A stretch of 64,000 nt of DNA, taken from assembly GCA_937136395.1 (NCBI GenBank), contig CAKZOI010000095.1, positions 1 through 64,000 on the forward strand, written 5' to 3'. Shown in pieces: positions 1 through 64,000 of this stretch. Position 1 is the stretch's first letter. Each line of letters starts with the position of its first letter. Source of the stretch: an uncultured Opitutia bacterium (GTDB lineage: Bacteria; Verrucomicrobiota; Verrucomicrobiia; Opitutales; Coraliomargaritaceae). The notes under the pieces were generated by a model. That model saw only the letters and a list, made by a program, of their open reading frames with translations. It had not been told where the DNA came from and searched no databases. The translations under genes and the position numbers were made by a program.

Positions 1-1935
1 AGCGCTAGTTCCCAATGAGTATTCAAATCTGTTGCTCAATTCATCGCCATCGAGGTCGTCCGTGGCATCGTCTGCGAATGGGTTGAGGCCATTTTCGTAT
101 TCATAAAAATCGTCGATGCCGTCGGAGTCGGTATCGGGTTGATACACATCGGTGCCGACTTGCTGTTCGATACTGTTGAGCAGTCCGTCACCGTCGTAAT
201 CGAGATTGGCAGGCTCAGCGGTGGAGAAAACAAAGTCATCAAACGAGGCTTGAATCGGGCCGTTTTCAAGCGCGCGGGTTCCATCGAGCTGAGCTTGAAG
301 CGCTTTGAAGCGAGAAAATACAATCAGATCTTTGTCTTGAAAAGAGAGCCCACTGGCAATGAGCACACCGTTCTGAGTGAGGAGCCACTCTTGCTCCACA
401 TAGTCTAGGTAAAGGGCGTAGTGATTCCATTCGCTCACGTCTGCACTGACTGAATACGGCACCCACTGCAGGCTTGCCTCGTCCCAGATGGACAGTTCAT
501 GAGGATCCGCAGCACCCCAGATCGCGACGACTGGCTCGGCAAGGGCGCTCATATCGGGCAATTTACCCACCAGAAGCTTGGCGCGAAAACTGACCCAAAT
601 CTGACGTGTCTCACCAATGCCTGCGAGGCGCTCAAAAGATGCATCTGTAGTCAACAAATCCGTAACATCGATTTGCTCAGCAGCGATCGCCACATCACCT
701 ACAGTTGACCAGCTTTGTTGCCCATTGAGCGCGCCATCCACATACGCTTCACTCTGACTAAATGAGGTGCTCCATTCAAAAACACCGCTACCAGGAGTGG
801 TCTCTGACAAATTGGCCAAAGTGAGGTCTTGAACGAGTGGGTCTAAGGACCACACTGCTTCCAAGGAATCTGCGAGGCCATCTCCATCGGTATCAAAGGA
901 CAAAGGGTCTGTGTTGACCGCAAGCTCTGGGCCGTCTTGGGCGCCGTCATTGTCGGTGTCTGGGTTCTTGGGATCGATGCCGTTTGCCAGCTCGATGCCA
1001 TCGAGCGCGCCATCATCATCCGTATCAGGATCATTAGGATCAATCGCATTAGCTATTTCGACACCGTCGTCGGCGCCGTCACTATCGGTATCTGCTAAGT
1101 CTGCACGAGTTGAGAACCTAAATTCAGTCAAATTATCCAAGCCGTCTAAGTCACCGTCGCCCTCGCGCTGATTCTCATAGATACTCAAGCCTTGTGCGAT
1201 CAGCCAAGCGTCTGGAAGCCCGTCACTGGATGTATCTTGATACAGTGGGTTTTCGCCGCCAGCGTAAAAATAATCAAACACGGAAGCATCAAAGAGGTCA
1301 CCACGTGCAGCAAATTCAGTAAGCTTTGTTGCTGCATCATCCAAAAAACCGAGATCCGTTAGTGCCATTTGCCCATCCACAAATAGATCCCATTGCTTTG
1401 TAGCGTAGTCGAGACGGTAAGTTAAACGCATCCAATCTTGAGCAACACGGCCATTCAGAGCCACTTGAGCACCCGATGGCACCCACGCCCCACTTCCTGC
1501 TCCATCACCATCCACAGCAAAGACTTCCCCCGTAGAAGCCACTTTCGCAAAACCTGTAACGGCGCTCTGCTCTGACAGAATACCTTGCGGAAGGTTTTCC
1601 ACTTCAGCAAACACTGGCTTGAGGTAAAAATCGACCCAGGTCACGTCTCCTTCGGTCAAGCCTAATGAGTTCAACCACAGCCAACGACTGCCAGTAAACC
1701 CAATCGACTGATCACCAAATGCACCAAATGAGAACACCTCGGCGTCAAGTCCAGCATCCAGATTCCATTGACTGTCTGTCAACAAAGGACCGACGGCATA
1801 TCCATCGCTCGCCTCAAAATCCATCTCATAGGGCAAGGCGACCGCAGCGTTCTGAGCCGTCACAGGCACAGCGGCACAGGCAGTAAATAACGACACTGCC
1901 AAGCAGCATGAACGGTAATGGCTCAACGAAATCAT
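1..1935 (-). CDS. Exported protein with thrombospondin type 3-like repeats (3' end outside window)
   Basis: The frame is open on the minus strand from an ATG at 1935 to the window edge, at least 645 residues. It begins with a signal peptide (MISLSHYRSCCLAVSLFTAC, cleavage probably near residue 27). Two regions of about 200 residues, roughly 30-225 and 360-565, resemble concanavalin/LamG-like jelly rolls (for example WDLFVDGQMAL). Each is followed by Asp-rich repeats of the TSP3 calcium-binding type, at about residues 275-355 (units such as DPNDPDTDDDGALDG) and again from about 573 (DTDSDGIDDFYEYENGLNPF). Such proteins are usually secreted or surface-bound, and calcium stabilises the repeats. 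Binding to glycan or matrix is inference. The preceding small gene lies 20 bp upstream on the same strand. Confidence 0.85.
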   Translation of the reverse strand, partial: MISLSHYRSCCLAVSLFTACAAVPVTAQNAAVALPYEMDFEASDGYAVGPLLTDSQWNLDAGLDAEVFSFGAFGDQSIGFTGSRWLWLNSLGLTEGDVTWVDFYLKPVFAEVENLPQGILSEQSAVTGFAKVASTGEVFAVDGDGAGSGAWVPSGAQVALNGRVAQDWMRLTYRLDYATKQWDLFVDGQMALTDLGFLDDAATKLTEFAARGDLFDASVFDYFYAGGENPLYQDTSSDGLPDAWLIAQGLSIYENQREGDGDLDGLDNLTEFRFSTRADLADTDSDGADDGVEIANAIDPNDPDTDDDGALDGIELANGIDPKNPDTDNDGAQDGPELAVNTDPLSFDTDGDGLADSLEAVWSLDPLVQDLTLANLSETTPGSGVFEWSTSFSQSEAYVDGALNGQQSWSTVGDVAIAAEQIDVTDLLTTDASFERLAGIGETRQIWVSFRAKLLVGKLPDMSALAEPVVAIWGAADPHELSIWDEASLQWVPYSVSADVSEWNHYALYLDYVEQEWLLTQNGVLIASGLSFQDKDLIVFSRFKALQAQLDGTRALENGPIQASFDDFVFSTAEPANLDYDGDGLLNSIEQQVGTDVYQPDTDSDGIDDFYEYENGLNPFADDATDDLDGDELSNRFEYSLGTSA

Positions 1936-1955
1936 AAGCTAAGTTTCGTTAAGGG

Positions 1956-2135
1956 TTACTTGCCGTTTTTGCGACCGCGCTTGAGCTCTTTCCAGAGAAC
2001 AAAGGCCGAGCTGAGTAGCAACCACCCTGAAACACCCGAAATCATGATGACTGTGCCCTTGGAAGACTCGATAGCGCTCAACATAAGCGGAGACATGAAA
2101 AGGGTAGAAAGAAGTAAACGATTGATTAAGTTCAT
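1956..2135 (-). CDS. Small hydrophobic membrane protein, unknown function
   Basis: A 59-residue frame starts MNLINRLLLSTLFMSPLML and ends in a second hydrophobic stretch (GVSGWLLLSSAFVLW) followed by a basic tail (KELKRGRKNGK). It therefore shows either a signal peptide plus a membrane anchor or two transmembrane helices. An in-frame ATG at 2177 would add 14 residues, but the start at 2135 gives a cleaner signal-like N-terminus. It lies 20 bp upstream of the large exported TSP3-repeat gene on the same strand, so the two are probably cotranscribed. The hydrophobic-plus-basic tail recalls protein-sorting tails, but no PEP-like motif is visible. I do not recognise a family. Confidence 0.5.
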   Translation of the reverse strand: MNLINRLLLSTLFMSPLMLSAIESSKGTVIMISGVSGWLLLSSAFVLWKELKRGRKNGK

Positions 2136-2364
2136 GCTATTTAAATGGATAATATACAAAAAGAGGGAATTCATCATAGAGGTAAAGCACTTTCCTAACT
2201 ATTTACTAACAAATATAAATTTAATGGTATATATAGACTAATTTCGATAAGCAGCATTTATCTTTGTAGTTAAAATCCGCAACATTGACGCCCTGCCTGT
2301 GTCGACTCGCAACTGAAAACATAAATCACTTGAAACCACCCAAAGAATCATTGAGAAGAGAGTA

Positions 2365-3297
2365 ATGCGCCGAAAGCCCATCCTAATCCTTTGCATCGTA
2401 AATGCGATAGTAGCCGTGGCAGTGCTTTTCATAGCGATTCCAAAACTGCACAAAGAAAAGGCACACATACCGGCCACCCCCTTAAAACAAGGGCCTAAGC
2501 CAAGCGATCAAGCACTTTGGGAGCGAGTCATGCGTTCCACCAGCACAGGTGAAGCAGCGCACTATCTAGGCCAGATCGATGACATTAACTACAAAAAGAA
2601 AGTAGTCGAAAAGCAACTACGGTTAATCACGTATAGAAAGAGCCGCAACAATGCCTCTATCGAACAATTCCATAAAGACAGAGTCCTCATTTCGGAATGG
2701 GCACAACTCGCTGAGGGTGATGCGTCTACCGAATTGCTCATCTTACTCTTTAACAATACAGCGCTAACACTATCATTAAGAGAGACGGCATTGATCCAAT
2801 GCGTCCAAGTCTGCCAACGGCACTATGCAACTTCAAACGATCTCGCCACGCTAGAACCCGCCACTGAATTGATTGATCGTGCTTACAAGGAAGTAAACAG
2901 TCTACAGGGGATCGCCCTCAAAGCGGAATGGTTTCTAGATCAAAAGGTCCATGCGGCTACCGAGCCGAGCAATCAACTGCGAGAACGCATCGCCACAACA
3001 CTATTGAATCACACGGGCCTTGAAAGTAACCAGATCGCCTGCCTTGAGCTCTTACAGTCTCCCCCATTCCACTCCATCATCGACAACGAAGCTCTCTACG
3101 CGCTTTACGCAAACGACAGCTCCGACGCACTCAAGACAGCCATACTGCACTACTTCATCGCCAAAAAAGACCCGATGGCACAGACTTGGCTGCAACAACT
3201 TCAGCCAAAGACCCCCGGGCTCGAACAACTCCAATTTCGCGCGATCCAATTACTCGATAATCTAGCCACTCAGGCACCTGTGCACCTAGAGCCATAA
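2365..3297 (+). CDS. Membrane-anchored protein of unknown function
   Basis: The protein has 310 residues. An N-terminal transmembrane helix (about residues 5-25, ILILCIVNAIVAVAVLFIAI) is followed by a soluble, probably alpha-helical domain rich in Leu, Ala and Gln. The alternating helical pattern (for example LRERIATTLLNHTGLESNQ) suggests a HEAT- or TPR-like solenoid, but I cannot name a family. A purine-rich stretch (GAGAAGAGAG) just before the ATG is a plausible ribosome binding site. The next gene starts 17 bp downstream on the same strand and also encodes an anchored protein, so the pair probably forms an operon. Confidence 0.8.
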   Translation: MRRKPILILCIVNAIVAVAVLFIAIPKLHKEKAHIPATPLKQGPKPSDQALWERVMRSTSTGEAAHYLGQIDDINYKKKVVEKQLRLITYRKSRNNASIEQFHKDRVLISEWAQLAEGDASTELLILLFNNTALTLSLRETALIQCVQVCQRHYATSNDLATLEPATELIDRAYKEVNSLQGIALKAEWFLDQKVHAATEPSNQLRERIATTLLNHTGLESNQIACLELLQSPPFHSIIDNEALYALYANDSSDALKTAILHYFIAKKDPMAQTWLQQLQPKTPGLEQLQFRAIQLLDNLATQAPVHLEP

Positions 3298-3313
3298 TGC
3301 AGCGCATTTACAC

Positions 3314-3973
3314 ATGAATCCGCACGACAGCGCCAAGTTCACAAAGGCAAAGCAGCTTTTCATACGAAACCTGATTCTATGCAGTTCCATCGCGCTCATC
3401 ATCGCTTACTTTCATTTCACAGGCGAGCCAGAGCCCGATATCACAGAGCAAACATCGTCCCCCTCAGACCTAGACTCATTGCTCCAGCAGGCATCTTTCC
3501 TAGGCCAAGCCCACGGGCTTGACGAAGATCCAGAGCAACTGAGCAAGCTTCCAGATGAACGCTTACGCGAAGAAGCGCTTAAAGCGCTACAACGGAACTC
3601 AGATTTCAACAAAAGCCCCTTGCCAGCAGAGAGCCTATTTATCGATGCCTATTGCGAAGGCTATCATGCGCGCTTTGAGGAAGTATACAAAACCCGCGAT
3701 GGTTACGAAGCTGGCTATCTTTTCGGCCTAAAAACCAGGCTCCGCAGTGAACTAGAAGGGGCAGACCCTTTAAAAGTGCAGCATACACCCTATCATATCA
3801 GAAACAATCTGATATACTATAAAGAACGCGCCACTCAAAAACACACACTCGATGAAGCCCAGTGGATTCTTTTTAAACGAGACTTCATGAAAGGCTACTC
3901 GGCAGGGTATGCGTCCCACGACGACACCATCACCCTAAAGAGCAGCGAGGTATTTGAAATGATCGAGCCGTAA
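3314..3973 (+). CDS. Single-pass membrane protein of unknown function
   Basis: The protein has 219 residues with a short cytoplasmic N-terminus and one transmembrane helix at about residues 20-37 (LILCSSIALIIAYFHF). A charged soluble domain follows. It contains several Gly-Tyr rich segments (EGYHARFEEVY, DGYEAGYLFG, KGYSAGYASHDD) spaced along the second half, which look like a degenerate internal repeat. It starts 17 bp after the preceding anchored protein and is probably cotranscribed with it. It converges on the acetyl-CoA synthetase gene. No family recognised. Confidence 0.8.
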   Translation: MNPHDSAKFTKAKQLFIRNLILCSSIALIIAYFHFTGEPEPDITEQTSSPSDLDSLLQQASFLGQAHGLDEDPEQLSKLPDERLREEALKALQRNSDFNKSPLPAESLFIDAYCEGYHARFEEVYKTRDGYEAGYLFGLKTRLRSELEGADPLKVQHTPYHIRNNLIYYKERATQKHTLDEAQWILFKRDFMKGYSAGYASHDDTITLKSSEVFEMIEP

Positions 3974-4036
3974 TTTACGGTGAAACACGAATTCCTTAGC
4001 ATTCTTAGCGGATACTGAACGCTGCAGGATCGTGGA

Positions 4037-6001
4037 TCACCCCTCCAGATACTGACGCTGTAAGCCTTCGACAACACTGGGATCTGCTAAAGTTGTGGTA
4101 TTCCCTAGCTCTTTACCCTCGGCGATATCGCGCAAGAGGCGACGCATAATCTTCCCCGAACGCGTCTTCGGCAAATCTGATGAAAACAGAATACGCTCTG
4201 GGCGCGCAAACTTACCGATGCTCTTATCAATCATGGCGACGAGTTCTTGGCGCAAGTGATCATCATGATCACGCCCATCGATCACCGTCACAAAAGCGAT
4301 CAATCCCTGCCCCTTAATCTCGTGCGGCACACCAACTACTGCCGATTCCGCCACATCCTTGTGCTCAACAAAAACCGATTCCAATTCGGCAGTGCCAATC
4401 CGGTGACCGGATACGTTCACCACGTCGTCCACACGGCCTAAAATCCAGATGTAGCCATCCTCATCTCGACGCGCTCCATCACCGGGGAAGTAATATTTAC
4501 CATCCCACTTGCACCAGTAGGTGTCCTTGAAACGCTGCGGGTCGCCATAGATACCGCGCAAAATTCCCGGCCATGGCTTCTTAATCGCCAAAATGCCCGC
4601 ATCCACTTCCGTGGCATCATCGCTCAAAATCAACGGTTCGATACCGAAAAACGGCAAAGTCGCGCACCCCGGTTTGGTCGGCACCGCGCCGGGAATCGGC
4701 GTCAACATATGACCACCGGTCTCCGTCTGCCACCACGTATCCACAATCGGGCAACGCTCGCCACCGATCTTGGAGTGATACCACATCCATGCCTCGGGAT
4801 TGATCGGCTCACCGACCGTGCCCAGCAAGCGCAGCGATGACAAATCACGACCGTCGACCCACTTGTCGCCCCACTTCATGAAGGCACGAATCGCAGTTGG
4901 AGCGGTGTAAAAAATCGAAACTTTGTATTTCTCAACAATCTCCCAGAAACGTCCTTCATCTGGGTGATTCGGCGCACCCTCATACATCACCTGTGTCACG
5001 CCATTTTGCATGATGCCGTAAACGATATACGTATGCCCGGTAATCCACCCGACATCGGCCGTGCACCAGTAGATATCATCCTGTTTCAGGTCGAAGACAT
5101 ACTTGGAAGTCAGATAGCTAAACACTTGATAGCCAGCAGTCGTGTGCATGATTCCCTTCGGCTTGCCGGTAGTGCCACTGGTGTAGAGCAGGAAGAGTAA
5201 ATCTTCTGCCTCCATCTCCTCTGCCAGGCATTCATCACTCACATCGGCGACCAAATCATGATACCACGAATCACGCCCTTCTACCATTGGGCAATCGACC
5301 GGATGCGCATCGCCACGTTTGACGACCACCACATCCTTCACGCAGGCGCAATTTTCAACACCTTCGTCGACGATTTTCTTCAATTCAAGCACCTTACCAC
5401 GGCGATAGCCACCGTCCCCGGTGATCACCATGCGCGTCTCACTATCCAACACACGATCACGAATCGAATCGGCCGAAAAACCCGCAAAAATCACTGAGTG
5501 GACCGCGCCGATGCGCGCACAGGCTAACACGGCGATCGCCAGCTCCGGAATCATCGGCAAATAAATCGCGATCCGATCGCCCTTCTCCACTCCTCGCGCT
5601 TTCAGTGCATTCGCAAAGCGACACACCTCGGTCAGCATTTGGCTATAAGTCAGGTCACGGGTATCGCCTGGCTCACCTTCCCAGTGAATCGCGACCTTAT
5701 CTCCGCGCCCCTCTGCAACATGACGATCTAGGCAATTATATGACAGATTCGTGCGACTGCCATCATACCACTTAAAAAATGGCGCGTCGGACTCATCCAG
5801 AACCGTATCCCATTTTTTAAACCAGTGTAGATCCTCCGCGGCTTCGGCCCAAAATGCCTCGGGATCCTTTATGCTTTTTTCATACAACTCGCGATAAGCA
5901 TCCATGCCGGAAATCGCGGCATTTTGAGTAAATTCAGCGGTCGGGGCGAACAGGCGGTTTTCATGAGAAACCGACTCCATTGATGAGGATTCGTTAGACA
6001 T
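4037..6001 (-). CDS. acs: Acetyl-CoA synthetase (AMP-forming)
   Basis: The product activates acetate to acetyl-CoA through an acetyl-adenylate, in the cytoplasm. The 654-residue length from the ATG at 6001 matches the family. Visible motifs are the P-loop-like YTSGTTGKPKGIMHT segment, DTWWQTETGGHM, the hinge-region GRVDDVVNVSGHRIGTAELE, and the C-terminal PKTRSGKIMRR, whose lysine is the regulatory acetylation and catalytic site in the family. The frame extends upstream to 6079, but those 26 residues are unlike the family, so the start at 6001 is preferred although its ribosome binding site is weak. It diverges from the gene at 6247 across a 245-bp spacer that must hold its promoter. Confidence 0.97.
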   Translation of the reverse strand: MSNESSSMESVSHENRLFAPTAEFTQNAAISGMDAYRELYEKSIKDPEAFWAEAAEDLHWFKKWDTVLDESDAPFFKWYDGSRTNLSYNCLDRHVAEGRGDKVAIHWEGEPGDTRDLTYSQMLTEVCRFANALKARGVEKGDRIAIYLPMIPELAIAVLACARIGAVHSVIFAGFSADSIRDRVLDSETRMVITGDGGYRRGKVLELKKIVDEGVENCACVKDVVVVKRGDAHPVDCPMVEGRDSWYHDLVADVSDECLAEEMEAEDLLFLLYTSGTTGKPKGIMHTTAGYQVFSYLTSKYVFDLKQDDIYWCTADVGWITGHTYIVYGIMQNGVTQVMYEGAPNHPDEGRFWEIVEKYKVSIFYTAPTAIRAFMKWGDKWVDGRDLSSLRLLGTVGEPINPEAWMWYHSKIGGERCPIVDTWWQTETGGHMLTPIPGAVPTKPGCATLPFFGIEPLILSDDATEVDAGILAIKKPWPGILRGIYGDPQRFKDTYWCKWDGKYYFPGDGARRDEDGYIWILGRVDDVVNVSGHRIGTAELESVFVEHKDVAESAVVGVPHEIKGQGLIAFVTVIDGRDHDDHLRQELVAMIDKSIGKFARPERILFSSDLPKTRSGKIMRRLLRDIAEGKELGNTTTLADPSVVEGLQRQYLEG

Positions 6002-6246
6002 ATGGTAGATTTGAAAGGATCCAGGTAAGTAGTTGCGGTAAACTTGAGTAATAGCTCCGCTTATCGTTTTAAGAACCAATCTCAGGGACCAATAAGGTCA
6101 ACGACTTTTCGTCAGATTACCGCATTCAAAACATACGAATGCGTCATTATATGATTCTACATGGATACGCCCAAATGCAGTTGACAAGGGCTTGGCTAAG
6201 AAGCATCAAACACTGTTCTTCGCGTAATTTAGACGCTTATTAGATA

Positions 6247-8022
6247 ATGGATAATTTTGCAGATCAATGCCTCGACATGGCCCAGTCAATTCTGGGACAT
6301 AATTTAGAATCAATCAGTGAACAAGGAACGATCACTCCTGTAGCTGGTGAAGAAAGTCGCCTAGATGAACCTGGCCACGCCGCACTCGCCATTGGCGAAT
6401 ACTTCCGCGCGACCAACGAAGCCACCATCGGTGACTATGACTTAGTCGACCTATCGGCACGCTGTATCACTGCACAGGTTTTTACACCTGAGGTTCACGA
6501 AAACGGGCTGGCCTACTCGGCGCTCGGCCTCCTTTCCTTCGGCCCTGCAAAAGATCGCAACCAAGTCTGGGAGCGCCTCATGGATCCCACTCGTGAGCAA
6601 CTCGACAAGCTACTGCTTGAGCGCAGTGACTACGACAATCACTATCAAAGCTTCAATATCGCCAAAGCGGTGACACGTTTCAGCCTGGGCCTATCCAAGA
6701 AGGATGAGACAGGTCGTTTAATCGACCGCTTCCTTGAGCGCATCGACTCTAGCTCGTCAACAGGTTATTTCGACGATTCGGCAGCAGCCGATGGCAAACT
6801 AAACGGCTCATTTGATATCTACGGAGTGCAGAGCTTTGTATTCATTCGCCAAGCACTCCAGTTACATGCTAACCTTCACTTGCGTGAACGCAAACTACCT
6901 AGCCTGCGGACTTATTCAGAGAAATATCTAAAACTAATCCCAGACATCGCCCGCCAAGACGGCTTGGGCTGGGCCTACGGTCGCTCACTCGGAGCCTATG
7001 GCCAGATGCACTGCATCAGCCTCACCCTTCAAGCACTGCGTGATGGTTGGGTGCCCGCAGCACAGCGCGACCTGTATACAGACGCCGTTCGTCGTTTGTT
7101 TATGAATTTCTTCGTCACCTACCTCGATCAAGAACATGGCTATCTCGTGATTCGCGATGAGGAGCGTAACACCGTGCCCTACCACACCACCCGCATGGCC
7201 AACTTCGATGCGGCACGCTACCTTTGCCAATGGTCACGCCTCGCACGCGCCACTGGTGGCAGTGCGGCACCAGCGGCACCCGTGGCTCCTCGCAAAGTGG
7301 CTCGCTACGTCAGCTTCGATAAAAGCAACAAAAAGGAACAGGGACTATTCGTCTATCAAGATCCGGATTCTGGCCTCGCAGTTCAACTTCCCTTGATCGC
7401 GTCCAGCGAGCTCGGCAAAGGCACTTCCGATTACCTCGCGTTCCCACACTCTCCAGGCGTATTTGATTGGCCTGTGGATACCTATTTACCAATCATGATG
7501 CCCGAACTCACTTTTGGTGAGCACGTGATCGTTCCATCCTTTTATGGTAAGAACTGCACGACTAGTATGGGACTTCGTAATTCGCTCAACTTCAAATATG
7601 ACCAGCCTGAGCTCATCACCAAAGATGAACAAATCATTCCTGGTCTGGGTAGTTGCAAAGTAACTTGGTCTTTCAAAGGCGGTCAAATCGGTTGCGAGTT
7701 TTGTTTCTCAGTCAAACAACAAGTCCAGCTCGACAAAATGCGCTATGTCCTTGCGATTGCCGCACCGCATAGTCGCTACCGCGTTGCTACAGCATTTACA
7801 CTCGGTGAAGGTGGACACCGCACCGAAGTCGTCAAAGACGATTTCCATGCAGAATGGAAAGAACTCGAAGTTGTTTCTGAAAATCCAGAATACCGCACCT
7901 ATTACGGTAACCTACACTATTTGCAAATCCTAGAGCGTGATCACCCATTGATTATGCGTCCTGGCATACAGTATCGTCTCTCTCTCACATTCGAGCCAGA
8001 CATCGCATTTGCTGACGAGTAA
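6247..8022 (+). CDS. Uncharacterised protein, possibly an alpha/alpha-toroid glycan-active enzyme
   Basis: The protein has 591 residues and no signal peptide. The first 330 residues are helical with conserved-looking aromatic and Arg patches (SFDIYGVQSFVFIRQAL, GLGWAYGRSLGAYGQMH). The pattern is reminiscent of DUF2264-like and other alpha/alpha-toroid proteins that act on polysaccharides. An Ala/Pro-rich linker (GGSAAPAAPVAPRK) follows at about residue 340. The C-terminal 240 residues are rich in beta strands, as in toroid-plus-beta-sandwich lyases and hydrolases. The enzyme class is inference. Nothing in the neighbours (acs, hisF) fixes its role. Confidence 0.8.
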   Translation: MDNFADQCLDMAQSILGHNLESISEQGTITPVAGEESRLDEPGHAALAIGEYFRATNEATIGDYDLVDLSARCITAQVFTPEVHENGLAYSALGLLSFGPAKDRNQVWERLMDPTREQLDKLLLERSDYDNHYQSFNIAKAVTRFSLGLSKKDETGRLIDRFLERIDSSSSTGYFDDSAAADGKLNGSFDIYGVQSFVFIRQALQLHANLHLRERKLPSLRTYSEKYLKLIPDIARQDGLGWAYGRSLGAYGQMHCISLTLQALRDGWVPAAQRDLYTDAVRRLFMNFFVTYLDQEHGYLVIRDEERNTVPYHTTRMANFDAARYLCQWSRLARATGGSAAPAAPVAPRKVARYVSFDKSNKKEQGLFVYQDPDSGLAVQLPLIASSELGKGTSDYLAFPHSPGVFDWPVDTYLPIMMPELTFGEHVIVPSFYGKNCTTSMGLRNSLNFKYDQPELITKDEQIIPGLGSCKVTWSFKGGQIGCEFCFSVKQQVQLDKMRYVLAIAAPHSRYRVATAFTLGEGGHRTEVVKDDFHAEWKELEVVSENPEYRTYYGNLHYLQILERDHPLIMRPGIQYRLSLTFEPDIAFADE

Positions 8023-8077
8023 ACAGTAATTAGCAATGCTTACTGAGCATTATTCATTACCCATTAGTCATTAAACA

Positions 8078-8842
8078 ATGCTCTCCGTTCGCATCATTCC
8101 ATGTCTCGATGTTCACGATGGACGCGTCGTTAAAGGCGTCAACTTCGTCAATTTAATCGACGCAGGAGATCCCGTCGAGCAAGCGAAAGCCTACGAGAAG
8201 CAAGGAGCGGACGAACTCGTCTTCCTCGATATCACCGCATCCAGCGATGAACGTAATACCATGATCGACGTCGTGCGCCGCACCGCATCTGAGTGCTTTA
8301 TGCCACTCACTGTCGGCGGTGGACTTCGCAATGTCGAAAACATCCGCGACATGCTTAATGCTGGGGCCGACAAGATTAGCCTCAATACTGCAGCGATCCT
8401 CAACCCGGACCTGGTCAAAGAAGCCGCTTCAAAATTTGGCAATCAATGTATCGTCGTTGCTATTGATGCGAAGCGCGTGCCCGACCAACCCGGCAAATGG
8501 CAAGTTTACACCCACGGCGGGCGTAATAACACGGGCCTCGATGCCATCGAGTGGGCCAAGAAAGTCGTCTCCCTAGGAGCCGGCGAAATCCTACTTACCA
8601 GTATGGACTCTGACGGCACCAAAGCCGGATTCGACAACGAGCTCAACTGCGCGGTCAGTGAAGCCGTAGAAGTGCCCGTCATCGCCTCTGGAGGCGCCGG
8701 CACTCTCGACCACCTCGCCGATGCCATCACCGAAGGCAAAACCAGCGCCGTGCTCGCCGCGTCTATTTTTCACTTCGGCACCTTCACGATCAAGCAAGCC
8801 AAGGAACACTTACAAGCACGCGGACTCCCCGTGCGCCTTTAA
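8078..8842 (+). CDS. hisF: Imidazole glycerol phosphate synthase subunit HisF
   Basis: This is the cyclase subunit of histidine biosynthesis. With HisH it converts PRFAR and ammonia to imidazole glycerol phosphate and AICAR. The 254-residue TIM barrel starts with the family signature [19 protein letters not shown], which contains the first catalytic Asp. It also has LTVGGGLRN and the second half-barrel motif [11 protein letters not shown] with the other catalytic Asp. GGAGTLDHL is the second phosphate-binding loop. Full length and intact. No other his gene is nearby, so the pathway is dispersed. The 55-bp leader includes a CATTACCCATTAG-type word repeat also seen before the permease gene at 35652. 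Confidence 0.97.
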
Positions 8843-8997
8843 AAGCGACACCCCATATAGTCTAGTTGTTTGCAATTTCGCGGCAAGAAAACCTCAAATA
8901 GACAGCAGACACAAACAGGCAAACAAAGCTCTACGCTAAGCCCAATAAGGTGTATTAAATCTGGACGCCTCCCCCCTCTTAATCCACATATTTTATT

Positions 8998-9591
8998 ATG
9001 AATGTTGATGCCCGAATCTCTAAAGCTTGGCGCAAGCGCATGTTATTTTTGCTTTTTATGTTCTCGGGAGTCGGTGCGTGGTTTCTCTCTGATGGCTATA
9101 TCTATTGGCCCAACGAAGCAGTGCGCCATGGAGAATACGTCGAAATTAAAGATGCTTTAATCGAAGAAGGTAAAGCAGTGGACGAAGAGAGTAGCTCCGT
9201 TCGACTCGCATGGGAACGCCACGCACGTGAAAAAGGCTACAAGTCAAAGATCCCCAAAGAGCGCACAGATGAAGGGATAAATGAACAACGAAGCATCGGT
9301 TGGGTGATGATTATAGGCAGCGCTCTCTTCGCCCTTTGGATCGGTTGGAACCATACCCGTCGCGTCCAAGCAGAAGGAGAAACCATTATCGGCGCGAGTG
9401 GAGAACGCGTCGAGCTAAACTCCATCATCGCGATCGACCGTAAGAAATGGGACAACAAGGGAATTGCTTACGCAATATACACGGATGGCGAAAAACAACG
9501 CCGTCTCACACTGGATGATCACAAATTTGAAGGTTGTGAAGAAATCATTTTAGAAGCGGAAAAGCGCATCAAGGCCCGTAAAAAAGTATAA
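8998..9591 (+). CDS. Two-helix membrane protein of unknown function
   Basis: The protein has 197 residues with two predicted transmembrane helices, at about residues 14-31 (RMLFLLFMFSGVGAWFLS) and 101-117 (IGWVMIIGSALFALWIGW). A charged loop of about 65 residues lies between them. The C-terminal domain of about 80 residues (ERVELNSIIAIDRKKWDNKG) looks like a small beta-rich fold facing the cytoplasm. I do not recognise a named family. The gene stands alone between hisF and the sulfatase, separated from hisF by 155 bp. Confidence 0.75.
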   Translation: MNVDARISKAWRKRMLFLLFMFSGVGAWFLSDGYIYWPNEAVRHGEYVEIKDALIEEGKAVDEESSSVRLAWERHAREKGYKSKIPKERTDEGINEQRSIGWVMIIGSALFALWIGWNHTRRVQAEGETIIGASGERVELNSIIAIDRKKWDNKGIAYAIYTDGEKQRRLTLDDHKFEGCEEIILEAEKRIKARKKV

Positions 9592-9623
9592 CACCAGTGT
9601 CATTGAACTAAAAGGAAATCTCT

Positions 9624-11474
9624 ATGAGAAAGGTAGTATTGTGGTTTATTGCGGCATTCACCAGTGCATCTACACTCATTCACGGAGCGGGAGCTGAGCG
9701 CCCGAATATCCTGTGGTTAACCAGCGAGGATAACGGCATTTCCTGGGTGAGTGCTTATGGAAGCCAAAATGCGAAGACGCCTGTTATTGATCAGCTTGCC
9801 AAGGAGGGCTTCCGTTACACTCATTGTTTTGATAACGCAGCAGTCTGCGCACCGACGCGTTCCAGTTGGATCACGGGTATGAATGCGGTGTCGCTGGGGA
9901 CGCAACCAATGCGTAGCCGATATGAGATACCACACGACGTGATCCCATATTACCCGGATATCCTGAAGGAAGCTGGGTATTTTGTCGCGAACTGCACCAA
10001 GACGGATTTCAACATCGGCGGGCGCATAGATGCTTCGGCATGGGACGAGACCAAAGCCAAATTTGCATGGCGTCAACGTAAGCCCGGGCAACCGTTTTTC
10101 TGTATCTACAATGCGACCAGTAGTCATGAGAAAACGGCGCACCGTCCTTACGTTCCAAACGAAGCACTCTTAGAGGGCGCTGAGGACATAAAACTCTTCG
10201 CCTACCACCCAGACCTGCCCGAAGTCCGTAATAATTATCTCCAATACGCACAGGCCGTTGGAAACATGGATGCGGAGATGGGAACAATTCTTCAGGAATT
10301 GAAAAAGGATGGTTTATACGACGATACGATTATCATTTATAATTCCGACCACGGCGGCGTGATGCCACGGAGTAAGCGTTTTCTCTACGCATCAGGGATT
10401 CACTGCCCGCTGGTCATCCGTATCCCTGAAAAGTATAAACATCTATATCCCGCTGAGAAACCAGGAATGACTGTGGATCGCTTAGTTAGTTTTATCGACA
10501 TGCCGAAAACCTGGGTCAGCCTCGCCGGCGCAAAGATTCCGGAGACCTTTCAGGGGACTGTATTTCTCGGAGAAGGAATCGAAGCTGAACCCCAATACCA
10601 TTTCGCCTTCCGAGAGCGTGCTGATGAACGCAAGGACAATGTCCGCGTGATGCGTGGTAAGCGCTTTGCCTACCACAAGAATTACATGCCGTATGCGCCC
10701 ACCGGACAATACCTCGGCTATATGTGGAAGGGCTCGATTGGTCCAGCGTGGGAAAACGAATATCGCGAGGGAAGAACCGACGAGATCACCGGTCGCTTTT
10801 TTGAGCGACGCGTCCCCGAAGAGTTCTACGACAATGTTGAGGATTTCGATAACGTGCATAACCTGATCGACGCTTCCGAGCATCAGGCCAAAATCGCAGA
10901 GTTAAAACAGGCACTACGTAAAGAACAGTTAAGGATCTATGACTCAGGCCTGCTGCCGGAGCAGATGCGATTACGACGGGCTGAGGCGCACCAGATGACG
11001 ATCTATGAAATGGTGCGCGACCCGAAGCTTTACCCACTTGAAAGCTACCTCGATGCGGCCGATAGCGCACTGGAACAAAATCCCACGAACCTCGATCAAT
11101 TCGTCAAAGGATTGGAGCATACTGATCCAGGTATCCGCTGGTGGGCCATTAACGGTTTACTCTTGCTGTATGCAGATGCTGCACCTGCAACAGACGCACT
11201 AAAGAAAGCGTTGAAGGATGAAGTGTCTGAAATCCAGATGATGGCAGCCTGGGCACTGGTTGAATGCGGGGAACAGGAATTAGGGGTAGCCGCGCTGGAT
11301 CAGTTACTATTCGGTGACTGCGACAACGTCGAGATGCTGCATAACATTATCGACTGGATGGGAGAACCTGGGTTGCCGTTGGTCAAAAAGTATATCGAAA
11401 ACGGCGGCTCACGTGAGGGTAAATACGGAGTTGTCAGCATTCTTGGTCACGTTGCAGAACTCAATGGCTGGTAG
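9624..11474 (+). CDS. Exported type I sulfatase with C-terminal HEAT-like region
   Basis: The product hydrolyses sulfate esters, probably from a sulfated polysaccharide, outside the cytoplasmic membrane. A signal peptide spans residues 1-24. The sulfatase domain starts RPNILWLTSEDNG with acidic metal ligands. It carries the formylglycine motif C-x-P-x-R as VCAPTRSSW, with the Cys at about residue 75, and NSDHGG near residue 245. About 180 residues after the catalytic core (from roughly residue 435) resemble the HEAT-like tail found on many Planctomycetes/Verrucomicrobia sulfatases, with units such as AAWALVECGEQELG. The substrate cannot be read from sequence. It converges on an exported esterase/isomerase-like fusion, suggesting a small glycan-catabolic locus. 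No formylglycine-generating enzyme gene is in the window. Confidence 0.93.
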   Translation: MRKVVLWFIAAFTSASTLIHGAGAERPNILWLTSEDNGISWVSAYGSQNAKTPVIDQLAKEGFRYTHCFDNAAVCAPTRSSWITGMNAVSLGTQPMRSRYEIPHDVIPYYPDILKEAGYFVANCTKTDFNIGGRIDASAWDETKAKFAWRQRKPGQPFFCIYNATSSHEKTAHRPYVPNEALLEGAEDIKLFAYHPDLPEVRNNYLQYAQAVGNMDAEMGTILQELKKDGLYDDTIIIYNSDHGGVMPRSKRFLYASGIHCPLVIRIPEKYKHLYPAEKPGMTVDRLVSFIDMPKTWVSLAGAKIPETFQGTVFLGEGIEAEPQYHFAFRERADERKDNVRVMRGKRFAYHKNYMPYAPTGQYLGYMWKGSIGPAWENEYREGRTDEITGRFFERRVPEEFYDNVEDFDNVHNLIDASEHQAKIAELKQALRKEQLRIYDSGLLPEQMRLRRAEAHQMTIYEMVRDPKLYPLESYLDAADSALEQNPTNLDQFVKGLEHTDPGIRWWAINGLLLLYADAAPATDALKKALKDEVSEIQMMAAWALVECGEQELGVAALDQLLFGDCDNVEMLHNIIDWMGEPGLPLVKKYIENGGSREGKYGVVSILGHVAELNGW

Positions 11475-11526
11475 ATCACCGGTATATTGCTGAGTCTCTC
11501 TGCATTTAAAGCGTTGAATCAATCGG

Positions 11527-13290
11527 CTATTCTGTCGCTTCCAGTGCTTCTCGCAGACTGTTCAAGATAATGGGCAGTCGTGCATAGGGATCGTAGTCTT
11601 CACCGCGGTTCGGAAGGGTTTCGATAGGCAAGTAGCCTCGGTAGCCTGACTCTCGAATAATTCCAACCAACTTAGTGACATCAACTGGTTCTATGTCCGT
11701 GCTGGTTCTGACCATCTCTTTAATCTGCCAGTTCACTGCATACGGAGCGACCATGGCAATGTCAGCGTAGGGATCGTCGGTGTGGTAGTGAGCAATATCC
11801 ACCAGCGCAGCACACCAGTCATGCCCGACCTTTTCGAGGAGTTCCAAGTGCTGCTTACCAGTCGTCAGGAAATCACCATGGTTCTGCACCGCAACAATGA
11901 CGCCATGCTGTTTACCGTATTCTGCACATTCGCGTAATGCATCCGCAATCCAAGCGGTGGCTGCCTCACGATCATCGTTTCCAAAAGCCTGCTTCCAGTT
12001 TCTATAGGGGCGCTTTGCCTCAACAAAGACGCGGATCACAGGAGCTCCAATAATCGCAGCGACCTCGATCCAATCCTTCGTCATCTGAATCGACGCGCTT
12101 CGGATCTCTGGATCAATCGCCACAAAGTCATTTCCCACCCCAGTGCCACTAAATTCAAGGCCAAGGTCGAATGCATGACGCTTAAGACGTATCAAATAAT
12201 CACGATCGGGAATTTCCGGATAACCCGGGAAATAGTAACCGGTCGCATCTACTGCGTCGATGCCATGCTCCGCACAAAAATTACACACCTCAAACAAATC
12301 GATATGTTTCTCTGGGTCGTCGCTGCGAAGTAATGGATTAAATGAGAACGCGTTCAACGATATCCGCAAATGTGACCCGCCCACACGCTCAATTGGCTCA
12401 AGCTTAGATTCTGTAGATTCGGAGGCGACACCTGTCATGCTCACTACAGGATGTAAGTTGGGATCCTTGATCAGTGAACGTCCATTTCGTATCGATTTCG
12501 TTAGTGGTTTAGAGTGTCCAAGCATCCAGTCGACGAGTTCAACAGAACTAAATACAGCTACGTTTCCCTGACTATGATTGGCACCGGCGAATTCAGTATG
12601 TTTCACGTTTTGGTTTCCTGCGGCGCGCAGACGCTCGACCATCTGTCTAATGCCTATGGGCCTGTCCCCATCGTCACCACCTACCATGCCCCAGATCGGA
12701 AGCGTTACGAGGCGGTCGACATCTCCAGAGTCTCCAGGAGAAAAACCGGCAGGTGCCGCAGCTGCGAATCGCTCGGGGGACTCGTTAATCCAATCCCATG
12801 TCCCTTTGCCGCCCATACTGTGCCCCATTACATAAACACGCCGAGGATCCACTTCAGGATACTTTTTCAAAAAATAGTCCAACATCCGATTCAATGTATC
12901 TGCATCCCAGCTATCGGCTGAATTCGGCTCAAGCAGTATCAGATTCCTCCCTGCCAGTTCGGCCAAGTGCAGGCCTTTCACCCTAGCGGATCTCTCAAGT
13001 TGCCTTTCAATACTCATCGCCTTGCCGCCACCGCCATGAAGAGAGATCAGTAATGGGATTTTGCCCTCTAGCACCGAGACTGGCTTTGCGATAAAGGCCG
13101 TGCCCTTGATTTCCCCAAGTTCCTGCAATAACTCCTCCGGCCACTCCAGTAGCTCGACATTGACCTTCTCGAATCGATCATTGATCACCGCAAGCGTCTC
13201 ACCAAGCTCGCGCGCTTCTTCGATAGCCCAAGTGGGCAAAATCATGGTGAGCACTAGTAACAGGAAATATGTAATTCGTTTTATCATCAT
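11527..13290 (-). CDS. Exported fusion: alpha/beta-hydrolase esterase plus xylose isomerase-like TIM barrel
   Basis: The protein has 587 residues with a signal peptide (TYFLLLVLTMILPTWA). Residues about 50-260 form a PHB-depolymerase/acetylxylan-esterase-like alpha/beta hydrolase. It shows LISLHGGGGK (oxyanion region), the nucleophile elbow GHSMGGKG, an Asp in GGDDGDRP and a His in AGANHSQG. After a linker, residues about 305-580 form a sugar phosphate isomerase/epimerase (AP endonuclease 2-type) barrel, with HGIDAVDATGYYFPG, VQNHGDF, DIAHYHTDDP and the terminal GYLPIETL. Both domains are usually separate proteins. The fusion may couple ester removal with sugar isomerisation in the periplasm, which is inference. 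It is convergent with the sulfatase 52 bp away. Confidence 0.9.
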   Translation of the reverse strand: MMIKRITYFLLLVLTMILPTWAIEEARELGETLAVINDRFEKVNVELLEWPEELLQELGEIKGTAFIAKPVSVLEGKIPLLISLHGGGGKAMSIERQLERSARVKGLHLAELAGRNLILLEPNSADSWDADTLNRMLDYFLKKYPEVDPRRVYVMGHSMGGKGTWDWINESPERFAAAAPAGFSPGDSGDVDRLVTLPIWGMVGGDDGDRPIGIRQMVERLRAAGNQNVKHTEFAGANHSQGNVAVFSSVELVDWMLGHSKPLTKSIRNGRSLIKDPNLHPVVSMTGVASESTESKLEPIERVGGSHLRISLNAFSFNPLLRSDDPEKHIDLFEVCNFCAEHGIDAVDATGYYFPGYPEIPDRDYLIRLKRHAFDLGLEFSGTGVGNDFVAIDPEIRSASIQMTKDWIEVAAIIGAPVIRVFVEAKRPYRNWKQAFGNDDREAATAWIADALRECAEYGKQHGVIVAVQNHGDFLTTGKQHLELLEKVGHDWCAALVDIAHYHTDDPYADIAMVAPYAVNWQIKEMVRTSTDIEPVDVTKLVGIIRESGYRGYLPIETLPNRGEDYDPYARLPIILNSLREALEATE

Positions 13291-13446
13291 ATTAGCTCTC
13301 TTTTATCACAATTATGATTCCACGTTACCAGTGTTTTCGTCGAACCCTCGCATTCTGATATTAATCGAACGATACAACTCGTGTCCAATACCTTATGTCT
13401 GACTCATATCAATACATTCCAGCTCGCCCAGTGTTGAAGGAAACCA

Positions 13447-13482
13447 ACGCACGCGGCAGCGATGGAACGCTGCCCTCCAGAA
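13447..13482 (-). repeat. R2-family palindromic repeat
   Basis: Read on the minus strand it starts TTCTGGAGGGCAGCG and closes with CGCTGCC, so the core forms a GGCAGCG/CGCTGCC hairpin. The same layout (TGGAGGGC, variable hairpin, GCCGC) recurs at 31711-31793, 36706-36735 and inside purL at about 49424. Hairpin bases change together between copies, as expected for a mobile palindromic repeat. Confidence 0.65.
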
Positions 13483-13664
13483 AACTTTATACCTAATAAA
13501 AATTGGTAGATGGCCTGAGTGTATTCTTGTAAACCGTTAATGGACGTCAATTAACGTTAATCAGACGCTGCGCCAATTTGGCTTTGGATTACAGAATGAG
13601 AATCGGAAAGAAATTAGGCGTAAGCTAATCATAAACAAAAACTTATACACTCATAATTAATGTT

Positions 13665-13746
13665 TATTGCTTCGCCATCTACGGCAGGCCTCCGTCACGC
13701 AAATTAACGGTTCAACTTATTTTTTAGGTTAATGCGAAGGGCCTGC
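13665..13746. other. Stem-loop with possible pseudoknot in a gene-free region
   Basis: GCAGGCC at 13684-13690 is complementary to GGCCTGC at 13740-13746. An upstream CTTCGC near 13671 is complementary to GCGAAG at 13734-13739. The two pairings cross, so they form either a pseudoknot or two alternative structures. An inner, imperfect CGCAaATTAAC/GTTAATgCG stem lies between. Nothing codes here. It sits 38 bp left of the larger structured element at 13785 and could be a separate unit or its extension. Confidence 0.4.
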
Positions 13747-13784
13747 TTAAATGCTACGCTATGAAAATAAATCCAATAGGCACT

Positions 13785-14000
13785 GGAGGGCATGGCTCCT
13801 TAGTTATGTCTCAAAACATCAGACTAGTCTAAACTTCGCCACCAAACAGACCAAAAGTTTACACTTTCGGCTACATGTTTTCGGATTGTAGCCGAATCGG
13901 TAACGATTTGGATAGTTTTGAGACAATGCCGCAGTGTATTCCTTATGACCTGAGAACCGGGAGGCCTAGCAATCACTGCAAGGCAGGAGCCATACCCTCC
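13785..14000. other. Multibranched structured element of about 216 nt (candidate ncRNA or MITE)
   Basis: The ends are 15-nt inverted arms, GGAGGGCATGGCTCC (13785-13799) and GGAGCCATACCCTCC (13986-14000). The one mismatch becomes a G-U pair in a minus-strand transcript. Inside are a GTCTCAAAAC/GTTTTGAGAC stem (13808-13817 with 13915-13924), TAAACTT/AAGTTTA (13830-13836 with 13855-13861) and TTCGGCTACA/TGTAGCCGAA (13866-13875 with 13887-13896). A stem TGCCGCAGTG (13927-13936) pairs with CACTGC plus GGCA (13974-13985). All stems nest without conflict. No plausible gene overlaps. It is either a structured RNA or a short nonautonomous transposon with terminal inverted repeats. No target duplication is visible. 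It matches no RNA family I can recall. Confidence 0.6.
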
Positions 14001-14054
14001 ATCTATAGTCTATACCTAAGCACTTCTTGCTCGGTTTTCGAAGATGAATTCACA

Positions 14055-14091
14055 AAAAAGCGCCCTTCTTTCGAAGGACGCTTTTCGTTTT
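14055..14091 (-). terminator. Intrinsic terminator of the respiratory operon
   Basis: The hairpin has arms AAAAGCGCCCTTC and GAAGGACGCTTTT with a TTTC loop and one mismatch. An A-run on the plus strand becomes the T-run for leftward transcription. It lies 16 bp past the stop of the last cytochrome gene. The second T-run on the right would also let it act on the other strand. Confidence 0.85.
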
Positions 14092-14106
14092 TAAAGTTTC
14101 TAAAGC

Positions 14107-14883
14107 TTAGTGAGCCGCTTCTTCAGCTTGACCGTCTCCAGCCTGTGCGGCATCGGCCTCCCCTTCAGTAGCTTCTTCGGCAACGGGTTCTGGCTCTGGA
14201 ATTGGACCAAGACCTTCTTTCAACTCTGCGGCAGTCCATGGTGTCGAACGGCTAGCATATGCAGCTAAATAAGTATCCACCATAGGAACAGACATTTCCG
14301 AAGCAGCGTTGCCCCACTCTTGGCGAATGTAAGTCATTACGCCGGCAAGGTCTTTGTTACTAAGATTCAAACCACCAGGCCCGAAAGCTGGCATGTTGCC
14401 GTTATAGGTATTTCCCATAACTTCAATCGGACCATTCAGACCATTAATCAAAATACGAGCAAGCACTTCAGGATGCTCAGTGACCCACTCAGACCCAGCA
14501 ATCGGTGGATACACTCCCGGCACACCTGCACCGGATGCTTGGTGACAGACCGCACACTGCTGACTAAAGACCTTTTGACCACGCTCGAATAGAGGAATCT
14601 CTTTGGGCACAGGCTTATCCGCATTCGGATCAAAGTTTGGGCTGTATGCATCCCAACGGAAGCCACCCGAATAGTGCACCAAATACACACCACCCCAAAA
14701 GCAAAGTGCTGCAAAGATGAACATCAATACGATGGGCACCGGTGAGAACCCCTCTTTTGGCTCTTCCTTTTCACGCATCAACTGCGCGTGCACATCTTGC
14801 ATGTTATCATCCTGCATCGCCGCTTGTTCGAGCGATGCTTTATTGTCTGGATGCGGTCCTGAACTGTGTTTCTCTTCGCTCAT
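14107..14883 (-). CDS. Membrane-anchored monoheme cytochrome c (CcoP-like subunit III)
   Basis: The protein has 258 residues. A cytoplasmic N-terminus of about 45 residues precedes one transmembrane helix (about residues 47-68, [20 protein letters not shown]). A single class I cytochrome c domain follows with the heme site CAVCH and a Met ligand in NMPAFG. The tail of about 50 residues is Glu/Ala rich. It overlaps the CcoO stop (shared base at 14883), so it is translationally coupled, and it is the last gene before the terminator. By position it replaces CcoP, but standard CcoP has two heme c domains and only one CxxCH is present. It probably passes electrons to the CcoNO core. Confidence 0.88.
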
Positions 14884-15533
14884 TATTCGACAATCTGTGC
14901 TTCAGGTAGGCTGTAGTCCAATTTCAGGCTGAGTAGATACTCAACCAAAGCTTCGGCGTCGCGAGTCGGAACGATTTCGTAACCTTCCTCTGGGCCATAC
15001 TCTGAATTTGGTGGAAACTTAAGTGCATCCGGTGAGGGTTCGCCTTCAATCTTGTGTGTCTCATAGAGGAAGGCAAATGGAGGCATGTTGGAACCCTTCG
15101 ATGTAATCTGCGGATTGTACAGGTGGAGGTGATGCCAATCCGCATTCAATGGACGGCCACCGACATGCATGAGATCCGGACCACGGCGCATGGTGCCGAG
15201 TAGCACACGGTCTTGCATGATATAGTCACGAGCAACGGACTGACGTGGGCCCCAGTTACGCTCGTAGTCAGCGCCAAAACCTTGGCGGCGAACTTGCTGT
15301 GTATGACAGTAGATACAGCCCATCTCAATGTAGACCTGCTTACCTTGCTTTGCCAGGCCAGCCGTTTTTAACGGATAAAGGGTTTCACCAGCAATATTGT
15401 TGCCGTTCTCATCGAGGGACTGCGTTGTCTGATTCAGACTACCTATTTGGATGTTACTAGAGAGAATCAATCCGGTGAACGAAAACGCGAGTGCGAAGAA
15501 GATTCCGCAAAATAGTAGAGGCAAGTTTTTCAT
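14883..15533 (-). CDS. ccoO: cbb3-type cytochrome c oxidase subunit II (CcoO)
   Basis: This is the monoheme cytochrome c subunit of the cbb3 oxidase, anchored by an N-terminal helix ([19 protein letters not shown]) and facing the periplasm. The 216 residues include the characteristic heme-binding segment [19 protein letters not shown] and [13 protein letters not shown]. The motif [11 protein letters not shown] is followed by WHHLHLYNP and a Met in GSNMPPFAF. It receives electrons from the third subunit or a cytochrome and passes them to CcoN. Its start shares a base with the CcoN stop, and its stop with the start of the next gene, indicating tight coupling. Confidence 0.95.
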
Positions 15534-17014
15534 TACGCTGCACCCTCCTTGCTAGACGAATCGAGGAGTGTTGGGCCTTGCTTTGCGCGGACAGCACCCG
15601 CAGCAAACAGCATCCAGAAGAAATTCACGGCAAAGGCCACGTGAGCGAAGCTCAATAAGACACCCGATACGGTGCGAGCTTTCAGCCATGGCATGGAGTT
15701 TTGAACCACTTCGAGCATAGAGATGTCAGGATTGTTCATTTCCAAACCTTGAATCCAACCGGTAACGTGCAATGCGAAGAGCATCACCGAAATACCCACT
15801 GCACTACCCCAGAAGTGCAATTTGATCAATGTCGCTGAAGGCCATTCGCGCTTCAACAAGCGAGGCATCATGTAGTAAACACCACCAAACATAATCATGG
15901 AGAAGAAGGCATACACACCGTGGTGTGCGTGACCGACGGTGAAGTCGGTAAAGTGTGTGATCTCGTTCACGGAGCGAACGGCCATCGACGAACCGATCAA
16001 GCTGACCAAGGTATATGAAATCGCACCAAAAACGGTGAAGCGAAGCGTCGGGCTACGCCAGACTTCCTTGTGTAAACCGACCACGGACATGTGGTGATTC
16101 AAGCCCACCACAATCACAGGAATGACCATCATCACCGATGCAACGATACCTGCAGAAATCAACCAAACTGGAATCGGCCCACCAATCAAGTGGTGCACCC
16201 CTGCCCAGTTGTAGAAGATCGCAAGTGCCCAGAAACCAAGCACGGATAGGTAGTATGAATAAATCGGACGCCCCAACACCTTAGGAATTAAATAGTAAGC
16301 CGTCGCGAGAGCCATCGGCGTGAGCCATAAGCCTAAGACGTTGTGCGCAAACCACCAATTCGTGACGGATTGCACGACACCGCGGGCCGGGAACCAAATA
16401 ATCATCACTTGCGCAATGACGTAGAGCCATGGGAACCAAAACAGAGCTGCGAGAATATACCACTGGGACACATACACGTGTTCACCTTTGCGAAATTTAA
16501 AAGCGACGATCCCCCAAACACCGATCAAAGCGTATGAAATCGCCAGTAGTGGTGTTGCGTAGTGTGGAATCTCAAGCCACTCAACAGAGGTAATATCACC
16601 AGCAATGATACCGCCGATACCAATCGTTAGGCCGACATTCCAGAAGATACCGGCAATGGTGAGCATCCCACCATGACGAATGGGTGCACGGCATAAACGC
16701 GCCATGATCCAAAGTCCAATAGCGAAGATGATGTTGTTCCCCCATCCGAGTGCCATCGCATTCAAGTGAGCCGAACGCATACGACCAAATGTCGACCACG
16801 CTCCGTCCGCCATAAATGCAGGTTCGTGTGCCTTATACGCAGTAATCAGCGCAAAAACAGTTCCGGCCAACAACCAAAAGATAGCCGACACGGTAAAGAA
16901 AAGTGCCGACGATCGAATGGATGCATCGATCTCGCTCAGTTCGGCACGCACCGCGGCGTCTTTTGACGAATACGGATTGGCGATCTGGCTGTTTGACTGA
17001 GGAGCGGTGTCCAT
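15533..17014 (-). CDS. ccoN: cbb3-type cytochrome c oxidase subunit I (CcoN)
   Basis: This is the catalytic heme-copper subunit that reduces oxygen to water. The 493 residues contain about twelve hydrophobic helices. Histidines in expected positions include [15 protein letters not shown] (low-spin heme b), [20 protein letters not shown] (CuB/heme region) and [15 protein letters not shown]. The protein starts with a polar N-terminus of about 30 residues and ends in a short charged tail. It is followed directly by ccoO. A 115-bp spacer separating it from ccoS is filled with an AATTAGGATTTAGG-type word repeat, so it could carry an internal promoter. Confidence 0.95.
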
Positions 17015-17129
17015 TAAGAGAATTTAAAAATTAGGATTTAGGAATTAGGAAATTGAACGGAAGAAAAAAGAAGCTGAACAGTGAATGTAAAATGATTCCT
17101 TATGGGCTAGTCTGAATTCCTAATTGTAT

Positions 17130-17324
17130 CTAGTATTTGCTTGGAAAAGAGTCGGAGATTTCGCCTTCGGGCTCTTCTTCGGTGAAGATCGTGCTGGCTT
17201 GATCGTCGAAGTTACGGAGTTGGCCGCGTTTGGAAGACCAATAAAGCATGGCGATAGCTGAAATGAAGAAGACCACTCCAAGAAGGATGATCGGCATCAA
17301 GTCTATATAGCTGTCGACGTCCAT
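17130..17324 (-). CDS. ccoS: cbb3 oxidase assembly protein CcoS
   Basis: The protein has 64 residues. One transmembrane helix (about residues 9-28, IILLGVVFFISAIAMLYW) is followed by the CcoS-like sequence SKRGQLRNFDDQASTIFTEEE. In the family, a short segment after the helix links a Gln/Asp pair to an acidic stretch, as here. CcoS is needed for cofactor insertion into cbb3 oxidase in the bacteria studied. The position directly upstream of ccoN supports this role. The match is by eye and the protein is short. Confidence 0.75.
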   Translation of the reverse strand: MDVDSYIDLMPIILLGVVFFISAIAMLYWSSKRGQLRNFDDQASTIFTEEEPEGEISDSFPSKY

Positions 17325-17330
17325 GAATGA

Positions 17331-17579
17331 TTACTTTTGGTATTCGCTAACGGTCGCTTCCATTGCAGCTTCGAGGTTGCCAAGCTTGGCAACACCTTGT
17401 GCACGAATTTCATCGGCCGTAGCTTGACGCTCCGCATTGGCGGCAGCATCTGCAGGAGCTGGACGGTTGGGCAAGTAAGCGACGAAGAGAATCAACGCGA
17501 AGATCAGGATTGCACCAATGCCACCGAGAACGGTGAACAGCTGTGAGCAATCGCATTTTTTATTTTGTGTGTCAGACAT
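17331..17579 (-). CDS. Small single-helix protein between ActF and CcoS
   Basis: The protein has 82 residues. A short cytoplasmic N-terminus with a CDC motif (KKCDCSQLF) is followed by one transmembrane helix (about residues 15-36). A predicted periplasmic helical tail of about 45 residues is rich in Ala, Glu and Lys (ADEIRAQGVAKLGNLEAAM). It starts 6 bp after actF and ends 6 bp before ccoS, so it is clearly part of the operon. Small one-helix proteins with a similar helical tail occur in oxidase clusters of related phyla. An accessory subunit bridging ACIII and the oxidase is a guess from position. Confidence 0.7.
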   Translation of the reverse strand: MSDTQNKKCDCSQLFTVLGGIGAILIFALILFVAYLPNRPAPADAAANAERQATADEIRAQGVAKLGNLEAAMEATVSEYQK

Positions 17580-17585
17580 CGTAAA

Positions 17586-18857
<1,272 letters not shown>

Positions 18858-18861
18858 AGTA

Positions 18862-19488
18862 TTAAATTCCTGCCTCCGCTTCTGGGTTTTGCGACTTTTG
18901 CAAAGCGCGGACATATAGGACGATTGCCCAACGTTCTTCCGGTGTGATGCGGTCATTGAATGGAAGCATCAAACCTTTGCCGTTTGTGATTACATCGAAA
19001 AGGTAGCCGTCGGTTTCATTCCGAAGACGTTCATCGTGGTAGTTGGCTGCGAGCACACCGTAAGGCTTAGTCACACCGTTACCATCACCAGCTGCACCGT
19101 GGCAAACCGCGCAGAAGATATCATACTTCTCCTTGCCCTGCTCGATGAGCTCGTAGGAAACTTCGATTGGAAGCTTCTTCACGAAAGAACCGTCTGCGTT
19201 CTTACCTTCAAGGAAGGTAGTGTCGCCAAGGATGGTGTCTTCGAAGTCTTTGGAGAACACTTCTTGTTGGTTGAAGTAATTACCACGAGCCACTGTGCCG
19301 GCTGGCACTGGGCGGTCGTTACGACCATCGGCGAAAAACTCGTTTTCAGCTTGTGGCTTGTAGCGAGCCTGTCGATCCATGTCTGGAAAGACTTCGAGGG
19401 GTGGCTTTGTGCTGATCGAACCGCGGAAGCCTAAGACTCCCATCGCTCCGATGATCACAAATAGATAAATTGCTAGAAAGATACGCAT
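18862..19488 (-). CDS. actE: Alternative complex III monoheme cytochrome c subunit ActE
   Basis: The protein has 208 residues with an N-terminal hydrophobic anchor (IFLAIYLFVIIGAMGVLGF). The ActE-like stretch MDRQARYKPQAENEFFADGR is followed by PVPAGTVARG. The C-terminal class I cytochrome c domain has the heme site FCAVCHGAAGDGNG and a Met ligand in GLMLPF. It carries electrons at the periplasmic face of ACIII towards the terminal oxidase. It starts 9 bp after actD and ends 4 bp before actF. Confidence 0.94.
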   Translation of the reverse strand: MRIFLAIYLFVIIGAMGVLGFRGSISTKPPLEVFPDMDRQARYKPQAENEFFADGRNDRPVPAGTVARGNYFNQQEVFSKDFEDTILGDTTFLEGKNADGSFVKKLPIEVSYELIEQGKEKYDIFCAVCHGAAGDGNGVTKPYGVLAANYHDERLRNETDGYLFDVITNGKGLMLPFNDRITPEERWAIVLYVRALQKSQNPEAEAGI

Positions 19489-19497
19489 GATGATGAC

Positions 19498-20027
19498 CTA
19501 CGCGGAGACCTCCTCAATATCAGTTCCACCAATTTCCTCTAGGAAACGGGCCGTCTCTGCGGAATCGTATTTCGCATCACGAGCTTCAATCGCAATCACG
19601 AGACGATCACCGGAAACTTCCAGGAACTTTTCGCTGTTAAAAAGTGAATTATAGTGTTGTGGGAGCAAGTTCGTGATGAACATACCGCCGAGTGTTCCGA
19701 ATGCAGAGAGCAGAATGGTGAGCTCATACATGATCGGGAATGGAAAAACTGGGCTGAAGAACGGCTGGCCGCGAATGATCAATGGGTAGTTGAATGCATT
19801 CATATACCACACGAGGAAAAGTCCGAGCGAGAAGCCACAAAGACCGCCGCAGAATGTAAAGACCGGCACCTTGGAACGAGGCTGACCTTGAGCAGCTGGC
19901 ATTCCGTGCACGGGGAACGATGAATACGTGTCCCACTTTTTGTAACCGGCATCCCTCACCTTTTCCGCCGCATGGAAGAAAGAAGGTGTATCGGGAAACG
20001 AAGCAATGATTCCGTAATTTTCAGACA

Positions 20028-20028
<1 letters not shown>
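19498..20028 (-). CDS. actD: Alternative complex III subunit ActD (DUF3341)
   Basis: The protein has 176 residues. An N-terminal soluble domain contains [20 protein letters not shown] and the segment [12 protein letters not shown], typical of ActD. Two transmembrane helices follow (about residues 60-80, [20 protein letters not shown], and 98-120), then a short cytoplasmic domain. ActD has no cofactor and packs between ActC and ActF in solved complexes. Its start overlaps the ActC stop by one base, so translation is coupled. Confidence 0.93.
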
Positions 20029-21527
<1,499 letters not shown>

Positions 21528-21549
21528 TTTAAAAGTTCCGTATAATCAA

Positions 21550-24942
<3,393 letters not shown>

Positions 24943-24959
24943 TGCTCAATAAAAATCAA

Positions 24960-25613
24960 TTAACGGTGGCAGCCGGAACAGCTTTGCGGTGGGTTGACCT
25001 TCCAGTCGTGGACGAAGCCTTCAAACTCGGCTTCTGCATCCGCACCAGTCGGACGCTCCCAGTCTAGGTTGTAAACTTCTTCAGTCGGACGGATGTATTC
25101 CTCCGGATTACGGTGACACTCTAAACAGAATGACATGCTAAAAGACTTTGCGTGCTCGACGACTACCATTTCATCCACACGACCGTGACACTCCACACAG
25201 CTGATACCGCGATTCACGTGCACTGAGTGATTGAAGTAAACATAGTCAGGCGTTTTGTGCACACGCACCCATGGGATCGGCTCACCAGACTCGTAGCTCT
25301 CACGCACCGGCGCGAGCATCGGGTCGTCTTTACGCACCATACTGTGGCAAGTCATACAAACATTGGAACCCGGCACGTTGGAGTGCTCTGAGCGGTCCAC
25401 ATAGGTGTGACAGTAACGGCAATCGATTTCGAGCTGACCTGCGTGTAGGGCGTGGCTGAAAGCAACGGGCTGTGTCGGCGTGTAGCCTACACGAGTGTAT
25501 TTAGGTGTAGCGTAGTAACTCACCCCCAATACGACCGCTGTCTTAACCAAGACAATTGCAATAATTACTTTAATCGGGATCGTGTTGACCCACTTTGGAA
25601 ATACATTCGCCAT
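24960..25613 (-). CDS. actA: Alternative complex III pentaheme cytochrome c ActA
   Basis: The protein has 217 residues with one N-terminal membrane segment (VIIAIVLVKTAVVLGVSYY). Five heme c sites are visible in order: CRYCH, CMTCH, CVECH, CLECH and CSGCH. That is the count expected of ActA. Extra His residues (HALHAGQ, FNHSVHVNRG) would be distal ligands. It transfers electrons from the ActB iron-sulfur clusters to ActE or the oxidase. It starts 32 bp after the small Tat-leader gene and ends 17 bp before actB. Confidence 0.96.
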   Translation of the reverse strand: MANVFPKWVNTIPIKVIIAIVLVKTAVVLGVSYYATPKYTRVGYTPTQPVAFSHALHAGQLEIDCRYCHTYVDRSEHSNVPGSNVCMTCHSMVRKDDPMLAPVRESYESGEPIPWVRVHKTPDYVYFNHSVHVNRGISCVECHGRVDEMVVVEHAKSFSMSFCLECHRNPEEYIRPTEEVYNLDWERPTGADAEAEFEGFVHDWKVNPPQSCSGCHR

Positions 25614-25645
25614 TGCTATAAGTGTATTAAATTCTCCGTTGCACG

Positions 25646-25843
25646 TTAAGTCAGGTCGACTGACTTACGGGCGACAGCTCCTTTCGCAGGGCGAATACGA
25701 GACATCACACTCGGCTTTTCCGCCTGTGTTGATGTCGGTTTCGATGAGGATGTAGCGTGCGCAGCGCCGCCAAGAGTGAACGCCGCGGCAATCGCCACGC
25801 CGGCTCTTTTTAGAAATCCTTTGCGAGTAGTATGAGTAGTCAT
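25646..25843 (-). CDS. Small protein with Tat-like leader, upstream of actA
   Basis: The protein has 65 residues if started at the ATG at 25843. An ATG at 25855 would add four residues, and the frame runs back to 25966. A leader of the form TTRKGFLKRAGVAIAAAFTL is followed by a short polar tail ending IRPAKGAVARKSVDLT. The leader has the FLK hydrophobic pattern of Tat signals but RK instead of RR. It lies 32 bp upstream of actA on the same strand. Similar tiny Tat-leader proteins accompany formate dehydrogenases, which suggests an assembly or tethering role. That role is inference. Confidence 0.6.
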   Translation of the reverse strand: MTTHTTRKGFLKRAGVAIAAAFTLGGAAHATSSSKPTSTQAEKPSVMSRIRPAKGAVARKSVDLT

Positions 25844-26079
25844 TCCGGTGTCCATCGGTTGTAAAGTGGCTGATAAAAGACCCGCACTTTCGCTTGGCAA
25901 CCGTTTTTTCCCTACAAATACAAAAAGTATAAGCACTTTTTTGCCGTTTGAGTATATCCCACACACACAATTGGTCTAAAATCAAGATTTTGCCGTTATA
26001 TTCGTTAATAATAACCTAGAACTACTGTTCCGAACGAACCCTAGAAATTAGCCGAAGCACTAGAGTGTATCAATTTTAC

Positions 26080-28080
26080 TTATCCAGTGCGAAACCTTAA
26101 CGCACGCAAGGTCACCATAAAACTCGAGACTAACATGATTGCCGCAGCCGCAACTGGATGTAACCAGCCAATTGCCGCCAAGCCCATGCCCAGCACATTA
26201 TAACTCGCGGCATAGATTAAATTTCCACGTAAACGCTGTCGAATCCCTCTACATAAGGTTATGGCAACCGGCAGACGCTCGATCTGGTCCGAAGTAAACT
26301 GCCCGGTCGCAGCCGAACGAGCAAATCCAGCCCCGGTGCCCATTGCAACGGAGGCACTCGCGCAAGCCATTGCCGAGGCATCATTCACACCGTCACCAAT
26401 GAAAACAGGCGATTCGCCCGCCTGCTCCGCCTTAATAATATACGCTGCCTTCTCACTTGCCGATAGTCCAGCGTGCACAGTCACCGAGTCCGGCAACTTA
26501 AACTGCGGCTCTGGATCTCCGGTCAACACAGTCGTCTTAACCCCGTAAGCCTCCAATGCCCCCCATAGCTTTTCAACTCCATCACGAACACGCTCACGCA
26601 GCACGAAAATCGCCACAGGCGCTCCATCCACAAAAACACAGCTGCGTTTGCCCTCAGCTTCTACCAATTGCCCCGCCAGTGCTTTCAACTTGCCTGCAAA
26701 AGACTCAGCAACTAAATCAGCCTCACCGATTTGTAGCTCACAACTAGCTCCGGTCAAAGTCGCCCGAGCCCGCACTCCACGCCCCGGCAACAGCTCCAAA
26801 CCTTCAACCGCCACAGTCGACTCACCAGCTGGAATCGACTGCACCAATGCCCGAGCAATCGGATGCGCCACCCGCAATTGAATCGCCCGCACCGCCGACA
26901 ACAATTGATCTCGGTTTTCAACAGACGCCTCGGCGATCAAACACTCGGTCACCCGCATCTCCGACTCACTCAAAGTGCCCGTCTTATCGAAAAACACATG
27001 CTGGGTGCAGGCCAACACATCAATCAAGGAGCCATTCCGACTCACTAATCCCATACGCGCCAAGCGATAAAGCCCTTGCCAAATCGCCACCGGCGTAGCC
27101 AAGCCCATCGCACACGGACAGGCCACCAGCAACACCGCCATACTGTTAAACACCGCCTCCACCCAATTCGCTGCCCAGAGCCAATAAAAAGCCGTGCAGA
27201 CACTCACCCCGGCGACCAACGGCAAGAACCACTGCACCAAGGCATTCGCCTGTGTCTGCAGTTCCGATGGCTGACCTGAGACATCCTCTACTGTCTGTAG
27301 AATTTGATCCAACTCACGCGCACCACCTGCGGCTTGCACCTCTAACTCAAAAGCACCGTCCACAGACCACGTGCCTGCACGCACTCGGTCTCCAGTACGG
27401 CGCACCACCGGCAAGGGCTCTCCAGTTAAAGCCGCTTCACGCACATAGCCCTGCCCGGACAATAAAATACCATCGACCGTAAATGCGCCCCCAGGGTCCA
27501 CTCGAACTCTCGCTCCAATTGACACCTGCTCTACTGGAATATTTTTAATTTCGCCAGTGCTTTCAACAACCGCTGCACGCTCATACTTCTCTCGCAATTT
27601 CTCACTTTCCAAAGCCAAGCGCGCTTGCGAGCGCTCGCTCAACATTCGCCCGACTGTGTAAATCGCGATTACGATTGAAACGACCTCATAGTAAACCCCT
27701 CCATCACCAGTCAAACTACTCGCCAACGAACCCACAAAGGCACCGATCAAGCTCAAGGTAAACAAGCCCTCAATCGAGAGCTTACGCGAACGCAACATCC
27801 CAAAGGTCGAAGCAAACAGCGGCCCACCAAGAAACAGCATCACAATCACCGCTGAAAACACCAAACTACCATGCACCACCCAATAAGCTGTCGTGCCATA
27901 AGCAGGCGGCGTCATATTCATCGCCAAAGAAAACACCATCCCCTGCCCCGCAAACACCCCCGCAATCGCAATCCGCAACCACGAACGCGACAGTTGCGCG
28001 TCTAAAGCATCGCACGACTGATCCTCCGTGGTGCACACAACGGACTGCAAAACTGTATTATTTGACGCGCGAGAGCTCAT
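26080..28080 (-). CDS. ccoI: Copper-type P1B ATPase, probably CcoI for cbb3 oxidase
   Basis: The pump exports or delivers copper across the cytoplasmic membrane. From the ATG at 28080 it has 666 residues. Visible are the actuator motif TGEPLPV, the transport-site helix VACPCAMGLATPVA, the phosphorylation site DKTGTLSES, the HP motif in RVAHPIARAL, and GDGVNDASAMA. There is no N-terminal CxxC heavy-metal-binding domain, so it is shorter than most CopA. Its place at the head of the act-cco block supports a CcoI-like role in supplying CuB. The frame is open to 28134, but the residues before 28080 look non-coding. The gap to the next operon gene is 237 bp. Confidence 0.88.
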   Translation of the reverse strand: MSSRASNNTVLQSVVCTTEDQSCDALDAQLSRSWLRIAIAGVFAGQGMVFSLAMNMTPPAYGTTAYWVVHGSLVFSAVIVMLFLGGPLFASTFGMLRSRKLSIEGLFTLSLIGAFVGSLASSLTGDGGVYYEVVSIVIAIYTVGRMLSERSQARLALESEKLREKYERAAVVESTGEIKNIPVEQVSIGARVRVDPGGAFTVDGILLSGQGYVREAALTGEPLPVVRRTGDRVRAGTWSVDGAFELEVQAAGGARELDQILQTVEDVSGQPSELQTQANALVQWFLPLVAGVSVCTAFYWLWAANWVEAVFNSMAVLLVACPCAMGLATPVAIWQGLYRLARMGLVSRNGSLIDVLACTQHVFFDKTGTLSESEMRVTECLIAEASVENRDQLLSAVRAIQLRVAHPIARALVQSIPAGESTVAVEGLELLPGRGVRARATLTGASCELQIGEADLVAESFAGKLKALAGQLVEAEGKRSCVFVDGAPVAIFVLRERVRDGVEKLWGALEAYGVKTTVLTGDPEPQFKLPDSVTVHAGLSASEKAAYIIKAEQAGESPVFIGDGVNDASAMACASASVAMGTGAGFARSAATGQFTSDQIERLPVAITLCRGIRQRLRGNLIYAASYNVLGMGLAAIGWLHPVAAAAIMLVSSFMVTLRALRFRTG

Positions 28081-28341
28081 ACATTCAAAACGAGCAGTTG
28101 GAACCACGAATAGACACGAATCAACACGAATCAAACAACACCCATCGCCTCACCGGAATAATTATTCGGTCATAAATTATTCTGTCTAAACCTCACTGCA
28201 CCGTATCTCATATAGATTCAAAACAAGCAGTTAAAGCCACAACTCGACTCAGTTCCGAAATGACTCAAAAACAAAATTAGACAGAATGATTTTTGACAGA
28301 ATGATTAAAAGAGCATCCGTTGCATCATCATAATCTTTATC

Positions 28342-28377
28342 CTGTCACTATCCACTCCCCTGTCACTATCCACTCCC
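28342..28377. repeat. Tandem duplication of an 18-bp unit before a start codon
   Basis: CTGTCACTATCCACTCCC occurs twice in a row (28342-28359 and 28360-28377), 5 bp before the ATG at 28383. Similar CACTATCCACTA words occur at 45582 and 43257. The rest of the spacer from 28135 holds an ATTATTCTGTCTAAA word (about 28176-28192) and its inverse, TTAGACAGAATGATT, near 28275. Confidence 0.8.
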
Positions 28378-28382
28378 ATGTC

Positions 28383-28820
28383 ATGAAAGGCAAATACGTC
28401 GCACTCATTCTTGTCCTCCTCACCGGGATAGTCGGGGGGCTCTTCATCTATCTCGGCCCCAAGGCGACCGAGCGCACCCCAGGAGTCATCCACATCGGCA
28501 TTCGCTACATTGATGAGATGACAATCGAATTCACCCATTATCCAAAAGGTGGCCCAGGCGCGACAATCGAGCTCGTGGCCCAAGACGGCAGTATTGCTTA
28601 CACCTTTGAGAGGCTCACCATAGGCCGCAACCTAATGCCACTCGAAGGCGTGCCCAACGGCCCATACACCGCACGCCTTTCCGCCCCAGACTACCAAACC
28701 GTCGAGATCCCCATCATCGTCGAAGGCCGTATGATCAACCCTCCCAAGGATGCCGAGTTCACTAAAGGCACTCACGCCGATTACAATATGATAGGCGTGT
28801 GGTTCGAGAAAGCAGAATAA
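28383..28820 (+). CDS. Small anchored protein with a PEGA/carboxypeptidase-regulatory-like domain
   Basis: The protein has 145 residues from the ATG at 28383. The upstream in-frame stretch translates the tandem repeat and is unlikely to be coding. An N-terminal membrane helix (MKGKYVALILVLLTGIVGGL) is followed by a compact beta-rich domain with PNGPYTARLSAPDYQTVEIP. That is the typical closing strand pattern of PEGA or carboxypeptidase-regulatory-like domains. It probably faces the periplasm. It stands alone, divergent from the copper ATPase. I cannot assign a function. Confidence 0.65.
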   Translation: MKGKYVALILVLLTGIVGGLFIYLGPKATERTPGVIHIGIRYIDEMTIEFTHYPKGGPGATIELVAQDGSIAYTFERLTIGRNLMPLEGVPNGPYTARLSAPDYQTVEIPIIVEGRMINPPKDAEFTKGTHADYNMIGVWFEKAE

Positions 28821-28857
28821 GACAGAGCACAACTGGACCTATATATTGGCTGAACAA

Positions 28858-28948
28858 GGTAGCGCGAGTGCGTCCTCGCACCGCACGAAAGTCGAAAATA
28901 TCTGGCTTACACCACGTAGATGCGCACCGAGGACGGTGCTGCGCTACC
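28858..28948. repeat. 91-bp inverted-repeat element (diverged R1-like)
   Basis: The element starts GGTAGCGCGAGTGCGTCCTCG and ends ACCGAGGACGGTGCTGCGCTACC with the opposite orientation, giving arms of about 29 bp around a loop of about 33 bp. The outer GGTAGCG resembles the shorter R1 repeats. It lies between the stop at 28820 and the end of uvrB. Both neighbours are read towards it, so it may also act as a transcription barrier. Confidence 0.7.
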
Positions 28949-29044
28949 ACAAAGGGAATTTAGAAACCTAAGATTAAAATAGATTCTTTTCCTGCCTTAG
29001 CCAAAATCCAATCTGCGTTTATCTGCTTCCACCTGCGGTTCAAC

Positions 29045-31117
29045 TCACCGCTTCTTCTTCGGCAGTCCTTTCGCGTTATACACGGCCTTGCGTTTCTTCT
29101 TTGCTTTCGACTTTGCCTTCGCACCACCCGAACTGCCGCCACCGTGCTTACCGCTTTGTAAGGTCTCGATCTGATCGCGGATCATCGCCGCCTTCTCAAA
29201 CTGCAGCTCACGTGCGGCTTCTAGCATCTCCTCTTCCATCTCGGCAATCACTTCCGCGACATCACGATCCGAATCTTCTGCCGCAAGCAAATCATGCGCA
29301 TCGGGTTCATCGTAGCGCTTCCCCGGAGCATGCAGACTCTCATCAATCCCACGCTTCACTCCCTTCGGTGTGATGCCGTGCTCCTGATTATAAGCCAACT
29401 GCTTCTCACGACGATATTGCGTTGTCTCCAAAGTCTTTTTAATCGATCCGGTAATCACATCCGCATAGAGCAAAACACGCCCCTTCTCATGACGGGCTGC
29501 GCGGCCCGCAGTTTGAATCAAACTAGTCGCACTGCGTAAAAAGCCTTCTTTGTCCGCATCTAAAATCGCCACCAATGCCACCTCGGGAAGGTCCAAGCCT
29601 TCGCGCAAGAGATTCACCCCGATCAACACATCGAAGTCACCCTTGCGTAAACGCCGCAAAATTTCCACCCGCTCGATCGCATCGATATCGGAGTGCAAAT
29701 ACTCCACCTTCAAGCCCGCCTCGCGCACAAAGTCCGCAAGGTCCTCCGACATGCGTTTAGTCAACGTCGTAATTAAAGTCCGCTCGTTTTCTTCAGCTGC
29801 CTTGCGCACCTCACCAATCACATCTTCCACCTGCCCCTTGATCGGACGAATCTCCATCTCTGGATCGACCAAGCCCGTCGGGCGAATCACTTGCTCGGCC
29901 ACCACCTTGGAAACATTGATTTCATGATCCGCAGGGGTCGCCGATACATAAACTGTCTGCCCGGTGATCTCCTCAAATTCTTCCAGCTTCTGCGGACGAT
30001 TATCTAGCGCAGAGGGCAACCGGAAGCCATACTCCACGAGGCGTTCCTTTCGCGCACGGTCGCCATTATACATCGCCCTCACTTGCGGCAGAGTCACATG
30101 GCTCTCGTCAATAAACACCATGAAATCCTCGGGAAAGAAATCGATCAAACAGAACGGACGATCCCCCGGCTTTCTCCCTGACAAATAGCGCGAGTAATTC
30201 TCAATCCCCGTGCAAAAGCCCATCTCCTGCAACAACTCGATATCATACTCCGTGCGCATCTTGATCCGCTGCGCCTCAATCAATTTATTTTCCTTTTCAA
30301 AATACGCAACCTGCTCTTCGAGCTCTTTACGTATCCCATCTATCGCCGCATCGATCTTATCCTTCGGCGTGACGTATTGAGTGGCTGGATACAGATTAAA
30401 TATTTCCAACACTTCACCCGTGCTACCCGTCAAGGGATCCAGCTCGCGAATACTTTCCAACTCATCCCCCCAAAACTCCACACGAATCGCGCTCTCCATG
30501 TAGGCCGGATAGATATCCACCACATCGCCTCTCACTCGGAAGGTGCCGCGCTTGAAGTCCACATCATTCCGATCATACAGAATCGTCACCAGGTTTTCCA
30601 GAAACGCATCCCGTGAGATCTCCATACCTGCTTCCAGCGGCATCATCATCTCCTTAAAGTCCTCCGGCGAACCGAGGCCGTAAATACAGGACACCGACGC
30701 AATCACGATCACATCCTTACGGCTGATCAACGACGACGAAGCCGAGATCCGCAAGCGCTCAATCTCCTCATTAATCGAAGAGTCCTTTTCGATATAGGTA
30801 TCCGTGGTCGGGATATACGCCTCTGGTTGATAGTAGTCGTAATAGCTCACAAAATACTCCACCGCATTATCAGGGAAGAAGGCCTTAAACTCAGAGTATA
30901 GCTGCGCTGCCAAGGTCTTATTATGCGAAATGATCAGCGCCGGACGCTGCACCTCTTGAATCACATTCGCCATCGAAAAGGTCTTCCCCGACCCCGTCAC
31001 CCCCAGCAAGGTCTGATAGCGATTCCCCGCACGCAACGACTCCACCAAAGCCTTCACCGCAGTCGGCTGATCCCCCTGCGGCGAGTATTCACTATTCAGT
31101 TTAAAATCCACGCGCAC
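29045..31117 (-). CDS. uvrB: Excinuclease ABC subunit B
   Basis: This is the DNA damage-verifying helicase-like subunit of nucleotide excision repair. The 690 residues are full length for the family. Visible are the Walker A motif GVTGSGKTFS, the beta-hairpin region FVSYYDYYQPEAYIP, DESHV, the helicase motif GVNLLREGLDLPEV, QTAGRAAR, and a C-terminal UVR motif (ARELQFEKAAMIRDQI) that contacts UvrC. A Gly/Lys-rich tail follows. A palindrome about 40 bp upstream could be an SOS operator. Confidence 0.98.
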   Translation of the reverse strand: MRVDFKLNSEYSPQGDQPTAVKALVESLRAGNRYQTLLGVTGSGKTFSMANVIQEVQRPALIISHNKTLAAQLYSEFKAFFPDNAVEYFVSYYDYYQPEAYIPTTDTYIEKDSSINEEIERLRISASSSLISRKDVIVIASVSCIYGLGSPEDFKEMMMPLEAGMEISRDAFLENLVTILYDRNDVDFKRGTFRVRGDVVDIYPAYMESAIRVEFWGDELESIRELDPLTGSTGEVLEIFNLYPATQYVTPKDKIDAAIDGIRKELEEQVAYFEKENKLIEAQRIKMRTEYDIELLQEMGFCTGIENYSRYLSGRKPGDRPFCLIDFFPEDFMVFIDESHVTLPQVRAMYNGDRARKERLVEYGFRLPSALDNRPQKLEEFEEITGQTVYVSATPADHEINVSKVVAEQVIRPTGLVDPEMEIRPIKGQVEDVIGEVRKAAEENERTLITTLTKRMSEDLADFVREAGLKVEYLHSDIDAIERVEILRRLRKGDFDVLIGVNLLREGLDLPEVALVAILDADKEGFLRSATSLIQTAGRAARHEKGRVLLYADVITGSIKKTLETTQYRREKQLAYNQEHGITPKGVKRGIDESLHAPGKRYDEPDAHDLLAAEDSDRDVAEVIAEMEEEMLEAARELQFEKAAMIRDQIETLQSGKHGGGSSGGAKAKSKAKKKRKAVYNAKGLPKKKR

Positions 31118-31156
31118 AGAAAAAGCGAGGAATCCACATATCGCAACCTATCACTC

Positions 31157-31172
31157 AACTTGACCACAAGTT
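31157..31172. promoter_or_regulatory. Palindrome upstream of uvrB (candidate operator)
   Basis: AACTTG-ACCA-CAAGTT is a perfect 6-4-6 inverted repeat, 39 bp upstream of the uvrB start on its template side. uvrB belongs to the SOS regulon in many bacteria, and LexA sites are usually two short half-sites around a 4-nt or 8-nt spacer. No lexA gene is in the window, so binding by LexA is only a suggestion. Confidence 0.35.
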
Positions 31173-31302
31173 ATGCACAAAAAGAAAAGCCCACGAATCG
31201 CACGAATGAACACAAATCAGAACATCATCAATTCGTGCCCATTCGTGTAATTCGTGAGCAAAACTAAACACATGGATCGACAGTTGAAAAGATACGGATA
31301 TT

Positions 31303-31704
31303 ATGAACTACATGGATCGAATCTTGTTCTACGATGGGGATTGCGGGATCTGCACGCGGTCGGTGCGTTTTCTATTGAAACGCGACTCGCAGCAGAGGCT
31401 TCGCTTTGCCACACTTCAAGGAATCACCGCTCAATCCCTACTCCCAGAAGGCCTCCGCAAAGAGCTCTCCACAGCAGTCTATCGCCGACGCGAAGGCGAA
31501 GTTTACCTAAGATCCGATGCCGTCTTTCATGCACTTATCGACACTCATAGTAACTGGCGATTCCTAGCACGTGTCGCACTCTGGATTCCAACAAAACCGA
31601 GAAACGCCTGCTACGATTGGATCGCTAGAAACCGTGAACGTCTAGCCCCTAAAGGTGCTTGCGAGTTACCGACAACGGAAGAGCAAGAGCAATTGCTGCT
31701 GTGA
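31303..31704 (+). CDS. DCC-family thiol-disulfide oxidoreductase-like protein (DUF393)
   Basis: The protein has 133 residues. It begins with the family signature ILFYDGDCGICTRSVRFLL, which has the D-x-D/C-x-x-C pattern that gives the DCC family its name. SDAVFHALI follows near residue 70. Members are small thioredoxin-fold proteins whose substrates are mostly unknown. An ATG 9 bp further in (MDRIL) is an alternative start. The gene diverges from uvrB and is followed by two repeat elements. Confidence 0.85.
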   Translation: MNYMDRILFYDGDCGICTRSVRFLLKRDSQQRLRFATLQGITAQSLLPEGLRKELSTAVYRRREGEVYLRSDAVFHALIDTHSNWRFLARVALWIPTKPRNACYDWIARNRERLAPKGACELPTTEEQEQLLL

Positions 31705-31710
31705 AAATGT

Positions 31711-31793
31711 TCTGGAGGGCGGTGCTCTGTCACCGCCGCACGTCAGATCAAGCCGCCCTGCCTACGCGGTTGCGACAGAGCGCAACCCTCCAA
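31711..31793. repeat. Composite R2-family palindromic element
   Basis: A left half, TCTGGAGGGCGGTGCTCTG followed by TCACCGCC, and a right inverted half ending GAGCGCAACCCTCC face each other across about 30 bp. Each half has its own hairpin (GGCGGTG/CACCGCC and GGTTGCG/CGCAACC). The GCCGCACGTCAGA stretch after the left half also occurs in the purL copy. This looks like the fullest copy in the window. Confidence 0.7.
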
Positions 31794-31840
31794 AAAGTAA
31801 GCGTAATTTCATCGATTTAATCGGCCACGCATCCACACAA

Positions 31841-31870
31841 GGTAGCGGCGCGCGTCCCTGCGCGCCACAC
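31841..31870 (+). repeat. R1-family GC-rich palindromic repeat
   Basis: It starts GGTAGCGGCGCGCGTCCC and ends TGCGCGCCACAC, and folds with GGCGCGC/GCGCGCC. The same unit, with small changes, occurs at 33842, 41347, 46752 and 49794. The last two copies are within purL. Confidence 0.75.
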
Positions 31871-31907
31871 GCGGTAAAGGAACCGACCCGCCGACGAACA
31901 ACACCGC

Positions 31908-31940
31908 AAAAAAGAGCCGCTCCCAACGAAGCGGCTCTTT
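31908..31940 (-). terminator. Intrinsic terminator of the FKBP gene
   Basis: Perfect 11-bp arms, AAAGAGCCGCT (31911-31921) and AGCGGCTCTTT (31930-31940), have an 8-nt loop. The plus-strand A-run on the left gives a T-run for leftward transcription. It begins 20 bp past the stop of the FKBP gene. Confidence 0.88.
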
Positions 31941-31960
31941 CAAAAATCGAGGGTCTGATT

Positions 31961-32722
31961 CTACTGACCGATCTTCAACAACTCGACATCAAAGACCAAG
32001 GTGCCTGCAGGTGCGCCGCCTTGCGGGTTGTCACCATACGCCAACTTACCGGGAATCCAGAAACGGCGTTTTTCACCGACGACCATAAGTTGCACACCTT
32101 CGGTCCAACCTGGAATCACTTGATACAGACCGAAGCTTGCTGGCTGACCACGAGTCACGGAGCTATCAAAGAGCTGTCCGTCAGTTGTCCAACCGCTGTA
32201 GTGCACAGTGACCATGTCTTCCTTTTTCGGGTTCACATCACCAGTGCCGGCGCTCAAGACTTTGGAAGCCAAACCGCTCTCGCGAACCTCTGCATCCGCA
32301 GGTGCTGCAGCGACATCTTCAGGGACCTTTGGTGGCTCCGGTGCTTTTTCCACAGAGAGTAACTCCACATCAAAGACCAACAAACCACCGGGGCGACCAC
32401 CGCCGGGATTTTCACCGTAAGCCAAATCCGCGGGAATCCAAAAACGGCGTTTTTCACCGACACCCATAAGTTGCAAACCCTCAGTCCAGCCTTTGATCAC
32501 GCGGTTCAGAGGAAAGCTGGTTGGCTGACCACGCTTCACCGAGCTATCGAACAATTTACCGTCCGTGGTCCAACCACTATAATGCACAGTGACTGTATCC
32601 GCCGCCGCAGGCTTGCCCTCTCCCGAGCCCGCTTCGAGCACTTTGGAAGCGAGACCGCTCGCAGTTACTTCGGCATCCGCAGGTGCGGCACTAACATCTT
32701 TTGGTGTTTCTAACATGCCCAC
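31961..32722 (-). CDS. Tandem-domain FKBP-type peptidyl-prolyl isomerase
   Basis: The protein catalyses cis-trans isomerisation of prolyl bonds. Its 253 residues are two nearly identical halves, each of about 110 residues and introduced by APADAEV-x-x-SGLASKVL. Each half has VTVHYSGWTTDG, LFDSSV-x-RGQP, GWTEG-x-QLM, GEKRRFWIP and a closing LVFDVELL. Both active-site patterns (YSGW, FDSS, AYG) are kept. No signal peptide is visible, so it is probably cytoplasmic. The repeat arose by internal duplication. FKBPs with two full domains and no leader are less common than single-domain ones. Confidence 0.94.
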   Translation of the reverse strand: MGMLETPKDVSAAPADAEVTASGLASKVLEAGSGEGKPAAADTVTVHYSGWTTDGKLFDSSVKRGQPTSFPLNRVIKGWTEGLQLMGVGEKRRFWIPADLAYGENPGGGRPGGLLVFDVELLSVEKAPEPPKVPEDVAAAPADAEVRESGLASKVLSAGTGDVNPKKEDMVTVHYSGWTTDGQLFDSSVTRGQPASFGLYQVIPGWTEGVQLMVVGEKRRFWIPGKLAYGDNPQGGAPAGTLVFDVELLKIGQ

Positions 32723-32767
32723 GATATCGGGGACAGCTCACAATTCGGTCAACCGAAAAGATAGCCC

Positions 32768-32898
32768 AAGTCTTACTCATAATCTTACTCTTAATCTTCA
32801 TCCTCGGTCAAAAGTTCTCACAAAGGCACGAAGCCAAAAAGATTGAAACATGACGGATCCGTAAATGCTACGTATAGATTAGGAGTAAGATTAAGACC
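32768..32898. repeat. TCTTAATCCTACTC-type word repeats in a spacer
   Basis: A string of related words (TCTTACTCATAATCTTACTC, about 32770-32805) is answered by an inverted string TTAGGAGTAAGATTAAG (about 32879-32895). The same words occur around the R1 copy at 41347 and in a hairpin at 46431. They lie in the divergent spacer between the FKBP and amidohydrolase genes. Confidence 0.6.
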
Positions 32899-32955
32899 TA
32901 ATATTCGTCCTAGGAAAATCGCCACAGTCTGCTTAATCTATGCACTCATACTACT

Positions 32956-33846
32956 ATGAGCCATACAGGAATCATCGACTGCCACACACATTGCTACCCG
33001 CCCGAGGTCGTTGCCAATCCACGCGCGTGGGCGGAAGCACACAATGAACTCCACTGGGCCGAGCTGGTGGCACCGGAAGGCAAAATCTCGATTCAAGACT
33101 GGAGCACTCCCGAATCCATGCTCATGGAAATGGATTACAACGGCGTCGAAAAAGCGGTGCTGCTTGGCTGGTATTGGGAACATGAATTGACCTGCCGCTG
33201 GCACAATCGTGAGATTGCCAACTGGGTCAGCAAAGCTCCGGATCGTTTTATCGGCTTCGCTTCGATCTATCCGAATGAAAATGTTGTCGACCAGCTAGAA
33301 ACCGCCAAATCACTGGGCTTGCAAGGTGTCGGCGAGCTGCATAATGGCGCACAGAAATTTGCCTCCGACAGCCCCGCTTGGGTCAAACTCGCCGGCTGGT
33401 GCGTGGCCAACGATTGGCCCGTCAACCTACACGCAACCGAAGCCGCGGGGCACGACCACCCGGGCAGTATCGAGACACCCCTCAAAGACTTTGTCCGCAA
33501 AGCCGAAGGACACCCAGACCTCAAAATAATCCTCGCCCACTGGGGCGGCGGGCTTCCCTTTTTCGAGTCGAACCCACAGCTGAGAAAGTCATTGAAAAAT
33601 GTCTACTACGACACTGCCGCGAGCCCGCTGCTTTACGATGCCAGCGTCTTTCGGTCCGTGATCAACATCATCGGTCACGATAAAATCCTGTATGGCTCCG
33701 ACTTCCCACTCCGCGTCTATCCACGCAAGCAGAAGCGCGCGCAGATGCAGCACTTTTTAGATGCGATCCGCAACGAAGCAGAGCTCAGCGAAGCAGAGCT
33801 GGAATCGATCTGCTCTAAGAACTTCGAACGACTCATGAAAAGGTAG
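32956..33846 (+). CDS. Metal-dependent amidohydrolase (COG2159/ACMSD-like)
   Basis: The protein has 296 residues with a TIM-barrel hydrolase fold. The metal-binding HxH is in DCHTHCYPP near the N-terminus. Further ligands appear in PVNLHATEAAGHD, in ILAHWGGGLPFFES and in the closing YGSDFPLR. Members hydrolyse or decarboxylate small cyclic or aromatic substrates. Which one cannot be told here. It is divergent from the FKBP gene. The stop codon TAG lies inside an R1 repeat, so the natural C-terminus may have been altered by the insertion. Confidence 0.9.
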   Translation: MSHTGIIDCHTHCYPPEVVANPRAWAEAHNELHWAELVAPEGKISIQDWSTPESMLMEMDYNGVEKAVLLGWYWEHELTCRWHNREIANWVSKAPDRFIGFASIYPNENVVDQLETAKSLGLQGVGELHNGAQKFASDSPAWVKLAGWCVANDWPVNLHATEAAGHDHPGSIETPLKDFVRKAEGHPDLKIILAHWGGGLPFFESNPQLRKSLKNVYYDTAASPLLYDASVFRSVINIIGHDKILYGSDFPLRVYPRKQKRAQMQHFLDAIRNEAELSEAELESICSKNFERLMKR

Positions 33847-33873
33847 CGGCGCGCGTCCCTGAGCGCCGCTACC
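33842..33873. repeat. R1 repeat overlapping a stop codon
   Basis: Perfect 11-bp arms, GGTAGCGGCGC and GCGCCGCTACC, enclose GCGTCCCTGA. The TAG in the first arm (33844-33846) is the stop codon of the amidohydrolase. This is the most symmetrical copy of the R1 family in the window. Confidence 0.8.
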
Positions 33874-33946
33874 TCGGCTCTGAGCTAACAATTTCCTGCA
33901 AAAGCTCTTGCGCGATGGAAACTCCCCAATTACCGAAGTAAGGCAC

Positions 33947-35569
33947 ATGCCTCGCCTTTCCTTCATTTCAACATTCTGCCTTTCTGCACTACTGCTGATA
34001 CTGGCTGGCTGCGCAAAGAAAACCACCAATGTCGAACATGGGAACGCGAATCAGGAACTCTATATCGGCATCGGCGCAGAACCCGCGACACTCGACCCGC
34101 ACCTCTCTACCGGCTTAACCGAATACTCGGTGATGATGGCGTTCTTGGAAGGGCTGGCCACCCTCGATGCGAAAACCATGGAAGTGCGTCCGGGTGTGGC
34201 GCAATCGTGGGACATTTCCGATGATGGGCTCATCTACACCTTCCACTTCGACCCACAGGCAAAATGGTCCAACGGCGACCGCGTCACCCCGGAAGATTTC
34301 TTATTTTCCTTTGAGCGTATACTAACACCGCTTCTCGGCGCGCCCTACGCCTACATGCTCTATCCGATCAAAAACGCCGAAGCCTTTCACACCGGTGAGT
34401 TGAAGGACTTCTCGGCAGTTGGCGCGACTGCAATCGACGAGTGGACACTACAAATCGAGCTGGAACAAGCCACGCCCTACTTCCTCAGCTTACTGGCGCA
34501 CAACACTTACTTCCCAGTCCACCCCCCGACCATTCTAAAACACGGCGCCATGACCGAGCGTATTTCAAAATGGACCAAGGCAGGTAACTATGTGGGCAAT
34601 GGCCCCTTTCAACTCGAGAGCTGGAAACTCAATAGCGAGATCTATGTGACCAAAAACCCACACTACCGCGCCCCAGAATCCTTTACGTTAAACGCCATCC
34701 ACTTCCTGCCAATTGACCTAGAAACCGAAGAGCGTGCCTTCCGCTCGGGCCACTTACACATCTCCTCAAGTGTGCCGATCCACCGTATCGATTGGTATCG
34801 TGACAATCGCCCGAACACCATCCACTTTGCCACATCGCTTGGCGTTTACTACTACATGCTGAATACCGCGAATGGCCCACTGTCCGACCCTCGCGTGCGC
34901 AAAGCACTCGCTTATTCAATCAACCGTGAAGAGCTTACCGAGCATGTGCTCAAAGCTGGACAGCAACCCGCTTACCACTTCACCCCGCCCAACGCTGGCG
35001 GCTACAACGCAGAAGCACGCTTTCCCTACGACCCTGAACTCGCACGCCAGTTGCTTGCCGAAGCTGGCTTTCCAGATGGCAAAGGCTTTCCAGCATTTGA
35101 GCTACTCTACAACACCAGCGAATCACACCGCACTATTGCAGTGACCATTCAACAAATGTGGAAAAAGGAACTCGGCATCGATATCGAGCTCCACAACCAG
35201 GAATGGAAAGCTTACCTCTCCACCCGCCAAGCAGGCGACTTCGACATTCTCCGCGCCGCATGGTTTGGCGATTACGACGACCCCAACACCTTCCTCAGTC
35301 TCGGCGAAACCAATAACGGCAACAACCACACCAACTGGAGCAGCGCTGAATACGATGCGCTCATGAAACAAGCCGCCGTCACTCTCGAACCAGAGGCACG
35401 CAAAGATGTCTTCCAAAAAGCCGAGGCCATCCTAATCGACGAAATGCCCTTCATTCCGATTTACTTTTACGTCACCGCCCGCCTCATCGACGACTCCGTG
35501 CAAGGCTGGTATCCCAGCATCCTAGACCACCACCCGTATCAGGCGATCAAACTAATGGATAATGAATAA
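33947..35569 (+). CDS. oppA: Oligopeptide ABC transporter substrate-binding lipoprotein
   Basis: The protein binds peptides (or related solutes) in the periplasm and delivers them to the permease. From the ATG at 33947 it has 540 residues with a lipoprotein signal (FCLSALLLILAGC). It has the family 5 solute-binding fold. EPATLDPHLSTG opens the fold, the conserved segment LSDPRVRKALAYSINREEL lies mid-protein, and PFIPIYFYV near the end is typical of OppA. The upstream in-frame codons to 33908 precede the leader and are not expected to be translated. Two permease genes follow on the same strand, the first after 82 bp. Confidence 0.94.
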   Translation: MPRLSFISTFCLSALLLILAGCAKKTTNVEHGNANQELYIGIGAEPATLDPHLSTGLTEYSVMMAFLEGLATLDAKTMEVRPGVAQSWDISDDGLIYTFHFDPQAKWSNGDRVTPEDFLFSFERILTPLLGAPYAYMLYPIKNAEAFHTGELKDFSAVGATAIDEWTLQIELEQATPYFLSLLAHNTYFPVHPPTILKHGAMTERISKWTKAGNYVGNGPFQLESWKLNSEIYVTKNPHYRAPESFTLNAIHFLPIDLETEERAFRSGHLHISSSVPIHRIDWYRDNRPNTIHFATSLGVYYYMLNTANGPLSDPRVRKALAYSINREELTEHVLKAGQQPAYHFTPPNAGGYNAEARFPYDPELARQLLAEAGFPDGKGFPAFELLYNTSESHRTIAVTIQQMWKKELGIDIELHNQEWKAYLSTRQAGDFDILRAAWFGDYDDPNTFLSLGETNNGNNHTNWSSAEYDALMKQAAVTLEPEARKDVFQKAEAILIDEMPFIPIYFYVTARLIDDSVQGWYPSILDHHPYQAIKLMDNE

Positions 35570-35651
35570 TCGCTAATGACTCATTCCTAAATTCTAAATT
35601 CAATCACCATCCATAACCCATTAGCCATTACCTATTGCCCATAAATTAAAC

Positions 35652-36569
35652 ATGTTTAATTTAATCGCCAGACGACTGCTCCAAGCCATTCCCACATTGT
35701 GGGTCGTGGCGACAGCTACGTTTGTGCTCCTGCGCCTAGCGCCTGGTGGGCCGTTCGACGACGAGAAGCCATTAACTGACGAAATTAAAGCGCAAATCGA
35801 AGCCCACTACGGACTCGATCTTCCACTCTACCAGCAATACTTCGATTTCCTTGGCAACCTACTGAGCGGCGACCTTGGCCCTTCCTACAAATACCCAGGT
35901 TGGGATGTGCAAGAAATCATCGCACAATCATTTCCAGTGTCGCTAGAACTCGGTCTATGGGGGCTTCTTATTGCCATCAGTGTGGGCATCCCCATCGGCA
36001 CCATCGCCGCGATCCGGCACAACACGAAAACCGAGACAGGTCTCATGGGCTTTGCGATGCTGGGGATCTGTCTACCCTCTTTTGTCGTCGGCCCCATCCT
36101 CTTGCTGGTATTTGCCTTAAACTTAAACTGGTTCAATCCACTCGGTTGGAGCTATGCCGCCGACCGAGTGCTCCCAGCGATCACACTTGGCCTACTCTAC
36201 GCCGCTTATATCGCACGCCTCGCTCGCAGCGGTATGCTTGATGTGCTGCGCAACGACTACATCCGCACCGCCCGCGCTAAAGGTTTGAGCGAACGGGTCG
36301 TCATCATGCGCCACGCACTACGCACAGCACTCTACCCTGTGGTCTCTTATCTGGGCCCTGCCGCCGCCGGACTGATCAGTGGCTCCTTTGTTGTCGAAAC
36401 CATCTTTTTCATCCCCGGCCTCGGTCCCTTCTTTGTCAATGCAGCGCTCAACCGCGACTACTCAATGGTCATGGGCACCGTGCTCTTCTATGCCGTTCTC
36501 ATCATCTTGTTTAACCTCATCGTCGACATCGTTCAAATGTGGATGAACCCACGCGCACGTCATGAGTAA
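35652..36569 (+). CDS. oppB: Oligopeptide ABC transporter permease OppB
   Basis: This is a membrane channel subunit of the peptide importer. The 305 residues begin with the family N-terminus LIARRLLQAIPTLWVVATAT and the first periplasmic loop motif LAPGGPFD. Six hydrophobic helices are visible. The cytoplasmic EAA loop is RTARAKGLSERVVIMRHALR. GSFVVETIFFIPGLGPFFV is the conserved last loop. The 82-bp spacer from oppA holds CATTACCCATTAG-type words just before the start. Confidence 0.95.
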   Translation: MFNLIARRLLQAIPTLWVVATATFVLLRLAPGGPFDDEKPLTDEIKAQIEAHYGLDLPLYQQYFDFLGNLLSGDLGPSYKYPGWDVQEIIAQSFPVSLELGLWGLLIAISVGIPIGTIAAIRHNTKTETGLMGFAMLGICLPSFVVGPILLLVFALNLNWFNPLGWSYAADRVLPAITLGLLYAAYIARLARSGMLDVLRNDYIRTARAKGLSERVVIMRHALRTALYPVVSYLGPAAAGLISGSFVVETIFFIPGLGPFFVNAALNRDYSMVMGTVLFYAVLIILFNLIVDIVQMWMNPRARHE

Positions 36570-36705
36570 ACTAACAATCTGCCCTGTAGCCGAATGCGTA
36601 TGCATTTGGATAAATGCCCTACACGCTTACAGACAAACCAAAGCGTCACCGCTTCGACTACAAAACAGAAACGACCGATCAACCAATCGACACACTTGGA
36701 GTATT

Positions 36706-36735
36706 CGCGGCGATGACAGAGCATCGCCCTCCAGT
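36706..36735 (-). repeat. R2-family repeat near the 5' end of oppC
   Basis: On the minus strand it reads TGGAGGGCGATGCTCTG then TCATCGCCGC, with a GGCGATG/CATCGCC hairpin, the R2 layout. It lies between oppB and the preferred oppC start. If an earlier ATG at 36614 were used it would be translated in frame as part of oppC. Confidence 0.6.
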
Positions 36736-36781
36736 CCTCTCAAAAGTAGTTTTCCCGGCAAGGCAACCCTACCTACCCGTC

Positions 36782-37663
36782 ATGACTAAGCACGAACGAG
36801 AACAGACCGCCAACGAGGCGACTTCCCTCGGGCGTGATGCTTGGGAAACAATCAAACGTAACCGCATGGCACAAATCGGTGGCGTGTTGTTTATCACGAT
36901 CACCTTGCTCTGCTGGATCGGCCCGTGGTTAAGTAGCTACAGCTTCGACCAACAAGATCTCGCTTACGGCCCACAAGCACCCTCTGCGGAACATTGGTTT
37001 GGGACAGACGACCTCGGGCGCGATCTGTTTGTGCGTATCCTGATAGGCGGACGCATCTCCATTGGCGTCGGCTTTGCCGCGACCTTGATCGCGCTCCTCA
37101 TCGGCGTGAGCTATGGATCCATTGCAGGTTATGTCGGTGGTAAAACTGAAGACTTAATGATGCGCTTCGTGGATGCCGTTTATGCCTTACCGTTCACGAT
37201 GATTGTCATCATCCTCACAGTGACTTTCGATAAAAAGAGCATCTTCCTTATCTTCATGGCAATCGGTGCCGTGGAATGGCTGACCATGGCACGTATCGTG
37301 CGCGGACAAACTCGTGCAATCCGAAAGCTCAACTATATCGACGCCGCCAAAGTATATGGCGCCTCGCACCTCTCGATCCTACGTAAACATATCCTGCCCA
37401 ACTGCCTCGGCCCGATCATCGTTTACACAACACTGACGATTCCCGCCGTGATACTGCTCGAGTCAGTGCTCAGTTTCCTCGGCCTCGGGGTGCAGCCTCC
37501 CATGAGTTCTTGGGGCGTGCTCATCAACGAGGGTGCCAAGAAACTCGACATTTATCCCTGGCAACTAATTTTCCCCGCGATCTTTTTCTCGCTGACTCTT
37601 TTCTCGCTCAATTTCATTGGCGACGGCCTGCGTGATGCGCTGGACCCGAAGGAAACGAAGTAA
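36782..37663 (+). CDS. oppC: Oligopeptide ABC transporter permease OppC
   Basis: This is the second channel subunit. Started at 36782 it has 293 residues and opens with a cytoplasmic segment, SLGRDAWETIKRNRMAQIGG, as in the family. It has HWFGTDDLGRDLF, six helices and the EAA loop DAAKVYGASHLSILRKHILP. The end is SLNFIGDGLRDALDPK. The frame is open to an ATG at 36614, but the added 56 residues look unrelated to OppC and include an R2 repeat, so the later start is preferred. The OppD/OppF ATPases do not follow. The next gene is rpiB, so they must be elsewhere. Confidence 0.9.
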   Translation: MTKHEREQTANEATSLGRDAWETIKRNRMAQIGGVLFITITLLCWIGPWLSSYSFDQQDLAYGPQAPSAEHWFGTDDLGRDLFVRILIGGRISIGVGFAATLIALLIGVSYGSIAGYVGGKTEDLMMRFVDAVYALPFTMIVIILTVTFDKKSIFLIFMAIGAVEWLTMARIVRGQTRAIRKLNYIDAAKVYGASHLSILRKHILPNCLGPIIVYTTLTIPAVILLESVLSFLGLGVQPPMSSWGVLINEGAKKLDIYPWQLIFPAIFFSLTLFSLNFIGDGLRDALDPKETK

Positions 37664-37736
37664 GGGAAACGCTGAAATTGGGAAACACTGAAACGCTGAA
37701 ACGCTGAAACGCTGAAGTGGGGAAAAGCTGAAAGAT
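37664..37736. repeat. Short tandem repeat of CTGAAACG after oppC
   Basis: Three exact 8-bp CTGAAACG units run from 37688 to 37711. Imperfect copies flank them (GGAAACGCTGAAATT before and CTGAAGTGGGGAAAAGCTGAAAG after). The array begins directly after the oppC stop codon and has no coding role. Confidence 0.8.
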
Positions 37737-37885
37737 GGAGACGCGGGTCTCTCCGCAATCAACTCTCGACGCGATAAGAATACCGCGCTCTTGAACGAGA
37801 GGATAACTTTCCTTTTTGCTAAGATTATGATCAAGGCTACGATTACGTATTGCCCTAGTCCCATAGCCACTCTTTTACTTCTGCC

Positions 37886-38329
37886 ATGACTCAACAGGCC
37901 CTCACAATTTCTATCGGCACCGACCATGCGGGTTTCCCGCTAAAAGCACCCATCATCAAATTCCTGCAAGCACGCGGACACACAGTAATCGATTGCGGCT
38001 GTCACTCGAGCGAATCGTGTGACTACCCCGATTTCATCCGTCCTGCGGCTCAAGCGGTCTCACAGGGCAAGGCAGACCTCGGCATTGTGCTCGGCGGTAG
38101 CGGCAACGGCGAAGCGATCGTTGCCAACAAGGTAAAAGGTGTGCGCTGTGGCCTAGTCTGGAATGAATGGTCGGCTGAAATGACCAAGCTCCACAACAAT
38201 GCAAACTGCATTGCCATGGGCGCACGTCCTGTTCCAGAAGAGCTTGCACTCAAACTCGTCGGTATCTGGCTCGATACGGAGTTCGAAGGCGGCCGCCACA
38301 CCGCTCGCGTCGACAAAATCGAAGGATAA
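37886..38329 (+). CDS. rpiB: Ribose-5-phosphate isomerase B
   Basis: The enzyme interconverts ribose 5-phosphate and ribulose 5-phosphate in the pentose phosphate pathway. The 147 residues open ISIGTDHAGFPLK, with the Asp-His pair that binds the sugar phosphate. The central loop reads VLGGSGNGEAIVANKV. The common RpiB loop carries a catalytic Cys (CGTGIG type), which is absent here. The sequence follows the mycobacterial type, in which a Glu serves as base. HNNANCIAMGARP and the C-terminal FEGGRHTARVDKI also fit the family. It stands between oppC and clpP in the same direction. Confidence 0.94.
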   Translation: MTQQALTISIGTDHAGFPLKAPIIKFLQARGHTVIDCGCHSSESCDYPDFIRPAAQAVSQGKADLGIVLGGSGNGEAIVANKVKGVRCGLVWNEWSAEMTKLHNNANCIAMGARPVPEELALKLVGIWLDTEFEGGRHTARVDKIEG

Positions 38330-38455
38330 TAAAGAAGCTAGAAGTTCAACGTGGAGACGACAGTCCGCGCTCCCAGCAAAATAAGAATCCTCTATAGTGC
38401 TTGAAAGATTGAAGACTCCTGCTCTTCTTACACCCAACAATCGATAATTTTACTC

Positions 38456-39037
38456 ATGGCCGAAAAAGAAAAAACCAAGAAAGACGACAAAAAGTCGGGA
38501 ATCAAAATCCAAGAAACCTTCCTCAAAGAGCGAAAAATATTCCTCTGGGGTGGCGTGACTGACAAGACCGCCAGCGAAGTGACTGAAAAGCTCCTCTATT
38601 TGGAGATGGATGCACCGGGCAAGGAAATCACTTTCTACATCAACACGCCAGGCGGTTCGATCACTGCGGGCATGGCGATCTATGATACCATGAAGCTCAT
38701 CAGCTCCCCAATCACGGTGGTGGTCACCGGTATGGCGGCGAGCATGGGCTCAATTCTTCTTTGCGGTGCGGACAAGGGCAAACGCCTCCTCTACCCACAC
38801 TCTCGTGTATTGATCCACCAACCATTGATCTCCGGTCAAATGGTCGCAGTTGCGGTCGACATCCATATCCAAGCAAAGGAAATGGAGCGCCTACGCGACG
38901 AGCTCAACGCGATCCTCGCAGAAAGCTCGGGCCAACCACTCGAAAAGATCCAACAAGACACCGACCGCGACTTCTACATGACTGCCGACGAAGCAATCGC
39001 TTATGGTCTTGCGGACAAGGTCGTCGAGAAGATCTAG
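38456..39037 (+). CDS. clpP: ATP-dependent Clp protease proteolytic subunit
   Basis: This is the serine protease chamber that degrades proteins unfolded by ClpA/ClpX. The 193 residues show the nucleophile Ser in TGMAASMGSILL, the His in SRVLIHQP and a candidate triad Asp in QDTDRDF. YINTPGGSITAGMAIYDTM and the closing EAIAYGLADKVVEKI are typical. The N-terminus is unusually Lys-rich (MAEKEKTKKDDKKSG), about 15 residues longer than the classical mature form, and no clear propeptide cleavage site is visible. clpX does not follow, so this may be one of several ClpP paralogues. Confidence 0.95.
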   Translation: MAEKEKTKKDDKKSGIKIQETFLKERKIFLWGGVTDKTASEVTEKLLYLEMDAPGKEITFYINTPGGSITAGMAIYDTMKLISSPITVVVTGMAASMGSILLCGADKGKRLLYPHSRVLIHQPLISGQMVAVAVDIHIQAKEMERLRDELNAILAESSGQPLEKIQQDTDRDFYMTADEAIAYGLADKVVEKI

Positions 39038-39077
39038 GGGAACGCAGTTGAACATCCAATCGTGAAGTCCTAAGGTA

Positions 39078-39461
39078 GTGACAGAGGATCCTTCTAATTC
39101 AAAATTGAAGGTTGAGAGTTCAAAGTTCGACGTTCAAGCACAGCGCAAAGATTTCAGTCCAGCTGAAGACAACTCCAGTGACCTCGAGAAGCTCGAGAAA
39201 TACTCTGGCGATGTCGAATGGAGCTATCTGAAACCGCACTACGAAACGAACTCGCTAGTTTATGTCGACCCCACTCTGGATCTAAAGAATGCAGGCCTCG
39301 CCTTCACCAATGACAATAAAGAGCAAGTCCAAGCATGGCTCAAATCAGGCGATCTCGTGCAACCCTGCGATCTCCATGTCGAGTATTGGCTCGAATCAAA
39401 GACACGCTTCAATGCAATGATCGTGCGCCCATTCGTATTAGCGCAACCAATACAAGACTAA
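39078..39461 (+). CDS. DUF2288-like protein
   Basis: The protein has 127 residues with a GTG start. Residues about 45-125 match the DUF2288 pattern as I remember it: VEWSYLKPHYETNSLVYVD, LDLKNAGLAFTNDN, VQAWLKSGDLV and the closing MIVRPFVLAQP. The function of the family is unknown. The first 25 residues (SNSKLKVESSKFDVQAQ) translate a stretch of AAAGTTCGACGTTCAA-type words that occur elsewhere in spacers (for example 46529). The real start may therefore lie further in, or the repeat has become coding. The stop overlaps the end of the convergent gene at 39458. Confidence 0.7.
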   Translation: MTEDPSNSKLKVESSKFDVQAQRKDFSPAEDNSSDLEKLEKYSGDVEWSYLKPHYETNSLVYVDPTLDLKNAGLAFTNDNKEQVQAWLKSGDLVQPCDLHVEYWLESKTRFNAMIVRPFVLAQPIQD

Positions 39462-39805
39462 TCAACGCCATCCTTGAGGTATTCCTCAAACTGCCCTTCC
39501 AGTTCTTCAAGCATTTCCTCTGTGATTGAAAATTCAATCATTTGGGCAAAGCAATCCAAACTCACAATTGCATTCGTGGTCGCCTCACTATTGGTAAAAC
39601 CCTTGAAACGCTCACTAAAGGCTTTGTTCAAGATGTTAATATCTCGGTAGATAGCTCCCAAACCACTGAACTCCCAATCGACTTTGAGCCCCGAACGGCT
39701 ACGGAAATGCTGAGCCAGGGCATACATTGAGAGTGCTCGATACATCGTCTCTTCAGTGCTGGCAAAGGGTAAGTGATGCAGAACCATCGGCCGCAACTTC
39801 TTCAT
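39458..39805 (-). CDS. DUF6901-like protein, C-terminal half
   Basis: The protein has 115 residues. It starts MKKLRPMVLHHLPFASTEET and continues as an all-helical domain (YRALSMYALAQHFRSRSG). In relatives I remember, this follows directly after the half encoded upstream, within one protein of about 230 residues. Here the halves are separated by a stop-start overlap (TAATG at 39803-39807). Either the gene has been split by a frameshift and the second half is made by reinitiation, or it is decaying. Both halves otherwise look intact. Confidence 0.65.
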   Translation of the reverse strand: MKKLRPMVLHHLPFASTEETMYRALSMYALAQHFRSRSGLKVDWEFSGLGAIYRDINILNKAFSERFKGFTNSEATTNAIVSLDCFAQMIEFSITEEMLEELEGQFEEYLKDGVD

Positions 39806-40182
39806 TATATAGGACAGGCACTACTCGCCATATGGACACCCATCAAAGAACTGACTGCAGGATACAGCGCCGTCTGTTCACGACGGCTACTCCGCTGCTC
39901 GGTTTCCACAATAACATCAGCCTGCTTGATCGATTGATAATCCTGAAAAAAATCAACGACATCAATGATACTTACGGCAACAGGACATTGCGGGTGTTCC
40001 GCTCGGTTGAGTGGACAATGCTTACAGCGGCAATGCTCTAAATTTGTCCAGCTCGGATAGCTCACCCGCTTCTTTTGGAGAAGCGCCCCAGTCTGACGAT
40101 TCAACACAACCTCGAAGACTTTTTCCGTCCCTTCAAGAAAACGAAAAATGTAACGGATTCTAGTGGTCGAGTCTTTCTCCAT
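39805..40182 (-). CDS. DUF6901-like protein, N-terminal half with Cys-rich motif
   Basis: From the ATG at 40182 it has 125 residues, beginning MEKDSTTRIRYIFRFLEGTE. The open frame to 40341 runs into dinB and is not expected to be used. A beta-rich start is followed by a Cys cluster (HCRCKHCPL, then HPQCPVA) that could bind a metal. Later come VETEQRSSRREQTALYPAVS and MASSACPI. The stop overlaps the start of the next gene by one base. A perfect palindrome lies 11 bp upstream of the start, shared with the divergent dinB. The function of the family is unknown. Confidence 0.65.
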   Translation of the reverse strand: MEKDSTTRIRYIFRFLEGTEKVFEVVLNRQTGALLQKKRVSYPSWTNLEHCRCKHCPLNRAEHPQCPVAVSIIDVVDFFQDYQSIKQADVIVETEQRSSRREQTALYPAVSSLMGVHMASSACPI

Positions 40183-40192
40183 AATGCACAAC

Positions 40193-40206
40193 TTTGTATA
40201 TACAAA
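40193..40206. promoter_or_regulatory. 14-bp palindrome between dinB and the DUF6901-like gene
   Basis: TTTGTATATACAAA is a perfect palindrome in the 65-bp divergent spacer. It could serve as an operator for either gene, and dinB is a classical SOS gene. The half-site (TTTGT) differs from that of the palindrome before uvrB, so a common regulator is not obvious. Confidence 0.4.
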
Positions 40207-40247
40207 ACACTTTGAAGCAATCGTAGAACCACGCACACCTACTTGAA

Positions 40248-41297
40248 ATGAAAGCCAGCCGACGAATCGTCCACATAGATATGGACTGTTTTTACGCCGC
40301 CGTGGAAATGCGTGAACACCCAGAATTCGCGAACTGCCCATTGGCTGTAGGTGGCGCCTCTGGTCGAGGTGTGCTGACGACCTGCAACTATGCCGCCCGC
40401 GAATATGGCGTGCGCTCGGCGATGCCCGTGTTTAAAGCCCGCGAACTCTGCCCCCACTTGATCATTCTACCCGTGCGCTTCGACCTCTACCGAGCGGCTT
40501 CGCGTGCCGTTCGTGATATCTTCAAACGCTACACCGATCTGATTGAGCCACTCTCTCTCGACGAGGCCTATCTCGACCTCACGCACCACAAGCGAAGCGG
40601 TGCCGAACTCGCAAATGAGATACGCGAGGCAATCTACGAAGAAACAGGACTGACTGCATCAGCAGGCATTGCCCCCAATAAACTCATCGCCAAGATTGCC
40701 AGCGACTGGAATAAACCGAACGGTCAATGTGTAGTCGCACCCTCACGCATTGACGAATTCATGCATCCACTTCCGGTGCGAAAGATTTGGGGTGTCGGCC
40801 CGAAAAGTGCGGCTAAACTGACCGAGATGGGTATCGAGACCTGCGGCCAACTTCAAGCAATCGACCAAACTAAGCTAGCGAGCATCTTTGGCAGCTTCGG
40901 GCTCGAACTCTACAAGCTCTGTCGTGGTATCGACGAGCGACCAGTGGAACCAAACCGTATACGCAAGACGCTCAGCAACGAACACACCTACGCCAACAAG
41001 CTTGAGACCTTAGAAGCTTGTGAAGCGGTGCTCCTTCGACAACACACCGAATTAATCGAGGACCTGCGCACCAGCGCTCCCGACCGCAAGATTGCCAAGG
41101 TGCTAGTGAAACTAAAGTTTAGCGACTTTCGCCGAACCACAGCCGAGATGCCTGCGCAACAAGCCGAACCAGAGCTCTACTTCCAACTGCTCCGCGAAGC
41201 ATGGGGCCGCAGTGGTCAACCAGTTCGCCTACTCGGCCTCGGCGTGCGCTTTACCGAAACCGACAGCAGCCCCGAGCAACTGGAACTGGGTTTATAG
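40248..41297 (+). CDS. dinB: DNA polymerase IV
   Basis: This is a Y-family translesion polymerase. The 349 residues begin IVHIDMDCFYAAVE, with the first catalytic Asp. YREYGVRSAMP-type fingers follow (here AREYGVRSAMPVFKA), then SLDEAYLD with the Asp-Glu pair. The helix-hairpin-helix region is IWGVGPKSAAKL, and the little-finger domain ends in RLLGLGVRF. A short beta-clamp-binding tail (EQLELGL) closes the protein. All expected elements are present. Expression may be SOS-linked through the palindrome at 40193. Confidence 0.97.
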   Translation: MKASRRIVHIDMDCFYAAVEMREHPEFANCPLAVGGASGRGVLTTCNYAAREYGVRSAMPVFKARELCPHLIILPVRFDLYRAASRAVRDIFKRYTDLIEPLSLDEAYLDLTHHKRSGAELANEIREAIYEETGLTASAGIAPNKLIAKIASDWNKPNGQCVVAPSRIDEFMHPLPVRKIWGVGPKSAAKLTEMGIETCGQLQAIDQTKLASIFGSFGLELYKLCRGIDERPVEPNRIRKTLSNEHTYANKLETLEACEAVLLRQHTELIEDLRTSAPDRKIAKVLVKLKFSDFRRTTAEMPAQQAEPELYFQLLREAWGRSGQPVRLLGLGVRFTETDSSPEQLELGL

Positions 41298-41298
41298 A

Positions 41299-41421
41299 GT
41301 CTTAATCCTACTCTTACTCTTAATATTAATCCCCCTTCATTTCAAAGGTAGCGGCGCGGGTCCCTCCGCGCCACCCATTACCCAAAAAGATTAAGAGTAG
41401 GATTAGGGGTAAGATTAAGAC
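41299..41421. repeat. Nested repeat: R1 copy flanked by inverted word repeats
   Basis: GTCTTAATCCTACTCTTACT (41299 on) and its near-complement ending GGTAAGATTAAGAC (41421) flank an R1 repeat (41347-41375, starting GGTAGCGGCGCG). The arms are about 26-32 bp. This suggests that one repeat was inserted into another, or that the three parts moved as a unit. It lies between convergent dinB and rplS. Confidence 0.75.
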
Positions 41422-41427
41422 GCAGGC

Positions 41428-41458
41428 AAAAAAAAGGCCGCCCTTTCGGACGGCCTTT
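41428..41458 (-). terminator. Intrinsic terminator of the rpsP-trmD-rplS operon
   Basis: AAAGGCCGCCC and GGACGGCCTTT pair around a TTTC loop with one weak pair. The plus-strand run of eight A residues gives the T-run for leftward transcripts. It is 18 bp past the rplS stop. Confidence 0.9.
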
Positions 41459-41475
41459 CAAAAATTATCTCAAGC

Positions 41476-41847
41476 TTATCGACGCTTAGCTTCGACGAGG
41501 CGCTTCTCTTTAACTTGGTTAGCAGCCTTACCGATACGGTCACGCATGTAATACATGCGAGCACGCATTGTAACTGACTCACGATCGATCTCGATCTTCT
41601 CGATTGTTGGGCTGTGAACTGGAAAGACCTTTTCAACACCCACACCCGATGCGATACGACGCACAGTGAATGTTTCGTGGATACCGCCACCCTTGCGAGC
41701 GATAACGATGCCAGCGAAAACCTGGATACGTGTCTTGTCACCTTCTTTAACCTTTAGGTGAACGCGAACGCCGTCACCGACTTTAAAGTCTGTGCGGTCA
41801 CTCGTTAGTTGATCTTTTGTGATTTCTTCTAGGATTGCTTGGCTCAT
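41476..41847 (-). CDS. rplS: 50S ribosomal protein L19
   Basis: This large-subunit protein lies at the 30S-50S interface. The 123 residues contain the family segments [49 protein letters not shown] and [12 protein letters not shown], and end in a basic [11 protein letters not shown]. Its start overlaps the trmD stop by 4 bp, so the two are translationally coupled. It is the last gene before the terminator. Confidence 0.97.
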
Positions 41848-42536
41848 GGCTGGAATTCTGTGTTGTCTAAAATGTCGGGGCGTAATTGCCGTGTTTTTTC
41901 AATCGATTGCTCGCGTCGCCATTTTGCGATAGCACCGTGATCTCCTGAAAGTAAAACCTCAGGAACATGCATGCCGCGGAAGTCCGCAGGACGCGTGTAT
42001 TGAGGAAAGCCGAGCAACGTGGTCATAAACGATTCCTCCGTCAAGGATTTTTCGTCACCTAAAAATCCAGGCACAAATCGGCTCACACAATCGATCAAAA
42101 CTGCAGCCGCCAGAGTGCCATTGGTCAATACATAGTCGCCAATGCTGATTTCACGATCGATCAACTCATCACGCACGCGCTGATCCACCCCTTCATAGTG
42201 CCCACTCAGTATAATTAAATGCTCCTCTTTCACTAATTCTCGGGCTAGCTGACTCGTGAGCGGCTCTCCATCGGGCGCCATATAGACGACTTTCGTGCTT
42301 GGGCGGCGCAGTTCTTCGACCGCCGCAAAAATCGGCTCGGGCTTCATCACCATACCGGCCCCGCCCCCAAAGGGCATTTCGTCGGTTTTGCGGTGTTTGT
42401 CGGTGGCCCAGTCGCGTAATTGATGCGTATCGGCGCGGATCAGGCCGTTTTTTTGCCCCCGCCCTAGCATACTGGACGTTAAAAAACCCTCTACCATTTC
42501 TGGGAAGAGGGTTAGAATATCAAACTCGAGGTGCAC
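41844..42536 (-). CDS. trmD: tRNA (guanine-N1)-methyltransferase
   Basis: The enzyme methylates G37 of tRNAs with S-adenosylmethionine. The GTG at 42536 gives 230 residues, opening [18 protein letters not shown] as in the family. A TTG at 42563 is the other in-frame choice. The deep-knot motifs [20 protein letters not shown] and [15 protein letters not shown] are intact, as is [14 protein letters not shown]. It lies 43 bp after rpsP, where rimM would usually be found, and overlaps rplS. Confidence 0.95.
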
Positions 42537-42579
42537 GAGAGCAGTCGGTCGAGCTTCCCGCAACGGGAATCAAATTAAT

Positions 42580-42855
42580 TTACGCTTCAGCTTCAGCAGC
42601 TGCTGGAGCTTCGCGGCGAGCCTTACGGATTAGGCTGGCTGCAGTGTCGGTTGGCTTTGCGCCTACGGACTTCCAATAGTCAACACGATCCAGCTTGATT
42701 TTTACTTCATCCTCAGCGCGCTTAGCTTGAGGCTCGTAGGTGCCAAGCACTTCGACGAAGCGGCCATCGCGACGAGCGAGCGCTTCAGTAACTACCATGC
42801 GGTAGAATGGACGGTGGCTTGCGCCATGACGTTGGAGACGGATTTTAAGTGCCAT
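42580..42855 (-). CDS. rpsP: 30S ribosomal protein S16
   Basis: The protein has 91 residues with the family start ALKIRLQRHGASHRPFYRMV. GRFVEVLGTYEPQA follows, then VDYWKSVGAKPTDTA. The short Ala/Glu tail is normal. It is the first gene of the rpsP-trmD-rplS group transcribed leftwards. Confidence 0.97.
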   Translation of the reverse strand: MALKIRLQRHGASHRPFYRMVVTEALARRDGRFVEVLGTYEPQAKRAEDEVKIKLDRVDYWKSVGAKPTDTAASLIRKARREAPAAAEAEA

Positions 42856-42959
42856 AATGAAAAGTTGCTATAGATGTCAGGGCCGAGAAAGGCCGGAATT
42901 TTGGAAAGCGAGAAAAAAGGCGGTCTATAGCCACCTGTCAAGCGCGGAGACAGATAAAA

Positions 42960-43190
42960 TCAATCTGGACGCACCACATCGGGAGAATCAGTCCATGGCA
43001 GTGGAAAGGCGCTTTTTTGCCAATCCTTGCGTTCCTCCCCAATTTTCGCGAATTCGTCTTCCTCTCCATCGATCAAGATTCCAGAGAATTTATAGCGATT
43101 TTCCTCTCCAGTCATGCGCACAGTGCGTTTACCGCTGTAGGAAACCAGCGTGCGCGGGGTGGTGTAATCAATCTGGCGAATTTTAGACAT
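42960..43190 (-). CDS. Small protein of unknown function upstream of rpsP
   Basis: The protein has 76 residues, opening MSKIRQIDYTTPRTLVSYSG. A beta-rich central part (YKFSGILIDGEEDE) is followed by a Trp-containing tail (DWQKSAFPLPWTDSPD). It is on the same strand as rpsP, 104 bp upstream. The composition looks coding and no better frame overlaps, but I recognise no family and the ribosome binding site is weak. Confidence 0.5.
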   Translation of the reverse strand: MSKIRQIDYTTPRTLVSYSGKRTVRMTGEENRYKFSGILIDGEEDEFAKIGEERKDWQKSAFPLPWTDSPDVVRPD

Positions 43191-43331
43191 GAAGGAGCGG
43201 ATAGTTGCTAGTGTATAGTAGATAGCAACAAAATCCTAAATACAAACTGAACTCACATCACTACCCACTACCCACCAACAACTCCTCTTAAAGTTTGCAT
43301 TCACCACATTCACGAATTGTCTCTAACTATT

Positions 43332-43592
43332 ATGGCAAAAATCATTTTTGAAAAATCCGGCGTCTCCTTCGAATGGACAGGTGACGAAGAAAGCATCCTC
43401 GAACTCGCCGAGGCGAACGACCTCGATCTCGACTACGGTTGCCGCATGGGTAACTGCACCGCATGCCAACAGGAAATCACCTCTGGCGAAGTCGAATATC
43501 CGAATGGCCATACTGGCGAGCCCGATGATGGCTATGCTCTACTTTGCTGCTGCTCCCCGAAAGGTGATGCAGATGTTACGATTAAGGCGTAA
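43332..43592 (+). CDS. Plant-type [2Fe-2S] ferredoxin
   Basis: The protein has 86 residues from the ATG at 43332. The four Cys ligands are in [12 protein letters not shown] (C-x4-C-x2-C) and in the late [10 protein letters not shown], where three consecutive cysteines leave the fourth ligand ambiguous. The N-terminal strands ([12 protein letters not shown]) fit the beta-grasp fold. It is a soluble electron carrier. The partner cannot be told from its neighbours. Five upstream in-frame codons are not needed. Confidence 0.92.
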
Positions 43593-43605
43593 CCGTTGGG
43601 GACAG

Positions 43606-44391
43606 CTACCCCTGACAAACTTCCACGCGCTCAAACGTTTTCGCTAACCCGGTCGCTGGATCAATTTCGATCAAGCATCCGCATATCCGCACATCGTCTT
43701 CCGCAACGGGAAAACGGCGCTTCATTCCATCCAGAAAACTGGCGATCACTTGTCCAACATCACGCCCAAGCACGGAGGCATAGGGGCCGCACATACCAGC
43801 ATCACTTAAATAAGCCGTCCCCTTAGACAGAACACGCCCGTCTGCAGTCGGCACGTGTGTATGCGTGCCGACAACCGCCGCCGCACGGCCATCCAAATGC
43901 CAACCCAATGCGATCTTCTCTGAAGTCGCTTCCATGTGCGCTTCCACAAAAACCGCATCGCACTGGTCCGCGAGCTCGGCGAGTTTCGCATCTGCCATAG
44001 CAAACGGACAACTTGATTTCAAAGTCAGATAGTTCCGCCCGAGCACAGTAAACACACCGAGACGAAAGCCCGCCTTCTCGATAACAAGATGTGTGCGACC
44101 AGGATTATTCTCTGGTAAGTTCGCGGGGCGACATACCGTATCCAATTCATCGATCTCGTTTTCAAAGTTTTTCTGATCCCAAACATGATCCCCGAGAGTG
44201 ATCGCATCGATACCTGCCACAGTTAATTCTTCGACAATCTTTTTCGTAATCCCCGCGCCGCCTGCCGAGTTTTCCGCATTGGCGACCACAAAGTCCGCAC
44301 CCAACTCTTCACGTAGCGAAGCCAGCCGCGCTTTCACAAAGGTGCGCCCCGGTCGTCCGACAATGTCTCCTAAAAATAATAGCTTTGGCAT
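43606..44391 (-). CDS. YmdB-type metallophosphoesterase
   Basis: This is a TIGR00282-type phosphodiesterase, a family in which YmdB hydrolyses 2',3'-cyclic nucleotides. From the ATG at 44391 it has 261 residues. Metal-binding motifs are [45 protein letters not shown] and [12 protein letters not shown]. These match the family order. The frame is open to 44469, but those residues are not conserved-looking. In Bacillus the homologue affects biofilm and motility. The role here is unknown. It converges on the ferredoxin gene, 13 bp apart. Confidence 0.93.
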
Positions 44392-44502
44392 ATCGCACAC
44401 GCTGAAAGGATCCGCCACAAGCCGCAAGCCAGATTCCCTCGAACCTCCCTCCCTATGGGTTGCGACCACAGGGTTTCGGTCAACAGTTTTTCATTCATCC
44501 AA

Positions 44503-45537
44503 TCAGCGAACAGTATCCGCCTCATAACCAAGCCCGATTTCAGCACGCCACCAATCGAGCGCTTTCAGATTCCCAAGTGTATCATCAAACCGCATACCCA
44601 CCGCCTTAGCACCGATCGGCTGACCTCGGAGTTCCGCAGCAAAGGCATCGACCTCATACCGATAAAGTGACGTATCCTGATTGGGCTGATGCACATCTGG
44701 CTCCTTCCGCTCATCCTTATAAACGCGCACCTCGCCATCACAAAACCAGGCCTGATCAACTTCAATCCGACCTTTCTCGCCATAGATGACCGCATTCCTG
44801 CCAGCATTGACGCGCATCGCACAAGTCAACTTCGCTAAAATATCACCTTCAAAACGCAAGGTCGCCATAGTCCACATGTCGGTTTTGGTCTGTGGATCCA
44901 GATGCCCGACGGCTTTCAACTCCAGTGGCTCTGCAAACAATCGGTCTTGCGCCCGCCCTGCAATCAAACGCGCAAACGACATCGTGTAACAGCCCAAATC
45001 CAAAATAGAGCCCCCGCCTAGCTCTTTGGCTTGGTGACGGCCCTCGGGCTGCTCACCTCCATTGAAACAAAAATTTGCTTCAATTAAACGGACCTTACCA
45101 ATCGCTCCAGACTCGACGAGGTCGACCACTTTCTGAGTCTGTGGATGATGACGATACATAAATGCTTCGCGCAATAAACGACGTTTATCTAGAGCAGCTT
45201 TTTGCGCTTGCTTCGCCTCGCGGAGGTTCATCGTCAGCGGTTTTTCGCAAAGCACATGCTTGCCCGCATAAACACAATGCTTGATCCACTCCATATGAAA
45301 CGGGTGCAGCGTCGCAATATAAACGGCTTCCACTTCTGAGTCGGCCAGCATCGCCTCATAGCTTCCATACGCACGTGATGCACCATGCTTTTGAGCAAAT
45401 GCCTGCGCCTTTTCCACATCTCGCGACGCCACTGCATGCAATACACTATTATCAGCCTCATTAACTACCTTCGCAAAGGCATTGGCGATATTCCCACAGG
45501 CAAGTATGCCCCAACGCACAGGTTTTAATTCACTCAT
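44503..45537 (-). CDS. Gfo/Idh/MocA-family NAD(P)-dependent oxidoreductase
   Basis: The protein has 344 residues. An N-terminal Rossmann domain opens with VRWGILACGNIANAFAKV. The EKPLTMN motif (about residue 97) has the conserved Lys, and the C-terminal sheet domain contains GGGSILDLGCYTMSFAR. Members oxidise or reduce sugars and cyclitols, including trans-1,2-dihydrodiols and deoxy sugars. The exact substrate is unclear. It lies between the phosphodiesterase and the GDPD gene, all on the same strand. Confidence 0.93.
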   Translation of the reverse strand: MSELKPVRWGILACGNIANAFAKVVNEADNSVLHAVASRDVEKAQAFAQKHGASRAYGSYEAMLADSEVEAVYIATLHPFHMEWIKHCVYAGKHVLCEKPLTMNLREAKQAQKAALDKRRLLREAFMYRHHPQTQKVVDLVESGAIGKVRLIEANFCFNGGEQPEGRHQAKELGGGSILDLGCYTMSFARLIAGRAQDRLFAEPLELKAVGHLDPQTKTDMWTMATLRFEGDILAKLTCAMRVNAGRNAVIYGEKGRIEVDQAWFCDGEVRVYKDERKEPDVHQPNQDTSLYRYEVDAFAAELRGQPIGAKAVGMRFDDTLGNLKALDWWRAEIGLGYEADTVR

Positions 45538-45596
45538 TGTTTAAGTATCAGAATAGCAACACCACACACATACAACCACCAACTATTCACTATCCA

Positions 45597-46349
45597 CTAC
45601 AAAGTCATCGCTTCACGCATCGCCTTCGGATAATTACTCGAGATCGAAGTCACACCAAAGTCTGCATAACGTCGGGCATCGTCAGGATCATCGACCGTCC
45701 AGATATTCATCTCCAAGCCCGCATCGAGAACCGCCTGCACCATTTCGCGATGAATCCCCGAGTGACAACGCAGCCCGAGCCCCTCACATTGTAGTTCCTT
45801 CGCCGTCTGCAACACATTGTCCAACTTCAGTTTCGACCGCCCCAGCCAATTCGACTGCACGTCGATCAACCAATACACCGCCAACTCAGCACGCCGCGCT
45901 TTCAAAGCACGCACCATATCCGTATCAAAGACGATAATCACAACTTGCTTCATATCCACCGCAGCAGCGTCCAGAACATCGAATAGAGGCGTCAAAATCT
46001 CTTCACCCGTCTTCAGCTCAATCAATAGGCGCTTCCCCGCCGGAACATCCACCAGCCATTCACTTAAAAAAGGGATTCGCTCACCCACAAAAAGGGGGCC
46101 CTTCCACGCACCCACATCGACCTGCTGCAAGTCCTGATCAGTATGCGCTTCCACTACAAGCTTACGGTCCCCCACTCGCTCTGTGTCCGCATCGTGTATG
46201 CACACCACTTGGCAATCCGAAGTCAGCCGCACATCACACTCCAGCCCATCCGCGCCTTCCTTCCAAGCCTGCCGCACCGCAGCGAGCGTATTTTCCGGAG
46301 CCACCCCCGAAGCCCCCCGATGCGCAATCACTTTAGGGATGTATTTCAT
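45597..46349 (-). CDS. Glycerophosphodiester phosphodiesterase
   Basis: The enzyme hydrolyses glycerophosphodiesters to glycerol 3-phosphate and an alcohol. From the ATG at 46349 it has 250 residues. The motif VIAHRGASGVAPENT carries the catalytic His, and GLECDVRLTSD has the metal-binding Glu and Asp. CIHD holds the second His, and LLIELKTGEE follows. NIWTVDDPDDARRYADFGV is the usual last motif. No signal peptide, so cytoplasmic. The spacer before the next gene (45538-45596) contains CACTATCCACTA words. Confidence 0.95.
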   Translation of the reverse strand: MKYIPKVIAHRGASGVAPENTLAAVRQAWKEGADGLECDVRLTSDCQVVCIHDADTERVGDRKLVVEAHTDQDLQQVDVGAWKGPLFVGERIPFLSEWLVDVPAGKRLLIELKTGEEILTPLFDVLDAAAVDMKQVVIIVFDTDMVRALKARRAELAVYWLIDVQSNWLGRSKLKLDNVLQTAKELQCEGLGLRCHSGIHREMVQAVLDAGLEMNIWTVDDPDDARRYADFGVTSISSNYPKAMREAMTL

Positions 46350-46430
46350 GTTGAAAAGAGTAACCGATCCTCCCCAAAATTCGATCCCAAAATCCAACAG
46401 AACATATTATATAGCCGCCCGCATCTAAGC

Positions 46431-46470
46431 CTTAATCCTACTCATACCACTCAGTAAGAGTAGGATTAAG
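46431..46470. repeat. Perfect inverted repeat of the TTAATCCTACTC family
   Basis: CTTAATCCTACTC (46431-46443) and GAGTAGGATTAAG (46458-46470) are perfect 13-bp arms around a 14-nt loop. The same words occur at 41299-41421 and 32770-32895. The rest of the spacer up to purL holds a GTTGGACGTTCGTTGTTCG word near 46530. Confidence 0.8.
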
Positions 46471-46637
46471 ACGGGAGCAAAGAATCACCGATTCAAAATT
46501 GCTACGCCATCTTTAGTAAACCTCGTCAATGTTGGACGTTCGTTGTTCGACGTGGTCCGGTCTTTCATTTTATGAAATCCGGTCTTGTCGTGCTTTCGCA
46601 CTCGGAACAATGTTCCCGCTTTAAGACTTTAAAGCAT

Positions 46638-50693
<4,056 letters not shown>

Positions 50694-50728
50694 TTCTACA
50701 AGCAACCAGCCACAAGTCACCGCTCCAT

Positions 50729-51172
50729 GAGTATAAACTGTATCTCGATTGCTGCGCGCTCCAGCGCCCTTTCGATGATCGCAGTCAGGTGCGAGTAGCG
50801 ACCGAAGCTGAAGCAGTCCTCCAGCTATTTGAGGAGTTTGAGGCCGACTCCATTAAGATCGCATCATCCGATGTTCTGCTATTTGAACTCAGCAAAATTG
50901 ACCTCTCACCAAGAAGAACGCACTGTATCAATCTACTAGCAAAATCATCCTATTTTGTAGAGCTTACGGATTCGATCGAGGAACTTGCCAAGTCATACAG
51001 CAAATCAGGCATGAAGACACTGGATGCACTGCACCTGGCATCAGCCGTCATGGGTGATGCTGACTACTTTTGCAGCTGCGATGATCGTTTCGTTAAAAAA
51101 GCTCAAGCAGCCGAGACAGGTTTGACGAAAGTGTTTTCAGTGTTAGGTTTAATTGAGAAGTTAGAGTTATGA
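50729..51172 (+). CDS. PIN-domain ribonuclease toxin, start codon apparently lost
   Basis: The frame reads YKLYLDCCALQRPFDDRSQV and continues through EAEAVLQLF to LGLIEKLEL, about 145 residues. The first catalytic Asp is in LYLDCC, further acidic residues are in TLDALHLASA and then DADYFCSCDDRF. This is the PIN fold of VapC-like toxins. The ATG at 50727 is one base out of frame with YKLYLD, so a one-base deletion seems to have removed the start. Translation from the GTG at 50789 would lack the first Asp. It overlaps its partner by 4 bp. It lies between purL and a purL remnant. Confidence 0.7.
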   Translation, partial: EYKLYLDCCALQRPFDDRSQVRVATEAEAVLQLFEEFEADSIKIASSDVLLFELSKIDLSPRRTHCINLLAKSSYFVELTDSIEELAKSYSKSGMKTLDALHLASAVMGDADYFCSCDDRFVKKAQAAETGLTKVFSVLGLIEKLEL

Positions 51173-51375
51173 GCCATCACGCCAAAACATTAAAAGAAGT
51201 CTCCATCGAAGCGCACGAAGTGCTCCGCGAGCGTCTTGGCGTGGCCGATACCCTCCGTTTTTTGAATCAATTCGAAAACGGAAAAGGCAATTACACTCAA
51301 GAACGAGACGCTACCCTTGATGGGATGAGCGTCGAAGAAGCCGCCAAAGAGATACGTAAATCTAAGCACTCTTGA
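51169..51375 (+). CDS. Small partner (antitoxin-like) of the PIN-domain protein
   Basis: The protein has 68 residues. A helical N-terminal half (KEVSIEAHEVLRERLG) is followed by FLNQFENGKGNYTQERD and a charged tail (VEEAAKEIRKSKHS). It overlaps the toxin stop by 4 bp (ATGA), showing translational coupling. The toxin-first order is the reverse of most vapBC pairs but is known for some PIN systems. No clear DNA-binding motif is visible. The antitoxin role is inferred from position. Confidence 0.65.
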   Translation: MSHHAKTLKEVSIEAHEVLRERLGVADTLRFLNQFENGKGNYTQERDATLDGMSVEEAAKEIRKSKHS

Positions 51376-51395
51376 ACGCTCTTGAACATTCTGCA

Positions 51396-51972
51396 ACGGC
51401 TGCCAAATGATCTCCAGCTCAAGGAAATCATCCCCGGCGCCGAACACTGACCACAATTTAAGCGCAACCGCTCCGAGCAATTCGAAGCCCGCTACGCCAA
51501 CGTCGAAATCCTAAAGAGCCCGAGCCTCTTCTTCCAAGGCATGGATGGAGCGCGACAGCGCGTAGATGGTGCGCACGCCAGTGCGTGCCCGAAGGGTGAT
51601 ATGAGCCGGGTGCCCTCTGGGCGGATCAGGTCACAAGGCAGCCTTCTCCCCATCCCCGTCGCCCACGGCGAAGGCAAAGCCGACTTCTCCCAAACCGGCG
51701 ACTTCGAGCAATACCTCACCGGCGACCTCATCAGCCTCCGCTACATCGACGCCAAAGGCGAACCGACCGTGCAGTATCCCGCCAACCCGAACGGCTCACC
51801 CGCCGGCACGACCGGGTTTACATCAACGGACGGCCGCGCCACCATCATGATGCCGCACCCAGAGGGTCTGTTCCGCGCGGTTCAAATGAGCTATAAGCCA
51901 ACCGACCAGTTCACCGGCGAAGCAGGACCGTGGTTAAAAATGTTCCAAAATGCTCGCGCTTACGTAAGCTAA
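51396..51972 (+). pseudogene. Remnant of a second purL 3' end
   Basis: Homology to purL runs from its glutaminase Cys region (TCTGCAACGGCTGCCAAATG) to its last codon. It has a one-base deletion near 51415 (CTCCAGCTC for CTCCCAGCTC) and a TGA in place of a Trp codon near 51450. The rest stays open and ends [17 protein letters not shown]. The sequence is clearly diverged from the intact purL (for example [18 protein letters not shown]) rather than a recent copy. It carries its own 90-bp insertion. Confidence 0.88.
51547..51636 (+). repeat. 90-bp in-frame insertion in the purL remnant
   Basis: Exactly 90 bp separate GMDG from [12 protein letters not shown], a junction that is direct in the intact purL. 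The insert has three short palindromes: GCGCGACAGCGCG, CGCACGCCAGTGCG and GGGTGCCCTCTGGGC. It is a different repeat type from R1 and R2. Confidence 0.75.
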
Positions 51973-52013
51973 ATCATTAATCCACTATTCTCCAAAACCA
52001 TTTTGCCAAATAG

Positions 52014-52294
52014 ATGCCAAAGCTAACTCCTCACGAAATAGCCGAGAAACTATCATCAGACTATCCTTTCGAAAATCGAAACGAAGCCGACACCTGGCAT
52101 AAATTATCGATACGCTTCTACATGAGGTTCTCGCGTGGAAAAAGGCTCTCGTAAAATGCTAAAAGCATGTAAACCCAGGTTATCTTGATTATTTGCTTAC
52201 GGATAAAGCTAATCGGTCACGATTAGTGATCGAGGCGAAGAAGGAAGGAAAATCTTTTGACCTTCCGAGGCAACAAAAGGGGTCAAACGTTTAA
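52014..52294 (+). pseudogene. Remnant of a restriction-enzyme-like (HSDR_N) gene
   Basis: An ATG at 52014 opens MPKLTPHEIAEKLSSDYPFE and stops after 45 codons. A later frame reads YLDYLLTDKANRSRLVIEAK then KEGKSFDLPRQQ. The D-x-LL...VIEAKKEG pattern is that of the type I restriction HsdR N-terminal nuclease domain (PD-(D/E)XK). The frames are broken and the sequence stops at the left end of the RAYT element, so the gene was probably cut by that insertion. No right-hand part is seen after the element. Confidence 0.55.
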
Positions 52295-52338
52295 ATTAAA
52301 CATCGCCTAACCTAGCCGAGTTATCCAGCATCACTGTC

Positions 52339-53256
52339 ATGCCACGGAAGCAACGCATTCAATTCCCAGGAGCGGTTTACCACGTCATTAGTCGTGGGAA
52401 CTATCGAAAAGAACTTTTCCTTTCGGAGAATACAGGCAAGGCCTTTGAACGGGCGCTCTTTGAAACTGTAGAGCGCTGTGGCTGGAAATTGCACGCCTAC
52501 GTGATTATGAGTAATCACTACCATCTGGCTGTTGAGACGCCGGAACCGAATTTGGTCGACGGAATGAAATGGTTGCAGAGCACCTTTGCCACACGCTTCA
52601 ACCGCCTACGCGGGGAGCGCGGGCATGTTTTCCAAGGGCGCTACAAATCGATCCTGATCGGGGAAGATCGCCCCCTACTCGGCTTAGTCGACTACATTCA
52701 TTTAAACCCTGTGAGAGCCGGAATCAGCGCCGTCGAGGACTTGAAGAGCTACGCGCTCTCCAGTTACCCGAAATATTTTAAGCGTTCACCGATGGACGCA
52801 CTGCATCGCGAAGACTTCCTCGGGATTTTGGACCTGCCGGACAGCCTCGCGGGAATGAATCGCTACGCGAAGCACTTGGCGCTTTCCGAAGCACAGGACC
52901 CGAAGCAGAAAGAGGCACTCATGAAGCAGTATTGCCGAGGGTGGTTCATCGGAGCTAAGGAAACGAAGAAGGCCCTCGCTAAGGACCTCGCTAGACAGCA
53001 TCCAGACATTGACTGGGAGGGAGCCGACTTACAGGAGCTGAATGAGTCGAAATGGGAGTTACTGGTAGCGCATGAGTTGAAGCGCGCGGGTATGACAAAG
53101 ACGAACATCGCGAACGAACCCAAAGGCGCCACTTGGAAAATTCAAATCGCTCAGACTCTACGCAAGCAAACCACTGCTAAAAATAGCTGGATCGCACAAC
53201 GCCTCAACATGGGGCATCCGTCCCGCGTCAGTAACCTGATTCAGAATAAGTCCTGA
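52339..53256 (+). CDS. REP-associated tyrosine transposase (RAYT, IS200-like Y1)
   Basis: The protein has 305 residues. The Y1 transposase domain spans about residues 1-150. FPGAVYHVISRGNYRKELF opens the domain, MSNHYHLAVETPEP holds the HUH pair (HYH), and GHVFQGRYKSILI follows. YIHLNPVRAGI is a RAYT hallmark, and the catalytic Tyr is in this part. The C-terminal 150 residues include a helical DNA-binding region (TWKIQIAQTLRKQTTAKNSW). In other bacteria RAYTs are domesticated and act on short REP palindromes. All motifs are intact, so it may be active. Confidence 0.92.
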   Translation: MPRKQRIQFPGAVYHVISRGNYRKELFLSENTGKAFERALFETVERCGWKLHAYVIMSNHYHLAVETPEPNLVDGMKWLQSTFATRFNRLRGERGHVFQGRYKSILIGEDRPLLGLVDYIHLNPVRAGISAVEDLKSYALSSYPKYFKRSPMDALHREDFLGILDLPDSLAGMNRYAKHLALSEAQDPKQKEALMKQYCRGWFIGAKETKKALAKDLARQHPDIDWEGADLQELNESKWELLVAHELKRAGMTKTNIANEPKGATWKIQIAQTLRKQTTAKNSWIAQRLNMGHPSRVSNLIQNKS

Positions 53257-53272
53257 GAATGACATTTATTTT

Positions 53273-53340
53273 AAACGTTTGACCCCTTTTTGTTTCTAAA
53301 CGTTTGACCCCTTTTTGTTTCTACCCCCTTTTTGTTTCAC
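53273..53340. repeat. Tandem copies of a 25-bp RAYT end repeat
   Basis: Two exact 25-bp units begin AAACGTTTGACCCC (53273-53297, 53298-53322). A partial third, ACCCCCTTTTTGTTTC, follows to 53338. The palindrome AAACGTTT heads each full unit. Confidence 0.85.
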
Positions 53341-53445
53341 ATATTAAAAATTACGCCCAAAGGTGTCGGTCGTAAGCTTGACCTTTGACGCCTTTCTGGT
53401 GCTCCTATCATCTTTTGGAAAAACCAAACTACGGATTAAACAACT

Positions 53446-54285
53446 ATGTATTCACTTCTCATTTCAGCGCTGGTCGCACTCGCATTGGCTATTGTCTCGA
53501 TCGCTTCGGAGTTTCGCACGGGGACGACGGTCTTCTTTAGCCTGGCTGGATTTACTAGCACGTTTTTCCTGATCGGATACCTAGTTCGGAAAAAAATGTC
53601 CGTGGCCCAATCTGCGCTGCAGCAAAGCATGGAAGCTGGCCAGAGGCGCATACAACGAAAGGTGCAGCAGTTCCAGAACAAGCCGGGCGGCAATATTAAG
53701 CAGATACAACGCCAGCTTGAAATGGATCAACAGACCATGCTTAAGCAGGGCTTAGAACTCACCAAGGGTCTCGAACCCTTCCGAAAATGGTCCGTGCTCA
53801 CGGGACGCCAGATGGCGACCATGCGCCTGCAGTTTCACTACCAGCTCAAGGAGCTCGACAAGGTGGACGAGATTCTTGCCACCTGCGGATTCTTAAGCGG
53901 CCCGATGATGATGGAACCTATGACGGTGGCGATGCGAATGGCACGCTGTTATAAGAACGATGATGTGGAGGGCGCGAAGAAGCTCTTCAAGCGCAAGATT
54001 ATGTGGTTTCGGGGCAACCGCGGCACGTTGCTTTACGGCTTGATGTCGTGGATCTACGTTCAGGTGGGCGAACCGGATGAAGCTCGCAGCATCTTGTTGA
54101 AGGCCAAAGAGGCCACCGGAGTCGACACCTTCAAGAAGAACTGGGAACACCTGTCCAATGACCGTGAAAAGAGTTTCTCGAATGCAGGATTGGGAGACGA
54201 ATGGTATAGCCTCTATTTGGAAAATCCACCCCCTGTGAAGCAGCAGCGCATGCGCGGCAATGGGCGTCATCCGCGTGGGTTCTAA
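53446..54285 (+). CDS. Membrane protein with coiled coil and TPR-like domain
   Basis: The protein has 279 residues. Two N-terminal helices (LLISALVALALAIVSIA and VFFSLAGFTSTFFLIGYLV) anchor it. A Gln-rich predicted coiled coil follows at about residues 55-105 (QRRIQRKVQQFQNK), then a helical solenoid that looks like degenerate TPRs (VGEPDEARSILLKAKEA). The basic C-terminus is QQRMRGNGRHPRGF. No enzyme motif is visible. It could act as a scaffold, but I cannot name its partners. Confidence 0.8.
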   Translation: MYSLLISALVALALAIVSIASEFRTGTTVFFSLAGFTSTFFLIGYLVRKKMSVAQSALQQSMEAGQRRIQRKVQQFQNKPGGNIKQIQRQLEMDQQTMLKQGLELTKGLEPFRKWSVLTGRQMATMRLQFHYQLKELDKVDEILATCGFLSGPMMMEPMTVAMRMARCYKNDDVEGAKKLFKRKIMWFRGNRGTLLYGLMSWIYVQVGEPDEARSILLKAKEATGVDTFKKNWEHLSNDREKSFSNAGLGDEWYSLYLENPPPVKQQRMRGNGRHPRGF

Positions 54286-54494
54286 AGCAAAGGCTTATTC
54301 GTAGGGCTCGAGCGTGCTTGACGCCGCAGTAACACTGACGCGGATGACCTGCTATTCGGATGATCCATACTTGTAAGAAATCCATAATACGTATTTTGAC
54401 ACTCTTATTTAAGACCAGGACTCCTACATTTGCGCTAAACTCAGGACTGACAAATTATATAAGCACCATCAACCAGGATATCACTATTCAAAAT

Positions 54495-55303
54495 AAAGTT
54501 ACTAACAGGGAAATATTAGTGCTCGGATCCAAAGGTTTCATTGGGAGTCACTGCCATAGACACTTCTCAAAAAACAACGAAGTGTGGCATTGCGACATAC
54601 TGCCCAGTGAAGGGATGAGAATTATTTCTTAATCGACCCTACCCTGCCAGATTTTGCGGCAGTGTTCCGAGCTCAACCATTTGACATCTGCATTAATTGC
54701 TCTGGTTCAGCGAATGTCAGCGATTCGTTCAAGAACCCCAACAAAGACTTCGAGCAAAACGTCATCCATGTTCAACGCATACTGGAAGCGATTCGGAGAC
54801 ACAATCCAGACTGTCATTACATTAATCTGTCTAGTGCAGCCGTCTACGGCAATACAGCGCAACTGCCGATTCAAGAGAACCAACGAACCCAAGCAATCTC
54901 ACCATACGGTTATCATAAAAAGTTAGCAGAGGATTTGTGTAAGCAATTTACCGAATTGTATGACCTAAAGACCTGTCCACTACGTATTTTTTCTGCATAC
55001 GGACCAGGGCTTAAAAAACAGCTCTTTTGGGATTTATTCAAAAAAGCAAGCAAGTCCGAGATCACTTTACATGGCAGTGGCAATGAAACTCGAGATTTCA
55101 TTTATATAGAGGATTTGGAGCAACAAATTGACTTGGCTTGTCTTCATTCAAATTGGCATGCGGATATCATAAATTGCGCAAATGGCAAACAGACGCGAAT
55201 AGCTGATGTCGTCGCGACCTTCACTCACCTCCTGGATTGGCACGGAACAATCACTTACACTGAAAAAAATAGAAAAGGAGATCCTACTTTTCTCTTGTTT
55301 TAG
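54495..55303 (+). pseudogene. Frameshifted NAD-dependent sugar epimerase/dehydratase
   Basis: The first part holds the dinucleotide site REILVLGSKGFIGSHC and ends after EGMRIIS. The second part, in another frame from about 54618, reads NYFLIDPTLPDFAAVF, then ICINCSGSANV, and the catalytic NLSSAAVYG with SPYGYHKKLAE (the Y-x3-K pair). It ends early after RKGDPTFLLF. One base is missing or extra near 54615-54622, and the 3' end is truncated. No good start codon remains upstream of REILVLG. The sequence is more AT-rich than its neighbours, suggesting acquisition from elsewhere, perhaps from a surface-polysaccharide cluster. Confidence 0.8.
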
Positions 55304-55377
55304 AGGGCTACCTGAGGGTATGACCACAGCGCAACAGAATCCCCCCGTCCAGCACTAGAACTTTAGAAAAAAACACC

Positions 55378-55623
55378 ATGGCCTTCACACCAAGCAAAGA
55401 TCAGAGACGCCGCGATCGCGAGCAGAAGAAAAGAGATAAGCGCATCGCCCGCGAAGCAGCGAGAGAAGAAAAGCTCGCAGCTGAGAGGGCCGCAGCAAAG
55501 GCAGCCGAAGAGGCTGCTGCCCTAGAAGCCTTCTATAAGACCCCAGAGGGTATCAAAGCGAAAGAGGAAGCTGAATTTGAGGCCGAGCTCGCCGCAGAGG
55601 AAGCAAAGGCCGCGGGTAAATAG
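55378..55623 (+). CDS. Small Ala/Glu/Lys-rich coiled-coil protein
   Basis: The protein has 81 residues, nearly all Ala, Glu, Lys and Arg (EAAREEKLAAERAAAKAAE), so it should form one long charged helix or coiled coil. There is one non-helical interruption, LEAFYKTPEGI. The N-terminus is basic (SKDQRRRDREQKKRDKR), which could contact nucleic acid. No family recognised. It starts with a clear ATG after an A-rich leader. Confidence 0.55.
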   Translation: MAFTPSKDQRRRDREQKKRDKRIAREAAREEKLAAERAAAKAAEEAAALEAFYKTPEGIKAKEEAEFEAELAAEEAKAAGK

Positions 55624-55885
55624 CCCGAATCGGCTACGGGGCGCTCGAGTTCACTGAGGGCTCAGAGATGTATGAGAGAAATGAACGCAAGTCATCTGCT
55701 CTTTTATTGATAATACCTTCTTTGCGCTCTCTGCGACCTCTAGCGACCGCAGGGAACGAGCAGTTGAAAATGCATCTGGATGGCCAGTGTTCAAGGGAAC
55801 TGGAATTTCAGAAGATGTGTATAAGGATATGCCTCCGCGGCTCTAGTCACTTGACTAAGGGAGTCATCAAGTAATCCTCGGGTCC

Positions 55886-56128
55886 ATGACTACGCCGAAT
55901 GAGGAAAACTTCAAATACTACAAGAAAGCAGAAACCAAGGCGCTCGAAATCCTAGCGGAGATGAAGGCGACAACTCCAAAGAAAATGGACATTGAGCTCG
56001 CGCTTCTGGTCGCCATTTTCGAGCTGCACAAAGGCGAGCTGCCCGCCGAAGCGATCGCCAAGATTGTGCAAGGCCACCTTGAAACGGTTGAGCCATATTA
56101 CGCTTCACAGGCGCAGAGCGGAAATTGA
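55886..56128 (+). CDS. Small helical protein of unknown function
   Basis: The protein has 80 residues, opening MTTPNEENFKYYKKAETKAL. It appears as three predicted amphipathic helices (ALEILAEMKATTP, IELALLVAIFELHKG, EAIAKIVQGHLETV). No motif or family recognised. The spacer before it (55624-55885) is 262 bp and shows no convincing gene. Confidence 0.5.
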   Translation: MTTPNEENFKYYKKAETKALEILAEMKATTPKKMDIELALLVAIFELHKGELPAEAIAKIVQGHLETVEPYYASQAQSGN

Positions 56129-56461
56129 GCGTCGAGGCTCAACGGGGGCAAAAAATCTATCGCACTTGCAAGGGGCTTTCTACGCAGTGTAACGACATTC
56201 ACAAATGTCAGCCCGCCTAGAATAAATGCTTCGCTAGATGACTCGCAATCATCAACCATGCAGTGCAAGTAAACTCGAAGATATAAAATCTCAAACACCG
56301 CGGGTCCATAGATAAGAGCTGGCGCTTCGCTCAAACTGACGTGTTTATCTCTTTAAGCCCTGCCCTCGGGAGGTTCGGCTTGTCAACGAGTGAAAGGTCC
56401 TACCAAAGAATCCGATGAAACATTCACTCATCCGCAACTGCTAGAAGGACTCCCCTCCCGT
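56129..56461. other. Gene-free spacer
   Basis: This 333-bp stretch separates the small helical gene from the convergent rnhC. I see no plausible coding frame, no strong hairpin with a T-run and no copy of the repeats found elsewhere in the window. Confidence 0.5.
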
Positions 56462-57448
56462 TCAATATTTATACCAGCTCGGTTTAGCTGGCGGCTCGAG
56501 GCCTTGCGCTTCGTAGGCCGTTTTAAAGTGCATTTTTGCATAGTTCGAGAGCGCATCTGCGCCTTTTTCGGCCACAATTTTCTTGGCCTGCTCCAAGACT
56601 TTACCGCTCGCGCCTTTGACCAATTCTTCGCCAAGCTCATCCGAGAGTCGCTTCATCTCACGCACATAAATCGCACGCGCCACGATTGAGGATGCAGCGA
56701 CAACTGGATCCTCTTCAGCCTTGGTGCGGCTGATCAAATTAAAATCTTTGCGCTCTTTCACGTAGGCATCGACCAGTTTCTGCTTAGTAAATTGATCAAG
56801 TATCCCCCAAGGTGCGGGACGTTTCTCCAGAGCTTCATTCAGCGACTTGCCGTGATACCAGGCGAGGAGCTTGTTTAAGTTATTCCCGAATTTCTTGTAG
56901 AGCTCGTTATATTTTGGCATCCGCGCAAAGGCCGTGGCTATCACCACGCCTTTGGTTTCACGGATCACCTTATCGAGCTTCAATATGGTGTTATCGGTGA
57001 TTTTCTTACTATCACAGACGCCCGCTTCAATCCAAGCGCGCACCATATCACCATCGGCAACTACACAGGCCGTGACTAAGGGACCAAACAAATCGCCTTT
57101 ACCACTCTCATCGCAGCCAGCGTGTAGCTCATACCATTCGAGATGATGCACTTCATCGTAGCCGAGGCGTGCGTCCATCGTGACCTGTGCCTCGACCACA
57201 TCGCGCACAAAGTCCTCAGTCTTTTTACCCTGCACGACGAGCTTTCCACTTTGGTAGCCGACGACATTCACGCCCTCTCCTTTAAATGCAAATAGCGTAT
57301 AGGCCACATCGTAAGGGATAAAAGCCCCTTGCTCCTCTAGGATTTCTGCCAATTGATCCATTTGCTCATCACTCAATTTAATGGTGTAAAGCTTCTTAAC
57401 TTTTGGAACTTCGTCTTCGATCGATTTTTTAGATTTCTTTTTTGGCAT
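56462..57448 (-). CDS. rnhC: Ribonuclease HIII
   Basis: The enzyme degrades the RNA strand of RNA-DNA hybrids. From the ATG at 57448 it has 328 residues. The N-terminal TBP-like domain of about 90 residues (LYTIKLSDEQMDQLAEILEE) distinguishes HIII from HII. The catalytic domain has GCDESGKGDLFGPLVTA with the DE pair, GVCDSKKITD with another Asp, and DPVVAASSIVARA. The frame is open to 57601, but those codons overlap a word-repeat spacer and are unlike the family. It diverges from the MscS gene. Confidence 0.95.
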   Translation of the reverse strand: MPKKKSKKSIEDEVPKVKKLYTIKLSDEQMDQLAEILEEQGAFIPYDVAYTLFAFKGEGVNVVGYQSGKLVVQGKKTEDFVRDVVEAQVTMDARLGYDEVHHLEWYELHAGCDESGKGDLFGPLVTACVVADGDMVRAWIEAGVCDSKKITDNTILKLDKVIRETKGVVIATAFARMPKYNELYKKFGNNLNKLLAWYHGKSLNEALEKRPAPWGILDQFTKQKLVDAYVKERKDFNLISRTKAEEDPVVAASSIVARAIYVREMKRLSDELGEELVKGASGKVLEQAKKIVAEKGADALSNYAKMHFKTAYEAQGLEPPAKPSWYKY

Positions 57449-57653
57449 GCCAACTTGAGCAATCCACACCACTCCACGTGGCAAATCAAGGCTGTATCGC
57501 ATGAAACTCAAAGATCCAACATCCAAGGTCAAACGTCGAATAAGCTGCCCGCACCACCTGATGGCGAAAAGCATTCTGCCCGCACCATATCTGCATGGCA
57601 TTGTCTAAAACCAGCTATTGAAAAACTCACCAACTGCGCCCATCACTATCGGC

Positions 57654-58919
57654 ATGACAACTGATACTTTTACACAATTGTTTATCAAAGCAGGCCTCTC
57701 CACAGTCCATGCTGAGATGGTCGGCGTCTTGAGCGCTTTCTTGTTCCTCATACTTCTAGCGCTGTTCGCCAACTACGCAGCCAAAGCATTTATTCATGGC
57801 GTCATCCACCCGCTTATTCACAAAACATCCATAGAGTGGGATGACTTGCTGATAGAGACACGTGTATTCGTCCGCTTCTCACACATCGTGCCTGCCGCAG
57901 TCATCCATTTCTTTGGGCCTTCACTCTTCGAGAAATTTCCTGATGTGGTCGCGAATTTAGGCATCGTGGTCAACACTTACCTCATTGTCATCGTGCTTTT
58001 CATTATCGATGGCGTGCTCAACTTTTTACGCCGCGCATGGGAAAATGGCCCTGTCGGTAAGCGCTATCCCGCCAAAAGCTTCACGCAAGCGGCGAAGCTA
58101 GTGATCAACTTAATCGGTATCATTTTTATCCTATCCGCGGTGCTTGGGAAATCACCACTCGTTTTTTTCTCAGGCTTGGGCGCGGTCACTGCGATCCTGT
58201 TGTTGATCTTCAAAGATGCGATTCTCGGCCTCGTTGCCGGCTTCCAGCTTTCAGTCAACCACATGATTATGGTGGGCGACTGGATCGAGATGCCGGGCCG
58301 TGGTGCCGATGGTGATGTCATCGATGTCTCCCTCACGACAGTTAAAGTGCAAAACTGGGACAAAACCATCACCACGATTCCGACCTATGCGCTCATCTCG
58401 GATTCCTTCAAAAACTGGCGCGGCATGAGTGAGTCTGGTGGTCGACGTATTAAGCGTTCACTCAACATAGACATGCGCACCATTCAGTTCGCAGATGAAC
58501 AACTACTCGAACGTTTCAAACGGATTCGCCTTTTGCGCCCCTATCTCGAGCAGAAACTAGAAGATATTCAGAAACACAACTCTGAGGTCGAAAACGATCT
58601 AGCCGAACTCATTAACGGGCGGCGCCTCACCAATATCGGCACTTTCCGAGCCTACTGCGTCGCCTACCTGCGCAACCACCCTAAGATCCATCAAAGTGGT
58701 ATGACGCTTCTGGTGCGCCAGTTAGCACCTACCGAAAAGGGAATACCGATTGAAATCTACTGTTTCACTAATGATACGGCATGGGTAAATTTTGAAGACA
58801 TCCAAGGCGACCTCTTCGACCACCTGCTTTCGATTCTCCCTGAGTTTGGGCTTAGCACCTACCAATCACCTAGTGGCGCTGACCTAGAAAAAGCAGGCAG
58901 CGCACTTCAGTTAAATTAA
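57654..58919 (+). CDS. MscS-family mechanosensitive ion channel (YbdG-like)
   Basis: The channel releases solutes on membrane tension, protecting against osmotic downshock. From the ATG at 57654 it has 421 residues and about five hydrophobic helices. The pore helix and beta domain show ILLLIFKDAILGLVAGFQLS, then VGDWIEMPGRGADGDVIDVS and TTIPTYALISDSFKNW, all typical of the family. The large C-terminal domain includes LTNIGTFRAYCVAYLRNHP, as in YbdG-like members. An ATG at 57618 would add 12 residues. It diverges from rnhC. Confidence 0.93.
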   Translation: MTTDTFTQLFIKAGLSTVHAEMVGVLSAFLFLILLALFANYAAKAFIHGVIHPLIHKTSIEWDDLLIETRVFVRFSHIVPAAVIHFFGPSLFEKFPDVVANLGIVVNTYLIVIVLFIIDGVLNFLRRAWENGPVGKRYPAKSFTQAAKLVINLIGIIFILSAVLGKSPLVFFSGLGAVTAILLLIFKDAILGLVAGFQLSVNHMIMVGDWIEMPGRGADGDVIDVSLTTVKVQNWDKTITTIPTYALISDSFKNWRGMSESGGRRIKRSLNIDMRTIQFADEQLLERFKRIRLLRPYLEQKLEDIQKHNSEVENDLAELINGRRLTNIGTFRAYCVAYLRNHPKIHQSGMTLLVRQLAPTEKGIPIEIYCFTNDTAWVNFEDIQGDLFDHLLSILPEFGLSTYQSPSGADLEKAGSALQLN

Positions 58920-59044
58920 GTTCTCCCATATCTCCGAGCCGACACCTAGAGATAGCACTTCTACATATCATACGTTTTTTGTATCTAAGATACGATGAAG
59001 CAACGTAACGAGTTCAACCTCATGCGACCCATATGCGAACTTAT

Positions 59045-59115
59045 GGTAGGGTTCGTTATCCTTAACGAAGCGTCAACCTGATAGATGCTGCTCGTTAAGG
59101 ATAACGAGCCCTACC
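59045..59115. repeat. Inverted repeat with 24-bp arms
   Basis: GGTAGGGTTCGTTATCC then TTAACGA (59045-59068) is inverted at 59092-59115 with one mismatch. The outer GGTAGGG recalls the GGTAGCG start of R1. Its right edge is 8 bp before the apparent start of a small zinc-ribbon frame. The rest of the spacer from 58920 shows no gene. Confidence 0.8.
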
Positions 59116-59122
59116 TTCCAAC

Positions 59123-59308
59123 ATAAACACCACACAACCAAAAGAAGACGCCTGCACCCGTTGCGGCAAACCTACCGTCGAGAAACTGGATGGCGTCGCT
59201 CTTTGCAATGACTGCTACAGTGTATTCGGTGCCTGTTGCGCGAGCGAGTTCGAGGACGATGATCTTATCTGCAAACCTAAAGACGAAACTAACAAAGGCG
59301 ATCAATAG
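59123..59308 (+). CDS. Small zinc-ribbon-like protein without a standard start codon
   Basis: The frame reads NTTQPKEDACTRCGKP, then VALCNDCYSVFGACC and a Glu/Asp-rich tail ending KGDQ, about 61 residues. The CxxC...CxxC pair is a zinc-ribbon pattern, and a further CC follows. No ATG, GTG or TTG is in frame between the upstream stop near 59102 and the first Cys. The best candidate is ATA at 59123 before AACACC, which may be a mutated ATG. The inverted repeat at 59045-59115 ends just before it and may have displaced the original start. It overlaps the 3' end of rsgA by 7 bp. Confidence 0.5.
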   Translation: MNTTQPKEDACTRCGKPTVEKLDGVALCNDCYSVFGACCASEFEDDDLICKPKDETNKGDQ

Positions 59309-60396
59309 CCTTTGCGCTTATTATATTTTTCAGCCTTCGATTTCAGCTCACGGCGGTTACGACGGCCGATCGTGATCTGACGCTTTTTCTGACGTTTCTG
59401 CAACTGCTCCAATTCAAAATCAAGTTTCAGATAATTAATAAAGCGCTCTTTGCTCAACTCTCCCGATTCAATAGCAGCGCGAATCGCACAGCCTTGGTCA
59501 CTTCCGTGCTTACAGTCGTTGAACTTGCAGCGCAGCGCCCTCTCATCAAAATCAACAAAGCTCTCCTTCAAAGTCTTCGCATCGGTCCACATCTGCACTT
59601 CGCGTATGCCCGGATTATCAATCAGCATCCCACCGTCTGGCAGCACGAGCAATTCACGTGCGGTCGTTGTGTGCATACCTTTACCCGTAACTGCATTGAC
59701 CTCACCCATCCATTGCACCGCCTCTCCGACGAGGTGATTGATGAGTGTCGACTTACCGACACCACTCGATCCAATCATCGCAACCGTGACCCCTGGGGCA
59801 ATGAATTGGCGAATCGCATCGACCCCATTCTGCTCGACGGCACAAGTTTGGATCACTTCGATCTCGGGGTTTAACCTTCGGAGAGCCTCAGCCGCCAAGT
59901 CATTCATCTCGCTGGGATACAAGTCGGACTTATTCAGAATGGCGACCGATTTCGCACCACTACGTTGCATCACAGCATAGTAGCGTTCCATTCTGCGGGG
60001 ATTAAAATCTTGCCCTGCTTCTGTCACTACAAATACCACATCCACATTTGCAGCGATCACCTGCTCCTCTGTCCCCTTACCTGGTGCCTTACGTGACAAG
60101 CAAGTCTGTCGTGGCAAACGTGCCCGAATAACGGCATCGTATTCATCATTCTCTTCGCCCATTTCGAGCGCCACCCAATCACCCACGGAGGGCAAGTCGG
60201 CATCGGTTTGTGCCTCATGATAGACTGCACCGCTCATGATGACCTCCAACTCTGCGCCATCGCCCAACAAGGCGCCATAAGAAATTTTATTATCCCGAAT
60301 CAAACGCGCGGGTTGCCAGCCCTTTGCTTGATAGTCTTCAAAGTGCTCTGCGCAGCGAGCATTCCAGCCAAGGGATTCTAGAGTCATCACGTGCAA
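59302..60396 (-). CDS. rsgA: Ribosome small subunit-dependent GTPase RsgA
   Basis: This circularly permuted GTPase acts in late 30S maturation. Its 364 residues hold an N-terminal OB-fold, then NKSDLYPSEM (G4) before GSSGVGKSTLIN (G1), and DNPGIREVQMW (G3). The C-terminal zinc site is RCKFNDCKHGSDQGCAI. The tail is Lys/Arg-rich (RRELKSKAEKYNKRKGY). An ATG three codons in is an equally good start. It is followed upstream by a small gene on the same strand, 9 bp away. Confidence 0.96.
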   Translation of the reverse strand: MHVMTLESLGWNARCAEHFEDYQAKGWQPARLIRDNKISYGALLGDGAELEVIMSGAVYHEAQTDADLPSVGDWVALEMGEENDEYDAVIRARLPRQTCLSRKAPGKGTEEQVIAANVDVVFVVTEAGQDFNPRRMERYYAVMQRSGAKSVAILNKSDLYPSEMNDLAAEALRRLNPEIEVIQTCAVEQNGVDAIRQFIAPGVTVAMIGSSGVGKSTLINHLVGEAVQWMGEVNAVTGKGMHTTTARELLVLPDGGMLIDNPGIREVQMWTDAKTLKESFVDFDERALRCKFNDCKHGSDQGCAIRAAIESGELSKERFINYLKLDFELEQLQKRQKKRQITIGRRNRRELKSKAEKYNKRKGY

Positions 60397-60405
60397 ACGA
60401 TTTCG

Positions 60406-60666
60406 TTATGAATCATTTCGTCCGATCGGTGCGAGCTCACGATAGAGTGCCTCCCATTCCGCGGATAAACTTGTCGTGCACACAGGCTGCACCGCCCGAT
60501 TATACCAATAGCCCGCATTCGACACGTCGCCTTCGACCCGATGCAGATAGGCATGCACCCATGCAGCTTCGGCAGTCACTAAGCCCTGCACCAACTCATG
60601 TGCTTGATTCCAGTCTCCTCTCTGCTCGGCCTCCAAGGCTTGTAAATATACGTTTTTAGCTTCCAT
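60406..60666 (-). CDS. Small helical protein of a widespread uncharacterised family
   Basis: From the ATG at 60666 it has 86 residues: MEAKNVYLQALEAEQRGDWN, then AHELVQGLVTAEAAWVHAYL and HRVEGDVSNAGYWYNRA. The pattern HAYLHRVEGD...NA-x-YWY is one I remember from small proteins of many marine bacteria. Its function is unknown. It looks like a TPR pair. It ends 9 bp before rsgA on the same strand. The frame is open further upstream to 60774 but overlaps the next gene there. Confidence 0.75.
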   Translation of the reverse strand: MEAKNVYLQALEAEQRGDWNQAHELVQGLVTAEAAWVHAYLHRVEGDVSNAGYWYNRAVQPVCTTSLSAEWEALYRELAPIGRNDS

Positions 60667-60721
60667 TTGTATCTTTATATGTGGTCGCACAGTGCCAGCC
60701 CTCGCCAAGAGGCTCAAGCCA

Positions 60722-61783
60722 TTACTCCGCCCAAGTGACATGATTTGCAAAGCCCTCGCGTCGCCAATACTCACGTTTCTCTAAATCACAGATGAGCAAC
60801 TCGTGCTTGTGCACAAACACTCGCTCTCGGTCGCCCGTGGCATTCGCGTTACGACTGACGCCCTGTAAACGTTTCGCGGTAACGGAAACAGCCATATAGC
60901 GCCCGCAACTCGTTTGCCTCACCGGGCGTGCATGCCAAAACTCTGGGCTTCGATTATTCGCCACTGCAAATAATCGAGTCGATTCACGTGTGCTCAAATC
61001 GTAATAGTGCGCATCTGAACTACTCTCACTATACCAAAACCCATTTCGATTCGTAGCCCATACTGGATAACGCCCTAAACGACTCAAACGTTCGCACTGG
61101 TTCACCTTCAAATCCCATAAAAAAAGTCCGTCACCACCAAGGACTGCACGACTCTCACCAGACGGATCAAATGTCGCACCTTGACCGGTTGCCTCTTTCT
61201 CGGGAAAAGTCAGCCGCCGGACTCCCTTCAAATCGACAAGGTAGACCCCATCAGCACCTGCAAAAATCAATTCCCTTAAACTGCGACTAAAAGCCAATGG
61301 TCGATACGCATCACTACAAATGGGCCGCAACCGTGCACGGCTCTCAGTTGGTTTCAAAACAAACAACTGGTGGTCAATCACGACGCGATCATCCGCAGGT
61401 CGATCGGTAGCCAATAGGCCAAACAATTGCCCGCCACGATCTGAAGAGCTACCAATCCATTCTAATAGCCACAAGCCCCACTGGTTGAGCGGAAGATCGA
61501 GCAGGACATCAGTAGTGCACCGCGCTAAGTTAAACGAACGCAGCTGACTGAAATCATTTCGAGATAAGCTTGGCGCACTCACATAACGATATGCCGTTTG
61601 CGTCTGGGCATCATAAGCAATTGGACAATCAACAGGACCCACAGCACCAAAATCATGCATAAGAGTAAAATCACTATGCTGGCAAACAAGTCGCCCACCT
61701 TCTTCTACCAATAGCTTCGGCGCATCCCCTCGTGGGGATACCTCACTCCAACCTGCTGCAAACTCTATATTCAGACCACTCAT
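60722..61783 (-). CDS. Beta-propeller-like protein of unknown function
   Basis: The protein has 353 residues and no signal peptide. Repeated strands such as LIFAGADGVYLVDLKGVRRL, GGDGLFLWDLKVNQC and HELLICDLEKREYW look like WD40 or TolB-type blades, perhaps six or seven. No catalytic motif is seen. It is upstream of the small helical gene and rsgA on the same strand. The function is not apparent. Confidence 0.8.
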   Translation of the reverse strand: MSGLNIEFAAGWSEVSPRGDAPKLLVEEGGRLVCQHSDFTLMHDFGAVGPVDCPIAYDAQTQTAYRYVSAPSLSRNDFSQLRSFNLARCTTDVLLDLPLNQWGLWLLEWIGSSSDRGGQLFGLLATDRPADDRVVIDHQLFVLKPTESRARLRPICSDAYRPLAFSRSLRELIFAGADGVYLVDLKGVRRLTFPEKEATGQGATFDPSGESRAVLGGDGLFLWDLKVNQCERLSRLGRYPVWATNRNGFWYSESSSDAHYYDLSTRESTRLFAVANNRSPEFWHARPVRQTSCGRYMAVSVTAKRLQGVSRNANATGDRERVFVHKHELLICDLEKREYWRREGFANHVTWAE

Positions 61784-61913
61784 CCGAATCGAAAATAGTC
61801 ACCTTAAAGCATATTTCGCAACCAAGGTTTTACATAAAGAGATCATAACCTTGAATTCACCAATAAACGTATATTTAACCAATCATCAGTTTAAGCCCTA
61901 CATATAATAAACG

Positions 61914-63740
61914 ATGAAACAAATCCCCTCCCTACTTTGCCTCGCTTTGCTATGCACTTCAATTAGTTGCCAAGCTCTCCCCAGCGAGACTCAACAAGCT
62001 ACCGTTAGGGATGAGCTTAAAACTTGGCACAAAGTCACCCTCTCTTTCGAAGGTCCAGAAAGCAGCGAAAATGCGACTCCCAATCCCTTCACCGACTACC
62101 GGCTCGATGTAACGTTCACGCACGCCGCTAGTGGCAAGTCTTACACCGTCCCCGGCTATTACGCTGCAGATGGCAACGCTGGGCATACCAGTGCAGACAG
62201 TGGCAACATCTGGCGCGTCCATTTTGCACCTGACACAGTCGGCAAATGGACCTACGAAGCACGCTTCCTGGGCGGTCCAAATATTGCCATCAGTGAAGCC
62301 ATCGAATCCGGTAAAGGCATCGCCTTTAACGGCACGACTGGCAGCTTAAACATTGAAGCGAGCGACAAAACTGGCCGCGACAATCGTGCCAAAGGGCGCC
62401 TCCAATATGTTGGCGGGCATTACTTACGCTTTGCTGGGAACGGTGAGTATTTCTTAAAACAAGGAGCCGATGCCCCTGAAAACTTTCTTGCCTACGAAGA
62501 GTTCGACGGCGACTTCAAGTCCGATGGCATCAAAGACCAACTCGTCAAAGAATGGGCCGCTCATGAGCGTGACTGGAAGCCCGGCGATCCCACATGGGGC
62601 GACGGACGCGGTAAGGACATTATCGGCGCAGTGAACTACCTCGCGAGTGAGGGCCTCAATGCTGTATCCTTCCTCACCTTCAACATCGAAGGCGATGATC
62701 GCAACGTCTTCCCCTACACCAACTACAAGGAACGTGCACGCATGGACTGCTCCAAACTCGATCAGTGGGAAATCGTCTTTGAGCACGCGGATCAACTCGG
62801 CATGTTTCTCCACTTTAAAACACAGGAGACTGAAAATGAACGCCTGCTCGACGACGGCGACACGGGCCCACAACGCCGCCTCTACTATCGCGAATTAGTC
62901 GCTCGATTCGGACACCACCTCGCACTCAATTGGAACCTCGGCGAAGAAAACGGCATCTGGGGTGGTAAAAGGCACCATAAGGGCAATTCTCAAAGCACCG
63001 AGCAACGCCAAGCCATGGCTCAATGGTTTTACGACAACGACCCTTATCGCCACCACCTCGTCATTCATAACGGACAAAGCGGCGACGACTTACTTGGAGA
63101 CAAATCAAAGCTGACCGGCTTTTCACTCCAAACTAATAAAGCAGATTTCAGTAATGTGCCCAAAAGCGTTGCCCGCTATATTAAAAGCTCGGCTGAAGCA
63201 GGCCGTCCTTGGGCAGTTGCATGCGACGAGCCTGGTGACGCCTCCTTCGCCATACGTCCCGACAACGACAAAGCAAACTCGCACGAAGACGGCCGACGCA
63301 ATGCACTCTGGGGTTGCTTGATGAATCAGGGCTACGGCTCTGAATATTACTTTGGCTACAAAGCTGCACACTCTGATCTGACTTGTATCGACTACCGCAG
63401 TCGCGATCAATGGTGGGACTATTGCCGTTACGCTCTCGAGTTTTTCAGCCATAACCAAGTCGCTATCTGGGATATGCGCGCCGCGCACAATCTCAGCAGC
63501 AACAATGACAGCTGGTGCCTCGCACAAGATGGCGAAGCCTATTTGATCTACCTTAAAAATGGCGGCAGCACGCAACTCGATCTCAGCAAAGCATCTGGCG
63601 ACTATACAGTGCACTGGTTCAACCCGAGAACTGGAGGCAAACTGATTGACGGTAAATCTCTCAAAGGCGGCATAAGTGCCTCTATCGGCAAGGCTCCTAG
63701 CGAGGTCGATCAAGACTGGGTCGTGCTCGTCAGAAAATAG
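61914..63740 (+). CDS. Exported DUF5060 glycoside hydrolase-like protein
   Basis: The protein has 608 residues with a signal peptide (SLLCLALLCTSISCQA, possibly a lipoprotein). Residues about 35-125 match DUF5060 (NPFTDYRLDVTFTHAASGKS and HFAPDTVGKWTYEARF). A TIM-barrel hydrolase region follows with GLNAVSFLTFNIEGDD and LNWNLGEENG, whose Glu residues could be catalytic. The end (LAQDGEAYLIYLKNGG then HWFNPRTGGKL) fits the collagen-binding-like domain often found on these proteins. It probably degrades an external polysaccharide. The substrate is unknown. It is followed 47 bp later by an exported redoxin gene. Confidence 0.88.
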   Translation: MKQIPSLLCLALLCTSISCQALPSETQQATVRDELKTWHKVTLSFEGPESSENATPNPFTDYRLDVTFTHAASGKSYTVPGYYAADGNAGHTSADSGNIWRVHFAPDTVGKWTYEARFLGGPNIAISEAIESGKGIAFNGTTGSLNIEASDKTGRDNRAKGRLQYVGGHYLRFAGNGEYFLKQGADAPENFLAYEEFDGDFKSDGIKDQLVKEWAAHERDWKPGDPTWGDGRGKDIIGAVNYLASEGLNAVSFLTFNIEGDDRNVFPYTNYKERARMDCSKLDQWEIVFEHADQLGMFLHFKTQETENERLLDDGDTGPQRRLYYRELVARFGHHLALNWNLGEENGIWGGKRHHKGNSQSTEQRQAMAQWFYDNDPYRHHLVIHNGQSGDDLLGDKSKLTGFSLQTNKADFSNVPKSVARYIKSSAEAGRPWAVACDEPGDASFAIRPDNDKANSHEDGRRNALWGCLMNQGYGSEYYFGYKAAHSDLTCIDYRSRDQWWDYCRYALEFFSHNQVAIWDMRAAHNLSSNNDSWCLAQDGEAYLIYLKNGGSTQLDLSKASGDYTVHWFNPRTGGKLIDGKSLKGGISASIGKAPSEVDQDWVVLVRK

Positions 63741-63787
63741 TCGATACGCCTCAGGAATAAAGCACCGAGCCTTGTGCTCCAAGCAGC

Positions 63788-64000
63788 ATGAATAACACCA
63801 TCGCGATCACCCTTCTTTTTAGCCTGTGCACTGCGCTGCCATCACTACTCTCTGCCGCACCCGATAAAGCGACAGAAGTCAATCCCGTCGAGGTTGGCAG
63901 CACAGCGCCAGACGTTTCCCTCGCACAAGCCGACGGTAGCCGCATTGAATTAAGAGATCTGATTGCTCAAAAGAATAGCGTTATCGTTTTCTATCGTGGC
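63788..64000 (+). CDS. Exported AhpC/TSA-type redoxin (3' end outside window)
   Basis: The first 71 residues are present and the frame is open to the edge. A signal peptide (ITLLFSLCTALPSLLSAA) is followed by the redoxin start VGSTAPDVSLAQADGSRIEL and NSVIVFYRG. In peroxiredoxin-like proteins, VFYRG is followed by the active-site Cys motif, which is outside the window. It starts 47 bp after the DUF5060 gene on the same strand. Confidence 0.85.
   Translation, partial: MNNTIAITLLFSLCTALPSLLSAAPDKATEVNPVEVGSTAPDVSLAQADGSRIELRDLIAQKNSVIVFYRG

Follow-up and report, generated by a model that had tools for sequence, protein, structure and literature searches.

A patchwork of palindromic DNA repeats, probably a small mobile-DNA relic, in an intergenic gap of an uncultured Opitutales bacterium

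Among the repeat systems described in bacteria, the BIMEs of Escherichia coli are mosaics that combine inverted REPs and conserved spacer motifs. The feature analysed here is likewise a mosaic of inverted REPs, but its sequences differ from those of BIMEs and the palindrome around the REPs is longer. REPINs consist of two inverted REPs that fold into one hairpin; they are dispersed extragenically, and RAYTs have been proposed as the enzymes that move them (Bertels and Rainey, 2011, PMC3116915). Our feature shares with REPINs the inverted REP doublet, but the GTAG ends of its REPs (family 1 below) face inward, and at the RAYT loci of genomes G000 and G001 no family-1 REPs were found flanking the gene. 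Di Nocera et al. (2013, PMC3733652) report that PVC bacteria have GTAG repeats, with a strong presence in Opitutus terrae, and describe GTAG-15 dimers of Anabaena variabilis that sit within long palindromes. A flanking RAYT gene is, according to the same paper, often seen with GTAG repeats and not essential, and the cognate RAYT genes can be lost. When likened by description rather than by sequence, the units at our locus resemble these GTAG families in having an unpaired GTAG end on a stem-loop, covarying stems, inverted dimers and an extragenic location. They differ in that the palindrome here is framed further by a second REP-like family. The feature fits a published kind, the GTAG REP dimers (REPIN/BIME), known also inside longer palindromes, so that a class can now be named where the first-pass annotation of this DNA had found no fitting one.

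The feature occupies positions 13785–14000 of the window, by which we mean the whole 64,000-nt stretch of DNA analysed. It lies in a gap between two minus-strand genes, encoding a 587-aa AP_endonuc_2-domain protein and a cytochrome c oxidase cbb3-type subunit, whose ends flank the gap at 13290 and 14107. No convincing gene was found in 13290–14107, in agreement with the original description of the gap as gene-free. The inverted outer arms, GGAGGGCATGGCTCC (13785–13799) and GGAGGGTATGGCTCC (13986–14000), pair over 15 bp with one mismatch, which is C-A on the plus strand and G-U on the minus strand. Inside the 216 nt we observed the stems TGTCTCAAAAC/GTTTTGAGACA and CGGCTACA/TGTAGCCG, the REP hairpins and GCAGTG/CACTGC. 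The multibranched fold proposed from the sequence was confirmed, since both strands fold far better than shuffles: the minus strand gave −95.8 kcal/mol compared with −57.4 ± 4.4 kcal/mol for shuffles (z −8.74, 0/200 as good), and the plus strand gave −81.7 kcal/mol (z −6.51, again unmatched by any shuffle). Direct reading and folding also bear out the nesting of the inner stems within the 15-bp terminal inverted arms.

The genome of the bacterium itself (3.18 Mb in 106 contigs) was searched with the 216 nt. Apart from the feature, 14 partial matches were obtained, all of them in query positions 78–159, corresponding to the feature centre. Eleven further matches of similar extent (query 76–159) were found in the sister species G001, and the same query gave no match in the other 55 relatives. 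Searches of the own genome with the outer segments alone revealed no second copy of the left arm with its flank, nor of 13912–14000; the latter query recovered the place itself and otherwise weak matches at the level of chance (E ≥ 0.07). Since the matches are confined to the centre and the outer segments have no second copy, the 216-nt unit is single-copy and its centre is repeated. The search for further copies with the same ends, which had been suggested as a check, thus gave a split result, in that the interior is multi-copy and the unit with its 15-bp ends is not. We leave unassigned a 59-nt stretch at 13927–13985, which has an imperfect stem of its own (GCAGTG/CACTGC) and for which no relatives were found.

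The feature contains two units of a GTAG-type REP family, which we term family 1. The first, GTAGCCGAAAGTGTAAACTTTTGG (13851–13874, minus strand), was recognised by pattern matches and its covarying stem; the second, GTAGCCGAATCGGTAACGATTTGG (13888–13911, plus strand), by pattern matches, covariation and exact copies in the own genome, G001 and other MAGs. The two form an inverted pair with the GTAG ends facing inward. Each family-1 unit is a 24-nt hairpin, GTAG-CCGAAxxx-GTAA-xxxTTTGG, with an 8-bp stem, a 4-nt loop and an unpaired GTAG. The pattern GTAGCCGAAxxxGTAAxxxTTTGG has 29 matches in the own genome compared with 2 for the reversed control. Covariation was assessed in 36 distinct units from the own genome, G001 and other MAGs, with the inner pairs left free by the pattern; the five outer pairs are uninformative because the search pattern fixed them. 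The three inner stem pairs covary, with 99.7% of cells paired compared with 59% or less in slid controls, and the covariation score was 0.516 compared with 0.089 in shuffles. Family-1 units are mostly extragenic, 19 of 25 being located outside ORFs of at least 300 nt, when 84% of random points fall inside. Inverted dimers occur at several places and exact relatives are present in other Verrucomicrobiota and Planctomycetota MAGs. The interior units therefore show the properties that define GTAG-type REPs, namely a stem-loop of 20–40 nt, compensatory changes, an extragenic location and inverted dimers. A literature search with the sequence GTAGCCGAA returned only unrelated work among the matches listed.

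Two further occurrences of family 1 were observed. At 36586–36732 in the window, a family-1 pair and a REP of family 2 (described below) share one gap, and G001 also carries the family-1 pair at a comparable location (L037). Y1_Tnp-like genes of a Verrucomicrobiales MAG contain a family-1 REP (L123, 4618–4641; L125, 3945–3968; L114, 3234–3257), which in L123 and L125 was seen within open reading frames.

The family-1 pair sits inside a palindromic element of about 120–190 nt (about 150–190 nt when complete) with arms GTCTCAAAA/TTTTGAGAC. In the window, the core at 13808–13926 (plus strand) is homologous to this dispersed family, and its left arm TGTCTCAAAAC (13807–13817, plus strand) and right arm GTTTTGAGACA (13915–13925, plus strand) are conserved across the family. 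A covariance model of eight copies, trained on the window and seven others, detected three strong copies in the own genome and about 20–30 in G001; none were detected in G002. As an independent check, a profile was made from 14 sister-species copies outside the training set and containing no window sequence, and this profile of G001 copies matched window 13808–13926 with an E value of 1.6e-16. Complete copies have arms near GGAAACTGTCTCAAAA/TTTTGAGACAGTTTCC, and conservation fades about 20–30 nt beyond the arms. In the window copy, the right hairpin is missing a 24-nt part. Element-free orthologous sites were found for two members of the family other than the window copy. The L130 copy in G001 sits between two conserved genes that are joined in G000 and G002 by a short element-free sequence. 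The L129 copy in G000 is absent at the matching G001 and G002 sites, where the short spacers are unlike one another. No convincing core arms were found at the RAYT genes of the own and sister genomes.

The outer arms resemble a different repeat type, the GGAG type, which we term family 2. The pattern GGAGGGN(3-6)GCTC has 87 matches in the own genome, 43 in G001 and 66 in G002, compared with 9, 17 and 11, respectively, for the reversed control. The complete unit, GGAG-GGxxxxG-CTCYGT-CxxxxCC, has a covarying stem and often occurs as outward pairs. In G001, two intact family-2 pairs bracket a 168-aa Y1_Tnp gene (L108), an association with a RAYT that holds at the level of the family and not for the window copy. 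No Y1_Tnp match was found in G002. In the window, the left outer arm (13785–13799, plus strand) carries the tag, 5′ stem half and loop start of family 2 (GGAGGGxxxxGCTCC), as judged from the pattern and the family hairpin, and its 3′ stem half is decayed. By pattern, the right outer arm (13986–14000, minus strand) is a second, inverted family-2-like REP head with a similarly decayed 3′ stem half. Tag, 5′ stem half and CTCC are found at both ends, and the match extends over 15 nt from the start of each unit and no further; because the 3′ halves are degenerate, we term the arms family-2-like and do not count them as intact members. In the gap that follows the cytochrome c gene, G002 has a plain family-2 pair and G001 has nothing like the 216-nt feature, and neither gap is a clean empty site, since the far neighbours differ.

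Other Y1_Tnp loci are organised differently. At 52339–53256 in the window (plus strand), a 305-aa Y1_Tnp (RAYT-like) gene is located between inverted copies of AAAAGGGGTCAAACGTTTAA (near 52274 and at 53269–53302). These flanks are terminal inverted repeats in place of REPs, and a similar layout is seen in G001 (L102). Elsewhere in the own genome, the Y1_Tnp genes around 923–1982 of L023 and around 1359–2072 of L026 are flanked by GTAG-tagged palindromes that are inverted and differ in sequence from those above (GTAGAAGCGACACTCTTGTCGCTT and GTAGGGGCTTCATTTATGAAGTC, respectively), which suggests that the genome harbours additional REP families.

The inverted ends and the lack of a gene could also indicate a classical MITE of 216 nt, in which the 15-bp arms are the terminal inverted repeats of a DDE-type insertion sequence. 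The dispersal of core relatives and the two element-free orthologous sites are in keeping with such an element. However, the genome has just one copy of the 216-nt unit with these ends, so that no set of copies shares the ends even though the core family is many-copy, and the relatives share with the window only 13808–13926. No target duplication was identified from the element-free sites, which locate the boundaries only approximately. We therefore regard a classical MITE as improbable. The original proposal had been either an RNA or a short non-autonomous transposon; the second is favoured in a modified form, as the parts are dispersed, in many copies and at non-orthologous sites, but a second copy of the 216 nt and a target-site duplication were not found.

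A dedicated structured RNA, encoded by the 216 nt and transcribed from the minus strand, is in our estimation very unlikely. The strong minus-strand fold speaks for it, as does the observation that the same element strand folds better in 22 of the 27 core-family copies. This bias is not independent evidence, however, because the copies share one consensus. The G-U mismatch that had been taken as a hint of the strand is indeed seen on the minus strand, but carries little weight as evidence of strand, since an asymmetric shared consensus can explain the bias. In an arm-swap test of the 27 copies, own arms gave a mean of −21.3 kcal/mol and swapped arms −21.6 kcal/mol (permutation 0.65). That own arms pair no better than swapped ones argues that the copies descend from a palindromic ancestor and decay separately; it speaks against a maintained RNA fold and against selection acting on how each copy folds. 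A scan of 13600–14150 with the Rfam 15 covariance models gave no match at the gathering score and none overlapping the feature at E ≤ 1. Promoter-like sites are at background, with none just upstream of the feature on the minus strand. Moreover, the outer arms have no second copy, the corresponding gaps behind the cytochrome c gene of G001 and G002 lack the feature, and good folding is inherent to palindromic repeats.

Overall, the feature is a patchwork of palindromic DNA repeats, in which inverted GTAG REPs lie in an GTCTCAAAA/TTTTGAGAC palindrome framed by two inverted, decayed GGAG-type heads. The repeats are dispersed in multiple copies, the hairpins of both REP families covary and two other members of the core family are absent at orthologous sites. 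Since short palindromic repeats of this kind are present in dozens of copies in the bacterium and its relatives, the feature probably represents a small relic of mobile DNA rather than a new RNA gene. In more specific terms, it is very likely a decayed, non-autonomous REP-based mobile-DNA mosaic of nested palindromic repeats in an intergenic gap. A RAYT (Y1/HUH tyrosine transposase) would have recognised the REP hairpins as single-stranded DNA and copied them, and the long palindrome may have spread by the same route or as a MITE-like passenger, the window copy now being a presumed decaying relic. Any present effect, for example on mRNA end structure, transcription attenuation or protein binding, would be secondary. 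It is conceivable, though unlikely, that the REP-bearing palindrome is a distinct, larger non-autonomous element of the Opitutales, with a tyrosine transposase acting on its branched single-stranded fold and the nesting of two REP families forming part of its spread.

A striking fold of a single sequence can come from nested repeats, and the feature provides no evidence of a new RNA class. What the Opitutales gain is a REP-bearing palindromic family together with two REP families, one of which is tied to a RAYT gene.
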